Translations under genes and position numbers: made by a program
Shown here: one piece after another, positions 1-64,000 of the stretch
Layout of the letters: every line of letters starts with the position of its first letter
How positions within the stretch are numbered: position 1 is the stretch's first letter
Notes under the pieces: model-generated
Databases searched by the model: none
Told to the model about the DNA's origin: nothing
The model's input: only the letters and a program-made list of their open reading frames with translations
Origin: Mycolicibacterium doricum
GTDB lineage: Bacteria; Actinomycetota; Actinomycetes; Mycobacteriales; Mycobacteriaceae
Direction: 5' to 3'
Length of the DNA stretch: 64,000 bases
Assembly (NCBI RefSeq): GCF_010728155.1
Contig: NZ_AP022605.1
Location: 2,852,001 to 2,916,000 of the forward strand

Positions 1-237
1 TCACTGGTGCAGGCTGCGGTCGGCAAGGTGTCGATGCAGCAGAACATCGATATGCGCAAGATCTCGGCGTATGTGGCCATCGCAGCGGTGCCGACCGCGA
101 TGGCGGGGATCTACGGGATGAACTTCGACCACATGCCCGAACTGGACTGGATCTACGGCTATCCGGCGGTCCTGCTGTTCATGGCGTCGACCTGCTTGCT
201 GCTCTACTTCACCTTCCGGCGCAACCACTGGCTCTGA
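1..237 (+). CDS. corA: CorA magnesium/cobalt channel, C-terminal part
   Basis: Only the last 78 codons are present; the gene enters from the left edge. The segment carries the CorA signature GMN (in YGMNFDHMPEL) at the end of the first membrane helix, the short periplasmic loop, the second helix (about residues 57-72) and a positively charged tail ending FRRNHWL. CorA family members are pentameric inner-membrane channels taking up Mg2+. It converges on the SUFU-domain gene with stop codons almost touching. Identity is firm because GMN and the two-helix tail are diagnostic; the N-terminal cytoplasmic domain is not visible. Confidence 0.93.
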   Translation, partial: SLVQAAVGKVSMQQNIDMRKISAYVAIAAVPTAMAGIYGMNFDHMPELDWIYGYPAVLLFMASTCLLLYFTFRRNHWL

Positions 238-238
238 G

Positions 239-832
239 CTAAGGCGGGCTGGCCGCCCTGCGGGCCGGATCCAGCACGTCGACTCCGTCGGCCGTCCACG
301 CCTCCCGCATCGCGTCGGCACCCCTGAGTCGCACCCACGCGGCCTCCGTCGGGGTGATCGGGGTGGCCGAGAAGACCGTCACCGCGGGCAGCGGACCGGG
401 TAGCGGGACGTCGTCGATATCGCTGCTGCCCAACAGGAAAGCAGTGAACGGGGAGAGATCCCACAGCGGTGTCTCGAGGTCGATCAACGCGTCGGCCTCC
501 AGTACGAGGCCCTCGACCGCGGGTGCGGCGGCCAGTACCGCCACCGAGCGGACCAGCCCCTTGGGTGTCGGACCGCGAAGGGCCAGAACCACTTCCGCGC
601 GGGGCCCGTGTATCGCATCGGTCACCAACTCAGTTGGGTCGAACATCGGATGGCGCGAACAACCCAGCGACACGTAGTGCGCCACCCCGTCGTCGCCGGG
701 CCCGAACCGCAGCACCTCGATGCGTTCGGTGCCCAGGAAGGTGACGCTGGCGGCAGCGGGTTCGGTGGTGATGCCGACCCCTCGGAAGTGCTCGCCCAGG
801 TGAGCGCGCACCGCGGTCAGGACATCGGTCAC
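239..832 (-). CDS. Suppressor-of-fused (SUFU) domain protein
   Basis: A 197-residue soluble protein. The pattern matches bacterial SUFU-domain proteins: [11 protein letters not shown], then [12 protein letters not shown], a central hydrophobic strand region ([11 protein letters not shown]), then [14 protein letters not shown] and a final [18 protein letters not shown]. No signal peptide or membrane segment. Its GTG start overlaps the sugC stop (GTGA), so it is translationally coupled as the fifth cistron of the trehalose importer operon. Bacterial SUFU proteins have no firm general role; some act as immunity or interaction proteins. Family assignment is from motif recognition; function is unknown. 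Confidence 0.75.
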
Positions 833-2046
833 TCGGCGGGCTTGGCCGGTTCCGCGACCCGCGGCGGCTCCGCGGACCGCTTGTCGGGAATCGTCAGGTT
901 CTCCCCCGAATCGCCGTCGAAGATCACCAGCTTCGACGTGTCGAGCGCGAGTTGGATGGTGCCGCCCTGACGGACCTGCGACTCGGTGGACACCCGCGCC
1001 ACGAACTCGTTCTCGCCCTGTCCGGACTCGACGGCGAGCTGCTCCAATTGCGCGGACTGGGCGCCGGCGCCCTCGATGCGGAAGTGCACGTACTTCTCGG
1101 CGCCCAGCGACTCCACCATGTCGGCGATGACCTCGAAACTCAGCGCACGGATCCGGGCGTAACCGTCGAGCACCGACGCGTCCTCGAGGTGTTCGGGGCG
1201 GACCCCCACGATGATGTTCTTCGTCTTGCCGCGCCGGTTGATCAGGTCGTGCGCCTCCCGGGTCAACGTGACCTCGCCGAACGGCAGCCGCACCCCCACG
1301 TCGGTCAGCGACCCCGGGAAGAAGTTCATCGCGGGTGAGCCGATGAAGCCGGCGACGAAGAGGTTCGCCGGTGCGTTGTAGAGCTCCTCGGGCGAGCCGA
1401 TCTGCTGCACGACGCCGGAGAGCATCACCACGACGCGGTCGCCGAGTGTCATCGCCTCGATCTGGTCGTGGGTGACGTAGACAGTGGTGGTGCCCAACCG
1501 GTTCTGCAGCCGGGAGATCTCCGTACGCATCTGTACGCGCAGTTTCGCGTCGAGGTTGCTCAGCGGCTCGTCCATCAGGAACGCCTTGGGGTTGCGCACG
1601 ATCGCGCGTCCCATCGCCACCCGCTGGCGCTGACCGCCGGAGAGCTGACTGGGTTTGCGGTCCAGCAGTTCGGTGAGGTCGAGGATCTTCGCGGTCTCCT
1701 CCACCTTGGCGTTGATCTGTTCTTTCTTCACCTTCGCCAGCGTGAGCGGGAAGGCGATGTTCTGCCGCACAGACATGTGGGGATACAGGGCGTAGGACTG
1801 GAACACCATCGCGATGTCGCGGTCCTTGGGCGCCTTCTCGTTGACCCGTTCACCGCCGATGCGCAGCTCACCGGAAGAGATGTCCTCGAGCCCGGCGATC
1901 ATGTTCAGCGTCGTCGACTTGCCGCAACCGGACGGCCCGACCAGGATGACGAACTCACCGTCGGCGATCGTGATCGACAGGTCCTTCACCGCCGTCGCGC
2001 CGTTCGGATAACTCTTGGTCACCTTGTCCAAGACGATTTCGGCCAT
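829..2046 (-). CDS. sugC: Trehalose ABC importer ATPase SugC
   Basis: A 405-residue MalK-type ATPase. Walker [10 protein letters not shown] (about residues 37-45), Q-loop at VFQSYALYP, signature LSGGQRQR, Walker [12 protein letters not shown] and switch His in [12 protein letters not shown] are all intact. Roughly residues 235-370 form the C-terminal TOBE/regulatory domain typical of sugar importers. In mycobacteria SugC powers LpqY-SugAB uptake of trehalose released while building the mycolate layer. The gene follows sugB by 4 bases and precedes the SUFU gene with a 4-base overlap. Length and order match H37Rv Rv1238 as I recall it. Confidence 0.95.
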
Positions 2047-2050
2047 CGCG

Positions 2051-2887
2051 CTATCCCTTCACCGCACCGGACGTCAACCCGGCGACGATCCGTCGCTGGA
2101 AGATGAGAACAAACACGATGATCGGGATTGTGATGACCATCGCGCCCGCCGCGATCGACCCGGTCGGTTCCTCGAACTGTGAACTTCCCGTGAAGTTCGC
2201 GATCGCCACCGGCGCCGTGATCGCCCGCTGCGTCGCCGTCAGGGACAGCGCCAGCAGCAGGTCGTTCCACGCGAAGATGAAGACGAGGATGGCGGCGGTG
2301 ACGATGCCGGGCGCAGCCAGCGGGGCGATCACCTTCCGGAACGCCTGCGCCGGTGTCGCACCGTCCATTTTCGCGGCCTTCTCCAGGTCCCACGGGATCT
2401 CCCGGAAGAACGCCGACAGCGTGTAGATCGCCAGCGGCAGCGCGAAGGTGATGTACGGGATGATCAGGCCGGGCCAGGTGTCGAACAGTCCGAGCGAGCG
2501 CTCGATGTTGAACAGCGGCGTGACCAGAGAGATCTGCGGGAACATCGCGATCAGCAGTGCGACGCCGACCAGTAACTTCTTACCGGGGAACGTCAGGCGT
2601 GCCACCGCATAGGCGGCCATGCCGCCGAACACCACCGCGATCACCGTGGTGACCAGGCCGATGCCGATCGAGTTGACCAGGGCCGAACTGAAGGCGTCCC
2701 CGTTGAAGATGCCCTTGTAATTGGCGAACGTGATCTCCGTCGGGATCAGCTTGCCGTCCTTGACACTCGAGGTCGGCTTCAGCGACAGGCTCAGGATCCA
2801 CAGCACCGGGACCAACGCATAGAGCACGACGAGGACGTTGACGACGGCCCATCCGGTCCCCCGCCCGGCGGTCACCCGCTGGTTCAT
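2051..2887 (-). CDS. sugB: Trehalose ABC importer permease SugB
   Basis: A MalG-type permease with six predicted helices; the first is near residues 15-35. The cytoplasmic EAA loop is visible as [19 protein letters not shown] followed by PLAAPG, the site that docks SugC. I place the start at the ATG reading MNQRVTAG; an upstream in-frame ATG at 2911 would add eight residues (MREERRNP) encoded inside a duplicated 26-bp sequence, which looks like a by-product of that duplication. The partner permease is SugA and the substrate-binding lipoprotein LpqY, both upstream in the same operon. Confidence 0.93.
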
Positions 2888-2896
2888 CGGGTTCCT

Positions 2897-2947
2897 CCGC
2901 TCTTCGCGCAAGCGCTCATCGGTGTTTTCCGCTCTTCGCGCAAGCGC

Positions 2948-2954
<7 letters not shown>
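2897..2954. repeat. Tandem 26-bp direct repeat at the sugA-sugB junction
   Basis: Two identical 26-bp copies (2897-2922 and 2929-2954; core CTCTTCGCGCAAGCGCTCAT) lie 32 bp apart. The right copy contains the sugA stop codon, and the left copy forms the leader of sugB. The unit looks like a duplicated segment carrying sugA's last codons and the intercistronic spacer. It may change sugB translation initiation because it adds a spurious upstream ATG. Confidence 0.85.
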
Positions 2955-5430
<2,476 letters not shown>

Positions 5431-5458
5431 TCATCCGCGACGTGGCCGTGTCGCCACC

Positions 5459-5998
5459 TCAGATCGTCAAGCGCGCCAGCAGATCCCGGCCCTGTTCGGC
5501 GTTCTTCGGATCGCACAGCACGTCGTAGCGGCCGGCGACCAGCTGCATGGTCGAGCTGAAATCCCTTGTCCCACGGGCCATGGCGTACGGGATGGCTGAG
5601 GTGATGAGGCCGAAGAACACACCCGCGATCAGACCGGTGAGCAGCGCGCTCCACGGATTCGGGCTGAAGAACCCGAGAATCAGGCCGATGAACAGACCGA
5701 GCCACGCGCCAGTCAGCACACCGCCGCCCAGCACCTTGGGCCACGACAGCCGGCCGGTGACCCGTTCCACCTGCATCAGGTCCACCCCGACGATGGTGAC
5801 CTGCTGCACCGGGAACTGCTGATCCGAGAGGAAGTCGACCGCACGCTGCGCCTCGGCATACGTCGGGTATGAGCCGATCGGCCACCCCTTGGGCGGTGTC
5901 GGCAGCGCGGCGGGCACCCCAGGGGCACCGGCGGGTGAGGTGGGCAGTGACGTCGGCTGGGCACCCGATGTCGGCCCGGATTGGAAAGGACTAGTCAT
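5459..5998 (-). CDS. Membrane protein with general-stress-protein 17M-like domain
   Basis: A 179-residue protein. The Pro/Ala-rich N-terminus is followed by a GSP17M-type domain (SYPTYAEAQRAVDFLSDQQF, about residues 43-62, then QQVTIVGVDL) and two glycine-rich hydrophobic helices (about residues 88-110 and 116-137). It ends with a soluble segment (YDVLCDPKNAEQGRDLLARL). It corresponds in position to Rv1234. Family members have no defined reaction. It lies upstream of lpqY on the same strand but 175 bases away, so it probably has its own promoter. Confidence 0.8.
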   Translation of the reverse strand: MTSPFQSGPTSGAQPTSLPTSPAGAPGVPAALPTPPKGWPIGSYPTYAEAQRAVDFLSDQQFPVQQVTIVGVDLMQVERVTGRLSWPKVLGGGVLTGAWLGLFIGLILGFFSPNPWSALLTGLIAGVFFGLITSAIPYAMARGTRDFSSTMQLVAGRYDVLCDPKNAEQGRDLLARLTI

Positions 5999-6102
5999 CG
6001 CTTGTCATTCTCCTCTAGAACCCGGTTTTTGGCAGCGGGTTCACCCCAGATCAACGTTTCGGATACCGTATCGGTGCCCATCAGGTGCGCTAGGTTGAGT
6101 TC

Positions 6103-6651
6103 ATGACGAACCCGGACCGCGACCCCGAGCCCTCGTCAGGAGCCGACCCCGGTGCGAGCGGCTCCGAGCCGCACGCTGGCGGCTACGAAACGCCCGCCTA
6201 CGGCGAGCAACCCGGGTACCAACAGCCCGGCTATCAACAGCCCGGCTATCCGCCTCCGCCGCCCGGATATCAGTCCTACGGCTCGTACGGCACTCCGTAC
6301 GACACACCCGCCGGGTATCCGCCACCGCCGCCCGGATATGCGCCCTATGCCACGTCGGCCGGGTATCCCCAGCCGCCGCCGAATTACGTCGCGTTCGGGC
6401 CACCAGGGCAAGGTACCAACGGACTTGCGGTCGGTTCGCTCGTCGCGTCGATAATGAGCGTCCCTTTCTTCCTATTCTGCTTCATCGGCATCATTCCGGC
6501 TCTAGTCGGCATTGCGCTCGGCATCATTGCGCTGTCCCAGACCAAGAACTCCAATGAGCAGGGAAAGGGCCTGGCCGTTGCAGGCATCGCCGTGGGCGCG
6601 GTGACCCTGCTCGCCGGGTTGGTCATGGCCGTCGTCGTGATGAACTCCTGA
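6103..6651 (+). CDS. DUF4190-type small membrane protein with Pro/Tyr/Gly-rich N-terminus
   Basis: 182 residues. The first 110 are low complexity with repeats of GYQQPGYQQPGYP and GYPPPPPGY, a disordered proline-tyrosine tail. Residues about 112-182 carry the DUF4190 pattern: GLAVGSLVASIMS, a helix FFLFCFIGIIPALVGIALGI, the link LSQTKNSNEQGKGLAVAGI and a second helix. A -10-like TAGGTT lies about 6 bases before the ATG, suggesting a leaderless transcript. Position matches Rv1233c. It ends 3 bases from the convergent lyase gene. Confidence 0.82.
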   Translation: MTNPDRDPEPSSGADPGASGSEPHAGGYETPAYGEQPGYQQPGYQQPGYPPPPPGYQSYGSYGTPYDTPAGYPPPPPGYAPYATSAGYPQPPPNYVAFGPPGQGTNGLAVGSLVASIMSVPFFLFCFIGIIPALVGIALGIIALSQTKNSNEQGKGLAVAGIAVGAVTLLAGLVMAVVVMNS

Positions 6652-6654
6652 CGC

Positions 6655-7638
6655 TCAAGCCGGCGGACGGAACGGCTCCGCTTGGCGCGTCATCCCGGCG
6701 GCACGCCCCTTGGCCGCGACCACCAGCGCCATCTTGCGACTGGCCTCGTCGATCATCTCGTCGCCCAGCATCACTGCACCGCGGGCGCCGCCGGCTTGCG
6801 AGGTGTGCCAATGGTAGGCCTCGAGGATCAATTCGGCATGGTCGTAGTCCTGTTGGCGTGGATTGAAAATCTCGTTGCCTGCGGTGATCTGATCCGGGTG
6901 CAGCACCCACTTGCCGTCGAAGCCCAGCGCCGCAGAACGCCGCGCCACCCGGCGGAACGCCTCGACGTCGCGCACCTTGAGGAACGGTCCGTCGATGGCG
7001 TGGATCCCGTGGGTGCGTGCGGCGATGAGGAGGCGCATGAAGACGTGGTGGTAGGCGTCGCCGACGTCGTACCCCTCGGGTTGTTCGCCCACGACCAGCG
7101 TGCGCATGTTGAGGCTGGCCATCAAATCCGCGGGGCCCAGCACGAGCGCCTGCATACGCGGGCCCGCGGCGATCGCGTCGATGTGGGTCAGTCCGGCGGC
7201 GTTCTCGATCTGCGCCTCGATGCCGATGCGCCCCACCGGCAGCCCGTGCGTCGTCTCCAGTTGTGTCAACAGGAGATCGAGCGCGTGGACATGTGAGACG
7301 TCGGTGACCTTCGGCAACACGATGAGGTCGAGCTCGGCCCCGGCGGTCGAGACGACCTCGATGACATCGGCGTAGGTCCACGGCGTGGTCCAGTCGTTGA
7401 CCCGCACGCCGCGCAACTGGCCGCCCCAACCGGATTCGCCTAGCGCCATCGCGACCCGGGTGCGAGCTTCGGCCTTCGCCTCCGGGGCGACGGCGTCCTC
7501 CAGATCGAGGAACACCTCGTCGGCCGGCAACCGCTTGGCCTTCTCGATCATCTTGGCGCTGCTGCCGGGGACCGAGAGGCACGTCCGACGCGGCCGGGCC
7601 GAATCGCCGGGTTCGCGGGGTGGAATCGCGTGGTTCAC
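6655..7638 (-). CDS. CoA-ester lyase of the HpcH/HpaI (CitE/Mcl) family
   Basis: About 327 residues when started at GTG 7638 (VNHAIPP); the longer frame to 7665 would overlap the start codon of the divergent gene, so I reject it. Family motifs: RRTCLSVPGSSAKMIEKA, DLEDAVAP (metal/CoA region), PKVTDVSHV, GIEAQIENAAGL (metal-binding Glu) and LGPADLMASLN. The fold cleaves L-malyl-CoA, citramalyl-CoA or beta-methylmalyl-CoA type esters; substrate cannot be read from sequence. I recall no equivalent gene at this position in H37Rv, so this is an extra gene in an otherwise conserved order. Confidence 0.85.
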   Translation of the reverse strand: MNHAIPPREPGDSARPRRTCLSVPGSSAKMIEKAKRLPADEVFLDLEDAVAPEAKAEARTRVAMALGESGWGGQLRGVRVNDWTTPWTYADVIEVVSTAGAELDLIVLPKVTDVSHVHALDLLLTQLETTHGLPVGRIGIEAQIENAAGLTHIDAIAAGPRMQALVLGPADLMASLNMRTLVVGEQPEGYDVGDAYHHVFMRLLIAARTHGIHAIDGPFLKVRDVEAFRRVARRSAALGFDGKWVLHPDQITAGNEIFNPRQQDYDHAELILEAYHWHTSQAGGARGAVMLGDEMIDEASRKMALVVAAKGRAAGMTRQAEPFRPPA

Positions 7639-7663
7639 GGCTCTACTCTCTACCCTTTGAGTC

Positions 7664-8959
7664 ATGGCGTCGGTGAACAGGGTCTATGCGGCACGGCTCG
7701 CGGGAATGGTCGTGCTGGGTCCCGACGGCGAGTCGATCGGCCGCGTACGCGACATCGTGATCAGCATCAGCATCGTCCGCCAGCAGCCGCGGGTCCTCGG
7801 CCTCGTCGTCGAATTGCTCAGCCGCCGAAGGATTTTCGTACCGATTCTCCGGGTCACCGCGATCGAACCCAGCGCGGTCACGCTCACCACGGCCAACGTG
7901 TCGCTGCGGAAGTTCGTCCAGCGCCCGGGCGAGGTGCTGGTGGTGGGTCAGGTCCTCGACACACGGGTGCGCGTCGACGACCCCGACCTGAGCCAGCTCG
8001 CCGGAATCGACGTGGTGGTGGTCGATCTCGGCATCGAGCAGAGCCGCACCCGCGATTGGCTGGTGACCCGCGTCGCCGTGCGCACCCAGCGGCGCCTAGG
8101 CCGGCGGTCCAACATCCACGTCGTCGAATGGGCGCACGTGCACGGCCTCACGCCGTCGGGTCTGGCGATGCCCGATCAGGGTGTGGCCTCGCTGCTCGAA
8201 CAGTTCGAGGGTCAGCGGGCGGTGGAGGTGGCCGAGGCGATCCGCGAACTGCCGGCCAAACGCCGCTATGAAGTCGTCAACGCCCTCGACGACGAACGAC
8301 TCGCCGACGTCCTGCAGGAACTGCCCGTGGACGATCAGGCCGACGTGCTGCGCCAGATGAAGACCGATCGGGCGGCCGACGTACTGGAGGCGATGGACCC
8401 CGACGACGCCGCCGACCTGCTCGGCTCCATGACGCCCGCCGACGCCGAAACGCTGCTGCGCCGCATGGACCCCGAGGACTCCCAGGACGTACGCCGCCTG
8501 CTGAGCCACTCCCCCGACACCGCCGGCGGCCTGATGACGTCGGAACCGGTGGTGCTGGCCCCCGACGTCACCGTGGCCGAGGCGCTGGCCCGGGTGCGCG
8601 ACCCCGATCTGACGCCCGCGCTGGCATCGCTGGTGTTCGTCGCGCGACCACCCACCGCGACGCCGACCGGGCAGTACCTCGGGTGCGTGCACCTGCAACG
8701 GCTGCTGCGGGAGCCACCCGCGACGCTGGTGAGTGGGATCCTCGACACGGACCTGCCGAGCCTGACCCCGCAGGACTCCCTCGGCGCGGTGACGCGTTAC
8801 TTCGCTGCCTACAATCTCGTCTGCGGCCCGGTCGTCGATGAGCAGAACCACCTGCTGGGCGCGGTGTCCGTCGACGACGTCCTCGACCACCTGCTGCCCG
8901 ACGACTGGCGCGAACGGGTGACCGAGCCCGAACTGACCGGCACCGAAGGGACGGTATGA
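7664..8959 (+). CDS. PRC-barrel/MgtE N-domain/CBS-domain protein
   Basis: 431 residues. N-terminal part (about 1-80) resembles a PRC barrel (AGMVVLGPDGESIGRVRDIV). Residues about 180-290 form the helical MgtE N superfamily repeat (LADVLQELPVDDQADVLRQM; DDAADLLGSMTPADAETLL). Residues about 295-410 contain two CBS motifs starting GLMTSEPVVLAPDVTV. There is no MgtE transmembrane channel, so it is a soluble sensor-like homologue, position of Rv1232c. A TACCCT -10-like box about 9 bases before ATG suggests leaderless initiation. Its stop overlaps the DUF1003 gene start (ATGA). Confidence 0.85.
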   Translation: MASVNRVYAARLAGMVVLGPDGESIGRVRDIVISISIVRQQPRVLGLVVELLSRRRIFVPILRVTAIEPSAVTLTTANVSLRKFVQRPGEVLVVGQVLDTRVRVDDPDLSQLAGIDVVVVDLGIEQSRTRDWLVTRVAVRTQRRLGRRSNIHVVEWAHVHGLTPSGLAMPDQGVASLLEQFEGQRAVEVAEAIRELPAKRRYEVVNALDDERLADVLQELPVDDQADVLRQMKTDRAADVLEAMDPDDAADLLGSMTPADAETLLRRMDPEDSQDVRRLLSHSPDTAGGLMTSEPVVLAPDVTVAEALARVRDPDLTPALASLVFVARPPTATPTGQYLGCVHLQRLLREPPATLVSGILDTDLPSLTPQDSLGAVTRYFAAYNLVCGPVVDEQNHLLGAVSVDDVLDHLLPDDWRERVTEPELTGTEGTV

Positions 8960-9471
8960 GCGACTTGTCGGCCCGCGGGCGGCTGGACACCCCGAGGACG
9001 CCGCGCCGCATCTCGTTCAACGTCGACCGGGAGGCGGCCGGCCAATTCGGCGAGCGGGTCGCACGGTTCCTCGGCACCGGCCGGTATCTGGCCGTGCAGA
9101 CGATGATCGTGATCGTCTGGATCGCGTTGAACCTGTTTGCCGTCTCGCTGCGGTGGGACCCGTATCCGTTCATCCTGCTCAACCTGGCGTTCTCCACACA
9201 GGCGGCCTACGCCGCGCCGCTGATCCTGCTGGCGCAGAACCGTCAGGAGAACCGCGACCGGGTGTCGCTGGAAGAGGATCGGAGGCGCGCCGCCCAGACC
9301 AAGGCCGACACCGAGTACCTCGCCCGCGAACTGGCCGCGTTGCGGCTGGCCGTCGGAGAGGTCGCCACCCGCGACTACCTGCGCCGCGAGCTCGAGGAAC
9401 TGCGCGAGATGGTCGCGACGCTGCTCGCCGCGAACGACGGCGACGACCGGCGGTCCAAGCGGACCGGCTGA
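8956..9471 (+). CDS. DUF1003 membrane protein
   Basis: 171 residues with two transmembrane helices (about 38-58 and 66-88) separated by the conserved DPYPFILLNLAFSTQAAYAAP segment typical of DUF1003. A charged, predicted coiled-coil tail follows (NRQENRDRVSLEEDRRRAAQ onward; RRELEELREMVATLL). It is coupled to the upstream CBS protein by an ATGA overlap, so the pair likely acts together, perhaps in divalent-cation homeostasis (inferred from the MgtE resemblance). Position of Rv1231c. Confidence 0.87.
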   Translation: MSDLSARGRLDTPRTPRRISFNVDREAAGQFGERVARFLGTGRYLAVQTMIVIVWIALNLFAVSLRWDPYPFILLNLAFSTQAAYAAPLILLAQNRQENRDRVSLEEDRRRAAQTKADTEYLARELAALRLAVGEVATRDYLRRELEELREMVATLLAANDGDDRRSKRTG

Positions 9472-9572
9472 GCCGCATTGCGCATTGCTGCAACGGATGT
9501 GACACGAGGGTTGTATGGTGACTTGGTTCACACACCTGGGTCGGGCCAGCGCAGACGCTTAGGACGGTTGGA

Positions 9573-10919
9573 GTGCACATAGGGGGAGCAGCCGCGGTGG
9601 TGGCGGCCCGGCGTCGTGCGGGCAAGGTACTGGGCAAACCGGCCGCAGGCGTAGTCATCATCGCACCGCTCGTGCTGGCGGGCGCTGTCGGCGCATCCGC
9701 GCCGACGTTGCAGCATTCGGTGAGCAACGCCGCGGTCACACCGCTGGCAGCTGTCGCGTCGGGTCAGCGCAACTCCACGGGTCCGTCGGTCGTGGCGGTC
9801 AAGAAGGCGCCGAGCGCCTTCCGCATCGCCGCCTCCACGGTGTCCTCGCCGCCGCCGGCCGTGGTGGTCAACTCCCCGGGCAGCATGAAGATCCCTGCGA
9901 TGGCGCTGAGCGCCTACCGCAACGCCGAGCGGATGATGGCCGCCGCCGTCCCGAACTGCGGTGTGAGCTGGAACCTGCTTGCCGGTATCGGACGCATCGA
10001 ATCCGGGCACGCCTACGGCGGCGCGACCGACTCCCGTGGCACTGCGGTCAGCCCGATCTACGGTCCCGCGCTGGACGGCACCCTGCCGGGCAACGAGGTC
10101 ATCGAGCTGAGCCGCAACGCGAACCGGGTGACGTACGCCCGGGCGATGGGACCGATGCAGTTCCTGCCCGGCACGTGGGCGCGCTACGCCTCCGACGGTG
10201 ACGGTGACGGCAAGGCCGACGTGCAGAACCTCTACGACTCGGCGCTGGCCGCCGCGCGCTATCTGTGTAGCGGCGGGCTGAACCTGCGCGACCCGTCGCA
10301 GGTGATGTCGGCGATCCTGCGGTACAACAACTCCGTGGCCTACGCCCGCAACGTGCTCGGCTGGGCGGGTGGTTACGCGACGGGCGTGGTGCCGGTGGAC
10401 CTGCCACCGATCAACGGACCCGTCCCGGCGCTCGGCGAGTCCCACGTCGACCGCTCCGACGGCCTCGGCCCCGGCACCCCCCTCAATGCGATGGGCCTGC
10501 CCGCCGACGATCCCTTGGCCCTGGTACCGCTGCTGACCCGCACCGACGCGAGCCGGATGCCCGGCACCAACGTGCCCGGCTTCGCGCCCGGACAGCGGCT
10601 CGGCCCGCTGCCCGGCCCGGCGCCGAAGGCGCCGGCGACCACCGCTCCGGCGCCCGCTGCGCTTGCACCCTGGGTGCCGCCGTGGATGGCCCCGCCCCCG
10701 CCGCCGCCACCCAGCTGCGTGGTGTTCTGCCTTGACGACACGCCGGCACCGGCCGCCCTACCCGCTCCCGGACCGGTGCCACCGGCGGCGTCGCCCACGC
10801 TTCCCGGTCCACCTGCCGCGCGCGCCCCTGGACCGGTCCTGGCGCCTGCGCCGCCTGCACCGGCAGCCCCCCTTCCGGCTCCGGCACCGATCGGTCCGGC
10901 CCCGGGGCCGGTGGTGTGA
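9573..10919 (+). CDS. Secreted lytic-transglycosylase-like protein with proline-rich tail
   Basis: About 448 residues. A GTG at 9597 with AGGGGGA 8 bases upstream may be the true start. An N-terminal hydrophobic segment (AAGVVIIAPLVLAGAVGA) serves as signal or anchor. The domain at about residues 105-270 looks like a MltB/SLT transglycosylase: catalytic Glu in LLAGIGRIESGHAYGG, then AMGPMQFLPGTWARYASDGD, and ILRYNNSVAYARNVL near its end. The last 110 residues are Pro/Ala-rich. It probably trims peptidoglycan outside the membrane. Position of Rv1230c. Confidence 0.85.
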   Translation: MHIGGAAAVVAARRRAGKVLGKPAAGVVIIAPLVLAGAVGASAPTLQHSVSNAAVTPLAAVASGQRNSTGPSVVAVKKAPSAFRIAASTVSSPPPAVVVNSPGSMKIPAMALSAYRNAERMMAAAVPNCGVSWNLLAGIGRIESGHAYGGATDSRGTAVSPIYGPALDGTLPGNEVIELSRNANRVTYARAMGPMQFLPGTWARYASDGDGDGKADVQNLYDSALAAARYLCSGGLNLRDPSQVMSAILRYNNSVAYARNVLGWAGGYATGVVPVDLPPINGPVPALGESHVDRSDGLGPGTPLNAMGLPADDPLALVPLLTRTDASRMPGTNVPGFAPGQRLGPLPGPAPKAPATTAPAPAALAPWVPPWMAPPPPPPPSCVVFCLDDTPAPAALPAPGPVPPAASPTLPGPPAARAPGPVLAPAPPAPAAPLPAPAPIGPAPGPVV

Positions 10920-10972
10920 GCAGCGATACCGCCCGCGCCTGAACTGCTCGTCGGGTCGGCCTACACTCGCGG

Positions 10973-12121
10973 ATGATGTCTCAAACTCCCGATGGCCGCC
11001 AGACGGCGATCCGCGCCGCGCTGGCCAAGGTGATCGACCCCGAACTGCGCCGACCGATCACCGACCTCGGCATGGTCAAGAACGTGACCGTGGACTCCGG
11101 TGACGGGTCAGTGCACGTCGAGGTATACCTGACCACCGCCGCCTGCCCGAAGCGCAACGAGATCACCGAACAGGTCCAGCGTGCGGTCGCCGACGTGCCC
11201 GGCACCGGCGCAGTCCGGGTCAGCCTCGACGTGATGAACGACGAGCAACGCGCCGAACTGCGCAAACAGCTGCGCGGCGACTCCCGCGAGCCGGTGATCC
11301 CCTTCGCCCAGCCCGGTTCGCTGACCCGCGTCTACGCCGTCGCATCAGGTAAGGGCGGGGTCGGCAAGTCCAGCGTCACGGTGAACATCGCCACGGCGAT
11401 GGCGGCCCGCGGCCTGTCCGTCGGGGTGCTCGACGCGGACATCTACGGCCACTCCGTGCCCCGGATGATGGGCACCACCGACCGGCCCACCCAGGTCGAC
11501 TCGATGATCTTGCCGCCCATCGCGCACGAGGTGAAGGTCATCTCGATCGCGATGTTCACCCAGGGCAACACCCCTGTGGTGTGGCGTGGTCCGATGCTGC
11601 ACCGGGCGCTGCAGCAGTTCCTCGCCGACGTGTTCTGGGGTGATCTCGACGTGCTGCTGCTCGACCTTCCCCCGGGCACCGGGGACGTGGCGATCTCGGT
11701 GGCCCAGCTGATCCCGGGCGCGGAGATCCTCGTGGTGACCACACCGCAGCTGGCGGCCGCCGAGGTGGCCGAGCGGGCCGGGGCGATCGCCCTGCAGACC
11801 CGCCAGCGCGTCGTCGGTGTCGTGGAGAACATGTCCGGGCTGCTGATGCCCGACGGGTCGACGATGCCGCTGTTCGGCGAGGGCGGAGGCCGCCAAGTCG
11901 CCGAGCGGCTGAGCCGCGCGGTCGGCGCGGACGTACCGCTGCTCGGTCAGGTCCCGTTGGATCCGGCGCTGGTCTCCGCGGGCGACTCAGGAGTGCCGCT
12001 GGTGCTCTCGGCGCCCGACTCACCGGCCGGTAAGGAACTGCGCGGCGTCGCGGACGCCCTGTCGGCGCGCAAGCGGGGGCTGGCCGGAATGTCGCTCGGT
12101 CTGGACCCGGCCGGCCGTTGA
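10973..12121 (+). CDS. mrp: Mrp/NBP35-family iron-sulfur carrier ATPase
   Basis: 382 residues. Residues about 5-95 are a DUF59 (MIP18) domain (KVIDPELRRPITDLGMVKNV; LTTAACPKRNEI). A ParA/MinD-type P-loop ATPase follows: deviant Walker A ASGKGGVGKSSVTVN, switch LDADIYGHSVPRMMG and LLLDLPPGTGDVAISVAQL. Mrp proteins carry Fe-S clusters to target enzymes. ATG codons at 10973 and 10976 are both possible. It corresponds to Rv1229c and converges on tatB with a 4-base gap. Confidence 0.94.
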   Translation: MMSQTPDGRQTAIRAALAKVIDPELRRPITDLGMVKNVTVDSGDGSVHVEVYLTTAACPKRNEITEQVQRAVADVPGTGAVRVSLDVMNDEQRAELRKQLRGDSREPVIPFAQPGSLTRVYAVASGKGGVGKSSVTVNIATAMAARGLSVGVLDADIYGHSVPRMMGTTDRPTQVDSMILPPIAHEVKVISIAMFTQGNTPVVWRGPMLHRALQQFLADVFWGDLDVLLLDLPPGTGDVAISVAQLIPGAEILVVTTPQLAAAEVAERAGAIALQTRQRVVGVVENMSGLLMPDGSTMPLFGEGGGRQVAERLSRAVGADVPLLGQVPLDPALVSAGDSGVPLVLSAPDSPAGKELRGVADALSARKRGLAGMSLGLDPAGR

Positions 12122-12125
12122 GCCG

Positions 12126-12541
12126 TTACGTGGCGTCGCTGTCGTACGGCGTCGCGGTCGACTCGCGCGGCGGATCGGCAGCGGCGGCGGGCGGAGTCAC
12201 CGGGGTGGCAGGCTTCTCCTGACCCGTGGTCGGGTTGCCGTTCTGCTGTTCGAACTTGCCGGTGAAGAACGAATCGTCGCCGTCGAGCAGGTGTTTGGTC
12301 AGCGCAGCGCGCGGCGTCATCCGGCGCAGCTTCTGCAGTTCGGTGATGGGTTCTCGCAGGTCTTCGAACTCGGCACCGAAGTCCTGGCGCAACTGTGTGG
12401 TCGCACCGCTGACGTAGTCGCGGGCCTGGCGCACCGCGTCCGACGTCCAGCGGATCGCGCCAGGGAGCCGTTCCGGGCCCAAGATCACCAACCCGGCGAT
12501 CACCAGGATCAGCATCTCCCCCCAGCCGATGTTGGAGAACA

Positions 12542-12542
<1 letters not shown>
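12126..12542 (-). CDS. tatB: Sec-independent translocase protein TatB
   Basis: 138 residues. The classical layout is visible: a single N-terminal helix ([19 protein letters not shown]), the Pro-hinge (ERLPGAIRW), an amphipathic helix ([20 protein letters not shown]) and an acidic Pro/Ala-rich tail. TatB receives twin-arginine precursors from TatC. Its ATG overlaps the htrA stop by one base (TGATG), so it is the last cistron of the sigE-rseA-htrA-tatB block. Confidence 0.93.
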
Positions 12543-14047
<1,505 letters not shown>

Positions 14048-14103
14048 CTATCGGAGCGCCCGGCGTGGCCGGGCGCAGTCGCTGCTCGACTCCGCAGACC
14101 AGC

Positions 14104-14502
14104 CTACCGGCGTTTACGCCGGTCGCGCGCGCGGTCGTCAGCAAACTTCGGCTGCTCGGCTCCCTCAACTGGTGAGTGCGGCATGTGCTGCGGGATCTGC
14201 GACAACATTCCGAGAAGAGTGTTCGGTATCGCGATCGGCTGAGAATCCCGCAACGCCGTCCGGGCTTGGCCCTGCGCGTCGACCTCCGCGGCGCACTGCG
14301 CGCACAGCGACAGATGGTTGGCCGCCCGCATGTGCGCGGTCATGCTCAGCTCACCGTCGACGAAAGCCGCGACGGCCTCGATGGACAGATGCTCGGTGGA
14401 ACCGAACTGGCGGGGTGCGCCCACCGGCGCCTTGCTCTGAGAGGCGAATTGAGCGGGAAGCCAGGAGAACGCCCGCCGGAACATGTGCCCGGGATCGACC
14501 AT
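14104..14502 (-). CDS. rseA: Anti-sigma-E factor RseA (zinc-associated type)
   Basis: 132 residues from the ATG at 14502, preceded by GAGGAG; its N-terminus MVDPGHMFRRAFSWLPAQF fits the Rv1222 pattern. A longer in-frame ORF upstream is not needed. The zinc-associated anti-sigma motif Hx3Cx2C is visible in AANHLSLCAQCAAEV, preceded by the typical LSIEAVAAFVDGELS. RseA sequesters SigE until phosphorylation or oxidation releases it. The C-terminal 40 residues are short and basic compared with the longer tail in M. tuberculosis. It follows sigE by 89 bases. Confidence 0.92.
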   Translation of the reverse strand: MVDPGHMFRRAFSWLPAQFASQSKAPVGAPRQFGSTEHLSIEAVAAFVDGELSMTAHMRAANHLSLCAQCAAEVDAQGQARTALRDSQPIAIPNTLLGMLSQIPQHMPHSPVEGAEQPKFADDRARDRRKRR

Positions 14503-14591
14503 CACGCAGCTCCTCTCGGCTCGCTCACCGGTCTGTACGACGCCGCCCCCACGAATGTAGCGCGCACCGGCCCGCCAAGACATCGCGATGA

Positions 14592-15374
14592 TCAGGCCGA
14601 TGCGGCGGCGCCCGGCGCGTGACGGGCCAGGTAGTCGCGTAACGCCTGCCTGCCGCGGTGGATCCGGCTGCGGACCGTTCCCAGCTTCACGCCGAGCGTG
14701 GCGCCGATCTCCTCGTAGGACAGACCTTCGACGTCGCACAGGACAACCGCGGCGCGGAACTCCGGCGGCAGGGAGTCGAGTGCGGCCTGCAGGTCCGGGC
14801 CGAGACGGGAATCGTGGTAGATCTGCTCCGGGTTCGGATCGTCGGCGGGCACCCGGTCGTAGTCCTCGGGCAGCGCCTCCATGCGGATGCGGCCGCGGCG
14901 CCGGACCATGTCCAGGAACAGGTTCGTGGTGATGCGGTGGAGCCAGCCCTCGAAGGTGCCGGGCTGGTAGTTCTGCACCGACCGGAAGACGCGGATGAAC
15001 GTCTCCTGGGTGAGGTCCTCGGCGTCGTGCTGGTTGCCCGACAGGCGGTAGGCGAGGCGATACACCCGGTCGGCGTGCTGACGCACCAGCTCGTCCCAGG
15101 ACGGCATCGTCGTCTTGTCGCCGGTGGCGTCGTATACGGCCGTCCCGGTGAGTTCGTCGGTCGGCTCCACCCAGTCCGAATCACTGAACTGTTCGAGGTG
15201 CGCCATCGAGACGGGAGCGGCTTGCGCTGCGGCAGTCGTGGTGGTCGTCAGATCCTCCAAGTCAAGGCCGGCTGAGTCATGGCCGGCGTCGGTCATGGTC
15301 GTCGGCTGGTCATCGTGCGCAACACGATCGGCGGCGTGCCTATTCCCGAAGCGCAGACGCCTCCCGTGCTCCAT
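14592..15374 (-). CDS. sigE: ECF RNA polymerase sigma factor SigE
   Basis: About 260 residues. A variable Thr/Ala-rich N-terminus is followed by region 2 ([60 protein letters not shown]) and region 4 ([40 protein letters not shown]). These are nearly residue-for-residue those of mycobacterial SigE. Starts at 15374 (ATG) or 15383 (GTG) are both open; SigE of M. tuberculosis itself uses several starts. SigE directs the surface-stress response. Upstream on its strand are a 9-bp direct repeat and a CCGTTC/GAACGG palindrome. Confidence 0.95.
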
Positions 15375-15382
15375 GCCAGCCA

Positions 15383-15425
15383 CCGTTCCCGAACGGGGTG
15401 TGGTAGTGATATGAACGATATGAAC
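15383..15425 (-). promoter_or_regulatory. Candidate control region of sigE
   Basis: Two sequence signals sit just upstream of sigE: a perfect 9-bp direct repeat (GATATGAAC twice, 15408-15425, read on plus) and a palindrome CCGTTC-CC-GAACGG at 15383-15396 overlapping the possible GTG start. sigE of M. tuberculosis is known to be activated by the response regulator MprA, which binds loosely conserved direct repeats. Linking this repeat to MprA is inference. Confidence 0.45.
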
Positions 15426-15552
15426 GTTTCCTGAGAAGGTGCGATACCCGTTTGTTCACCTGCGAAAACGGGGCAGATCTGACGTACATCACACGTTGCC
15501 GCCCGGGCGTGTCGCAGGGCCGGGCCTCGCGGCCGCGCCTTAAAGTGCGGGC

Positions 15553-16215
15553 ATGGCCAGCACCGACGACCCGGCGGGTCAGCGACCAAGCCGCGCCGAG
15601 GCGATCGTCACGCACGCCGAACAGTCCATCTCCGAGGACGCGATCGTCGCGGCGGCCCGTGAACGTGCCGTGGACATCGGCGCCGGCGCAATCACACCCG
15701 CGGTCGGGGCCCTGCTGTCCGTGATGGCGCGGCTGACCGAGGCGAAGGCCGTCGTCGAGGTCGGCACCGGCGCAGGCGTCAGCGGGCTCTGGCTGCTGTC
15801 CGGCATGCGTGAGGATGGCGTGCTGACGACCATCGACGTGGAACCCGAACACCAGCGCATCGCCAAACAGGCGTTCATCGAGGCTGGTATCGGACCGGGC
15901 CGTACGCGACTGATCAGCGGTCGCGCCCAGGACGTGCTGACCCGCTTGGCCGACGATTCCTACGACCTGGTGTTCATCGACGGTGACCCGATCGACCAGC
16001 CGCAGTTCGTGGTCGAGGGAGTCCGACTGCTGCGCTCCGGCGGCGCAATCGTCGTTCACCGCGCCGCGCTCGGCGGCCGGGCGGGGGACGCCGCCGCCAA
16101 CGACCCCGAGGTGATCGCGGTCCGAGAGGCGGCCAGGCTGATCGCCGAGGACGAGCGCCTGACCCCCGTTCTGGTCCCACTCGGCGACGGCCTGCTCGCC
16201 GCCGCCCGCGACTGA
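15553..16215 (+). CDS. SAM-dependent O-methyltransferase (family 3 type)
   Basis: 220 residues, soluble. The SAM-binding motif I reads [19 protein letters not shown], followed by the acidic motif [18 protein letters not shown] and [16 protein letters not shown], typical of caffeoyl-CoA/catechol-type O-methyltransferases (methyltransf_3). It corresponds to Rv1220c, whose substrate is not known to me. It is divergent from sigE with a 169-base shared intergenic region. Confidence 0.88.
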
Positions 16216-16395
16216 CTCTCCGGTTTCGCCGAAACGAACAAACGGGCGCGAAACTACGAGTAGTCGCCGCCATTTCGTCGATCTCGCCGAGTCGTCGCGC
16301 CAAAGTCTCGGTCGTCGCATTCTGGGCGGGTGTCCTTCGGCTCGATGACGAAGTGGTTGATCGCGCTGCGGCGACCAACGAACTGACCGGCCCGC

Positions 16396-16521
16396 ATGCT
16401 CGCCGCCGAGGGTGACGACGGCGTCCACACCACCACGACGCAACTCGCCGAGCTCATCTGCTCCGAGGTCATCGCCATCGTGATCTTCGGCATCGTGATC
16501 TTCGGCGCGCTGCTGGGCTGA
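16396..16521 (+). CDS. Possible 41-residue single-span membrane peptide
   Basis: An ATG-started frame encodes an acidic start (MLAAEGDDGVHTTTTQLAEL) and then one hydrophobic helix of about 18 residues (VIAIVIFGIVIFGALLG). No good Shine-Dalgarno sequence is visible. The rest of the 350-base gap between the O-methyltransferase and glgC shows no other plausible gene. In H37Rv I recall a regulator, an ABC exporter and PE14 here, so this gap is either ancestral or a deletion scar. Coding status is uncertain. Confidence 0.35.
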   Translation: MLAAEGDDGVHTTTTQLAELICSEVIAIVIFGIVIFGALLG

Positions 16522-16566
16522 ACAGTCGACTTAGCCGCGCGTAACGCCCGCGGCGCGGATGATCGA

Positions 16567-17781
16567 TCAGATCCAGATGCCCTTGCCGACCGTCACGACG
16601 CCGCCGGCACTGATCGAGAACCGCTCCCGGTCCTTGTCGAGGTAAACCCCGACCATCTCGCCCGGACCCACCACGACGTTCTTGTCGAGGATCGCGTGGC
16701 GCACGACCGCGCCACGACCGATCCGGGTGCCGGGCATGATGACGCTTCCCTCGACGATCGCGCCGTCGTCGATGTAGACGTTGGACGACAGAACCGAGTT
16801 GCGCACCGACGCCGCGGAGATGATGCTGCCGGCGCCCACCACCGACTCCTGCGCCGAGCCGCCGTTGACGAACTTGGCCGGCGCGAGATTCTCGGACTCA
16901 CCGCGAATCGGCCAGCGCTTGTTGTAGAGGTTGAAGATCGGGTGCACCGACACCAGGTCCATGTGGGCTTCGTAGAACGCGTCGAGCGTTCCGACGTCGC
17001 GCCAGTAGCCGTGATCGCGTTCGGTCGCGCCGGGCACCTCGTTGTCGCTGAAGTCGTAGACCGCGGCCATGCCGTCGGAAACCAGTCGCGGGATGATGTC
17101 GCCGCCCATGTCGTGGTCGGAGTCGTCGTCGTCGGCGTCGGCGCGGATGGCGTCGATGAGCACCTTGGTCGTGAAGATGTAGTTGCCCATCGAGACGAAG
17201 GCCTCGTCCGGGTTGTCGGGCGTTCCGGGCGGATCGGCGGGTTTTTCGACGAAGCTGCGGATGCGGCCCGATTCGTCGGCGTCGATGACCCCGAACGCGC
17301 TGGCCTCCGAACGCGGTACCCGGATCCCGGCGACCGTCGCGCCCGCGCCGCTCTGGATGTGGAACTGGACCATCTGCTCGGGATCCATCCGGTACACGTG
17401 GTCGGCGCCGAAGACCACGATGTAGTCAGGATCCTCGTCGTAAACCAGGTTCATCGACTGGTAGATCGCGTCAGCAGACCCGGTGTACCAGCGGGGCCCG
17501 AGCCGCTGCTGGGCGGGAACCGGCGTGATGTACTCCCCCGCGAGACCGCTCAACCGCCAGTTCTGCGAGATATGCCGGTCGAGCGAATGCGATTTGTACT
17601 GGGTCAGAACGCAGATCCGCAGGTAGCGCGCATTGACGAGGTTCGACAGCACGAAGTCGATGAGCCGGTAGGCACCACCGAAGGGAACCGCCGGCTTGGC
17701 GCGGTCCGCCGTGAGCGGATATAGCCGCTTGCCCTCCCCGCCGGCCAGGACGATGCCCAGCACGTGTGGCAATTCCCTCAT
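16567..17781 (-). CDS. glgC: Glucose-1-phosphate adenylyltransferase
   Basis: 404 residues. The nucleotidyltransferase motif is [19 protein letters not shown]; later landmarks are [29 protein letters not shown] and the C-terminal left-handed beta-helix with hexapeptide repeats ([20 protein letters not shown]). It makes ADP-glucose from glucose-1-phosphate and ATP, the donor for GlgM, which lies divergently next to it. Position of Rv1213. The start ATG ([15 protein letters not shown]) matches family N-termini. Confidence 0.95.
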
Positions 17782-17932
17782 GACTCAAACCTATCCGGCG
17801 GTGGTGACTGGGGCCAGCCGTTGCGCGCGTCCACGGGTAGTAGAACGACGGTCTCGAGCCTGGAACACCCGTCGCAATCCCGTTCGCGAACGGGACTGTC
17901 GTGTGCCGAGCGCGACCACTACCGTCGTCACC

Positions 17933-19123
17933 ATGCGGGTGGCGATGATGACTCGGGAGTATCCACCCGAGGTCTATGGCGGGGCAGGCGTACACGTCAC
18001 CGAGCTCGTCGCCCAGTTGCGCCGCATCTGTGAGGTCGACGTGCATTGCATGGGGGCCCCGCGGGCGGATGCTTCCGTCGCCGCGCCGGATCCCGCTCTG
18101 GCCGGTGCGAACCCGGCGCTGTCCACGCTGTCGGCGGACCTGAACATGGTCAACGCCGCCGGCGGGGCCACCGTCGTGCACTCCCACACCTGGTACACCG
18201 GGCTTGCCGGCCACCTGTCGGCGCTGCTGCACGGCGTCCCGCACGTGCTCACCGCGCACTCGCTGGAGCCGATGCGGCCGTGGAAGGCCGAACAGCTCGG
18301 CGGCGGATACCGGGTCTCGTCGTGGGTCGAGAAGACGGCGGTGGAGGCCGCCGACGCGGTGATCGCGGTGAGTTCCGGAATGCGCGACGACGTGCTGAAG
18401 ACCTATCCCGCGCTGGACCCGAACCGGGTGCACGTTGTGCGAAACGGGATCGACACCGACGTCTGGTACCCCGTTGGAGACGCGAGGAGCAGGACGAGGG
18501 TCGAGCCGCAGCACGGCGAGTCGGTGCTGGCTGAGCTCGGCGTGGATCCCGCCAGGCCGATCGTGGCGTTCGTCGGCCGCATCACCCGGCAGAAGGGGGT
18601 TGCGCATCTGGTTGCGGCCGCCCACCACTTCGCGCCCGAGGTGCAGTTGGTGCTCTGCGCCGGCGCACCCGACACACCCGAAATCGCCGAAGAGGTGAGG
18701 GCCGCCGTGCAGGAACTGGCCCGGACCCGCACCGGGATCTACTGGGTACGCGAGATGCTGCCGATCGGCAAGATTCGCGAGATACTTTCTGCAGCAACCG
18801 TGTTCGTTTGTCCTTCGGTGTACGAGCCGCTGGGGATCGTCAACCTCGAGGCGATGGCCTGTGGGACGGCGGTGGTCGCATCGGACGTCGGGGGAATTCC
18901 CGAGGTCGTCGCCGACCACCAGACCGGACTGCTGGTGCATTACGACGCGAACGACACCGGCTTCTTCGAGACGCGGCTGGCCGATGCCGTCAACTCGCTA
19001 ATCGCCGAACCGCAGCGAGCCCACGCCTACGGTGTCGCGGGCCGCCAGCGGTGCATCGCCGAGTTCTCGTGGGCGCACATCGCCGAGCAAACCATGGATA
19101 TCTATCGCAAGGTGTCGGCGTAG
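17933..19123 (+). CDS. glgM: ADP-glucose-dependent alpha-glucan/maltose-1-phosphate glycosyltransferase (GlgA/GlgM)
   Basis: 396 residues, GT4/GT-B fold. The N-terminal loop MRVAMMTREYPPEVYGGAGVH, the central AFVGRITRQKGVAHL and the E-x7-E donor-binding segment (SVYEPLGIVNLEAMACGT) are all present. In mycobacteria the Rv1212c homologue uses ADP-glucose to make maltose-1-phosphate for GlgE and capsular alpha-glucan. I take ATG 17933; the longer frame upstream overlaps the divergent glgC. TACCGT ends about 7 bases before the ATG, so it is probably leaderless. Confidence 0.93.
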   Translation: MRVAMMTREYPPEVYGGAGVHVTELVAQLRRICEVDVHCMGAPRADASVAAPDPALAGANPALSTLSADLNMVNAAGGATVVHSHTWYTGLAGHLSALLHGVPHVLTAHSLEPMRPWKAEQLGGGYRVSSWVEKTAVEAADAVIAVSSGMRDDVLKTYPALDPNRVHVVRNGIDTDVWYPVGDARSRTRVEPQHGESVLAELGVDPARPIVAFVGRITRQKGVAHLVAAAHHFAPEVQLVLCAGAPDTPEIAEEVRAAVQELARTRTGIYWVREMLPIGKIREILSAATVFVCPSVYEPLGIVNLEAMACGTAVVASDVGGIPEVVADHQTGLLVHYDANDTGFFETRLADAVNSLIAEPQRAHAYGVAGRQRCIAEFSWAHIAEQTMDIYRKVSA

Positions 19124-19153
19124 CCCGCAGCGCACCGCTTGGGCATACGACCA

Positions 19154-19186
19154 ACCGGCGCGGGACTCGAGAGTCTCCGCGCCGGT
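19154..19186. terminator. Bidirectional hairpin terminator
   Basis: An inverted repeat (ACCGGCGCGG ... CCGCGCCGGT, with an inner GACTC/GAGTC extension and one bulge) lies between the convergent glgM and DUF3117 genes. It has no long T-run, as is usual for mycobacterial terminators. Confidence 0.75.
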
Positions 19187-19199
19187 GTTGCCACAACTG

Positions 19200-19367
19200 C
19201 TAGCTGGTGACGTTCTTCAGTTCGTCGCCCAGCGCCGCCGCCTCATCGGGAGTCAATTCGACGACGAGCCGGCCACCACCTTCCAGTGGTACCCGCATCA
19301 CGATGCCGCGCCCCTCCTTGGTTGCTTCCAGGGGACCGTCACCGGTCCGGGGCTTCATCGCCGCCAT
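19200..19367 (-). CDS. DUF3117 small conserved protein
   Basis: 55 residues from the ATG at 19367 (MAAMKPRTGDGPLEATKEG), preceded by GGAGGGAG. The family pattern continues RGIVMRVPLEGGGRLVVELT and ends DELKNVTS. This start matches the normal DUF3117 length; a longer annotated start would add 20 unlikely residues. Strongly conserved in actinobacteria, function unknown. Position of Rv1211. It follows tag with its own ribosome site. Confidence 0.9.
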   Translation of the reverse strand: MAAMKPRTGDGPLEATKEGRGIVMRVPLEGGGRLVVELTPDEAAALGDELKNVTS

Positions 19368-19427
19368 CGAGAGCTCCCTCCACACCGAACCAACCGCCAG
19401 GTCGCCCACCTCTAGGCGGACCGGCAC

Positions 19428-20087
19428 TCAACTCCTCCATTGTTCCCTATCAGCACGACCGGGTATGCAAAGACCCGTTGAACCGTTGCCTCGAGGCACC
19501 TCGGCGGCCAGTGGCACCCAGCACGTCGCGACGTGGTCGTCCACCATGCCGGTCGCCTGCATGAGTGCATAGGCGGTCGTGGGACCGACGAACCGGAAGC
19601 CGCGGCGTTTGAGTTCCTTGGCCATCGCAGTCGATTCGCGGGTCACCGCGGGCACCTGCGAAAGGTCCGCCGGCCTGTCGCGACGCTCCGGCGCGAACGA
19701 CCACAGCAGCTCGGCGAGATCGACGTCGAGCGCGGCGGCCGCACGCGCGTTGCCGATCGTCGCCTCGATCTTCGCGCGGTTGCGGACAATTCCGGTGTCG
19801 GCCATCAATCGCTCGACATCGCGGTCGGTGTACGCAGCGATCCGCCCGATGTCGAAGCCGTCGAACGCCTGCCGGAAGTTCTCCCGCTTGCGCAGGATGG
19901 TGAGCCACGACAAGCCACTCTGGAACGCCTCCAGGCTGATCCGCTCGAACAGCGCGGGCGTCTTACGAACCGGCCGACCCCACTCGTAGTCGTGGTAATC
20001 CTGGTAGAGCTCGAAATCTGCTGCAGCCACGCCTGATCCGTTCAGCCAGCCACAGCGGACGCGTCCGTCGTCCACCACGGCGGTCAC
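19428..20087 (-). CDS. tag: DNA-3-methyladenine glycosylase I
   Basis: 219 residues. Family landmarks: RCGWLNGSG (zinc-binding Cys near the N-terminus), YHDYEWGRPV, FERISLEAFQSGLSWLTILR, FRFVGPTTAYALMQATGMVD and the zinc-binding end DDHVATCW. It removes 3-methyladenine from alkylated DNA. The GTG start overlaps the stop of the DivIVA-like gene (GTGA). Position of Rv1210. The C-terminal 30 residues beyond the zinc site are basic and variable. Confidence 0.93.
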   Translation of the reverse strand: MTAVVDDGRVRCGWLNGSGVAAADFELYQDYHDYEWGRPVRKTPALFERISLEAFQSGLSWLTILRKRENFRQAFDGFDIGRIAAYTDRDVERLMADTGIVRNRAKIEATIGNARAAAALDVDLAELLWSFAPERRDRPADLSQVPAVTRESTAMAKELKRRGFRFVGPTTAYALMQATGMVDDHVATCWVPLAAEVPRGNGSTGLCIPGRADREQWRS

Positions 20088-20395
20088 GGGGATCGCTCGG
20101 CCATTTCGGCGGCCGCGCGCACCGCGGCGAGTTCACCGCGCAGCGCGTCGATCTCCTGGCCGAGACGGTCGAGCACCCAGTCGACCTCACCGGGTTTGTA
20201 GCCGCGCAGCGTCTGGGTGAACTTCACCGCGTCGACATCGGCACCGGTGACGCCCGAAGCCGGCAACACCGTCGCGGTGGTGGCGCGTGGCAGCGGCGGC
20301 AGCGATTCCCCGCGGCCGAAAAGCACGCTGCCCACCCCGAACAGCACGACAGCCACCAGGACGAGCACCACCAGGTAGAGCAGTATCAACGTCAC
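20084..20395 (-). CDS. Small membrane protein with DivIVA-like domain
   Basis: 103 residues: one N-terminal helix (LILLYLVVLVLVAVVLFGVG), a short Pro/Ala linker and a C-terminal DivIVA-type motif (DAVKFTQTLRGYKPGEVDWV; LDRLGQEIDALRGELAAV) that predicts a coiled coil. Position of Rv1209. Such short DivIVA-domain proteins probably mark membrane sites or organise neighbours; here it is coupled to tag and lies 33 bases after gpgS. Confidence 0.85.
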   Translation of the reverse strand: MTLILLYLVVLVLVAVVLFGVGSVLFGRGESLPPLPRATTATVLPASGVTGADVDAVKFTQTLRGYKPGEVDWVLDRLGQEIDALRGELAAVRAAAEMAERSP

Positions 20396-20428
20396 GACAT
20401 CGATACTGCCTGACCGGTGTGACAGACC

Positions 20429-21403
20429 TCAGTGCGGCCGCAAGGTGACCATCGGCGGACGGTCGTCGAGCGAGACACCGGACGCGCGCGGGGCGAACCC
20501 GTCACCGTCGGCATAGAACTGGGTGAGCCCGACGCCGGAGTCACCGACCCCGCAGCGTGACATCAGCGTCGCGATCACCTGTCGGCTCATCGACGCGAGT
20601 TCAGTCAGCGGGCGGTTGCGGTGGGTGCGCACGCCGAGGTTCACCTGGGCGATGCCGTCGAGGCCCAGCCGGTCGTAGGTGTCGACCAGCAGGCCGATCT
20701 CCACGCCGTAGCCGGGCGCGAAGGGCACCGAGGTCAACAGCTCCCGGGTGCCGGCGTACTCGCCGCCCAGCGGCTGGAGCAGACAGGTCAGCTCGGGCCG
20801 CAGCGACGCCAGCAGCGGGCGGGCCACCAGTTCGGTGACGCGGCCGCCGCCGTTGGCGTCCTCGCGGCCGCTCACCTTCAGCGGCCGCCGGTAGAAACCC
20901 TTCACCAGGTGCACGCCCGGGGTGAGCAACAGCGGGCCGAGCAGTTTCGGAACGAACATGGGATCCGGGTCGAGCAGGTCGGAGTCCACGAAAACCACCA
21001 CGTCACCGCTGGTGGCCGCCAGCGAGCGCCACAGCACCTCGCCCTTGCCGGGTTGCGGGGTGACCTCGGGCAGCGCAGTCTCCCGGCTGACCACCCGGGC
21101 ACCGGCGGACAAGGCCCGGATGGCGGTGTCGTCCGTGGAGCCCGAATCCAGCACAACCAACTCGTCGACCAGCCCTCCGAGCAGCGGGGTGATCGTCTCG
21201 ACCACCCCGGCCACGGTGTCCTCCTCGTTGAGCGCCGGCAGCACCACCGATACGGTGCGCCCGGCCTTGGCGGCTTCCAGCTCGGCGATCGTCCACGTCG
21301 GACGGTTCCAACTATGCGTGTCGAACCAGCGGTGCCGCGCGATCGCGTCGGCGGAGTGCAGTTGCGGGCCCTCCAGTTCCGGTAACCGTGAAATAACAGT
21401 CAT
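20429..21403 (-). CDS. gpgS: Glucosyl-3-phosphoglycerate synthase
   Basis: 324 residues, GT-A/GT81 fold. Visible motifs: VSVVLPALNEEDTVAGVVET (nucleotide-binding start), VVLDSGSTDDTAIRALSAGA, the metal-binding DSD in VVFVDSDLLDPDP, and LLQPLGGEYAGTRELL in the acceptor half. It transfers glucose from a nucleotide donor to 3-phosphoglycerate, the first step of methylglucose lipopolysaccharide synthesis. Position of Rv1208. ATG overlaps the folP2 stop (ATGA). Confidence 0.94.
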   Translation of the reverse strand: MTVISRLPELEGPQLHSADAIARHRWFDTHSWNRPTWTIAELEAAKAGRTVSVVLPALNEEDTVAGVVETITPLLGGLVDELVVLDSGSTDDTAIRALSAGARVVSRETALPEVTPQPGKGEVLWRSLAATSGDVVVFVDSDLLDPDPMFVPKLLGPLLLTPGVHLVKGFYRRPLKVSGREDANGGGRVTELVARPLLASLRPELTCLLQPLGGEYAGTRELLTSVPFAPGYGVEIGLLVDTYDRLGLDGIAQVNLGVRTHRNRPLTELASMSRQVIATLMSRCGVGDSGVGLTQFYADGDGFAPRASGVSLDDRPPMVTLRPH

Positions 21404-22275
21404 GCCAGTCCCCTCACCGTGCGCGTCGGCGGACGCACGCCTTGGATCGACGCGACCATCTCGAGTACGCGCCGAGTGGATCCAACCTCGTGCACCCTGA
21501 ACATCGCCGCACCGGCATGCGCCGCCAGTGCGGTCGCGGCGAGGGTGCCCTCGAGGCGTTCAGTCAAACCCACACCCAGAGTCTCCCCGACGAAATCCTT
21601 GTTACTCAGCGCCATCAGGACCGGCCATCCAGTTTTTACAAGCTCTTCCACATGCCGCAACAAACTAAGACCGTGGTGAGTGTTCTTGCCGAAATCGTGC
21701 GTCGGGTCGATGAGGATGCGATTCGGCGAGACCCCCGCAGCGACCGCCCGTCGGGCCGCCGAGGTGACCTCGGCGATCACGTCGTCGACCACACCGCGTT
21801 CGGTGATGCCATAGTTCACGCGGAACGGGCGGGTACGCGGCAGCGCTCCCCCGGTGTGTGAGCAGACCAGTCCGGCGTTGAACTCAGCGGCGACCGCGGG
21901 GAGATCCGGATCGACGCCGCCCCAAGTGTCGTTGATCAGATCGGCACCCGCGGCGCATGCCTGTTTCGCCACCGCCGCACGCCAGGTGTCGACGCTGATG
22001 ACGACGTCCGGGAACGTGCCACGCAGCCATTCGATGAACGGAACGACGCGGGCGATCTCCTCCTCCGCGCCCACGGTCTGACCGGGTCCGGCCTTGACCC
22101 CACCGACGTCGACGACGTCGGCACCGTCCTCGACGACGCGGTGCGCGGCGGACTTGGCGGCCTCGTCGGTGAAGGTCGCGCCCCTGTCGTAGAACGAGTC
22201 GGGCGTCCGGTTCAGGATCGCCATGATCGTCGCACGGTCACCGGCCACCGGGCGTCCGCAGAAGGTCGACTGCAC
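21400..22275 (-). CDS. folP2: Dihydropteroate synthase homologue FolP2
   Basis: 291 residues, TIM-barrel pterin-binding family. Motifs: MAILNRTPDSFYDRG, DVVDVGGVKAGPG, VVISVDTWRAAVA, LINDTWGG, ILIDPTHDFGKNTHHGLSLL and MFRVHEV. In folate-making DHPS the second motif normally reads DIGGEST-like; here it is DVGGVKAGPG, in line with reports that the mycobacterial FolP2 paralogue does not have classical DHPS activity. It is coupled to gpgS and may serve the same envelope pathway (inference). Confidence 0.92.
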   Translation of the reverse strand: MQSTFCGRPVAGDRATIMAILNRTPDSFYDRGATFTDEAAKSAAHRVVEDGADVVDVGGVKAGPGQTVGAEEEIARVVPFIEWLRGTFPDVVISVDTWRAAVAKQACAAGADLINDTWGGVDPDLPAVAAEFNAGLVCSHTGGALPRTRPFRVNYGITERGVVDDVIAEVTSAARRAVAAGVSPNRILIDPTHDFGKNTHHGLSLLRHVEELVKTGWPVLMALSNKDFVGETLGVGLTERLEGTLAATALAAHAGAAMFRVHEVGSTRRVLEMVASIQGVRPPTRTVRGLA

Positions 22276-22303
22276 CCTGCCAGGTTACGTTCGGCTCACA
22301 CCC

Positions 22304-24082
22304 TCACTTCGGGCGTTTGCCGGCCTTCACCTCGTCGGCGTACTCCTCGTAGTACTCGACGTAGCCCTCGTCGCGGCCCTTGAGCACGTACAGTGGGTCG
22401 TCGATGTGGGTGCCGTGGCCCTCCTTACGGAGGTCGACCTTCTGGCTCTTGAAGGTCGAGGTCTGCGCGAGTTCGCCGACGACGCGGACGAACAGCGGGA
22501 CGGCGTAAGAGGGCAGCCGTTCGTAAAGGGTCTGCGCCAGCGTCTTGCCGTCGAAGTCGCTGCCCTCGGTGAGTTTGATCGCCGCCATGCCCGCACGGCC
22601 ACCGGTGCCTTCCACCTCGACGCCGTAGACGGTGCACTCGTCGACGGTCGGGTCCACCGACAACGCGGCCTCGACCTCGGTGGTGGCGACGTTCTCCCCC
22701 TTCCACCGGAAGGTGTCGCCGAGGCGGTCGACGAACGCGGCATGCCCGAGGCCCTGATAGCGCATCAGGTCACCGGTGTTGAACCACACGTCGCCATCCT
22801 TGAAGGCGTCGCGGACCAGCTTCTTCTCGGACTCCTTGTCGTCGGTGTAGCCGTCGAAGGGCTGGAAACTGCTGACCTTGCTCAGCAGCAGTCCCGGCTC
22901 ACCGTTGCGGACCTTCTTGACCCGGCCCTTCTCGTCGCGGACCGGTTCCCCCGAGTCGCCGTCGTATTCGACGAACGCGACCGGGCTCGGGCAGATGCCG
23001 GTGGTCTTGTCGAGGTTGAGCGCGTTGACGAAGGCGGTGTTGCCCTCACTGGCGGCGTAGAACTCACACACCCGGTCGATGCCGAACCGGTTGGTGAACT
23101 CGTCCCAGATCGCAGGTCGCAGACCGTTGCCCACGATGACACGAACCTTGTGCTGGCGATCGGTTTCCTTCTTGGGCTGGTTGAGCAGATAGGTGCAGAT
23201 CTCGCCGATGTAGACGAACGCCGTGGCGTCGTACCGGATGATCTCGTCCCAGAACCTCGACGCCGAGAACGACCTGCCCAACGCAAACGTGGCTCCGGCG
23301 TTCAGCACCGACGACAGCGCCACCGTCAGCGCGTTGTTGTGGTAGAGCGGTAGGCAGCAGTACATGGTGTCCTTGCTGGTCAGCCGCACGCCGAGCCCAC
23401 CGAAGCCGCCCAGTGCGCGCAGCCAACGATAGTGCGTCATCACGCTTGCCTTCGGCATCCCGGTGGTGCCGGAGGTGAAGATGTAGAACGCCTTGTCCTT
23501 CGCGAGCACCGCGGACGCCGATGCCGGGTTGCCGGTAGGGGCCGTCTCGGCGAGCCGCTCGAACTCGTCGACCGTCAGCAGTCCGTCGGTGTCCGCACCG
23601 CACTCCTTGATGGGGTCGACGAAGTCGGGGTCGGCGATCACGACCTTGGCCGAGAGCAGGCCGAGGCTGTGTTCGAGCACGTCGCCGCGCTGGTGGTAGT
23701 TGAGCATCCCGGAGATCGCGCCGCATTTGACCGCGGCGAGCATGAGCAGCACCGGTTCGGGTGAGTTGCGCAGCATGATCGCCACGACGTCACCGTGGCC
23801 CACCCCGCGTGCGGCCAGCACGGCAGCGTAACGGTTAACCGTCTCGTTGGCCTCCCGATAGGAGATCTCCCGGTCCTCGAACCTCAGGAAGGTATTGTCG
23901 GCGTACTTGGCGGCCCGCTCCTGGAAGACCTTGCCGATCGACGTCTTGGCCGACGGCCGTGCGCCGAAGCCGGTGACGACGCCACCGAGGATCGTGGGTG
24001 CGTCCCGAAGGAACCCCGGCAGTCTCGAAGCGATGTCGAGCAGCCCGACGCTGTTCCGCGTCCCCGATTTCTCGTCGCTCAT
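22304..24082 (-). CDS. fadD6: Fatty-acid transport/very-long-chain acyl-CoA synthetase FadD6
   Basis: 592 residues. The AMP-binding motif YIFTSGTTGMPKASVMTHYR, the A5-like DRVCEFYAASEGNTAFVN and the late motif DRLGDTFRWKGENVATTEVE identify the FATP/VLACS subgroup of adenylate-forming enzymes. It activates long-chain fatty acids to acyl-CoA at the membrane. Position of Rv1206. Its stop lies 28 bases before folP2, so the two may share a transcript. Confidence 0.93.
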   Translation of the reverse strand: MSDEKSGTRNSVGLLDIASRLPGFLRDAPTILGGVVTGFGARPSAKTSIGKVFQERAAKYADNTFLRFEDREISYREANETVNRYAAVLAARGVGHGDVVAIMLRNSPEPVLLMLAAVKCGAISGMLNYHQRGDVLEHSLGLLSAKVVIADPDFVDPIKECGADTDGLLTVDEFERLAETAPTGNPASASAVLAKDKAFYIFTSGTTGMPKASVMTHYRWLRALGGFGGLGVRLTSKDTMYCCLPLYHNNALTVALSSVLNAGATFALGRSFSASRFWDEIIRYDATAFVYIGEICTYLLNQPKKETDRQHKVRVIVGNGLRPAIWDEFTNRFGIDRVCEFYAASEGNTAFVNALNLDKTTGICPSPVAFVEYDGDSGEPVRDEKGRVKKVRNGEPGLLLSKVSSFQPFDGYTDDKESEKKLVRDAFKDGDVWFNTGDLMRYQGLGHAAFVDRLGDTFRWKGENVATTEVEAALSVDPTVDECTVYGVEVEGTGGRAGMAAIKLTEGSDFDGKTLAQTLYERLPSYAVPLFVRVVGELAQTSTFKSQKVDLRKEGHGTHIDDPLYVLKGRDEGYVEYYEEYADEVKAGKRPK

Positions 24083-24139
24083 GCGGTGTGACCCCTCCGA
24101 TCGTCGTCCGTGCGCAACACCTAACCACGCCCGATCCAG

Positions 24140-24706
24140 CTAGCGGCGAGGGGCACACGCTTTCATCGCCTCGTCGAGGTCGCCGACGACAATCAACCGG
24201 TCCAGCGCACCGCGGGCGACGTAACCGCTGTCGACCAACCCGTGCAACCAGGCCAGCAGACCGTCGTAGTGACCGATCGGATCGAGCATCACCACCGGCT
24301 TGTCATGCATACCAAGATAAGCCGCAGTCCAGGCTTCGAAAAATTCCTCGAGTGTGCCGATACCGCCGGGCAGCGACAGGAACGCGTCGGCGCGATCCTC
24401 CATCACCTGTTTGCGCTCGCGCATCGTGTCGGTGACCACGAGTTCGTCGGCGTCGACATCGGCCACCTCCCGGTGCACCAGCGCCTTGGGGATCACCCCG
24501 ACGGTCCGGCCGCCGTGCGCCCGGGCGGCGTGGGCGAGGGCCCCCATGGCGGAGACGTTCCCCCCGCCGGACACCAGCGTCCACCCGCGGTCGGCGATCG
24601 CCTCACCGACGCGAGCGGCAAGGCTCAGCAACCGTTCGTCAGTGGGGCTGGACGCGCAGTACACACAGACTGCCCACGGGCGGTCGGGTCGGTCGGGCAC
24701 ACGCAC
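24140..24706 (-). CDS. LOG-family protein (cytokinin riboside 5'-monophosphate phosphoribohydrolase type)
   Basis: 188 residues, Rossmann fold. The LOG signature PGGIGTLEEFFEAWTAAYLG and the upstream GGGNVSAMGALAHAARAHGG are intact. LOG enzymes hydrolyse nucleoside monophosphates with an N6 side chain to free bases; the Rv1205 homologue in M. tuberculosis is linked to cytokinin production and proteasome-controlled turnover. The N-terminus (WAVCVYCASSPTDE) is typical. It lies 57 bases before fadD6 on the same strand. Confidence 0.9.
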   Translation of the reverse strand: MRVPDRPDRPWAVCVYCASSPTDERLLSLAARVGEAIADRGWTLVSGGGNVSAMGALAHAARAHGGRTVGVIPKALVHREVADVDADELVVTDTMRERKQVMEDRADAFLSLPGGIGTLEEFFEAWTAAYLGMHDKPVVMLDPIGHYDGLLAWLHGLVDSGYVARGALDRLIVVGDLDEAMKACAPRR

Positions 24707-24845
24707 AACCTAGACGGTCCTACCATCCGGCGGTGCCTGTGGACCGGGGTGGTGGCACCGCACAAACCGGCACTCGATTCCATCGAGGCGGGTGTTCGCC
24801 AACGCTCCGGCGCCGTTGTCAGCGGCGGCGCTGATGATGTCCGGT

Positions 24846-25208
24846 TGACTTGACCGCGCACATGAATTGGCCCGCCGGCTCACCGGATTCGCTGAACTGC
24901 AGCAGCCGGGGGCGGGCGACCGGCGAGGTGGTGCTGATCGCCGACGTGCTCGTCGCCCGCGGCGATCTGGAGGGTGCGGTGGCACTGTTACGCGATGCGG
25001 GGCCGCACTGGCGCCGACGGGAGAGGCCGGCGGGCCCGACGGTCCCGCGAGCGGCGGCAATCCTGCGAACGCCGCGGGTGGCGCGGCGGGCGGGGCGACC
25101 GGCGCCGAGGAACCCGGAGCCGAGGCCACAACGGAGTCGGAGCGGGCGCCCGTGCAAGACAACCGCGACAGCGGGCCCGCCGCCCCCATCCCGACGCAGC
25201 AGGTCTGA
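24846..25208 (+). pseudogene. Frame-broken remnant of a conserved helical-repeat gene
   Basis: Coding character jumps frame twice. AHELARRLTGFAELQQPGAG is in one frame; TGEVVLIADVLVARGDLEGA follows in a second; an Ala/Gly-rich tail ending APIPTQQV and a stop codon is in the first frame again. The middle part resembles a tetratricopeptide-type helix pair. H37Rv has Rv1204c and Rv1203c next to Rv1205, so this is probably the eroded C-terminal end of that locus. The 130 bases before it (24707-24845) show nothing convincing. Sequencing error is possible but would need two events. Confidence 0.5.
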
Positions 25209-25211
25209 GCC

Positions 25212-26831
25212 TCACGTCTCGACCAGGACCCCGTCGGCCAGACGCAGCCACCGATTCACGCCGATCTCCGCCAAAAACCGGTCGTCGTGGCTCACCGCAA
25301 CGAATGCGCCCTCATAGCCGTTGAGCGCCGATTCGAGCTGGCCGACGCTGAGCAGATCGAGGTTGTTGGTCGGCTCGTCGAGCAGCAGAAGCTGAGGTGC
25401 GGGTTCGGGATACAGCACGCACGCCAGCGTCGCCCGCAACCGCTCGCCACCCGACAGCGCCGACACCGGCAGATGGATCCGGTCGCCGCGAAACAGGAAC
25501 TGCGCCAACAAGTGGCGTCTCCTGGTCAGGGTCATCTCGGGGGCGAATCGGGCCAGGCTCTCGGCCACCGACAGATCGTCGTCGAGCAGGTCCAGCCGCT
25601 GAGAGATGTAGGCGGTGCGGCCGTCGGCCCGTTGCACCGAGCCCGCGTCGGGCTCGACGGCGCCGACGATGACCCGCAGCAGCGTGGACTTGCCCGCGCC
25701 GTTCGGCCCCGTCAGCGCGATGCGTTCCGGTCCGCGCAGTGACAAATCGATTCCGTTTTCCCCGAACAGTTCCCGACCGCCGCGGTTGACGCGGAGCCCG
25801 TGGCCGGTGAACAGGTTCCGGTCGGCGGGCACGCGGCTGTCCGGCAGGTCCAGCGCGATCGCATCGTCGTCCCGCACTGAACGCTCGGCATGATCGACCC
25901 GCGCCCGCGCGTCGCCCACCCGCTTGGCGTGGACGTCATCGGACTTGCCCGCGGACTCCTGGGCTCTGCGTTTTCTGGCCCCCGTGACGATCTTCGGCAG
26001 ACCGGCGTCGGAGAGGTTGCGCGCCGCGGTGTTCGCACGCCGCGCCGCACGTTCGCGGGCCTCCTGCATCTGGCGTTTCTCGCGTTTCAGCTGTTGTCGG
26101 GCATTGCGCAGGTCGCTTTCGGCGGCCTGTTGTTCGAGCGCCACCGCCTCGCGGTAGGCCGTGAAATTCCCACCGTAGAAGACGATCTCCCCTCGGTTGA
26201 GTTCGGCGATCCGGTCCATCCGGTCGAGCAGCACCCGGTCGTGGCTGACCAGCAGCAGGGTTCCGCCGAAGTCGTCGAGCGCCGCGTAGAGCGAATGCCT
26301 GGCGTCGGCGTCGAGGTTGTTGGTCGGCTCGTCGAGCAGCAGCACATCGGGCCGCTCGAGGAGTTGCGCCGCCAGGCCGAGGGAGACGATCTCGCCCCCG
26401 GACAGCGTTTCGAGACGACGGTCGAGACCGACGTGCGCGAGCCCCAGCCGGTCCAGTTGGGCGCGGGCCCGTTCTTCGACGTCCCAGTCGTCGCCGACCG
26501 CGGTGAAGATTGCGTCACTGGCATCCCCGCCGGCCAGCGCGTTCAGCGCGGCGATCACCGGGGCGATGCCGAGCACTTCGGCGACGGTTAAATCGGCGGC
26601 CACCGGCAGGGTCTGCGGGAGGTAACCGAGCGCGCCGGTGACCGACACGGTCCCGGACGTCGGCCGCAACTCTCCCGCGATCAGCCGCAGCAGAGTGGAT
26701 TTACCCGCGCCGTTCGGCGCGACGAGACCGGTGCGGCCGGTGACGAAAGTGGCGGACAGGTCGGTGAAAACGACGGTGTCGTCGGGCCAGGCGAACGACA
26801 GGTCGGAACAGACGATCGATGGATCAGGCAT
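25212..26831 (-). CDS. ABC-F ATPase (ribosome-protection/translation factor type)
   Basis: 539 residues from the ATG at 26831. Two ATPase domains without membrane segments: Walker A GLVAPNGAGKSTLLRLI and GPNGAGKSTLLRV, signatures LSGGEIVSLG and LSGGERLRAT, Walker B LLLDEPTNNLD in both. A long basic linker (about residues 225-305, rich in Arg/Lys/Gln) joins them, as in ABC-F proteins that reach the peptidyl-transferase centre. Such proteins often give macrolide, lincosamide or pleuromutilin tolerance. Not part of the H37Rv order as I recall it. A leader with a tiny ORF and two hairpins precedes it. Confidence 0.88.
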   Translation of the reverse strand: MPDPSIVCSDLSFAWPDDTVVFTDLSATFVTGRTGLVAPNGAGKSTLLRLIAGELRPTSGTVSVTGALGYLPQTLPVAADLTVAEVLGIAPVIAALNALAGGDASDAIFTAVGDDWDVEERARAQLDRLGLAHVGLDRRLETLSGGEIVSLGLAAQLLERPDVLLLDEPTNNLDADARHSLYAALDDFGGTLLLVSHDRVLLDRMDRIAELNRGEIVFYGGNFTAYREAVALEQQAAESDLRNARQQLKREKRQMQEARERAARRANTAARNLSDAGLPKIVTGARKRRAQESAGKSDDVHAKRVGDARARVDHAERSVRDDDAIALDLPDSRVPADRNLFTGHGLRVNRGGRELFGENGIDLSLRGPERIALTGPNGAGKSTLLRVIVGAVEPDAGSVQRADGRTAYISQRLDLLDDDLSVAESLARFAPEMTLTRRRHLLAQFLFRGDRIHLPVSALSGGERLRATLACVLYPEPAPQLLLLDEPTNNLDLLSVGQLESALNGYEGAFVAVSHDDRFLAEIGVNRWLRLADGVLVET

Positions 26832-26832
26832 G

Positions 26833-26937
26833 CGAGAGATCTCTCGTGGGCTGCGGGCCACCGAGGCACCGCAGAACGGAACAGGACGACTCAGGTGATG
26901 GCTCCGGTCACCCGGAGATGTCGTCGATTCCCAGCAT
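26833..26937 (-). promoter_or_regulatory. Leader of the ABC-F gene: short uORF plus two hairpins
   Basis: On the minus strand a 9-codon ORF (MLGIDDISG, 26937-26908) is followed by a stem-loop (CTGCGG/CCGCAG at 26851-26874 with an inner GCC/GGC) and a perfect 14-bp palindrome CGAGAGATCTCTCG (26833-26846) ending one base before the ATG. The palindrome covers the place of the ribosome site, so folding would hide it. This layout resembles leader-peptide attenuators of other antibiotic-inducible ABC-F genes; the function is inferred. Confidence 0.45.
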
Positions 26938-26960
26938 GGCTTCCACGATAGCGCTGTCCG

Positions 26961-28028
26961 TCAAGCAGATAAGTAGCGCCGCAGCAGCTCGGTGGTGGCG
27001 GTGATCTGACCGACCTCCACCCGCTCGTCCGCCCGGTGGGCGAGGTTCGGGTCGCCCGGGCCGTAGTTGACGGCCGGAATGCCCAGCGCCGCGAACCGCG
27101 CCACGTCGGTCCACCCGTATTTCGCCCGCGCCTGCCCGCCGGCAGCCTCGACCAGGGCAGCGGCGGCCGGCTTGGTCAGCCCCGGCAGGGCGCCTGCGGC
27201 GGCGTCGGTCTGCTCGACGGTGACGTCGAGTCCGTCGAGCACCGCGAGCACGTGGGCCAGCGCCTGCTCGACGGTGCGGTCGGGCGCGAACCGGAAATTG
27301 ACGGTGATCGACGCGGCGTCGGGGATCACGTTGCCCGCGATGCCGCCCTCGATCCGCACCGCGGAAAGCCCTTCCCGGTAGACGCAGCCGTCGATGTCGA
27401 CGCTGCGCGCCTGGTAGGTCGCCAACCGGTCGAGCACCGGCGCGAGTTTGTGAATGGCGTTGTCTCCCAGCCATGATCGCGCCGAGTGCGCGCGCGTCCC
27501 GGTGGTGCGCACCAGTACTCGGAGGGTGCCCTGGCAGCCGGCCTCGATGAAGCCGCCGGACGGTTCACCGAGGATCGCGAGGTCGGCCTGCAGCCAGTCG
27601 GGCAGTTCGCGTTCGATACGGCCCAGTCCGTTGGCCGAGGCCTCGATCTCCTCGCAGTCGTACATCACCAGCGTGAGGTCGTGCGCTGGGTTCCCGACGG
27701 TGGCGGCGAGGTGCAGGAACACCGCGTCGCCGGACTTCATGTCGGAGGTGCCGCAGCCGTACAGGGCGTCACCTTCACGGCGGCTGGGCACGTTATCCGC
27801 GGCGGGCACGGTGTCGATGTGCCCCGCGAGGAGCACGCGAGACGGGAGTCCGCGGTTCGTGCGGGCCAGCACCGCGTCACCATTGCGAACGATCTCGACA
27901 CCGTCGGTCTGTTCGCGCAGTGCGGCCTCGATCTCGTCGGCGATGCACTGTTCGTGCCGCGATTCGCTGGGGATGTCGACCAAAGCTGCGGTCAACTCGA
28001 CGGGGTCACCGTGCAGGTCGAGGGCCAT
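26961..28028 (-). CDS. dapE: Succinyl-diaminopimelate desuccinylase
   Basis: 355 residues of the M20 metallopeptidase family; I use the ATG at 28028 ([20 protein letters not shown]). Zinc ligands appear in [24 protein letters not shown] and [12 protein letters not shown]; the dimerisation lid follows ([20 protein letters not shown]). It hydrolyses N-succinyl-LL-diaminopimelate to LL-DAP and succinate, late in the lysine/DAP route. dapD is divergent 24 bases away. Position of Rv1202. Confidence 0.94.
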
Positions 28029-28052
28029 GGAACAACGGTAGTCTCTAGGCTC
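28029..28052. promoter_or_regulatory. Overlapping divergent leaderless promoters of dapE and dapD
   Basis: Only 24 bases separate the start codons. On plus, TAGTCT (28039-28044) ends 8 bases before the dapD GTG; on minus, TACCGT (28040-28035) ends 6 bases before the dapE ATG. Both fit a mycobacterial -10 box with transcription starting at the start codon. The two boxes share two base pairs, so polymerases should compete. Confidence 0.5.
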
Positions 28053-29000
28053 GTGACTTCTGCTGCTGGAATCGGCCTGGCGACCATCGCCGCCGACGGA
28101 ACCGTCCTCGACACCTGGTATCCGGCGCCGGAACTCGGAGCCGATCTCGGGGAGTCGGGCACGGTTCGGATGTCGGTCGCCGAGGTGCCCGCCGAACTCG
28201 GTGAGCTGACCGGCCGTGACGAGGACCGCGAGGTCGACCTCGTCGCCGTGCGCACCGTCATCGCCTCGCTGGAAGACAAACCCGCCGACGGGTACGACGC
28301 CTATCTGCGGTTGCACCTGCTCTCTCACCGGCTGATCCAGCCGCACGGCGCGAACGTGGACGGCATCTTCGGTGTGCTGGCCAACGTCGTGTGGACGAAC
28401 TACGGCCCGTGTGCGGTGGACGGCTTCGAGACCGTCCGCGCCCGGCTGCGCCGCTGCGGCACCGTCACCGTCTTCGGGATCGACAAGTTCCCGCGGATGG
28501 TCGACTACGTGACCCCGGCGGGGGTCCGCATCGCCGACGCCGACCGGGTGCGCCTGGGTGCGCACCTGGCGGCGGGGACGACGGTGATGCACGAGGGGTT
28601 CGTGAACTTCAACGCCGGGACGCTGGGTTCGTCGATGGTTGAGGGCCGGATCTCGGCCGGTGTGGTGGTCGGCGACGGATCCGACGTCGGCGGCGGCGCA
28701 TCGATCATGGGCACCCTGTCGGGCGGCGGCAAGGAGGTCATCTCGGTCGGCAAGCGGTGCCTGCTCGGCGCGAACGCTGGGGTGGGAATCTCGCTCGGCG
28801 ACGACTGCGTGGTCGAGGCAGGGTTGTACGTCACCGCGGGCACCAAGGTGCAGACGAGCGACGGGCAGACGGTGAAGGCCCGCGAACTCTCCGGTGTGAA
28901 CAACCTGTTGTTCCGGCGCAATTCGCTGTCCGGTGCCGTCGAGGTGGTCAGACGCGACGGCACCGGCATCACGCTCAACGAGGCGCTGCACGTGAACTGA
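28053..29000 (+). CDS. dapD: Tetrahydrodipicolinate N-succinyltransferase
   Basis: 315 residues, start GTG 28053 ([16 protein letters not shown]). The C-terminal half shows the left-handed beta-helix hexapeptide pattern ([40 protein letters not shown]) and the actinobacterial insertion [19 protein letters not shown]. It succinylates tetrahydrodipicolinate with succinyl-CoA, providing DapE's pathway precursor. Position of Rv1201c. Confidence 0.94.
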
Positions 29001-29065
29001 GCGGCCAACTGCTCGGCGTTGTGGAGAAATCATCGCCGATCAGATTGCCGTCGCGGCTGGCGCGG

Positions 29066-29230
29066 TCACCGGCGCCAGAACCGGCGGACAGCGGGGCTCG
29101 GCGGCGCGTCGACCGGCTCACAGCGGCAACGGTCCGCGGTAGGAACCGACCGCATCACGTCGTCGACGTGTCGGCCGCAGCCGTCCCACGTCGTTTTACC
29201 GCAGGACGGGCATGTCACGGCGTAGCACAT
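29066..29230 (-). CDS. 54-residue CxxC mini-protein
   Basis: Below usual ORF cut-offs but convincing: start MCYAVTCPSCGKTTWDGCGR, then HVDDVMRSVPTADRCRC and a Pro/Arg tail. Six cysteines, two in CPSC and others in DGCG and CRC, suggest a small zinc or iron-sulfur knuckle. A strong ribosome site (GAGAGGAG) lies 4 bases before ATG. I recall similar short cysteine proteins in other actinobacteria, with no assigned function. It lies 19 bases after the WVDK peptide gene, facing away from the CstR-like repressor. Confidence 0.7.
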   Translation of the reverse strand: MCYAVTCPSCGKTTWDGCGRHVDDVMRSVPTADRCRCEPVDAPPSPAVRRFWRR

Positions 29231-29249
29231 CTGCCTCTCCTCTCTCGTG

Positions 29250-29333
29250 TCAAACGGCGGCGTGGGCGTCCACCCACGGCTTGTCGACCCACGCCTTGTC
29301 GACCCACGCGTTGTCGTACTGCTCGCGCATCAT
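29250..29333 (-). CDS. 27-residue WVDK-repeat peptide
   Basis: The peptide begins MMREQYDNAWVDKAWVDKPW and ends VDAHAAV: three consecutive AWVDK/PWVD-type pentads. An excellent AAGGAG ribosome site lies 4-5 bases before the ATG pair, and the mini-protein gene follows 19 bases later with its own site, so the two look bicistronic. The upstream region is the operator region of the divergent CstR-like gene. No family recognised. It could be a leader peptide, a small regulator, or a precursor peptide. Confidence 0.55.
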   Translation of the reverse strand: MMREQYDNAWVDKAWVDKPWVDAHAAV

Positions 29334-29357
29334 CGACTCCTTCTACTGTTGCGATGC

Positions 29358-29707
<350 letters not shown>

Positions 29708-29725
29708 CGAATCGACGAAGGAGTC

Positions 29726-30130
29726 ATGATGAGCATCGCACTGTCCACCAGCCTGAAGATGACGTTCGACGACGCCGTGGCGCGTACCCGTGAGGCGCTG
29801 TCCCAACACGGGTTCGGGGTCCTTACCGAGATCGACGTCAAGTCGACACTGAAGAACAAGCTCGACGAGGACATGGAGAACTACCTGATTCTGGGTGCCT
29901 GCAACCCGCCGCTGGCGCACCGCGCGATCGGCGTGGACCGGCAGATCGGCCTGCTGCTGCCGTGCAACGTGGTGGTGCGCAGCGATCCCGACGACCCGCA
30001 CACCACGCTCGTCGAGGCGATGAACCCGCAGCTGCTCGTGGACGTCACCGGTGAGCCCCAGCTGCAGCCGGTCGCCGAAGAGGTCACCACCCGGCTGCAG
30101 GCGGCGATCGACGCCCTGGCCGGCGTCTGA
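29726..30130 (+). CDS. DUF302 protein
   Basis: 134 residues (ATG at 29726 or 29729, with AAGGAG just upstream). DUF302 features: FDDAVARTREALSQHGFGVL, EIDVKSTLKNKL, ILGACNPPLAHRAI, and GLLLPCNVVV. Two conserved cysteines (in GACNP and LPC) are visible. DUF302 genes often sit with CstR-type repressors, rhodaneses or sulfurtransferases, which fits a role in reactive-sulfur handling; the biochemical function is not established. Same transcript as the repressor. Confidence 0.85.
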   Translation: MMSIALSTSLKMTFDDAVARTREALSQHGFGVLTEIDVKSTLKNKLDEDMENYLILGACNPPLAHRAIGVDRQIGLLLPCNVVVRSDPDDPHTTLVEAMNPQLLVDVTGEPQLQPVAEEVTTRLQAAIDALAGV

Positions 30131-30199
30131 TCACACTCCGGGCGCACCAGCCGCCGAGGGCGTGAATCTCGGCCGCATCGACGCACAGATCGGTGAAAC

Positions 30200-31612
30200 T
30201 CAGACCCATTGCGCCAGTTCCTTCTTGAGCACCTTACCCATGGCGTTGCGGGGCAGGCTGTCGACGATGCGCACCTCACGGGGACACTTGTGCACTGAAA
30301 GTTGCTCGGCCACATAGTCGACCAACGTGGCCGGTGTGGCGTCACCGACGACGAACGCGACGATGCGCTCACCGAGGTCGTCGTCAGGCACCCCGACCAC
30401 CGCGGCCTCGTCGACGCCGTCGTGGCCCAGCAGGACCGTCTCGATCTCCCCCGCCCCGACCCGGAAACCGCCCGTCTTGATCAGGTCGACCGACTCCCGC
30501 CCGACGATGCGGTGCATACCGTCGGCATCGACGACCGCAACGTCACCGGTGCGGTACCAGCCGTCAGCGTCGAACACGTCAGCCGTCGCGTCGGGCCGGT
30601 TCAAATAGCCGTCGAAGAGCATCGGGCCCCGGACTTCGAGGCGCGCAATCGTTTCCGCGTCGTGGGGCACTGGTGCGCCGTCGTCGCCGACGAGGCGGGT
30701 CTGCACCCCGGCCAGCGGGAGCCCCACCCAGCCGGGGCGGCGTTCCCCGTCGACGCGAGTACTGAGGGTGATCAACGATTCGGTGCTGCCGTAGCGCTCG
30801 ACCGGTTGGTGACCGGTCAGTGCGCTCACCCGGTCGAAGACCGGAACGGGCAGCCCGGCGCTGCCCGACACCAGCAGTCGCGCCGCCATCAGTGCGCGCG
30901 CGGCGTTCCCGTCGGCGGCGATTCGTGACCACACTGTCGGCACCCCGAAGTAGATCGTGCCCCGCGCCTGCGCATAGGCCTCGGGGCTGGGCCGGCCGGT
31001 GTGGATGAACCTGTTGCCGATGCGTAGGGAACCGAGAAGTCCCAGCACCAGTCCGTGCACGTGATAGAGCGGCAGACCGTGGACAAGGGTGTCCTCGGCG
31101 GTCCACTGCCATGCCTCGGCGAGCGCGTCCAGGTCGGCGGCGATGGCGCCGCGGCTGATGACGACGCCCTTCGGCGGTCCGGTCGTACCGGAGGTGTAGA
31201 TGATCAGTGCGGCGGAGTCGGGATGGGGTTCGGCGTAGCGGTGCCAAGACCGGGCGTGCAGGCGAACCGGGATGTGCGGGAGCCCGGTGTCCTCCAGATT
31301 CTCGGGCTTCTCGCCGAGCCAGGCCTGGGCGCCGGAGTCGGAGAGGATGTGGCGGCGTTCGGCGACACCCACGTCGGCGGGGACCGGAACGACGGGGACG
31401 CCGGCGATGAGGCAGCCGGTCATCGCGAGCACCGTTGCCGGCGTCGGCCTGGCCAGCACCGCGACCCGGTGCGCCGCGCCGACACGCTCGGCGACCGACG
31501 TCGCGGCCCCGACGAGATCGCTTCGACTGAGCACCGCCTTCCCGATCGTGACCGCGTCGGCGATGTCGGCGCCGCCGGCGACCGCGGCGGGGTTCAGCGA
31601 GCTCAGCAACAC
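30200..31612 (-). CDS. fadD36: Acyl-CoA synthetase FadD36
   Basis: 470 residues, shorter than classical FadD enzymes and close to the malonyl/methylmalonyl-CoA synthetase (MatB-like) group in layout. AMP-binding motif ALIIYTSGTTGPPKGVVISR, VERYGSTESLITLSTRVDG, DGWYRTGDVAVVDADGMHRI and the catalytic Lys region LPRNAMGKVLKKEL are intact. It ligates a short or branched acid to CoA. Position of Rv1193. GTG start. Convergent with DUF302 and divergent from the NUDIX gene. Confidence 0.9.
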   Translation of the reverse strand: MLLSSLNPAAVAGGADIADAVTIGKAVLSRSDLVGAATSVAERVGAAHRVAVLARPTPATVLAMTGCLIAGVPVVPVPADVGVAERRHILSDSGAQAWLGEKPENLEDTGLPHIPVRLHARSWHRYAEPHPDSAALIIYTSGTTGPPKGVVISRGAIAADLDALAEAWQWTAEDTLVHGLPLYHVHGLVLGLLGSLRIGNRFIHTGRPSPEAYAQARGTIYFGVPTVWSRIAADGNAARALMAARLLVSGSAGLPVPVFDRVSALTGHQPVERYGSTESLITLSTRVDGERRPGWVGLPLAGVQTRLVGDDGAPVPHDAETIARLEVRGPMLFDGYLNRPDATADVFDADGWYRTGDVAVVDADGMHRIVGRESVDLIKTGGFRVGAGEIETVLLGHDGVDEAAVVGVPDDDLGERIVAFVVGDATPATLVDYVAEQLSVHKCPREVRIVDSLPRNAMGKVLKKELAQWV

Positions 31613-31653
31613 GCCGACGAGGCTACTCGTCAGGACTGGGCGATACTGGGCCC

Positions 31654-32193
31654 GTGGATTGGATCCGGCAGGTGTCGTCGCGCGAGGTGTACCGGAACGA
31701 CTGGCTGACGTTGCGCGAGGACGGGATCAGACGTCCGGACGGCAGCGACGGCATCTACGCCGTCGTCGACAAGCCCAACTACGCGTTGGTCATCGCGTGT
31801 GACGGTGACCGCCTCAAGCTGGTCGAGCAGTTTCGCTACCCGCTCGGATTACGCCGGTGGGAGTTCCCGCAGGGCACCGCCCCGGGGCGGGCCGACATGG
31901 AGCCGTTCGACTTGGCTGCGCGTGAGTTACGCGAGGAGACGGGGCTGCGGGCGAAGGCCATCGTCAAACTGGGCCTGCTCGACGTGGCGCCCGGGATGAG
32001 CAGTCAGCGCGGCTCGGTATTCCTCGCCACCGAACTGACCGAGGGCGACCATGACCGGGAACACGAGGAGCAGGACATGCGCAGCGCCTGGGTCACCCGC
32101 GGCGAGTTCGAGCGGATGGTCGCCGACGGGGAGATCACCGATGCACAGAGCATCGCGGCGTACGGGATGCTGTTGCTCTGGGAGCGTTCGTAG
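31654..32193 (+). CDS. NUDIX hydrolase, ADP-ribose pyrophosphatase-like
   Basis: 179 residues, GTG start (reads MDWIRQVSSREVYRNDWLTL). The Nudix helix reads FDLAARELREETGLRA, preceded by the strand region RYPLGLRRWEFPQGTAPGR; the spacing between the first Gly and the helix is longer than the strict Nudix box, as in ADPRase-type enzymes. A plausible substrate is ADP-ribose or a similar nucleoside diphosphate. The 41-base gap to divergent fadD36 probably contains both promoters. Confidence 0.87.
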   Translation: MDWIRQVSSREVYRNDWLTLREDGIRRPDGSDGIYAVVDKPNYALVIACDGDRLKLVEQFRYPLGLRRWEFPQGTAPGRADMEPFDLAARELREETGLRAKAIVKLGLLDVAPGMSSQRGSVFLATELTEGDHDREHEEQDMRSAWVTRGEFERMVADGEITDAQSIAAYGMLLLWERS

Positions 32194-32231
32194 TCGGGTT
32201 GTCCGCAGTGGCATTCGGCCGACCGCCAGGT

Positions 32232-32250
32232 ATCCTACCTTCGGTAGGAT
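32232..32250. promoter_or_regulatory. Palindromic operator of the toxin-antitoxin pair
   Basis: A perfect inverted repeat ATCCTACC-TTC-GGTAGGAT ends 6 bases before the antitoxin ATG. Ribbon-helix-helix antitoxins usually repress their own promoter through such palindromes, so this is the likely autoregulatory site. Confidence 0.75.
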
Positions 32251-32256
32251 GAATGT

Positions 32257-32484
32257 ATGGTCAAAAATAAGGTGTCCGTCACCGTCGATACCGATGTGCT
32301 CGCCGCCGCAGACGCCGACGCCACGGCTGTCGGCATGAACCGGTCCGAACTCATCGAGCAGGCGCTGCGGCACGAACATCTGCGCCTCGCCCTGCAGAAC
32401 TACACCGCGCACACCGTGCCGGCGCTCAACATCGACGACTACGCCGCCAAGATCTACCAGGCCAACAGGGCTGCCGACCTGTGA
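32257..32484 (+). CDS. Antitoxin, ribbon-helix-helix (MazE/VapB-like)
   Basis: 75 residues. The N-terminal half is a ribbon-helix-helix DNA-binding unit (KVSVTVDTDVLAAADADATA; VGMNRSELIEQALRHEHLRL). The C-terminal half (TVPALNIDDYAAKIYQANRA) should wrap the toxin. Its stop overlaps the toxin start as GTGA, the usual translational coupling. A perfect palindrome lies just upstream. Confidence 0.82.
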   Translation: MVKNKVSVTVDTDVLAAADADATAVGMNRSELIEQALRHEHLRLALQNYTAHTVPALNIDDYAAKIYQANRAADL

Positions 32485-32783
32485 TCACACCCGGTGACAT
32501 CGCGCCACGGCGGGACACCGGACACGAGGCCTATGTGGTCATCCTCTCGAACTCCATCCACCTCGCCGCTGACTCCGGCAGGCTCATCTCTTGCGCCTTC
32601 GTTCCCGGCCGAATCCCCGACGCCGCTATGGCGATGGTCGTAGCAGTCCAGCAGCCCGAAGGCGCGGTGCTGCCAGAACTCGTCCAGTGGCTGCCCACCG
32701 CCGCGCTCGACGAACCCATCGGCAACATCGGCGCACAGGCGCTGCGCCAGACCGCAGCGCTGATCACTGCACTGGTCACCTAA
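32481..32783 (+). CDS. Toxin, MazF-like endoribonuclease
   Basis: 100 residues, GTG start (MITPGDIAPRRDTGHEAYVV). The beta-rich N-terminus, the hydrophobic strand AYVVILSNSIHL and the final NIGAQALRQTAALITALV fit short mycobacterial MazF-type proteins, although the usual RP-x-VV signature is replaced by AYVVILSN. Together with the antitoxin it forms a type II module. Assignment rests on context and fold pattern more than on catalytic residues. Confidence 0.6.
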   Translation: MITPGDIAPRRDTGHEAYVVILSNSIHLAADSGRLISCAFVPGRIPDAAMAMVVAVQQPEGAVLPELVQWLPTAALDEPIGNIGAQALRQTAALITALVT

Positions 32784-32839
32784 GTAGCTCATTGTCGGGT
32801 TACCGCATCGAGCGGGTGCTGGGCACCCGCCGAGGGCGC

Positions 32840-33915
32840 TCAGCCGGTGAACGCGCCGTCGGCCAGTTCGTCGAAGCGCTCCAGCGCCTACTCACGGTCC
32901 TCGTCGATACCGCGTAACCGCCCGGGATCGTCGAGGTAGCGGCGCGTATACAGCCTCGCCACGAGAGCTTTTCGCTCGCCGCCGCGTTCGGCGCGTTCCC
33001 ACGCCGCCTGTTCGGTCAGCAGCGCTCCCCCGTACACGTCGGCCATGAACTGCGCCGGCGGGAACAGCCGCGCGTCGGCGACCGCGCCCTCGAGCTTCGT
33101 CCATGCGGTGATCGCCGCGTCGAGATCGTCGACGCGCTGCGACACCAGCTGCGTTGTCGGGTCGTCGTCGCATACCGACACCGCATCGTGCATCCGGCCC
33201 AGCAGCGGTTGGTGCGCCTCGACACGCCGGATGCCCCGTGCCACGTCCGGGCACAACACCGTCCAGGTACAACACCGTCTAGGTAAAACATGTTGTCGGG
33301 ACCTTCCCAGATGGTGTAGACCTGCGAATCGCGCAGCAGCCGGGCAACCGGCCAGTCCTCGATATAGCCGTTGCCGCCGTGGATCTCGATCGCGTCCGAT
33401 GCGGCTGTGATGCCGAGCCGGCACACCTTGAGTTTGGTGACGGGCACCACGATGCGCTGCCGGACGCGCCGCCGCGGACGGTGATTGGCCAGCCCGGTGC
33501 CGTCGAAAACCATCGCCTGGGCCGCCGGTGCGCTCGGTGAACACCTGTGCCGTCTCCCTGGCCCACTCACCGGATTCGAATTTCGCCGGCACGTGGTCGC
33601 GCACGTCGGCGGCTGCATACGCGGCCACCAGTGCCTGAACCATGCCGCCGGCCGGTTGCCCAGCGCGCAGCCCATCCCGATGTTGGCCTGGTTGCGCAGG
33701 TAGGTGGGGCGCACGTCGGGATCGACGTCGGTCTCCTCGGCCCACCGGGCCACCGCGCCACCCATCAGCTCGCCCATCCGGGCCAGATGTGTCTCCGCGA
33801 CGGGCACCTGTGGTCCGGCGGCAGGTAGTAGGCGAGGGTGAACTGCAGGGTGGGATCGGTCGTGTACCAGTTCAGGCCGGTCGACGTCCTCGACGTCCTC
33901 GTCGCTGATCGACAC
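32840..33915 (-). pseudogene. Acyl-CoA dehydrogenase/AidB-like pseudogene
   Basis: C-terminal two thirds of an acyl-CoA dehydrogenase: ASDAIEIHGGNGYIEDWPVA and RLLRDSQVYTIWEGPDNMFY are clear, as is PAKFESGEWARETAQVFTER in another frame. The frame changes at least three times, and an in-frame TAG splits GIDEDRE from ALERFDELADGAFTG. One break is a 16-bp tandem duplication (33253-33284). The N-terminal flavin domain is missing; only 25 bases separate the remnant from dapC. The gene is dead. Confidence 0.85.
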
Positions 33916-33940
33916 CGACGGTATTACGGGTTGCGGCGGG

Positions 33941-35053
33941 CTAACCGTGATTCGCCGAAAGCCGTTCGGCGGCGGCGTCGATACGCTCGTCGGTGGCGGT
34001 CAGTGCCAGCCTCACGTGCTGTGCGCCGCGGGGGCCGTAGAACTCACCCGGTGCGGCGAGGATCCCGAGCCGGGCAAGCCGGTCGACGGTCGCGCGGCAC
34101 TCCTCGCCGCGGGTGGCCCACAGATACAGCCCCGCCTCGGAGTGGTCGACGGTGTAGCCGGCGGCCTTCATCGCGGGCAGCAGCACATCGCGGCGCCGCG
34201 CATAGCGTTCGCGCTGCTGCTGTGCATGGGCGTCGTCGTCGAGTGCGGCCACCATCGCCGCCTGCACGGGCGTCGGCACCATCATCCCGGCGTGTTTGCG
34301 CACCGCGAGCAGTTCGGCGACCACCGCCGGGTCGCCGGCGACGAAGCCGGCGCGGTACCCGGCTAGCGACGACGTCTTCGACAGTGAGTGCACAGCCAGC
34401 AGACCGGTGTGGTCGCCGTCGCAGACCGAGGGGTGCAGCACCGAGACGGGCGCGGTGTCCCAGCCGAGGCCGAGGTAGCACTCGTCGGAAGCGACCAGGA
34501 CACCCCGCTCACGGGCCCAGCCGACGACCTTGCGGAGGTGGTCGACGCCCAACACCCGGCCCGTCGGGTTACTCGGCGAATTGAGGAAGATCAGCACCGG
34601 GGTCTGCGGACCCAACTGGGTGAGCGAATCGGCCCGGACGACCTTGGCCCCCGCCAGCCGGGCGCCGACGTCGTAGGTGGGATACGCCAGTTCCGGCACC
34701 ACCACGAGGTCGTCGGACCCCGCCCCCAGCAGCGTGGGCAACCACGCGATGAGTTCCTTGGTGCCGATGACGGGCAGCACCGCACCGTCCGCCAGGCCGG
34801 TGATGCCGAACCGACGTTCGAGCGCGGCCTTCGCCGACGCCCGCAACCGGGGTGTGCCGGCGGTCGTCGGATACCCGGGCGCTGCGCTGGCCGCCAGGAG
34901 CGCCTCACGGATGACCGGCGCGACCTCGTCCACGGGGGTGCCGACAGACAGGTCGACGATGCCGTCCGGGTGTGAGCGGGCCAGCGCACCGGCCGCCGCG
35001 AGCGTGTCCCAGGGGAACTCGGGCAGCTTCGCGGAGACCACTCGGCGGGCCAC
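33941..35053 (-). CDS. dapC: N-succinyldiaminopimelate aminotransferase DapC
   Basis: 370 residues, class I/II PLP aminotransferase. The start LPEFPWDTLAAAGALARSHP is typical. PLP lysine is in VHSLSKTSSLAGYRAGF; substrate-binding Asn/Tyr segments NSPSNPTGRVLG and PELAYPTYDVGA are present. It converts N-succinyl-2-amino-6-ketopimelate to N-succinyl-LL-DAP using glutamate. Position of Rv1178, next to fdxC as in M. tuberculosis (28-base gap). Confidence 0.88.
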   Translation of the reverse strand: MARRVVSAKLPEFPWDTLAAAGALARSHPDGIVDLSVGTPVDEVAPVIREALLAASAAPGYPTTAGTPRLRASAKAALERRFGITGLADGAVLPVIGTKELIAWLPTLLGAGSDDLVVVPELAYPTYDVGARLAGAKVVRADSLTQLGPQTPVLIFLNSPSNPTGRVLGVDHLRKVVGWARERGVLVASDECYLGLGWDTAPVSVLHPSVCDGDHTGLLAVHSLSKTSSLAGYRAGFVAGDPAVVAELLAVRKHAGMMVPTPVQAAMVAALDDDAHAQQQRERYARRRDVLLPAMKAAGYTVDHSEAGLYLWATRGEECRATVDRLARLGILAAPGEFYGPRGAQHVRLALTATDERIDAAAERLSANHG

Positions 35054-35081
35054 CTCAGCGGCGTACTCGTGGGGCGCCGTG

Positions 35082-35405
35082 TCAGCCCTCGCCCTGCGGC
35101 GGCAAGTCCTTCACGGCCTGCGGGTCGTTGTCAGTCTGGCCGACCTTCGACGCACCGCCGGGGGACCCGAGTTCGACGAAGAAGTCCGCGTTGTACTGCG
35201 TGTAGGCACTCCACTGATCCGGGACGTCGTCCTCGTAGTAGATCGCCTCCACCGGGCACACCGGCTCGCAGGCTCCACAGTCGACGCATTCGTCGGGGTG
35301 GATGTACAGCATGCGTGCGCCCTCATAGATGCAGTCGACGGGGCACTCCTCGATGCATGCCTTGTCCTTCACGTCGACACAGGGTTCGGCAATCGTGTAC
35401 GTCAC
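35082..35405 (-). CDS. fdxC: Seven-iron ferredoxin FdxC
   Basis: 107 residues. Cysteine motifs: DKACIEECPVDCIYEG and CVDCGACEPVCPVEAI, the arrangement of one [3Fe-4S] and one [4Fe-4S] cluster. The C-terminal tail (about 50 residues, ending LPPQGEG) is characteristic of actinobacterial FdxC. It carries electrons, possibly to cytochrome P450s or other oxidoreductases. Position of Rv1177. The ATG has GGAGGA 4-5 bases upstream. Confidence 0.94.
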   Translation of the reverse strand: MTYTIAEPCVDVKDKACIEECPVDCIYEGARMLYIHPDECVDCGACEPVCPVEAIYYEDDVPDQWSAYTQYNADFFVELGSPGGASKVGQTDNDPQAVKDLPPQGEG

Positions 35406-35676
35406 CGGGTTCTCCTCCGTGTTCCTCGGTCCAACTGTCCAGTGGGCTGCCGACTCGGCTGGGCCGCCGAGGCGGTGGTGCCGGTTCCGCCTGGAAGTAT
35501 CCCCAGCCGATACCTGGACGGTCGTCTCAGTGTGCCCTAACTTTCACGCGCCAATCCGGACTGGGAGTTCCGCGTGGTAACTGATACTAAACGTCGCACA
35601 TACAAAACTGCCAGCCGCCACAACGGAGCCGCGCAAGTAACCGTGCGTTGGGGAACCGGGGGCAAAGGCCTCGGTG

Positions 35677-38256
35677 TCAGGCAGCCAGGGGCGCGTAAGT
35701 GGTGGTTCGCTGGCGCGCCGGCCTACCGATTCCCTCGGCGATCGCGACGAGTTCCGCGACAGTCTTGGCCGAGCCGTTCTCCGAGCCGGCCATCCGCGAG
35801 ATGGTCTCCTCCATCAACGTCCCGCCGAGGTCGTTGGCGCCGCCCTGCAGCATCACCTGCGTACGTTCGACGCCGAGCTTGACCCAGCTGGTCTGGATGT
35901 GATCGATCCTGCCGTGCAACATGATCCGCGCCAGTGCATGGACCGCCCGGTTGTCCCGGTGCGTCGGGCCGGGGCGGGCACCGCCGGCCAGGTACAGCGG
36001 GGATGACTGGTGCACGAACGGTAGTGGGACGAACTCGGTGAACCCGCCCGTGCGGTCCTGGATCTCCCGCAGCACGCGAAGGTGGCCGACCCAGTGCCGG
36101 GGTTGGTCGACGTGGCCGTACATCATCGTCGAACTCGACCGCAGCCCCACCTCGTGCGCGGTGGTGACGACGTCGATCCACATCGAGGTCGGCAGCTTCC
36201 CCTTGGTCAGCACCCAGCGCACCTCGTCGTCGAGGATCTCCGCGGCGGTGCCCGGGATCGTGTCCAGTCCGGCTTCGCGCAGCGCGGTCAGCCAGTCCCG
36301 CACCGACAGCCCGCTCTTCGTCACGCCGTTGGCGATCTCCATCGGCGAGAAGGCATGGACGTGCATCGACGGCACCCGCTTCTTGACCGCACGCACCAGG
36401 TCGGCATAACCGGTGACCGGAAGTTCAGGGTCGATCCCGCCCTGCATGCACACTTCGGTGGCTCCGGCGACGTGCGCCTCCCACGCGCGGTCGGCGACCT
36501 CGTCGGTCGACAGTGAATACGCGTCGGCGTCACCTTTGCGCTGCGCGAACGCACAGAACCGGCAACCGGTGTAGCAGATGTTGGTGAAGTTGATGTTGCG
36601 GTTGACCACGAAGGTCACGTCGTCGCCCACGGTATCGCGGCGCAGTGAATCCGCCAGCGCTGCGACGGCTTCCAAGGCAGGCCCGTCCGCGGTGGCCAGC
36701 GCCAGGTAGGCGTCGTCGGACAGCGATGCCGGGTCGCGCTCCGCGGAGCGCAGTGCCGTGAGCACGTCGGTGTCCACCCGCTCCGGCGCACGCGCCGCCA
36801 GTTCGCTGACCTTCTCGCGGATCGACTCCCAGTCACCGAACGCGCTGCCGAGGTCGCTGCGGGTCTCGGTGAGCCGGCCCGCGCCGTCGATGGCCTCGTT
36901 CAGGTCGATGCGCCCCAGAGACTGCAACGCCTCGTCGGGTTCCTGCCACGGACGGCCCTGGGGGTTGACGTCGAGCGCGAGACCGGTATCCCGATCGGCG
37001 AGCGCGTCGACGTGCCCGCGCACGCGCGGATCGATCCAGGCGGCGCCGGCCTGCAGGTACTGCGGTTGCGCGGTGAGCCGCTGCACCAGGTCGTATCCCG
37101 CCTCGGCGGTCACGTCGGCCAACTCGTCGAGTGCCGGCCACGGCCGTTCGGGGTTGACGTGGTCTGGGGTCAGCGGCGAGACGCCACCCCAGTCGTCGAC
37201 GCCGGCGGCAATGAGGGCCAGGCATTCGTCGCGCGACACCAGGTTCGGTGGCGCCTGCACACGCACCTTGGGACCCAGCACGAGGCGGGTCGTCGCGACC
37301 GTGGCGAGGAAGTCCTCGATACCGGCGTCCGGCGACGATGCCATCGCGGTGTGGTCCTTCGCCCGGAAGTTCTGCACGATCACTTCTTGGACGTGCCCGA
37401 ACTCCCTGTGCGACTTGCGGATGGCATGCATGGTCTCGGCGCGTTCGGTGAGCGTCTCACCGATTCCGACGAGCAGGCCCGTGGTGAACGGGATGGACAG
37501 CCGGCCGGCGTCGTCGAGCGTGCGCAGCCGCACGGCCGGATCCTTGTCCGGGCTGCCGTAGTGCGCCAGCCCCTTCGTCTCGAAGAGGCGCCGGGACGTC
37601 GTCTCCAGCATCATTCCCATGGACGGCGCAACGGGTTTGAGCCGTGAGAGCTCCGACCAGCTCATCACCCCGGGGTTGAGGTGCGGCAGCAGGCCGGTCT
37701 CCTCCAGTACGCGGATGGCCATGGCGCGGACGTAGTCCAGCGTGGAGTCGTAACCGCGTTCGTCCAACCATTGACGCGCCTCGGCCCATCGGGCCTCCGG
37801 ACGGTCGCCCAAAGTGAACAGCGCTTCCTTGCAGCCTAATTCCGCACCACGGGCGGCGACGTCGAGGATCTCGTCGGGCTCCATGTACATGCCAACGCCG
37901 TGCGCGCGCAGCCGCCCCGGCACGGTGACGAAGGTGCAGTAGTGGCAGGTGTCGCGGCACAGATGCGTCACGGGAACGAAGACCTTGCGGGAGTACGTGA
38001 CCGGCAGGCGCCCATTGCGCCCGCGGCGACCAGCGGACGTCAACCCCGCGTCGCGGACGCGGGCGGCGCTGGAGCAGAGGTCTGCCAGGTCCTCACCGCG
38101 CGCCGCCATCGCGATCGCGGCCTCGTCGACATTGAGTGCGACACCGTCGTGAGCCCGGCGGAGCACGCGCCTCATCGCGGCGGGACTGGGCACTGCAGGC
38201 TGCGGCGGGACCGCCGGGCTGGGGAGATCAGCGCCGTGCTGGGGGTTCAGAGCCAC
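35677..38256 (-). CDS. fbiC: FO synthase (two-domain radical-SAM, CofG/CofH)
   Basis: 859 residues from the GTG at 38256. Two radical-SAM domains: the CofG half with [17 protein letters not shown] and the CofH half with [20 protein letters not shown], each carrying Cx3Cx2C. It joins 5-amino-6-ribitylaminouracil and tyrosine to form FO, the deazaflavin of coenzyme F420. The protein matches Rv1173 closely along its whole length. An ATG 15 codons upstream (38301) reads an unlikely Cys/His/Arg-rich extension. F420 is relevant to the PPOX-type protein near 58 kb. Confidence 0.95.
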
Positions 38257-38364
38257 TTCCCTGTAACCCCGGCGATGGCAACTTTCATCCGCCTGTCCCA
38301 CGTCCTAGAAGCACTGCGTGCGGCATATCGGCCACAGTAGTCCGCGACAGTTGCGCCGGTGCTC

Positions 38365-38830
38365 TCAGACGGTGCGGAGACTCCGGCGCCAGAGCAGCCA
38401 GGCTGCTGGAGCGACACCGACGGCGGTGTAGAGCAAAACACTGTAGGCCATGGCGCCACGCCCACCGAAAACGACGTCTCCGCCGGGCCCACCGAGGGTG
38501 AGGACGGCGAGGGTGGCGAACCAAGACCAGATCGGCAGTGCGACGAGCCGGCCGGACTCAGTCCATTGGATCGCGGCCCAGACCAGCGTGGCGTTGACCA
38601 GACCGACGACGAAAGCACTCAGCGGGAACGGCACCGACCCGATACGCAGCGGCAGGAAGAAGGCGCCGACGACGGCGGTGATCACGCCGTCGAGGGTCAG
38701 TAGCGCCAGAACGGCACCGCGCAGGGGCGAATCTGCGGCCGGACGGGAACCGCGCGGCGGCGCCGTCAGGTCGGGATGCTGTCGGGCCGGTCCTGCCGGT
38801 GCTGCAGGCTCTGACCAAGGTCGGTATCCA
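38365..38830 (-). pseudogene. Small membrane protein, apparently frameshifted near its start
   Basis: The coding part is clear: Pro-rich DLTAPPRGSRPAADSPLRG, then four hydrophobic helices (GAVLALLTLDGVITAVVGAF; FPLSAFVVGLVNATLVWAAI; WSWFATLAVLTLG; LLYTAVGVAPAAWLLW), position of Rv1171. But this frame has no ATG/GTG/TTG between the mshB stop and the first helix. The best start, a GTG at 38830 with GAAGGGG before it, reads VDTDLGQSLQHRQDRPDSIPT and then stops, one base out of frame. Either a frameshift, a non-standard start or a sequence error. Confidence 0.6.
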
Positions 38831-38885
38831 CGAATGCCCCTTCGGTGTCGCCGGATGACGTGGAGCTTACCGCGGGCCCAATTCG

Positions 38886-39740
38886 CTACGCCAGGTTCAA
38901 CCCGGAGAGCAGATCGGTTTCCCAACCGCGTTCGTCGCGCGGGCCTGGGTCGCCGGAGGCGAGAACATAATGCTCCGCGGCGGGGACCGGCATCGCGATG
39001 TTGTTCGACAGCGCGCAGGACTGCCCGTTGGGTGCGACGGAAATCTGCGTGGCGTGCGCGCGCATGGCGGCGACCTTCTCCTCGAGGCTGTGGCTGACGT
39101 CGACGACGGCGTCGATCCCATCGTCGGGGTAGAGGAACGGCACGTCGTCGACACTCACCCGCAGCCACTGCTCGGGGACGTCGCGGGCCGCGGCGAACGC
39201 GTCGCCCATGCCGCTCTTCGACATGACGGTCCAGTAGGACTTCGGCACCCGCCACTGCGCACGCTCGACGGCCGCGGTGGTGACGCGGTGGGTCTGGATG
39301 TGGTCCGGGTGGCCGTACCCGCCGTCGGGGTCATAGGTGACCACGACGTGCGGCTGGAACTCGTCGAGTATCGCGGCGAGCAGACCGGCGGCCTCGGCCA
39401 TGTCGGCGTCGACGAATCGTGGGTGGTGGCGGGCCGGAGTGCCGGCCATACCGGAGTCCCGCCAGTGGCCTGCACCGCCGAGGAACCGCGGTCCGTCCAC
39501 ACCCAGCGCGGCGAGCGCGGCGGTGAGTTCGGCGATCCGGTAGCCGCCGAGTTGGTCGGCGTGGTCTACGGCGAGTTGGGCGTACATCTCCCCGATCACC
39601 TCACCTTCCTCACCGAGGGTGCAGGTGACCACGCGGACATCCGCGCCGCGGCAGACGTAGTGAGCGATGGTGCCGCCGGTGGTGAGCGTCTCGTCGTCGG
39701 GGTGAGCGTGGACGAAGAGCAGGCGAGGAACTTCTGACAT
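38886..39740 (-). CDS. mshB: Mycothiol deacetylase MshB
   Basis: 284 residues from [20 protein letters not shown]; a longer upstream frame exists but the family starts here. Zinc ligands: AHPDDE and the later [15 protein letters not shown]. It removes acetate from GlcNAc-inositol in mycothiol synthesis, a hallmark of actinobacteria. Position of Rv1170. The full [19 protein letters not shown] loop near the active site is kept. Confidence 0.94.
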
Positions 39741-41049
39741 CGGCGGTGAATGTACGCCAAGGGGCGGTGAGCCAGGTGACGCGGTGAGGCCGGCATATCG
39801 TTCGTCAAGCAAGTCAATATGGCTCATGCCGTTGCGCTCGTGTCGACGTTGCAGTCATTCGTGAGTTGGTCACCGGGACCGATGGGACCGTCGAGTCGCT
39901 GCACCGGCTCACCGTCGAGCCGCTCAGCGCACGTCTGGTAGGCGGCACGACGACCCGGTCGACGAGCCGCCGTCCTCGGGCTCCACGAACAACGCACCGT
40001 CGCAGGACCGGCGATGTGGCGATGTGGCGATGTGACGGCCGACCAGGACGAAGCCATCCAGAAGTCGGTGTTGAATCGTCACAGTGACGATCCGCTCTTC
40101 GGATTGCCCTCCACCGCATTCAGCACGCGCGACAACAGCACGCGCGACAAGGCAATGCCCCGCAACGATCCGATTGGGATCTGCTCGGCGGTGGTCCTGA
40201 TGACCCGTCTTTGGCAAGCGCCCGTCGACGCCGCGGTGTCGCCGACCTGGCACGTTCGCTACGTGCGGGTTGGATGGAGTTAACTGAGCAACTCAGCTAA
40301 CTCTCAGTTTCCGATATCCTTGACAAGGTAGCTAACCACTTCGACCATCCGAATTTGCTCATGGGCTACTTGTCGGCAACCTTCCGACTGTCGTGCGGTC
40401 CGCGGGCGCTAATGGCATCCATGAGTATCTACACCGACAGACTAGACCCGCCACTCGGTGTCCGCACTAGGGCACAAAATGTCCTGGACAGGCACCCGCG
40501 TTCGCTCGCGGAAACAAGTCGCTTAGCAGCGACACCAGGCACGAACAGCCGGCTCACCGCCGCCGGGTAGGCGCGCGGGGCAAGTCCGCACGCACGCCCG
40601 CCAGGCCGCCCCCGACGCCCCTGGAATCCGCGCCATCAGTATCCGCCGCCAATCTGCCACTAAGCGGCACTTAGCGAAGAGCTGGCGATACGCAGCCGAA
40701 GGCAACCGGTCCTTGCCGAAGCAACGAGATCGTGGGCCTTTGTGTGCACGGTGCTCGGCGTGCCATCTCGATCCCGCGCCGACAGGCTGTGCGGGCCAAT
40801 GCCCGACGGCCGAAGGCGCCACTGCTCTCCTGCGCAATCCCCCGGAATACGCAATCACAGCAATTAAATTGGGCCACGCGCAATACGTTCCGCGCTCGGT
40901 TCCAGTTCTATTCCGAAATCGCTCCCCCCATTTGCCACTTATGCTCCGCTCTGCCCGCTGCAACCGGCTCGGCTAATTCTAGTTCCCAAACCCGAGGCAA
41001 ACGATATGAAGCCATCTAAAAATGGTCATAGAAAAAGACGTAGATCGCT
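39741..41049. other. 1.3-kb gene-poor, partly AT-rich intergenic stretch
   Basis: No convincing gene is seen on either strand; the open frames are short and overlap in several frames. Local structures: a 9-bp tandem motif GATGTGGC repeated around 40014-40035; a hairpin GTCGCT-TAGC-AGCGAC at 40518-40533; an inverted CTGAG/CTCAG around 40280-40310. The right part (about 40830-41060) is clearly AT-richer than the rest of the window. In H37Rv a TetR gene and PE11/PPE17 are found in this interval; possible remnants here are too weak to call. Confidence 0.5.
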
Positions 41050-41116
41050 TTGTTACTTAGCTGCTTCTCAGGTATGTTTTGCTCCGTCGAGCTGTTCGAG
41101 ACTCTGAGGGGATGTC
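41050..41116 (+). promoter_or_regulatory. Promoter of the giant repeat gene
   Basis: TTGTTA (41050-41055), 17 bases, TATGTT (41073-41078) forms a sigma-A-type promoter with optimal spacing. About 30 bases of leader follow, ending in GAGGGG 5 bases before the ATG at 41117. The upstream DNA is AT-rich with short A-tracts. Confidence 0.55.
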
Positions 41117-44100
41117 ATGGAAGTTGCTGTTCGGTCATATCTGGCCGCCGGTGTGGCCGTCGTAGGCGCCACATCGATTGCGTTGGCTCCGGTCGAAGTA
41201 TTGCCGCCGGACTTCCAGATCCGGGGCGAGCGGATGGTCGCTGTGCTCGAAGACGTTTCCCTGTCTTCGCTGGCTGATCTGATCGCCGACGCGCAGGCCG
41301 CGTGGGCGCCGATCGGCGGTGCAGTGGACAGCGCCTCCCAAGCCGCCCAGGCGGCCATCCTCGGACTGAGCGGAGCGCTCGAGGCAGCGCTGGTCGAGGC
41401 TGCCGGGCAGGACACCGACGCGTTCCAAGCCGTTGTCGACGGGCTACTCGACGGCGGCAGCGTGCTCGCGACCGCCATCGACAACGCCATCGCCAACTTC
41501 CCGTCGCCGGAAGCCTTCGTTGACGCCATGGTGTCGGCGTTTGCATCCGTCAACCTCGACCTGGCCGACGCCATCGAGGTCGCACTCGAGGTCGCGCTGC
41601 AACTCGGCATCGGCTTGGACGCCGGCACCATCGGTGAGGCGCTCCTCAATGCCGGAACCGAACTGGCCGCCGCATTCAACACGGCACTGGCCGCCTTTCC
41701 CAACCCGCAGGAATTCGTCGCGGCCTTCGAGGCGGCCCTGGGTGATGTGATCCCGGGCTTCAACGCCGTGGCCACGGCTGCGGCCGAGGCGTTCACCGAC
41801 CTCTCGGGTCAGCTCGCCGCCACGATCGAGGCCGGTCTTGCAGCGGGTGTTACCGCCTTCGACGCGCTCGTCGAGGGACTCCTCGACTCCGGTGGTGACC
41901 TGGCGGCGGTATTCAACGCCGCTCTGGCTGCCTTCCCGAGTCCTGCTGCGTTCATCGACGCCCTGGCGGACGCGTTCGGCGCCGTCGACGTCGACCTCGG
42001 CGCTGCGCTCGACGTCGCACTCGCGGCGCTCGTCGACCTTGGCATCGACATCGACGCCGGCGCCATCGCCGAGTCGCTCATCGAAGCCGGTGCCGACCTC
42101 GCCGCCGCCTTCGGGGATGTGTTCGACGGCTTCCCCGCGCCCGGCGACTTCTTTGCCGCCTTCAACGCCGCGATCACAGGCGCCCTGCCCGGGCTCAATA
42201 CCTTCGCCCAAGCCGCCGCCGAATCGCTCACCGACCTGTCGGGTGCGCTGGCCACCGCTGTCAACGAGGGCGCCGCAGCCGGAATCGAGACGTTCGACGC
42301 CATCGTCGGCGCTCTGCAAGACACGGGCAGCGGCCTCTCCGCCGCTTTGGCTGCGGCGATCGAGGCGTTCCCGACACCCAGGGCGTTCGTCGACACGCTG
42401 GTCCAGGCGTTCGCCGCCATCGACGTCGACCTGGGTGACGCGGTTCGCGTCGCACTCGGGGCCCTCATCAACATCGCCCTTGCCCCCAACCCCGTGGGGA
42501 TCGCCGCTGCGCTCATCGAGGCCGCCCCCGAGCTGGCCGCGGTGCTGGAAGGTGAGATCGCAGGCTACCCGACCCCCGCCGAGTTCTTCTCCGCATTCAA
42601 TACCGTCATCGTGGAACTGGCTCCGGGGTTCAACGCGTTCGCCGCAGGTGCTGCCGAGGCGTTCACCGAGTTGTCAAGTGCCCTGTCGGGTGCGCTGGAG
42701 GACGGCTTCGCCGCGGGTCTGGACGCTTTCGAGACCGTGGTCGCCGGGCTGCAGGACGCCGGGAGTGGGCTCGCGGCCGCTTTGGCCGCAGCGATCGAGC
42801 CCTTCCCCACGCCCGGTGCGTTCGTCGACGCGCTGGTGTCGGCCTTCGGCGCCATCGACGTCGACCTGGGTGCGGCGCTCGACGTCGCGCTCGCGGCGCT
42901 CGTCGACCTCGGCGTGGATCTGGACCCGGGCGCGATCGCCGATGCGTTCCTCGCTGCGGGTTCCGAGTTCGCCGCACTGGTCAACGGTGTGCTCGACGAC
43001 TTCCCGACTCCCGGGGACTTCATCACGGCCTTCAATGCCGCCCTTGAGGGTGTCGTCCCGGGCTTCGACGCGGTCGCTGCGGCCACCGCCGAGGTGATCG
43101 CCGAGCTCTCAGACGCCCTGACCACGGCGCTGGAGACCCGTCTCGCCGCCGGAGTCGAGGCCTTCGACGCCGTCGTCGCCGGCTTGCTGGATGCGGGCAG
43201 CGAGCTCGCCGCCGCGTTCAACACCGCAATCGAGGCCTTCCCGACGCCCGAAGCGTTCATCGACGCCCTGGTCTCCGCCTTCGGCGCCATCGACGTCGAC
43301 CTCGCAGGCGCCATCGACGCTGCACTGGAGGTCTTCGGCGAGCTGGGCCTGAATCTGGACGCCACGGCGATCGGCGAGGCACTCGCCGCGGCAGGGGAAG
43401 AGCTGGGAGCCATCTTCGACGCCGCCCTCGAAGATTTTTCGTCGCCGGCTGAATTCGTCGCTGCCTTCGAGTCAGCTCTGGAACGTGTCATCCCCGGCCT
43501 CACCGCACTGGCAGACGCCACCGAGACCGCGATTGGGAACTTCTCGAGCGCGCTGTCGACGGCCATCGATGCCGGGCTGGCCGTAGGCGAGACGGCCTTC
43601 GAGGCGTTCATCGTCGGACTGCAGGACGCCGGCGGCCAGCTGGCCGCAGCGTTCGAAGCCGCGCTCGGCGCCTTCCCGACGCCCGAAACGTTCCTCGAGG
43701 CGCTGGTGGACGCATTCGCGGCGATCGACGTCGACCTTGGCCTCTCCCTAGAGGCCGCGCTGGAGCTGATCGTCGACCTCAACATCGACCTCGATGCCGG
43801 CGTGATCGCCGACGCGCTCCTCAACGCCGGAGCGGAGTTGGCCGCGGCCTTCGACGCGGCGTTCGAGGACTTTCCGACACCGGCGGATCTCGTCGCGGCG
43901 GTCGAACGCTCGATCACCGCGTTCGCGCCTGGCTTCAACGCAATCGCCGATGCGACCGCCGAAGCGATCGGCAACGTCTCGGCCGCGCTGACCGCCGCCA
44001 TCCAGTCGGGGATCGGCATCGGCAGCGCCGCATTCGGCGACTTCCTCCAGGGTTTGGTGGCAGGCGGTGGCACACTTGCCGCTGCGTTCGAGGCCGCGCT

Positions 44101-45193
44101 GGAGAATCTGCCGAGCCCGGCGGTCTTCATCCGCGCGCTGGTCGATGCCTCGGCTTCGCTCGGGACGGTGCTGGCCGATCTCGGTGCCTCAGTAGAGGCC
44201 GGGCTGGAAGCCGGCCTGGACCTCGGGGCGGCAGCGCTGCAAGGCTTCGCCGATGTCGGTGCGGACATCTCGGCGGCTATCGGCGCGAGCCTGGAAGGCC
44301 TGCCGACCCCGGCCGAGTTCGTCGAATCCTTCGCCGAAGCCGGTGAGCAGTTCGGTGCGGCGGCTGACGCGGTCACCCAGATCGGTGTCGACGCGGTCGA
44401 CAACGTCGCCGCAGCGACCGATGCCGTCGTCGAAGCGTTCCGGGCCACGGCGGTGTCGGCCCTGGAGAACGGCAACGACGCACTGCAGGCCATCGGAGCC
44501 GGCATCTACGCCGCGACGCAGGCGCTCGCCGAGGCCGCCAGCGACGTCAACATCGGCGGTGCCATCAGCGCCGCGATCGGTGGTGCCATCGGCGGGGGCC
44601 TGGGCGGCTTCGGTGACCTCCGTGGTGAGGCCGTCGGTGATGTCACCAAGCGCGATGAAGGCACGCCGACCGTAACGTCGGCTGAGGTCGATCCGTCAGC
44701 GGTCACGGAGATTTCGGGCACGCCGAACCAAATGGTGTCGTTGAACGCCAATTCTCCTGCCGAGGGACAAGCGACCCAGCAAACGCGAGTCATGCAGGGC
44801 CAGGTGCAACTGCGCGAGGCCCTCGACACTGCGGGCAAGCAGGTCAACGAGGGGCTCGACCAAACCCGCAAGAACCTCAAAGGGGCCGCCGACCAAACCC
44901 GTGAGAACCTCAAAGGGGCCGCCGACCAAACCCGCAAGAACCTCAAGGGGGCCGCCGACCAAACCCGTGAGAACCTCAAGGGGGCCGCCGACCAAACCCG
45001 CAAGAACCTCAAGGGGGCCGCGGACCAAACCCGTGAGAACCTCAAGGGGGCGGCGGAGCAGACCCGCAAGAACGTGGACGGGGTGCGGAAGAACGTCAAG
45101 AGCGCTGTCGGCGGCGACAAGAAGTCGAGCGATCGTTCGACGACCGAGAACAAGAAGTCCGGCGACAGCGAGCCCAGCGCGGCATCGAAGTAA
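41117..45193 (+). CDS. Giant Ala-rich repeat protein with LEA-like basic tail
   Basis: 1358 residues. (1) N-terminus RSYLAAGVAVVGATSIALAP, a hydrophobic segment typical of a set of mycobacterial hypothetical proteins, then PVEVLPPDF. (2) Seven tandem units of about 145 residues, the last degenerate, roughly residues 85-1090; each splits into two related halves of about 72 residues marked by FPTPEAFVDALVSAFGAIDV and by FPTPADFVAAFNAAL-PGFN. (3) A Gly/Ala segment (GGAISAAIGGAIGGGLGGFG, near 1146-1166). (4) Six perfect and one degenerate 11-mers (DQTRKNLKGAA / DQTRENLKGAA), residues about 1248-1324. (5) A Lys/Ser-rich tail. Body acidic, tail basic. No known domain recognised. It occupies the PE11/PPE17 position of H37Rv. 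Real coding is supported by the single long frame, promoter, ribosome site and terminator. Confidence 0.85.
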   Translation: MEVAVRSYLAAGVAVVGATSIALAPVEVLPPDFQIRGERMVAVLEDVSLSSLADLIADAQAAWAPIGGAVDSASQAAQAAILGLSGALEAALVEAAGQDTDAFQAVVDGLLDGGSVLATAIDNAIANFPSPEAFVDAMVSAFASVNLDLADAIEVALEVALQLGIGLDAGTIGEALLNAGTELAAAFNTALAAFPNPQEFVAAFEAALGDVIPGFNAVATAAAEAFTDLSGQLAATIEAGLAAGVTAFDALVEGLLDSGGDLAAVFNAALAAFPSPAAFIDALADAFGAVDVDLGAALDVALAALVDLGIDIDAGAIAESLIEAGADLAAAFGDVFDGFPAPGDFFAAFNAAITGALPGLNTFAQAAAESLTDLSGALATAVNEGAAAGIETFDAIVGALQDTGSGLSAALAAAIEAFPTPRAFVDTLVQAFAAIDVDLGDAVRVALGALINIALAPNPVGIAAALIEAAPELAAVLEGEIAGYPTPAEFFSAFNTVIVELAPGFNAFAAGAAEAFTELSSALSGALEDGFAAGLDAFETVVAGLQDAGSGLAAALAAAIEPFPTPGAFVDALVSAFGAIDVDLGAALDVALAALVDLGVDLDPGAIADAFLAAGSEFAALVNGVLDDFPTPGDFITAFNAALEGVVPGFDAVAAATAEVIAELSDALTTALETRLAAGVEAFDAVVAGLLDAGSELAAAFNTAIEAFPTPEAFIDALVSAFGAIDVDLAGAIDAALEVFGELGLNLDATAIGEALAAAGEELGAIFDAALEDFSSPAEFVAAFESALERVIPGLTALADATETAIGNFSSALSTAIDAGLAVGETAFEAFIVGLQDAGGQLAAAFEAALGAFPTPETFLEALVDAFAAIDVDLGLSLEAALELIVDLNIDLDAGVIADALLNAGAELAAAFDAAFEDFPTPADLVAAVERSITAFAPGFNAIADATAEAIGNVSAALTAAIQSGIGIGSAAFGDFLQGLVAGGGTLAAAFEAALENLPSPAVFIRALVDASASLGTVLADLGASVEAGLEAGLDLGAAALQGFADVGADISAAIGASLEGLPTPAEFVESFAEAGEQFGAAADAVTQIGVDAVDNVAAATDAVVEAFRATAVSALENGNDALQAIGAGIYAATQALAEAASDVNIGGAISAAIGGAIGGGLGGFGDLRGEAVGDVTKRDEGTPTVTSAEVDPSAVTEISGTPNQMVSLNANSPAEGQATQQTRVMQGQVQLREALDTAGKQVNEGLDQTRKNLKGAADQTRENLKGAADQTRKNLKGAADQTRENLKGAADQTRKNLKGAADQTRENLKGAAEQTRKNVDGVRKNVKSAVGGDKKSSDRSTTENKKSGDSEPSAASK
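44858..45088 (+). repeat. 33-bp tandem repeat encoding 11-residue units
   Basis: Seven units of 33 bp: units start at 44858, 44891, 44924, 44957, 44990, 45023 and 45056, the last degenerate. Lys and Glu alternate at one position (CGCAAG versus CGTGAG), making a 66-bp higher-order period. DNA is nearly identical between units, including synonymous sites, which implies recent expansion or conversion. Confidence 0.95.
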
Positions 45194-45204
45194 TCACCAC
45201 GCAG

Positions 45205-45235
45205 GCGGCCCCGGACCTCGGTCCGGGGCCGCTTT
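45205..45235. terminator. Strong hairpin terminator
   Basis: A 12-bp GC stem GCGGCCCCGGAC-CTCG-GTCCGGGGCCGC (45205-45232) followed by TTT lies between the ends of the convergent giant gene and lpqW, and can serve both. Confidence 0.85.
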
Positions 45236-45249
45236 GCGCTGCCGTCCCG

Positions 45250-47127
45250 TCACTGCGGGGATTTCACCCAGCTGCCGGCGTCACCGACGATGCCGACGGG
45301 CACGGCACCCGAGAGGGTCACGTTGCGCACGCTCGGCCCCGCCGCGACGATCGTGGTGTCCTGCAGGATCGGCAACACCGTCCACATGTTCCACAGCCGT
45401 GGCTCGACGGCGTCGATGACCTCGGCGATCGGCTCTGTGCCGTCGAGGGCGGCGTCGATCTTCGGCTGGATGCCGCGGTCACACACACCGGTGATGTTGC
45501 TCGGCGCCTGCACCAGCGCATCGGATTCCGGTGCGGGCCTCGGCGTGGTGGTAGGTGTGGCGGTCGGCGTGGTGGTAGGTGTGGCGGCAGGTGGTGTGGG
45601 TGCGGACTGTGATGGCCGGGGCACAGATGGGGCGGTCACGACGGGTGTCGCCTCCAGCGCGGGACAGCCGTAGCGCGAGGCCAGCGCCGTCGCCAGGTCT
45701 CCGCCGGCCCGATGCCAGCCCACCACGGCGTCGACCCGGCTCTCGGTCAGCGCCTCGCCGTAGAGCGTGACCGGATCGAGCGCCAGCACCGACGCCTCGA
45801 TGCCGACGTTGCGGAGCTGATCGGCGGCGGTGTTGGCCACTGCGACCGACGTCGGATCGTTGGCGGCCACCCCGAGCACCAGTGTCAGCGGCACACCGTC
45901 TTTCGAGATCCGCCCGCGGCTGTGGTCCGGTGCCGGTGCACCCGGCGCGGCCGGCGGCGCATCGCCCACCGGTGCCGTCTGATAGCCCGCGTCGGCCAGC
46001 AGTTCCAGAGCCGCCTCGGTGCCCAGCGCGCGCGGCGCCGTCGGCACGTATCCGGGATCGGACGGCGAGCGTACCTGCGCCTGGGCCAGCGTGACCGTGT
46101 TGTCGTCACCGGCACCCACCGAGGCCAGCAAGTCGACGTCGAGCAGGCCGAGGATCGCCCGGCGCACGGACGGATCGGCCAGTTTGGGGAGCTGGCCGCG
46201 CAACGTCACCTGCATGACCCGCGGCGTCACGATCCGCGCCGTCCGAACATCGGGGATGGCGCTGAGTTGAGCGAACGTCGCTGCGCCGCCGTGCACCTGG
46301 GCGACCTGGGTGTCACCGTTGCGGATCGAGTCCGCCAGCGCTGCGGGCGCCCCACCCCGGCGGAACAGCACGAGGTCGGGTTTGGCCGGGGCACTCCAGT
46401 ACCGGTCGTTGCGGGCCAGCAGAATCTCGTCACGCTGCGGATCGATGCTCTCCACCCGGAACTGCCCGCCGGTCACCGGCATCGCTTCGGCCAGCCCGGC
46501 GCCGAAGCCGCCCGGCACGTCCTTGACGATGTGCGCTGGCAGGATGTTGTTGAACAACTCCCGCCACGCGGGGTACGGCTGGGAGAAGGTGACGACGACC
46601 TGCTTGGCACCCTCGACGGACTGCACGCCGGTGATGAGGTCGTAACCAGCGGGATCGACGACGCCGGGCTGGCTGACCATCTGGCGCCACAGATACCAGT
46701 AGTCGTCGGCGCCGATGGGCGCGTTGTCGGTCCACTGTGCCTCGGGCCGGATGTTGTAGGTGACGGTGAACGGGTTCTCGTTGGTCACCTCGGCCGAATC
46801 CAGCAGCGTCGGGTCGAGCTCCCACCGCGACCCGGTCGGCGTGTCGGGATCAGGGATCGGCCGGAACGAACTCGGGAGCACCAGTGCGGCGATAGCGGCG
46901 TTGACCGGCGACTGATCCGACAGCAGATGTGGGTTGAATCCGGGACCGATCGAATCGATGGCCACGATGATCTGGGTCGCCTTGCGCGCCGGCGGCGGGG
47001 TGGTCTCCGGCGTCTCGGTGCTCTGCGGCGCCGGCGGCGGGCTCACGGTGCAACCACCCAGCAGCAGTGCGGTGGCGGAGAGGCACACCCCCAGCGTCAC
47101 ACGACGACGGCGGGGAGAGGTCAGCAC
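45250..47127 (-). CDS. lpqW: Lipoprotein LpqW, ABC solute-binding fold
   Basis: 625 residues from GTG 47127 ([20 protein letters not shown]) with lipobox LLLGGC, Cys about residue 26; the longer frame upstream overlaps typA and is rejected. The body resembles peptide-binding proteins of ABC importers ([40 protein letters not shown]), with a long Pro/Thr-rich linker near residues 520-560. LpqW controls the split of PIM precursors between polar PIMs and LM/LAM, acting with PimE. Position of Rv1166; 20 bases after typA. Confidence 0.9.
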
Positions 47128-47147
47128 GTTCCTCAGAGTATCGGCCG

Positions 47148-49046
47148 CTAGTTGCGCGCCTTCGCCCGCGAGCGCGCGCGGGCCCGCAGGGTGGCGTCCA
47201 ACTCGACCTTGCGCACCCGCACCACCTCGGGAGTGACCTCGACGCATTCGTCCTCGGCGCAGAACTCCATGGCCTGTTCGAGGCCGAGCTCGAGCGGACG
47301 GGCGAGCGTTTCCATCACGTCGGCAGTTGAGCTGCGCATGTTGGTCAGCTTCTTCTCCCGGGTAACGTTGACGTCGAGGTCCTCGGCGCGCGGATTGATC
47401 CCGACGACCTGGCCTTCGTAGGTGTCGTCGCCCGGCTCGACGAAGAACTGGCCGCGGTCGGCCAGCTGGATCATGGCGAACGGCGTCACCGACCCGCTGC
47501 GGTCCGATACGAGCGAGCCGGTGTGGCGGGCGCGGATCTCCCCCGCCCACGGGCGGTAGCCGTCGAAGACCGCGTTCGCGATGCCGGTACCGCGGGTCAG
47601 CGTGAGGAAGTCGGTGCGGAAGCCGATCAGACCGCGGCTCGGGACGATGAAGTCCATCCGCACCCAACCCGCGGCGTGGTTGGCCATCTCCTCCATGCGG
47701 CCCTTGCGGGCGGCCATCAACTGGGTGATCGCGCCGACGAACTCCTCGGGACAGTCGACCGTCAGGGCCTCGTACGGCTCGTGCAGCTTGCCGTCGATGG
47801 TGCGGGTGACCACTTGCGGCTTGCCGACAGTGAGCTCGAAGCCTTCGCGGCGCATCTGCTCGACGAGCACGGCCAGTGCCAGCTCGCCACGGCCCTGGAC
47901 CTCCCACGCGTCCGGCCTGCCGATGTCGACGATCTTGAGCGACACGTTGCCGACGAGTTCGGAGTCCAGTCGGGACTTGACCATCCGGGCGGTCAGCTTG
48001 TGACCGGACACCTTGCCGGCCAGCGGCGAGGTGTTGGTGCCGATGGTGACCGAGATTGCGGGCTCGTCGACGGTGATGCGCGGCAGCGCGTGCGCGTGGT
48101 GCGGATCGGCCAGCGTGTCGCCGATCATGATGTCGGGAATTCCGGCGACGGCGACGATGTCACCGGCGACGGCTTCCTCCGTGGCGGTGCGTTCGACGCC
48201 CACGGTCACCAGTAGTTCGGTGATCTTGGCGTTGGTCACCACCGGGTGTCCGTCGACCTCGCGCATCCAGGCCGCCTGCTGGCCCTTGCGGATACGGCCC
48301 CGGTAGATGCGGATCAGCGCGAGCCGTCCCAGGAAAGCCGAGGCATCCAGGTTGGTCACCAGCGCCTGCAGCGGCGCCTCCGGGTCACCTTGCGGCGGCG
48401 GGATGTGCTCGAGCAGGACGTCGAACAGTGGGTCGAGATTCTCCCCGTCGGGGTTCTCACCGTTGGCGGGTTCGGTGGTGCTCGCGATACCGGCCCGGCC
48501 CGACGCGTACAGCACCGGCAGACCCAGCGCCTCTTCGGCGGCCTTCTGCGCGGCGTCGTCGAGGTCGGACGCGACGTCGAGCAGCAGGTCGTGGCTCTCG
48601 GAGACCACCTCCGCGATCCGGGCGTCGGGGCGGTCGGTCTTGTTCACCACGAGGATGACGGGCAGGTGGGCGGCCAGCGCCTTGCGCAGCACGAAGCGGG
48701 TCTGCGGCAGCGGCCCCTCGGAGGCGTCGACCAGCAGCAGCACGCCGTCGACCATGGACAGTCCGCGCTCGACCTCACCGCCGAAGTCGGCGTGGCCGGG
48801 GGTGTCGATCACGTTGATGACCGTCATGGTGCCGTCGGGGTGGTGCCGGTGCACCGCGGTGTTCTTGGCGAGGATGGTGATGCCTTTTTCCTTCTCCAAG
48901 TCACCGGAATCCATCAACCGCTCGACGGCGTCATCGCCGCGGTGGCTCAGCGCACCGGACTGCCGCAGCATCGCATCGACCAGGGTCGTCTTGCCGTGGT
49001 CGACGTGAGCGACGATGGCGACATTCCGAAAATCCACGTCGTTCAT
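47148..49046 (-). CDS. typA: Ribosome-binding GTPase TypA/BipA
   Basis: 632 residues. GTPase motifs: G1 [15 protein letters not shown]2 near [13 protein letters not shown]3 [15 protein letters not shown]4 [10 protein letters not shown]. BipA hallmarks follow: [18 protein letters not shown] and [18 protein letters not shown]. It binds ribosomes and assists 50S assembly, especially in cold or stress. Position of Rv1165; upstream of lpqW on the same strand. Confidence 0.95.
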
Positions 49047-49182
49047 TGTCGCAGTGCGGTGACTCGATCGCGAAATGCGCTGCCAACCGTGCGAGAGAGG
49101 TCACCGCGGCCCGATCGCCCCGTGGCAATGTAATGGCGCCAATTCTCCCCGACCAGCCACCGTCAGGACCCCTGCGCAACGG

Positions 49183-49581
49183 CTATCGGCTGCCGTTGCG
49201 CAGCGCCTGACCGAGGGCACCGAGCCATGCCCGGTCGGCGGGAACCCACGGCAGGCCGTCGAGCTCGCCGACGCCGACCCAGCGCAGCGCGCGGTGGTCG
49301 ATCGGCCGCAGTTCTCCGCCGGTGTGGGTGACGAGATACGCGCGCAGCACGGTCGTCGCAGTCAAAGCGATGTCGGCGCCGATGCGCGCGCCCACCGCGA
49401 CGTCGATCCCCAACTCTTCCTGCAATTCCCGGGTCAGCGCCGCGGCCTCGCTCTCGCCCGCGACGACCTTGCCGCCCGGCAGTTCCCACAACCCGGCCAG
49501 GTCGGGCGGGCGGTTGCGCTGCGCGACCAACAGTTCCGACCCCGCGATCAGGGCGCCGGCCACGACGATCTGCTCTGCCAT
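49183..49581 (-). CDS. mutT2: MutT-type NUDIX pyrophosphohydrolase MutT2
   Basis: 132 residues from the ATG at 49581 (MAEQIVVAGALIAGSELLVA). The Nudix box is canonical: GKVVAGESEAAALTRELQEE then LGI. MutT2-like enzymes clean oxidised or damaged nucleotides (8-oxo-dGTP, dCTP analogues). Position of Rv1160. It is divergent from phhB with 27 bases between the starts. Confidence 0.91.
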   Translation of the reverse strand: MAEQIVVAGALIAGSELLVAQRNRPPDLAGLWELPGGKVVAGESEAAALTRELQEELGIDVAVGARIGADIALTATTVLRAYLVTHTGGELRPIDHRALRWVGVGELDGLPWVPADRAWLGALGQALRNGSR

Positions 49582-49608
49582 CAGCGGTGACGGTATACCG
49601 TCGCAGGC

Positions 49609-49893
49609 ATGGCTGTGTTGACCGACGATCAAGTGGACGCCGCACTGCCGGAGCTCAACGGCTGGGAGCGCGCCGGCGGGATGCTGCGACGGTCGGTGAA
49701 GTTCCCGGCATTCCTGGACGGCATCGAGGCGGTGCGCCGGGTGGCCGAGCGCGCCGAGGCCGCCGACCACCACCCCGATATCGATATCCGTTGGCGAACA
49801 GTTACTTTCGCACTCGTCACGCATTCCGAGGGTGGTATCACGGAGAAGGATTTGGGGATGGCCCGGGAGATCGACGCGATCGTCGACCCGTAG
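49609..49893 (+). CDS. Pterin-4-alpha-carbinolamine dehydratase
   Basis: 94 residues. The pattern [20 protein letters not shown] and the catalytic motif [20 protein letters not shown], ending [17 protein letters not shown], is the PCD/DCoH fold. It dehydrates 4a-hydroxytetrahydropterin. Its 3' end overlaps that of pimE by 56 bases, an unusually long convergent overlap. Position of the small gene next to Rv1159 (phhB). Confidence 0.92.
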
Positions 49894-51160
49894 CGGCCAC
49901 CCACGCCAGCGTCACCAGCGCGGCGACGATGTAGACCAGCCCGGCCCACGCGAGGTACCACGGCCGTCCGATCTCCCAGATCGTCGGCTGGGCGAAGCTG
50001 AGCAGCCACGGCACGCCGATCACCGTCAGCGCGAGCCATCCCCAGCGCAGCACTCGCGCGCCGGTCCGCTGCCGCAGCGGGCCGTGCCACAACCAGATCA
50101 TCAACGGCAGCACCCACACCCAGTGGTGGGTCCACGAGATCGGTGACAGCAGAAGACCGAACAACTGCACGATCACGACGGCGCCCAACCGGTCCGTGCT
50201 GCCACCGACCGCCCGCCACGCCAGCAACGCCAGCAATGCGGTGGCGATGATCGCCGCGACCACCACCGGGCCGTAGCCGGCGTCGTGACCGACGATGCGG
50301 GAGATGCCGCCGCGCCAGGACTGGTTGAACGACGTGCCGATCGGGCCGACGCGGTCGGCGTCGCCGAGCAGTTCGGTGAAGTAGTACCGCGCCTGCTGAC
50401 CCACCACGGCCACCGACACCGCGACCGTGCCCGCGAACACCACCGCCGAGAACACCGCAGCCTTCCAGCGCCCGGCGCCGAGGAAGTACAAACCGGAGAC
50501 CGCGGGCGTGAGCTTGACCCCGGCGGCGAGTCCGACCAGCAGCCCCGACCACCACCACCGACAACTGTGCACCGCGGCGAGCACCGCCAGCACGAGCAAC
50601 ACGTTGACCTGCCCGTAGTCGAACGTGCTGCGCAGCGGCTCGAGCCAGATCCCGATCGCGGTCCACAACATCGCGGTCCGGCGGTCGCCGCCCCCGGCGA
50701 GCAGCCGCTGGCTGAGGCGGGCCACGCCGTAGAGCGCGGCGATGGTGCCGATCTGCCAGACGAAGGCGACGAGCCCGAACGGGAGCAGGTGAAGCGGATA
50801 GAAGATCACCGCGGCGAACGGCGGATAGGTGAACGGCAGCGGGAAGTCCGGTGTCTGGTCGGCGTAGACGTAGCCGTAAAGCGTGCCCGGCTCGTCGAGC
50901 GCCCCCGCACCGCCGACATAGACGTGCAGGTCGACGAAGTTGGCGCCGTTGGCGACGAGATAGGTCCACGCGAGCCGCGCCGCGATGCTGAGCACCAACA
51001 GCACGGGCGCCGCCGCAGCCAGTCGGCTCGGCAGTCGAGTCGCAGCCGCCGCGTCGACGGTGAAGACGGTGGAGACGGTGGAGTCGCTTATCTGCCCGAC
51101 TCTACTGATCCGGTAACCGATTCCCGTCACCTCCGTAACGGTTGAATAAATGCCACACAT
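49838..51160 (-). CDS. pimE: Polyprenol-phosphate-mannose-dependent mannosyltransferase PimE
   Basis: About 440 residues from ATG 51160 ([19 protein letters not shown]). Multi-span GT-C fold with about 10-12 helices. The conserved acidic residue sits in [14 protein letters not shown] after the first helix ([20 protein letters not shown]), as in the known PimE active site. It adds the fifth mannose, alpha-1,2, to PIM on the periplasmic side. Position of Rv1159. The C-terminal tail [12 protein letters not shown] overlaps phhB. A shorter start further in is possible. Confidence 0.88.
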
Positions 51161-51229
51161 GTCACTTGAGTAACACCAGTAACTGCGTAGCGTCGGTCGC
51201 AGACGTGCTGTCAACGGATTGGGAGATCC

Positions 51230-51724
51230 ATGAAACTCACCAGAAAAACCATCGTGACCAGCGTAATTGCTGCGGCCGGAGCGCTTCCGCTCGCGCTGGG
51301 CCTCAGTGCGACGGCCGCCGCCCAGCCCGCGGCCCCCGCACCGCCCGCGCCGGCCATCCCGTTCCTGGATCAGCTCGGCAACGCGCCGCAGCTGCTGCAA
51401 ACCTTCGCCTCGGCGCTGGCGGGCACCGGCATGCCGGCGTCCACCCCCTCGGCGCCCGCCACACCGGCCGCCGCACCGGGCGCCACGGCCTCGATCACCC
51501 TGCCGCAGACCCCGGCCCTGCCCGGCGCGGCCTCTGCGGTGCCCGGCACACCGGCCGCCGCGTCACCGGTGCCCGGGCTGAACCTGCCGAGCGGGCTGGC
51601 CTCGCTGATGCCGGCCGGCTCGCCGCTGACGAGCCTGCTGCCCGCGGCGACGCCCACCACACCGCCTGCGGGGGCACCGGCGCCGGTGACTCCGCCGATC
51701 TTCCCGGTCTCGGCCCTGCCCTGA
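51230..51724 (+). CDS. Secreted Ala/Pro-rich protein
   Basis: 164 residues. Clear Sec signal peptide ([20 protein letters not shown], cleavage after ATAAAQ). The mature part is low-complexity Ala/Pro ([39 protein letters not shown]). Position of Rv1158c. Function unknown; it probably belongs to the cell wall surface. Ribosome site GGGAGA before the ATG; followed 48 bases later by its neighbour of similar design. Confidence 0.82.
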
Positions 51725-51772
51725 TCGACGCCCGCTCGCCTGTTGTCCTGACCGAAACTCCCGAGGAGTGAC

Positions 51773-52780
51773 ATGTCACCGACTCGAACTCTGCTGACCA
51801 CCGCGGCCGGGGTCGGCGCGTCCGTCGCACTGCTGTTCGGCAGCGCGACGGCCAACGCCGACCCCACACCCGGGCTCCCGATCGACGCGCTACAGGCGCC
51901 CGGTCTGCCCGCGATGGAAAGCCTCGGTCCGGTCATCCAGCAGGCGGCGGCCGATCCGAACAACGCCGCCTCGATGCTGATGGCGGCTGCAGCGGTGTTC
52001 GCCGGAGATGTGGCGGCGCCCGCCTCGTCGCGCGACGTGGCGTCGGCGGTCAATCAGTTCGTGGCCGATCCGGCAGCGCATGTCCCCGCACCGGGTGCCG
52101 TGCCGGGAACGCAGGCGCACCTGCCTGCCGGGGTCAACCCGGCACACGCCGTCGGTCCGCTCCCTGCAGGCGCCACCCCGCCGGAGCCGGGTCCTGAGCC
52201 GGTCACGCCGGTCGCCGATCCGCTGGCCGCACCCGCCGCCGCTCCCGCACCGGTCCCCGAGGCACCGGTCGCGGTTCCGGTTGCCGCGCCGGTGGCCGAC
52301 GCCGCCGGAGCGCTGCCCGGGCCGGCTCCCGCGCCGGCACCGGCACCCGGTCCGCCCGGATTCGGCCCGGACGCCCCGCCGACGCAGGACTTCATGTATC
52401 CATCCATCAGCAACGGATGCCTGACAGATGGGGGAAACGTCCTCGCGACGGCGATCTCGGTGGCTGGCCCGGCGAAGATCCCGGCGCCAGGACCGGGGCC
52501 CGGTCAGACGGCGTACGTGTTCACCGCGGTGGGCACGCCGGGGCCTGCGCCCGAGCAGAAACTCCCGCTCAACGTGACGTGGGTGAACCTGACCACGGGC
52601 AAGTCGGGCAGCGCGACGCTCAAGCCGCGTTCGGACATCAACCCCCAGGGCCCGACGACGCTGACCGCGATCGTCGACACCGGATCGGGCAGCATCATGT
52701 CGACGATCTTCGGCCAGGTCACCACCACCGACAAGCAGTGCCAATTCATACCGACCATCGGATCGACGGTCGTGCCCTGA
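51773..52780 (+). CDS. Secreted Ala/Pro-rich protein with C-terminal conserved domain
   Basis: 335 residues. Signal peptide TLLTTAAGVGASVALLFGSA with a probable cleavage near ANA-DP. A long Pro/Ala-rich middle (about residues 105-200) precedes a beta-rich conserved end (QDFMYPSISNGCLTDGGNVL; LPLNVTWVNLTTGKSGSATL), with two cysteines likely forming a disulfide. Position of Rv1157c. Same transcript direction as the preceding gene, RBS GAGGAG. Confidence 0.82.
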   Translation: MSPTRTLLTTAAGVGASVALLFGSATANADPTPGLPIDALQAPGLPAMESLGPVIQQAAADPNNAASMLMAAAAVFAGDVAAPASSRDVASAVNQFVADPAAHVPAPGAVPGTQAHLPAGVNPAHAVGPLPAGATPPEPGPEPVTPVADPLAAPAAAPAPVPEAPVAVPVAAPVADAAGALPGPAPAPAPAPGPPGFGPDAPPTQDFMYPSISNGCLTDGGNVLATAISVAGPAKIPAPGPGPGQTAYVFTAVGTPGPAPEQKLPLNVTWVNLTTGKSGSATLKPRSDINPQGPTTLTAIVDTGSGSIMSTIFGQVTTTDKQCQFIPTIGSTVVP

Positions 52781-52792
52781 CCCTGGAACGAC

Positions 52793-52824
52793 AAATCCCC
52801 GGCCACATCGTCGACCGGGGATTT
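52793..52824. terminator. Bidirectional terminator
   Basis: Perfect 10-bp stem AAATCCCCGG ... CCGGGGATTT with a 12-base loop, between the convergent secreted-protein gene and the DUF1059 gene. T-runs end the stem on both strands. Confidence 0.85.
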
Positions 52825-52855
52825 CTCGTTGCGGGCTCTGCGTCCACGGAACGGC

Positions 52856-53002
52856 CTAGTAGGCCATGAACAGGATGGCGTCGCGGTCGTAATCGCGGCC
52901 GGGATGCGCCTCCGACAGGTGCTGCTGGGCCTTGTCGACCAGGTCCTCTTCGTCCTTGCCGGTGATGGCCTCACCGCACGGACAGTTCAAGTGTGTTTTC
53001 AT
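52856..53002 (-). CDS. DUF1059 small metal-binding-type protein
   Basis: 48 residues: MKTHLNCPCGEAITGKDEED followed by LVDKAQQHLSEAHPGRDYDR and DAILFMAY. The CPCG knuckle and the later H-x-x-x-H-P pattern are those of DUF1059. Too short for standard ORF cut-offs but clearly coding. No ribosome site as good as its neighbours. Function unknown. Confidence 0.8.
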   Translation of the reverse strand: MKTHLNCPCGEAITGKDEEDLVDKAQQHLSEAHPGRDYDRDAILFMAY

Positions 53003-53066
53003 GCGCCTCAGCCTATTCGCACACCGGCATATGAGTCACCCGCTCGCGGAGACCTTCCGCGCGTGC

Positions 53067-53657
53067 TCAGCCCTTCGCGGTCTTGGCTTGATCTTTCGCC
53101 TTGGCCTTCACCTGTTTCTTGTACGAGCGCACCTTCTCCAGCGCGCCGGGATCGGTCACGTCGGCGATCGACATGTATGTCCCGGCCTTGCCGTAGTCAC
53201 CGGCCGCCTCGCGCCAACCGGGCGGGGTCACCCCGTACTGCTTGCCCAGCAGCGCGAGGAAGATCCTGGCCTTCTGGTCGCCGAATCCCGGCAACGCCTT
53301 GAGCCGGCGCAGCACCTCGTCGCCGTCTGGGTCACCTGAGGTCCACAGCGCGGCGGCGTCACCGTCGTAGCGCTCGACGATCAGTCGCGCCAGCGCCTGG
53401 ATGCGTTTGGCCATCGACCCGGGAAACCGATGCACCGCAGGGGTTGCCGAACACAGCGCGGCGAACGCCTCCGGGTCGTGCTCGGCGATCTCGCGGGCGT
53501 CGACACCGCCCATCCGATCGGCGATCTTCTTGGGACCCGCGAACGCCGCCTCCATGGGGTACTGCTGATCAAGCAACATGCCGACCAGCAGCGCAAACGG
53601 ATTCGATTCCAGAAGCGCGTCGGCCTCCGGGTCCTGGACCAGCTGCAGTTTCGCCAT
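53067..53657 (-). CDS. HhH-GPD-type DNA glycosylase-like protein
   Basis: 196 residues. N-terminal part ALLVGMLLDQQYPMEAAFAG matches the Rv1156 family; a helix-hairpin-helix is visible at LKALPGFGDQKARIFLALLG. The classical glycosylase Lys/Asp pair is not obvious: the HhH is followed by KQYGVTPPGWREAAGDY, so the base-excision role is an inference. The C-terminus is a basic tail rich in Lys/Ala (KVRSYKKQVKAKAKDQAKTA). Confidence 0.82.
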   Translation of the reverse strand: MAKLQLVQDPEADALLESNPFALLVGMLLDQQYPMEAAFAGPKKIADRMGGVDAREIAEHDPEAFAALCSATPAVHRFPGSMAKRIQALARLIVERYDGDAAALWTSGDPDGDEVLRRLKALPGFGDQKARIFLALLGKQYGVTPPGWREAAGDYGKAGTYMSIADVTDPGALEKVRSYKKQVKAKAKDQAKTAKG

Positions 53658-53664
53658 TGGTAGT

Positions 53665-53960
53665 CAGGGGCGCGGTATCCGCAGTGCGGACCCGTTTCCC
53701 CATCCCCCTCTCAATCCGTGCGTGCGGTCTTCCCGCACACGGCTTACCGATGATCTTCTTGACATGGTTACGCAGCCTTCGGGTATCGGATGGTGCCGCG
53801 CAGGCGGTGCAGGCCGTGCCCGTTGAACCACTCCCCAGTCCACTGACCAGCTTGACCAGCACGCAGATTGCGGACCTACCGGGACGGGACTTTCACCGGC
53901 TAGTCCAATCCAACTTCCAGGACGCAACACGCCGCCAGTTTAAGTTGGCCGGAATCCCGT
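53665..53960 (-). mobile_element. Probable group II intron remnant (RNA part, no reverse transcriptase)
   Basis: On the minus strand the order is ACTAGCCGGTGAAAGTCCCG (typical of intron domain I), then AGTGGACTGGGGAGTGGTTC, then the hairpin region AAGCCGTGTGCGGGAAGACC / GCACGCACGGATTGAGAG that normally precedes the maturase ORF, then ACCGCGCCCCTGACTACCA. No reverse-transcriptase reading frame follows, so the element is a decayed fragment. Recognition is by remembered sequence signatures, not a covariance search. The flanks (53961-54187) hold only the DUF485 promoter region. Confidence 0.5.
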
Positions 53961-54187
53961 GAGGTGACGCGGACGTCGAGGAGCACCAACAGCAGATGTC
54001 CGGCGATTTTGCGGTCGTCCTCGCGGCGGTGCTGGTCGTGGTCAGCCCGCCTTTCCCGTCGCGGTGCGCCGCCGGACGTCGCGCAGATCTTCGCGCCGTG
54101 TAAACAACGCCAAGGCGGCGGTATGTGACCTGCATCTCCTCTAATGTCAGTGGAGAACTGGGTCACACGACGAGGTCAGGAGTCACC

Positions 54188-54541
54188 GTGTCCGAAACGG
54201 ATCTTCCACCGCGGGAGGCAGCGATGCCCAGCGGTGACCAGTATTTGGCCATACAGGCCAGCCCAGAGTTCCAGGACCTGCGCAACAGGTTGCGGCGCTT
54301 CGTGTTCCCGATGAGCGCAGCGTTCCTCATCTGGTACACCACCTATGTATTGCTCGGCGCCTTCGCCACCGATTTCATGGCGATCCGGGTGTTCGGCAAC
54401 GTCAACGTCGGCCTGCTGATCGGCATCGGTCAGTTCGTCACCACCTTCCTCATCACCGCCGTCTACGTGCGGTTCGCCAACAAGGTGATCGATCCGCGCG
54501 CTGCGGCGATCCGCGCCGAACTGGAAGGCCAGGCACCGTGA
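54188..54541 (+). CDS. DUF485 small membrane protein
   Basis: 117 residues from GTG 54188 with AGGAG 6 bases upstream. Conserved start of the domain: DLRNRLRRFVFPMSAAFLIW, then YTTYVLLGAFATDFMA and the second helix GLLIGIGQFVTTFLITAVYV. DUF485 proteins are standard partners of acetate permease-type symporters. Its stop overlaps the symporter's GTG (GTGA). Confidence 0.92.
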   Translation: MSETDLPPREAAMPSGDQYLAIQASPEFQDLRNRLRRFVFPMSAAFLIWYTTYVLLGAFATDFMAIRVFGNVNVGLLIGIGQFVTTFLITAVYVRFANKVIDPRAAAIRAELEGQAP

Positions 54542-56163
54542 CCGTGCTCGCCGCCGAGACCATCGGCAACCCCGTCGCCAACATGGCGATCTTCGCGGCG
54601 TTCGTGCTGGTGACGCTCTACATCGTCATCAAGGCCAGCAAGAAGAACGCCACCGCCACCGAGTTCTTCACCGCGGGCCGCGCATTCACCGGCCCGCAGA
54701 ACGGCATCGCGATCAGCGGTGACTACCTGTCGGCCGCGAGCTTCCTCGGCATCGCCGGCGCGATCGCCGTCTACGGCTACGACGGCTTCCTCTACTCGAT
54801 CGGATTCCTGGTCGCCTGGTTGGTGGCCCTGCTGCTGGTCGCCGAATTGCTGCGCAACACCGGGAAATTCACCATGGCGGATGTGCTGAGCTTCCGCCTC
54901 AAGCAGCGGCCCGTGCGGTTGGCCGCGGCCACCAACACCCTGGCCGTATCGCTGTTCTACCTGCTGGCCCAGATGGCGGGCGCCGGCGTGCTGGTCGCAC
55001 TGCTGCTCAACATCGAAAGCGATCTGGGCCAGTCGATCGTGATCGCCGTCGTGGGTGTGCTGATGATCGTCTACGTCCTGGTCGGCGGCATGAAGGGCAC
55101 CACCTGGGTGCAGATCATCAAGGCGGTCCTGCTGATCGGCGGCGCGGGCATCATGACGGTGATGGTGTTGGCCAAGTTCGGGTTCAACTTCTCGGAGATG
55201 CTCGGCGCGGCGCAGTCGATGGTCAGCGACAGCGCGGATGCCAAGGTCGCCTCGCGCGACGTGCTGGCCCCCGGCGCGCAGTACGGCGCGTCGCTGACCA
55301 CGCAGATCAACTTCATCTCGCTGGCCTTGGCCCTGGTGCTCGGCACCGCGGGTCTGCCGCACGTGCTCATGCGCTTCTACACCGTGCCCACCGCCAAGGA
55401 GGCGCGTCGCTCGGTGGTCTGGGCGATCGCCCTCATCGGCGCGTTCTACCTGTTCACCCTGGTTCTCGGCTACGGCGCCGCGGCCCTGGTCGGGCCCGAC
55501 CGCATCCTGGCCGCACCGGGCGGCGTCAATTCGGCTGCGCCGCAGCTGGCGTTCGAACTCGGTGGCGTCGTGCTGCTGGGCATCATCTCCGCGGTGGCGT
55601 TCGCGACCATCCTCGCGGTGGTCGCCGGTCTGACCATCACCGCATCGGCATCCTTCGCACACGACATCTACGCCAGCGTGCTGAGGAACGACAACGTCTC
55701 CGAGAGCGAACAGGTCAAGATCTCGCGCATCACCGCAGTGGTGCTGGGCACGCTCGCGATCGGGCTCGGCATCCTGGCCCGCGAGCAGAACGTCGCGTTC
55801 CTGGTGGCGCTGGCGTTCGCGGTGGCGGCGGCGGCGAACCTGCCGACCATCCTCTACTCGCTGTACTGGCGGCGGTTCAACACCCGCGGTGCGCTGTGGA
55901 GCATGTACGGCGGGTTGGTCTCGACGATCGTGCTGATCGTGTTCTCCCCCGCGGTCTCCGGTACGGCGACCTCGATGATCAAGGGGATGGACTTCGCGTG
56001 GTTCCCGTTGGCCAACCCGGGCATCGTGTCGATCCCGCTGGCGTTCATCCTCGGCATCGTCGGCACGCTGACGTCACCGGACGACGAGGACCCGACGATC
56101 GCCGCCGAGATGGAGGTGCGCTCGCTGACCGGGGTGGGTTCGGAGAAGGCCGTCGCGCACTGA
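54538..56163 (+). CDS. Sodium:solute symporter, acetate/monocarboxylate (ActP/MctC-like)
   Basis: 541 residues with about 13 helices. SSS-family signatures: EFFTAGRAFTGPQNGIAISG, DYLSAASFLGIAGAIAVYGY and GTAGLPHVLMRFYTVPTAKE. It should bring in acetate, propionate or pyruvate with cation. The stop codon TGA is itself the first three bases of a 24-bp tandem array. Confidence 0.9.
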   Translation: MTVLAAETIGNPVANMAIFAAFVLVTLYIVIKASKKNATATEFFTAGRAFTGPQNGIAISGDYLSAASFLGIAGAIAVYGYDGFLYSIGFLVAWLVALLLVAELLRNTGKFTMADVLSFRLKQRPVRLAAATNTLAVSLFYLLAQMAGAGVLVALLLNIESDLGQSIVIAVVGVLMIVYVLVGGMKGTTWVQIIKAVLLIGGAGIMTVMVLAKFGFNFSEMLGAAQSMVSDSADAKVASRDVLAPGAQYGASLTTQINFISLALALVLGTAGLPHVLMRFYTVPTAKEARRSVVWAIALIGAFYLFTLVLGYGAAALVGPDRILAAPGGVNSAAPQLAFELGGVVLLGIISAVAFATILAVVAGLTITASASFAHDIYASVLRNDNVSESEQVKISRITAVVLGTLAIGLGILAREQNVAFLVALAFAVAAAANLPTILYSLYWRRFNTRGALWSMYGGLVSTIVLIVFSPAVSGTATSMIKGMDFAWFPLANPGIVSIPLAFILGIVGTLTSPDDEDPTIAAEMEVRSLTGVGSEKAVAH

Positions 56164-56377
56164 GCCATTGGGGCGAAGCCCTACTGTGCCGTTGGGGCGA
56201 AGCCCTACTGTGCCGTTGGGGCGAAGCCCTACTGTGCCGTTGGGGCGAAGCCCTACTGTGCCGTTGGGGCGAAGCCCTACTGTGCCGTTGGGGCGAAGCC
56301 CTACTGTGCCGTTGGGGCGAAGCCCTACTGTGCCGTTGGGGCGAAGCCCTACTGAGCCGTTGTGGGCCATGCCCTAC
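56161..56377. repeat. 24-bp minisatellite with hairpin units
   Basis: Eight tandem units TG(A/T)GCC(A/G)TTGGGGCGAAGCCCTAC, at 56161, 56185, 56209, 56233, 56257, 56281, 56305 and 56329, plus a degenerate ninth to 56377. Units 2-8 are identical. Each contains GGGC-GAA-GCCC, a short hairpin on both strands. The first unit contains the actP stop codon and the ninth the probable MFS start, so the array is the whole actP-MFS leader. Confidence 0.97.
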
Positions 56378-57567
56378 CGTCGGATGTCGTGCCGCGTCCC
56401 CTGAGCCGATACGCGTTCGCCCTGCTGGCCTACGCGTTCGCGGTGACCATGCTCGGCACCACGGTGCCCACTCCGCTCTACGCCCTCTACGCCGACCGGA
56501 TGGATTTCGCGGTGTTCACCACCACGGTCATCTACGCGGCGTACGCGGGCGGTGTGCTGGTGGCGCTGCTGGCGTTCGGGCGGTGGTCCGACGCCGTGGG
56601 CCGACGACCCATGCTGTTGGCCGGCGTGGGGTTCGCCATCACCAGCGCGGTGGTGTTCTTGGTCGCCGATTCGGTGCCGGTGCTGCTGGTCGCACGGGTC
56701 CTTTCCGGTGTGTCGGCCGGGATCTTCACCGGGACGGGGACGGCAGCGGTCATCGAGGCCGCCCCGGAACGCTGGCACTCCCGGGCCGCCGCGGTGGCCA
56801 CTGTCGCCAACATCGGCGGGCTGGGACTGGGCCCTCTGCTCGCCGGCATGCTCGTGCAATACGCACCACAGCCCCTGGATCTGGTGTTCGCCGTCCACAT
56901 CGCGATGGCGGTGCTGGGCGGTGTCGCAGTGCTCGTCGTTCCCGAGACCTCGCCGCGAAGCGGCCGCATTCGGTTGCAGCGGCTGTCCGTTCCCCCCGAG
57001 GCGCAGCCGATGTTCGCGATCGCGGCGCTGGCGGCCTTCGCCGGTTTCGCGGTCACCGGGTTGTTCACCGCGGTGGCGCCGTCGTTCCTCGACGAGGTCG
57101 TCGGCATCGAGAATCACGCGGTGGCCGGCGCGATCGTCTGCTCGATCTTCGCCGCCTCGGCGCTCACCCAGATCGCCGCCAACCGCGTTCCCCCGCCGCG
57201 GGCGGTGGCCGCCGGTTGCGCCATCCTGGTGGCCGGGATGACGGTTCTGGCAGTGGCCCTGCAGTTCTCGTCGTTGCCCGGCCTCATCGCCGCAGCGGTG
57301 GTCGCCGGTGCCGGTCAGGGGATGAGCTTCAGTCGCGGGCTGGCGGCCGTCGCGGAACGCACACCACCCGAGCGGCGTGCCGAGGTCAGCTCCACCTACT
57401 TCGTCGTCGCCTACGTGGCGATCTCGTTGCCGGTGATCGGTGAGGGCCTGGCCGCGCAGGCGTTCGGGTTGCAGACGGCGGGTGTGGGGTTCGCCATCGC
57501 GGTCGCGGCGCTGGCCTCAGTGTGCCTGGTCGCGATCCGGTCGCGGGAGCGGGCCCGGACGGGTTAA
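56362..57567 (+). CDS. MFS transporter
   Basis: About 401 residues, 12 helices. Motif A-like GRWSDAVGRRPMLLAG in the first cytoplasmic loop, and RVLSGVSAGIFTGTGTAAV in the fourth helix region, fit drug/metabolite exporters. Start GTG 56362 (MGHALPSDVVPRPLSRYAFA) falls in the last degenerate minisatellite unit; GTG 56389 (VVPRPLS) is an alternative. No recognisable ribosome site. Substrate unknown. It overlaps the end of the convergent DUF5302 gene by 4 bases. Confidence 0.85.
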   Translation: MGHALPSDVVPRPLSRYAFALLAYAFAVTMLGTTVPTPLYALYADRMDFAVFTTTVIYAAYAGGVLVALLAFGRWSDAVGRRPMLLAGVGFAITSAVVFLVADSVPVLLVARVLSGVSAGIFTGTGTAAVIEAAPERWHSRAAAVATVANIGGLGLGPLLAGMLVQYAPQPLDLVFAVHIAMAVLGGVAVLVVPETSPRSGRIRLQRLSVPPEAQPMFAIAALAAFAGFAVTGLFTAVAPSFLDEVVGIENHAVAGAIVCSIFAASALTQIAANRVPPPRAVAAGCAILVAGMTVLAVALQFSSLPGLIAAAVVAGAGQGMSFSRGLAAVAERTPPERRAEVSSTYFVVAYVAISLPVIGEGLAAQAFGLQTAGVGFAIAVAALASVCLVAIRSRERARTG

Positions 57568-57731
57568 CCGCTCTTGCGGCGGAATTCGCGGCGGTTCTCC
57601 ACCGGGCCGTGCGCCTTGGGTAGCTTCGGTCCGCCGTTGCGCTGTCCCGCGGTGCCCGCCGAGTTGGCCTTCTTGCGTTCGAGGGCCTCCCGGAACTTGC
57701 GCTTGGTGTCGTCTTCGGGTTCCTCAGCCAT
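57564..57731 (-). CDS. DUF5302 small basic protein
   Basis: 55 residues from ATG 57731: MAEEPEDDTKRKFREALERK then KANSAGTAGQRNGGPKLPKA and a final basic NRREFRRKSG. The acidic start, central helix and basic tail match the DUF5302 family of actinobacteria, function unknown. Start chosen because the upstream frame is non-coding. Confidence 0.85.
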   Translation of the reverse strand: MAEEPEDDTKRKFREALERKKANSAGTAGQRNGGPKLPKAHGPVENRREFRRKSG

Positions 57732-57772
57732 GTCGGCAGCGTAACGCGTGCGCGCGCCGCCGTCACCGCGTT

Positions 57773-58225
<453 letters not shown>

Positions 58226-58380
58226 CTACGTCCATACCCGGCACATGGCGGTGATCGACGGCAGCATTCTCGAGGGTGTCTCGGCGGCCACGCTGTGGAC
58301 GAATGTCCCGGCCGCCGCTGGATCGGATTCTCCCTTCATCGCCGTGGCCGGGCAAGCATCACCCGGCCAGAGTCCGCGTC

Positions 58381-58485
58381 ATGACCCGCTTCGTGGGCTT
58401 CCTGGGCGGGGTCAACGTCGGCGGCGTCACCCGCAATCTGCACACCGGGAAGGAGGTGCTGCGTTCGGTAAATTCGGCGAGGTGA
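58381..58485 (+). pseudogene. DUF1697 N-terminal fragment
   Basis: A 34-residue open frame starts MTRFVGFLGGVNVGGVTRNL and stops at 58485, overlapping the start of the methyltransferase. MTR-(Y/F)-VxxL-x-G-(I/V)-NVGG is the typical DUF1697 start, but the rest of that domain (about 140 residues) is missing. The preceding 58217-58380 holds no clear gene. Confidence 0.4.
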
Positions 58486-59351
58486 CGAACACACCGCCGA
58501 AGGTGGACGGCAGCGCGCTGACCGGGGTGTCGGAAACCGCGCTGCTCACCCTGCAGGTCCGGGCCAACGAAGCACGCCGCCGCGACGGGCTCATCGACGA
58601 TCCGATGGCGGTCCGGCTGGTCGAATCGATCGATGTCGACTTCGGGAAGTTCGGACCGAGCCGCCGTCAGGACATGGCATTGCGGGCCAAGGGATTCGAC
58701 CACTACACCCGCCGCTATCTGCGCGATCATCCGAGGGCCACCGTCGTCGCGCTCGCCGAAGGACTGCAGACCAGCTTCTACCGGCTCGACGCATCGGACG
58801 TCGGCCACGACTTCCGCTGGCTCACCGTCGACCTCCCGCCGATCATCGAGTTGCGCACCAAGCTCCTCCCGCCGTCGGACCGGGTGCGGGTATGCGCTCA
58901 GTCCGCGCTGGACTTCTCCTGGATGGACCAGGTCGACGACTCCGCGGGCGTGTTCGTCACCGCCGAGGGCCTGCTGATGTATCTGCAGCCCGCCGAGGCG
59001 CTGTCGCTCATCCGGGCGTGCGCACAGCGGTTCCCGGGTGGGCAGATGATGTTCGACCTGCCGCCGTCGTGGTTCGCCTGGTGGGCACGCCAGGGGATGC
59101 GAGCGTCGTTGCGCTACAAGGTACCTCCGATGCCGTTCAGCCTCAGCCCCGCCGAGGCCGCCGACCTGGTGAATGCCGTGCCCGGGATCCGCGCCGTGCA
59201 CAACGTGCCGATGCCGGAGGGCCGCGGACGGGTGCTCAACGCGCTGCTGTGGACGGTGCAGCGGATTCCGGTGTTCGATGCCGTCCGCCCGGTCTGGACG
59301 CTGCTCGAGTTCGGCTGGGCGCGCCCTCAGTCGAACGCCGACTCGACGTAA
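58482..59351 (+). CDS. Leucine carboxyl methyltransferase-type SAM methyltransferase (TcmP/Omt-like)
   Basis: 289 residues from GTG 58482. Family landmarks: [37 protein letters not shown] (SAM loop), [20 protein letters not shown] and [19 protein letters not shown]. It corresponds to Rv1153c (omt). Substrate unknown; relatives make polyketide or lipid methyl esters. The end overlaps convergent gntR by 25 bases. Confidence 0.86.
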
Positions 59352-59710
59352 CGCAGCGCCTCGGACTTCTCGACGCCCAGCCCCCTCGCCGTGTCGACGA
59401 AGCTCTGCGCGGCGGTCGCCATCGCCGTGTCGGCGGGGTCCACGCGTGAGACGAAGGTGCCGAACCGTCCCCGTGTCTCGAGGACGCCGGCGTTCTCCAG
59501 TTCGCGGTACGCCCGCACCACCGTGTTGACCGCGAGGCCGATCTGGCCGGCGAGCTCACGCACCGTCGGCAGCCGGGTTCCGGGCGGGAGTCTGCCGTCA
59601 CGGACGGCGTCGATGATCTGGGTCCGCAACTGGTCGAACAAGGGCCGGGTCGCTCGCGGGTCGACCGCCAACCACTCCCCCAAACCGGCCACGTGACCAG
59701 TATCTCGCAT
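59327..59710 (-). CDS. GntR-family (YtrA-like) transcriptional regulator
   Basis: 127 residues from ATG 59710 ([20 protein letters not shown]). The winged helix is visible ([60 protein letters not shown]), with only a short effector tail, as in the YtrA subgroup. Position of Rv1152. The start codon directly borders an IS insertion, so its native promoter has been replaced. A longer frame (to 59740) would start inside the IS and is rejected. Confidence 0.88.
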
Positions 59711-59758
59711 ACTGACATTCCCCCGAGACCGTGGAGGCATCAGCTATAAGGGGTAGCG

Positions 59759-60049
59759 ATGTCAGAGAAACGGAAGAAGTACGACCGGGAGTTCCGTGAG
59801 GGGGCTGTTCGGATCGTGCGTGAGACGGGTAAGTCGATCGCGGCGGTGGCGCGGGACCTGGGGGTCCACGAGGGCACGTTGGGCAATTGGGTCACCCAGG
59901 ACCGCGAGGCCCGCGAGGGTCGGGGCGAGTTGACCCGCGACGATGTCGAGGAGCTCAAACGCCTGCGCAGCGAGAACGCTGAGCTGCGGATGGAGCGCGA
60001 TGTCCTCAAGCGATCAGTGGTCCTGTGGGTGAAGGAGGCGACGAAGTGA
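59759..60049 (+). CDS. IS3 transposase OrfA
   Basis: 96 residues, HTH of the IS3/IS911 type (KKYDREFREGAVRIVRETGK; SIAAVARDLGVHEGTLGNWV) and a C-terminal leucine-zipper-like helix (LKRLRSENAELRMERDVLKR). The product binds the IS ends. Its stop overlaps the orfB GTG at 60046, typical for IS3 elements that join the two frames. Confidence 0.95.
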   Translation: MSEKRKKYDREFREGAVRIVRETGKSIAAVARDLGVHEGTLGNWVTQDREAREGRGELTRDDVEELKRLRSENAELRMERDVLKRSVVLWVKEATK

Positions 60050-60976
60050 GCGTGGCACGTTTCATCGCCGACCAGAGGACCAAATACCGAGTGCCGCATA
60101 CGATCACATGTGTGCTGTTGGGTGTCAGCGTGTCGTGGTTCTACAAGTGGATCACCCGTGCTGAATCCGCCGATGGGTTGCACACCGACACCGATCGGCG
60201 CCGCGCGCGCCTCGATACGGCAGTGGCGGCGGCGTTCACCGCGGCCAAGGGGCTGCATGGGTCGCCGCGGCTGATCGCTGATCTACGTGATCTGGGGTGG
60301 GAGGTGTCGGAGAAGACGGTGGCCCACTCGATGCGCCGCCAGGGTTTGGTGGCGCGCCAGATCAAGCGCCGTAACGGGCTCACCAAGCAGGACAAGACGG
60401 CACCGAAGTTCCCTGACCTGGTCCAACGAGATTTCTCCGCGGCGGCGCCGGACCGGAAGTGGGTCGGTGACATGACCGAGATCCCCACTGAGTGCGGGCA
60501 GAAACTGTATTTGGCGACCGTGCTGGACCTCTATAGCCGCCGTTTGTTGGGGGCGGCGATGGGCCTGCACCCGGATGCCGACTTGGCGTGTGCGGCGATC
60601 AAGATGGCCGTGGCCGCGCGGCGGCCAGGTGATCTGGCGCGATGAGCAGTCCGAGCGGGTGATATTCCACACCGACCGCGGCAGCACCTATACCGCACAC
60701 GCGTTCACCACGCTGTGCCGGCAGTTGGGGATTCGGCAGTCGATGGGCCGGGTCGGGTCGTGTTTCGACAATGCCGCAGCGGAGGCGTTCTTCTCCTCGC
60801 TGGAATGGGAAGTGCTGTCCCGCAATCGCTTCCGTGATACCATTCATGCGCAGGCGGCGGTTATCGACTGGTGCTACACCTTCTACAATCACCAACGCCG
60901 GCACAGTGCCGCCGACGGGCTCTCACCCGTCAACTACGAGATCAGGGAATCCAAGACCAAGCCGGAAGCGGCATAG
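60046..60976 (+). pseudogene. IS3 transposase OrfB, frameshifted
   Basis: Integrase core with D-D-E: Asp in WVGDMTEI, Asp in [11 protein letters not shown], Glu in [14 protein letters not shown]. Frame 60046 reads to about 60620 and then runs into a stop (RRPGDLAR), while the continuation [20 protein letters not shown] is in the next frame. The slip is inside orfB, in a run of CGG/GCG, not at the usual orfA-orfB junction; so this copy is probably inactive, or the read has an error there. Confidence 0.9.
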
Positions 60977-61025
60977 AAAACCCTCCACGATTTCGGGGGA
61001 ACCACATACCGGTTACGTTGGTGAC

Positions 61026-61739
61026 GTGCAGGTGACGGTGCTCAGTGGGGCCGGTATCTCCGCGGAGAGCGGGGTGCCGACGTTCCGTGATGTCGAGACG
61101 GGTCTGTGGGCCAAGGTCGATCCGTACGAGATCTCGAGTGCGCAGGGGTGGCGGGCGAACCCCGAGAAGGTGTGGGCCTGGTACCTGTGGCGCCATTACA
61201 TGATGGATGCGGTGCAGCCCAACAACGGGCACCGAGCCGTCGCGGCCTGGCAGGACTACGCCGACGTGCACGTGGTCACCCAGAACGTCGACGACCTGCA
61301 CGAGCGGGCCGGTAGCCGGAACGTCTACCACCTGCACGGGAGTCTGTTCGAGTTCCAGTGTGACGCTTGCGGCTCCCGCTTCGAGGGCACGCTGCCGACC
61401 ATGTCCGAACCCGTCGAGTCGGTCGATCCGCCGCGGTGCCCGTGCGGTGGCCTGATCCGCCCGAATGTGGTGTGGTTCGGCGAGGCGCTGCCCGAGGCCG
61501 CCTGGCAGCACTCGGTCAACGCCGTGCTCACCGCCGATGTGGTGATCGTCGTGGGCACGTCGTCGATCGTCTACCCGGCCGCAGGTCTCCCCGAGATGGC
61601 GCTGGCCCAGGGGACTGCGGTCGTCGAGGTCAATCCTGAACGCACACCGCTGTCCGACAGCGCGACGGTGTCGCTGCGGGAGACCGCCGCCGGGGCGCTC
61701 CCGACCCTGCTGCAGCGCCTTCCCGAACTGCTCCCGTAG
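61026..61739 (+). CDS. Sirtuin-type NAD-dependent protein deacylase
   Basis: 237 residues from GTG 61026 (reads [20 protein letters not shown]). NAD-binding [15 protein letters not shown], catalytic His in [20 protein letters not shown], zinc cysteines CDAC and CPCG, and [10 protein letters not shown]. Class III sirtuin (CobB/Sir2-type) with deacetylase/desuccinylase activity; Rv1151c in position. TACGTT (61014-61019) lies 6 bases before GTG, a -10 that implies leaderless transcription; its -35 region is now IS DNA. Confidence 0.92.
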
Positions 61740-61740
61740 T

Positions 61741-62373
61741 TCAGGCGGGCCGCACCGCCCGCCCCAGCGCCAGCTCCGACACGGGCAGCGGCACCCAGGA
61801 CGGGAACATCCGTTCCCGCCGCGCGTCCTCGACCCGGAAGCCCGCCGTGGTGATCGCCGTTTCGGTGTGCCGATGGGTGTGGCAGTTACCCAGCATCCTT
61901 GGCCACACCGTCGCGTCCGCGATCTTCTGCAGGCTCGCCCGCGCGCCCGTGCCCGCGATGTGCTCGAGGTAGCGGAGTTCGCCGCCGGGCCGCAGCATCG
62001 AGAACAGTTGGCGCAGTACAGCATCGGGATCGTCCACCGAACACAGCACCAGCGAGCAGACGACGGCGTCGAACGGCTCGGCCGGGCTCAAGTGCTCGAC
62101 GCTGTCCATGGTGACGGTCACCGGGACAGGCGCATTCGCCGCAGCCTCACGGGCGCGCGCGGCCAGGCGGCGCTCCGGTTCGATGGCGACCACTTCGGTC
62201 ACCGACGGCGGATAGTGCGCGAAGTTGGTCCCGGTGCCCGCGCCGACCTCCAGCACCCGGCCTGCGAGGCCGGCGAGGTTGTCGCCGCGCAGCCGCCGCA
62301 TCTCCTCGGTTTCATGACCGGACATGGCCGTCCACAGGCGGGCGAAGAAGGGGTTGTCGACGTCGGCGCTCAC
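61741..62373 (-). CDS. SAM-dependent methyltransferase (phospholipid/UbiE type)
   Basis: 210 residues. The SAM loop is RVLEVGAGTGTNFAHYP, then VVAIEPERRLAARAREAA and FDAVVCSLVLCSVDDPDAVL; METTL7/PMT-like layout with a C-terminal motif NCHTHRHTETAITTAGF. Position of Rv1147. A role in methylating a lipid or quinone is plausible, unproven. Convergent with the sirtuin with a 1-base gap. Confidence 0.87.
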   Translation of the reverse strand: MSADVDNPFFARLWTAMSGHETEEMRRLRGDNLAGLAGRVLEVGAGTGTNFAHYPPSVTEVVAIEPERRLAARAREAAANAPVPVTVTMDSVEHLSPAEPFDAVVCSLVLCSVDDPDAVLRQLFSMLRPGGELRYLEHIAGTGARASLQKIADATVWPRMLGNCHTHRHTETAITTAGFRVEDARRERMFPSWVPLPVSELALGRAVRPA

Positions 62374-62643
62374 CGGTCCATCCTCTACTCACCTCGGGCG
62401 CGCCGCCACCGGTTCGGGCAAAGACGGGATCCGCGGATTCGCCGATGCCGAATCGTTCGTGCAGGCTTGCCGGCCTGGGTGACCACGAGTTCCAGCGCCC
62501 CGACAGATGCATGAAGGCGGGAAACCAGCGGCATGCGGGCCCACCACACCTACTGGCTAGAAACCTACCCAGAAGTAGGATTGCCACCATTTTCCGAATC
62601 GTGACTCAATGATTCCTTAATGGTGACTCATACGCTCAGTCTC

Positions 62644-62775
62644 ATGTGGATCGACGACACCAGTGCCGATGTCATCAAGGTTGATTTCGAGGCTCTCTAC
62701 CACGGCGATTTCCTTGTCGAGGGGGACACCTCGGAGCAGCTCGACGACTGGAGCCCGCTCGCTCAAGCCGGATGA
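62644..62775 (+). CDS. Possible 43-residue acidic small protein
   Basis: An ATG frame: MWIDDTSADVIKVDFEALYH followed by GDFLVEGDTSEQLDDWSPLA and QAG. Very acidic (about ten Asp/Glu), no hydrophobic stretch, followed 2 bases later by a strong terminator. No ribosome site of note. The 270 bases before it (62374-62643) show no gene. Could be a real small protein; not recognised. Confidence 0.4.
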   Translation: MWIDDTSADVIKVDFEALYHGDFLVEGDTSEQLDDWSPLAQAG

Positions 62776-62777
62776 AA

Positions 62778-62801
62778 ACGCGCGCCCGAGTAGGCGCGCG
62801 T
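62778..62801. terminator. Bidirectional terminator with T-run
   Basis: Perfect 9-bp stem ACGCGCGCC-CGAGTA-GGCGCGCGT. On the minus strand it is followed by TTTTC, giving a true intrinsic terminator for the mcr-SDR unit; on plus it ends the small acidic ORF. Confidence 0.85.
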
Positions 62802-62817
62802 GTCCATCAGCTGTTGC

Positions 62818-63576
62818 TCATCGGGGCGCCATGCGGATTGCACCGTCGAGACGGATCACCTCGCCGTTGAGCATCGGGTTCTCGATGATGTGGGTCGCCA
62901 GCGCGCCGTACTCGTCGGGATCGCCGAGCCGCGCCGGGTGCGGAACCTGCTGGCCGAGCGACTTCTGCGCCTCCTCGGGTAGTGCACCGAGCAGCGGCGT
63001 CTTGAACAGTCCGGGGGCGATGGTGCAAACGCGGATCAGCTCACGCGACAGGTCGCGGGCGATCGGAAGCGTCATCCCGACGACGCCGCCCTTGGACGCC
63101 GAGTACGCCGCCTGCCCGATCTGGCCCTCGAATGCCGCGACGGAGGCGGTGTTGACGATGACACCGCGCTCTTCACCGATGGGTTCTGTCTTGGCGATCC
63201 GCTCGGCGGCCAGGCGCAGCACGTTGAAGGTGCCGACGAGGTTGACCTGGATGACCTTGTTGAACTCGTCGAGCGGGAAGGCGCCGTTCTTGCTCAGCGT
63301 CTTGATCGCGTTGCCGATGCCGGCGCAGTTGACGTTGATGCGCAGCGGGCCCATCTCCTCCGCGGCGTCCAGCGCAGCGCTGACCTGCTCCGGGTCGACG
63401 ACGTTGGCCTGCACGAACTTTGCCCGGTCGCCGAGTCCGGCCACGACCTCCTCACCTTTGAGGTCGAGCACCACGACGGAGGCCCCCCGGTCGAGCAGCC
63501 GCTTCGTGGTGGCCAGGCCGAGACCCGATGCTCCGCCGGTGACGACGGCGGCAGCGTTTTTGATTTCCACTCGCAT
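62818..63576 (-). CDS. SDR-family 3-hydroxyacyl-CoA dehydrogenase-like oxidoreductase
   Basis: 252 residues. NAD-binding [20 protein letters not shown], then the acidic VVLDLKGEE that marks NAD preference, NCAG in [14 protein letters not shown], catalytic Ser in [11 protein letters not shown] and YSASKGG. This is the HSD17B10-like pattern, as in Rv1144. It lies directly downstream of mcr, so the pair probably handles branched-chain acyl-CoA oxidation. Spacer holds three 14-bp repeats. Confidence 0.9.
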
Positions 63577-63583
63577 GTACCTT

Positions 63584-63625
63584 TCTGTTGGTTGAGGTCT
63601 GTTGGTTGAGGTCTGTTGGTTGAGG
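63584..63625. repeat. 14-bp triple direct repeat
   Basis: Three perfect copies of TCTGTTGGTTGAGG (63584, 63598, 63612) fill the spacer between mcr and the SDR gene, ending just before the mcr stop and just upstream of the SDR ribosome site AGAAAGG. Confidence 0.95.
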
Positions 63626-64000
63626 TCAAACCCACTCGTCGAGGACTGCTTCGGTGTCGGCGCCTGGTGCGCCGGGCGGCTTCGGTGCCGCAGGCACGGT
63701 TCGGGAGAACCGCGGCGCGGGCGCCGGGAACAGGTTTTCGCCTTCGCGGTAGAACGTGCCGCGGTCGGTGTTGTGCGGTTCGCTTTCCACCTCGCCGAAT
63801 GACAGCACTGGTGTCACGCACGCGTCGCTGCCGGTGAACACCTTCGTCCAGTGGTCGCGGTCGTGTTCGGCGAACGCCGCGGTGAGGCGGGCGCGCAGTG
63901 CGGGCCAGCCGCTCATGTCATGCTGGTCGGGCAGCTCGACCGGGTCGAGGCCGAGCTTGTCGAGCATCTCGGCGTAGAACTGCGGTTCGATCGCTCCGAC
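63626..64000 (-). CDS. mcr: Alpha-methylacyl-CoA racemase Mcr, C-terminal part
   Basis: The last 124 codons are visible; the gene runs off the right edge. The segment [23 protein letters not shown] (here [20 protein letters not shown]), [20 protein letters not shown] and [20 protein letters not shown] is the standard C-terminal end of class III CoA-transferase/racemase proteins. Mcr interconverts (R)- and (S)-2-methylacyl-CoA for beta-oxidation of branched chains and the cholesterol side chain. Position of Rv1143. Confidence 0.92.

Follow-up and report, generated by a model that had tools for sequence, protein, structure and literature searches.

A mycobacterial protein with a GjpA-type leader and six equal 145-residue modules, possibly an envelope scaffold of fixed length

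The window, a stretch of 64,000 nucleotides of Mycolicibacterium doricum contig NZ_AP022605.1 (positions 2,852,001 to 2,916,000), contains at 41117-45193 of its forward strand a single, unbroken, ATG-started frame of 1,358 amino acids. Orthologue comparison gave a dN/dS of 0.26-0.28, indicating purifying selection on this frame and bearing out the one uninterrupted frame reported in a preliminary description of the locus. The gene is convergent with an lpqW-like gene; the neighbour names used here (fbiC, mshB, lpqW, typA) are those we presume from gene order and Pfam domains. The features are as follows.

41050-41078, +, conserved promoter-like block (upstream alignments and genome matches)
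41106-41111, +, Shine-Dalgarno-like GAGGGG in the sequence, ending 5 nt 5' of the ATG and identical in 8 of 8 aligned upstream regions
41117-41203, +, RSYL leader, residues 1-29 (R6 S7 Y8 L9 ... G12 A14 A18 ... P25), a predicted export signal or anchor
41204-41497, +, N-terminal region, residues 30-127, with a DVSLSSL-like motif, conserved in both repeat lineages
41498-41932, +, repeat unit 1 (66 + 79 residues), residues 128-272 (units 1 to 6 by autocorrelation, profile and unit comparison)
41933-42367, +, repeat unit 2, residues 273-417
42368-42802, +, repeat unit 3, residues 418-562
42803-43237, +, repeat unit 4, residues 563-707
43238-43672, +, repeat unit 5, residues 708-852
43673-44107, +, repeat unit 6, residues 853-997
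44108-44521, +, diverged seventh unit, residues 998-1135, first half 64 residues (autocorrelation)
44522-44806, +, Gly-rich segment and fast-evolving linker, residues 1136-1230 (dN/dS)
44807-45190, +, basic C-terminal tail, residues 1231-1358, of 11-residue amphipathic repeats (Pfam, repeat array, periodicity)
45198-45241, +, strong hairpin between the convergent repeat and lpqW-like genes (-38.2 kcal/mol, z -4.8)

The hairpin, a putative terminator, has no T-run and was not flagged by the terminator and promoter consensus scan.

The repeat of the window protein is far beyond chance: BLOSUM autocorrelation, set against 100 shuffles, gave z = 38.7 at a lag of 145 and z = 33.1 at a lag of 290. 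Residues 128-997 comprise six units of exactly 145 residues each, without indels between them, and a diverged seventh begins at 998, so that of the seven units of about 145 residues previously proposed six hold exactly. Mean identity between unit positions within one protein is 57-65%. Each unit is built from a 66-residue and a 79-residue half, the longer one having a 14-residue insertion; the two halves of about 72 residues described earlier do not fit these lengths, and the two peptides quoted for them are composites, neither string being present exactly in the protein. The suggested kinship of the halves was confirmed: judged by their profiles, they are homologous and of common origin, because their comparison reached a probability of 97.3% (E 2e-11) versus 2.5% or less in 30 column-shuffled controls. 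Scanned with the Pfam and NCBIfam models, the window protein scores below every cut-off, in line with the absence of a recognisable family noted before. The seven Pfam families found at E <= 1 include neither PE nor the known alpha-solenoids (ARM, HEAT, TPR and the like); a profile match to a solenoid or a PE/PPE-related family had been named as the finding that would count against the preliminary description.

In the clade of the window protein, all seven proteins keep the same unit number and unit length. There, the best match of every unit (42 of 42) is the unit at the same position in another species, and over residues 128-997 the six orthologues show a single indel, one 2-residue deletion, as against 67-97 gap residues over residues 998-1358. 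Within the latter, dN/dS reaches 0.50-0.85 over residues 1131-1230. Three group A relatives with four units, and the 3-7 exact units of group B, argue against a universal length rule. Group B (e.g. L051-L056) is a sister repeat lineage with a unit of 61 + 75 = 136 residues, for which we found no description. A long repeat gene (best E < 1e-50) is present in at least 22 of 248 genomes of the genus, the counts being lower bounds with two candidates scored per genome; searches for protein relatives (the P0002-P0016 series) scored the 7,998 candidates sharing most words. Some contigs, to judge from their length, carry two ids (L031 = L059, L036 = L048, L035 = L065, L043 = L056, L044 = L051, L045 = L061, L046 = L050 and L047 = L060), and the counts for units, tails, dN, leader collection and body clusters do not mix such pairs.

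The RSYL leader is likely an export signal or envelope anchor, as far as its sequence allows this to be judged. In the 60 collected leader proteins, where R6, Y8, G12 and A14 were fixed by the selection itself, P25 is present in 60/60 and belongs to none of the selection patterns, position 24 holds A, S or T in 60/60, and A18 is also present in all 60, but belongs to one scan pattern of the two. The leader is probably not removed, since its A-x-A-like site precedes the invariant proline. Its dN (40 codons) is 0.023-0.036 versus 0.110-0.183 for the repeat units in six orthologue pairs, and it is more conserved than the signal peptide encoded by the adjacent lpqW-like gene (dN 0.20-0.22 in four comparable pairs, namely L031-L034 of the six orthologues, where the lipobox pattern was found). 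The leader, almost confined to the genus, stands before three body clusters of 40, 12 and 8 proteins, between which phmmer found no link at E < 1e-5. Most of these bodies are of the NCBIfam class "outer membrane porin GjpA", whose model NF033942 matches 10 of the 13 short leader proteins scanned; leader proteins L024, L026 and L083 exceed its cut-off.

The block upstream of the gene consists of a -35-like TTGTTA (41050-41055), a 17-nt spacer and a -10-like TATGTT (41073-41078), and within the 24-nt pattern at 41055-41078 lies a direct repeat with a period of 11 (ACTTAG.../TCTCAGG). The block precedes repeat genes at two different loci. The exact pattern has 25 matches in 246 genomes, all 25 of them just upstream of genes for exported-type proteins, and 23 precede genes with RSxL leaders. 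The block 41050-41078 would act as a promoter, and was not flagged by the promoter consensus scan.

From these sequence comparisons we tentatively put forward, as plausible but short of probable, that the protein is held in the mycobacterial envelope and serves there as a scaffold or spacer. The GjpA-type leader would direct export, likely via Sec, and retention in the cell envelope, staying uncleaved, with the mycomembrane or periplasm as the putative location; the array of six paired 145-residue modules, all-helical by prediction, would set the length of the scaffold; and the basic amphipathic tail may dock on anionic lipid or polysaccharide of the envelope.

The body is acidic and Ala-rich, as already described, with 27% Ala, 143 acidic residues and zero lysine in residues 1-997. 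Helical periodicity lies at 99 degrees in group A units and at 101 in group B, and the AF2 models (the first job used 38 of the 62 three-unit segments found) are all-helical with mean pLDDT of 35 and 54; the body is thus predicted, with low confidence, to be all-helical. Rod, bundle and surface-bound helices are indistinguishable because the AF2 confidence is low, and Foldseek with these models gave no match at E <= 1e-3. The earlier view of an exported or envelope-anchored helical solenoid is supported as to export or anchoring, by the leader shared with GjpA-annotated proteins, and as to a helical body, the solenoid being a candidate fold. The GRAVY of the body, 0.84, stems largely from alanine and is evenly spread, the maximum 19-residue mean being 1.79 versus 2.49 +/- 0.22 in 200 shuffles. 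All 16 family members have a body GRAVY of 0.81-1.05, and each, counted with its leader, has 3-12 windows of 19 residues at 1.6 or more. Such hydrophobicity without dominant transmembrane stretches would suit a protein that crosses the inner membrane and settles further out. Together with the leader common to the NF033942 GjpA proteins, this is consistent with a mycomembrane channel or membrane-embedded helical protein, whose amphipathic modules would assemble as oligomers in or along the outer membrane instead of bridging a gap. We consider this rather unlikely, since the repeat body goes unmatched by the GjpA model (none at E <= 1 in the window protein, nor at E <= 0.1 in L031, L038 and L045) and carries the acidic, lysine-free composition given above.

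A surface-displayed or shed adhesin fibre, with repeats giving reach and a tail binding partner cells or substrates, would explain the long, repetitive body. Variable unit number and near-identical units are typical of many adhesins, and in group B the unit number varies and units of one protein are up to 97% identical; moreover, relative P0014 is entered in a JGI record as a trimeric autotransporter adhesin. However, the window protein matches no YadA-type or other adhesin model in the Pfam and NCBIfam scans, and its clade has the unit number frozen, which makes this reading improbable.

The tail is basic, as had been stated (29 K/R versus 19 D/E in residues 1221-1358), and its 11-mers are encoded by a 33-bp DNA array of 6.6 copies at 44857-45073, with periodicity peaking at 98.2 degrees among four angles tried. 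It matches PF01442 (Apolipoprotein A1/A4/E; 37 bits, E 3.6e-9, residues 1230-1329) and PF07464 (21.6 bits), and its two PDB matches at E <= 1 are both apolipoprotein A-IV chains. All this would suit a protein that binds or carries lipid in the manner of apolipoproteins, coating envelope lipids with its amphipathic modules and 11-mer tail. Yet both models stay below their cut-offs (90 and 36.3 bits) and touch the tail only, the body is acidic with a period of 145, not 11 or 22, and of the three tail types found in different lineages (11-mers, K/S/D-rich, LPAPPK) two lack 11-mers; we regard this explanation as quite improbable. The scaffold reading draws on a basic amphipathic 18-mer in the last 130 residues of 26/48 short leader proteins (0/48 in their bodies), and it too meets opposing observations. 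Acidic tails occur in 9/48 short leader proteins, by the measure used for the 18-mer only 5 of 16 repeat proteins (the window protein and L033-L036) are positive, and tails are lineage-specific. The other is a weak, recurring match to PF04513 (Baculovirus PEP C-terminus), which passes the cut-off in group B relative L044 (41.2 bits, E 2.2e-10, 3 bits over the cut-off of 38).

Finally, a passive tandem-duplication product with no selected role would agree with the sparse distribution of the gene, but is very hard to reconcile with its dN/dS, the positional identity of units, the near absence of indels and an upstream block retained at two different loci.

The targeting of proteins to the mycobacterial outer membrane is an unsettled question. 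A leader that changes several times more slowly than its body, stands before three bodies of no detectable similarity and has up to 23 matches per genome gives a concrete sequence-level handle on this targeting, and a subset of leader genes also carries the distinctive promoter-like element. It is conceivable, if doubtful, that the RSYL leader and the direct-repeat promoter mark a dedicated, co-regulated route of mycomembrane sorting or anchoring in which bodies unrelated to one another are exchanged behind the leader; the 145-residue array, as its structural member, would bridge envelope layers as a helical spacer whose length is set. Should the protein be a fixed-length envelope scaffold, this would suggest a class of envelope proteins under joint regulation that has so far gone unrecognised. 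With one clade that keeps its unit number constant and another that lets it vary, the structural role is testable. New relative to the preliminary description are the leader class, the promoter-like block, the fixed length and the second repeat lineage.

Among known systems, PE_PGRS proteins are likewise mycobacterial, repetitive and Ala/Gly-containing. Their definition (PMC11939664) includes an N-terminal PE domain. The window protein has no PE match, lacks the Gly-rich GGA-GGX pattern (GGA 3 and GGx 12 in 1,358 residues, GGx 4 in residues 128-997) and has long helical repeats in place of Gly triplets, so the UniRef label "PE-PGRS" of relatives P0008 and P0009 was rejected. Likeness to apolipoprotein A1/A4/E helices lies in the 11-residue amphipathic repeats of the tail, and no trimeric autotransporter C-terminal anchor domain is among the Pfam matches of the window protein. 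PF04513, passed by one of the four repeat relatives in the Pfam scan, L044, matches L045 (25.7 bits), L031 (14.7, in the tail) and the window protein (14.9) more weakly and below cut-off, with precomputed matches for P0002, P0009, P0014 and P0016; the recurring similarity likely reflects a shared helical, Ala-rich make-up. Group B proteins differ from the window protein in unit length, unit number, LPAPPK tail and genomic locus, but have the RSYL leader, the half-module pair, the 14-residue asymmetry and the upstream block in common with it. Compared with GjpA-type proteins, the window protein is about three times longer, with 145-residue repeats in a body of no detectable relation; the two nevertheless share the RSYL leader, the lpqW-mshB-fbiC hot spot (20 intervals chosen from 40 genomes, mshB not being found in one, L096) and the basic amphipathic C-terminal segment that about half of the short leader proteins carry.

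The window protein is encoded in a single unbroken frame, as the preliminary description had stated, and is preceded by a promoter-like element:

41050-41078, + strand: direct-repeat promoter-like element, recurring 5' of leader-type genes across the genus
41117-45193, + strand: open reading frame of the repeat protein, 1,358 uninterrupted codons

F-P-x-P-like motifs recur from residue 128 through 194, 273, 339 and onwards up to 1062 in a strict 66/79 alternation, the sole slip being the last spacing of 64, and the autocorrelation at lag 145 reaches z = 38.7. The halves had been described as related and ~72 residues each; their lengths are 66 and 79, but their relatedness holds, since hhalign aligned them with a probability of 97.3% (E 2e-11; best of 30 column-shuffled profiles, 2.5%), the longer half differing by a single 14-residue insertion. 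Judged by profile comparison, the two halves are descendants of one module. In group B, the second lineage of the family, the unit comprises 61 + 75 = 136 residues, and its halves match at 98.3% (shuffled controls ≤ 9.1%). As the same 14-residue asymmetry occurs in group A, the lineage of the window protein, the double module probably predates the divergence of the two lineages. The array of one relative, P0015, seems to switch frame part-way and is thus probably broken.

Compared with six orthologues, the window protein showed a dN/dS of 0.26-0.28 as a whole. By region, the ratio rose from 0.04-0.11 (leader) through 0.23-0.25 (units) and 0.31-0.48 (tail) to 0.50-0.85 (linker, residues 1131-1230). 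Within these seven proteins the same-numbered unit of another species was the closest match for 42 of 42 units; over the six comparisons the only indel in residues 128-997 was a 2-residue deletion, and residues 998-1358 held 67-97 gap residues per comparison. Repeat number, for which a survey of homologues had been proposed, is therefore frozen in the window's clade. In group B the closest match lay in the same protein for 20 of 33 units, indicating that these arrays are still turning over, and the arrays of three group A relatives comprise four units; consequently, fixed length is a trait of the window's clade and does not extend to the family at large.

Hydrophobicity follows a helical periodicity, at 99 degrees for group A units and 101 for those of group B; in group A, the 66-residue half taken by itself gives 96. 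AlphaFold2 models were all-helix both for three units (38 rows, mean pLDDT 35.1) and for residues 1-418 (24 rows, 53.9), the latter with four helices per half and a longer second helix in the 79-residue half (H212-242 vs H147-162). Foldseek returned zero matches in the PDB at E ≤ 1e-3, and the repeat body has a GRAVY of 0.84, with a more even distribution of hydrophobic residues than shuffled sequences show. Of the helical solenoid suggested earlier, the helical part is borne out by periodicity and models, but at these pLDDT values and with no Foldseek match the body is better termed predicted helical and amphipathic than solenoid.

The window protein belongs to a class defined by its RSYL leader (residues 1-29), and the earlier remark that this hydrophobic motif occurs in several mycobacterial proteins proved correct: the leader was present in 25 of 61 genomes, all among the 37 of the same genus, with up to 23 matches per genome, and was absent from the 24 genomes outside it. 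The single 4.03-Mb contig of M. doricum carries one copy, against 23 in one 5.1-Mb genome of the genus (G021). In an order-wide sample of 298 genomes the leader was found in 26 (24 belong to the genus; the other two, outside it, match weakly at E 3e-4 to 4e-4) and the repeat body in four, all of the same genus. Named relatives are Mycobacterium or Mycolicibacterium, except for entries from metagenomes and a single 'uncultured actinobacterium' bin, which matches the leader and no more of the protein.

Among 60 collected leader proteins, for which R6, Y8, G12 and A14 were fixed by selection and A18 was within one of two scan patterns, P25, required by no pattern, was present in all, and position 24 was always A, S or T. 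A proline just past an A-x-[AST]-like site disfavours cleavage by signal peptidase, which suggests that the leader may stay uncleaved. Leader dN (40 codons) was 0.023 in five of six pairs and 0.036 in the sixth; for the lpqW signal peptide, compared in four pairs, dN was roughly nine times higher (0.20-0.22). Stripped of the leader, the 60 proteins formed three clusters (40, 12 and 8 members), and phmmer linked none of these to another at E < 1e-5 and 30% coverage. The NCBIfam model NF033942 (outer membrane porin GjpA) matched 10 of 13 short leader proteins, those lacking a long repeat body, at E ≤ 0.01, three of them above the model cut-off; L023, L078 and L089 gave no such match. A third body family behind the leader (L079:5100, L082:6723, L084:2876, L087:2357, L089:3908, L090:5403, L091:5375, L092:2887) has no phmmer link to the GjpA-like cluster, and its L089 member has no NCBIfam match.

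The element 5' of the repeat genes, YTTGnyTACTTAGnnnnTTCTCAGGTAnnTT with small variations, occurs in group A and, at another locus, in group B; it can be parsed into a TTG hexamer resembling a -35 box, a spacer of 17-18 nt containing a period-11 direct repeat, and a TANNTT -10. Among 246 genus genomes, 23 contained the pattern ACTYAGNNNNNTCTCAGGTANNTT, with 25 occurrences in all, and none contained it read backwards. Downstream lay 19 repeat genes, four others with RSYL, RSHL or RSQL leaders and, at two sites, another gene with a signal-like start; in L119 and L120 (1501-1524, - strand) the element precedes the gene of a different protein of exported type, whose signal-like start is long and basic. 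Three of 22 repeat-bearing genomes (G003, G008, G167) lacked an exact match. When the pattern was relaxed, 10 of 60 genomes yielded 16 exact matches (backwards, 0), all of which we read as preceding leader-type hydrophobic starts, seven of them repeat genes. In the collected set the element was found for 12 of 12 repeat genes (11 exact, one with one mismatch) but, within two mismatches, for only 5 of 48 short leader genes (3,000 random stretches from the same loci gave 10 matches, some possibly true sites); it thus marks only a subset of the leader class. In the window's own genome the long form matches once at up to three mismatches, and looser forms did no better than control. The element also precedes leader-type genes in L078, L128, L135, L139, L140 and L143-L150.

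A GAGGGG lies 5' of the repeat gene's ATG, and a hairpin of -38.2 kcal/mol separates its stop from the convergent lpqW-like gene; neither the hairpin nor any promoter was picked up by a consensus scan. The neighbours, all on the minus strand, are what we take from domains and gene order to be fbiC, a small gene and mshB on one flank, and an lpqW-like gene and typA on the other. In 8 of the 9 loci retrieved, group A genes occupy the mshB-lpqW interval on the opposite strand; in L036 the stretch does not include mshB. In 20 genomes without a repeat gene there, picked out of 40, five carried a non-repeat RSYL gene in this interval (in one case a 114-aa frame) and five in the interval preceding fbiC, making the lpqW-mshB/fbiC region a hot spot for the class. 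In L113 the interval holds a leader-like gene with the element (about 2079-2098, - strand), the group B repeat gene being elsewhere in that genome. The 1.3-kb gap from mshB to the repeat gene (39828-41116) is conserved only in patches among relatives, its GC falling to 0.51 near 41000, and 24-bp GT-rich tandem repeats at 45540-45599, within the lpqW-like gene, match the Thr/Pro/Ala-rich insert of its product. At L049:14445-15692, L059:11159, L048:14652 and L065:14516, the basic-tailed repeat gene is followed by a leader gene whose product falls in the GjpA-like cluster and has a strongly acidic tail; the window has no space for one.

The best-supported reading is that the protein would be exported and held in the envelope by its N-terminus, with paired helical modules forming a fixed-length scaffold and the basic tail docking elsewhere in the envelope. 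The tail argument is uneven, since just 5 of 16 repeat proteins satisfied an amphipathic-tail measure that 26 of 48 short leader proteins passed. Rival readings are a mycomembrane channel (mycobacteria possess a mycomembrane, for which outer-membrane proteins are predicted; PMC4257090), a surface fibre and a lipid binder. A PDB search with the tail hit apolipoprotein A-IV (E 0.0074 and 0.023); with the repeat body it gave weak matches only (best E 0.0028).

The database labels PE-PGRS (PE_PGRS is defined in PMC11939664) and trimeric autotransporter adhesin, carried by relatives, failed tests on the window protein. The earlier statement that no family is recognisable stands for the window protein, for which no Pfam or NCBIfam model reached cut-off, but not for every relative: among eight proteins scanned, the group B protein of L044 narrowly exceeds the cut-off of PF04513 (baculovirus PEP C-terminus) at residues 880-985 (41.2 vs 38 bits). 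L045 (25.7), L031 (14.7) and the window protein (14.9 bits) score below it, and PF04513 is precomputed for P0002, P0009, P0014 and P0016. We tentatively read this similarity to the baculovirus family as a common helical, Ala-rich make-up.
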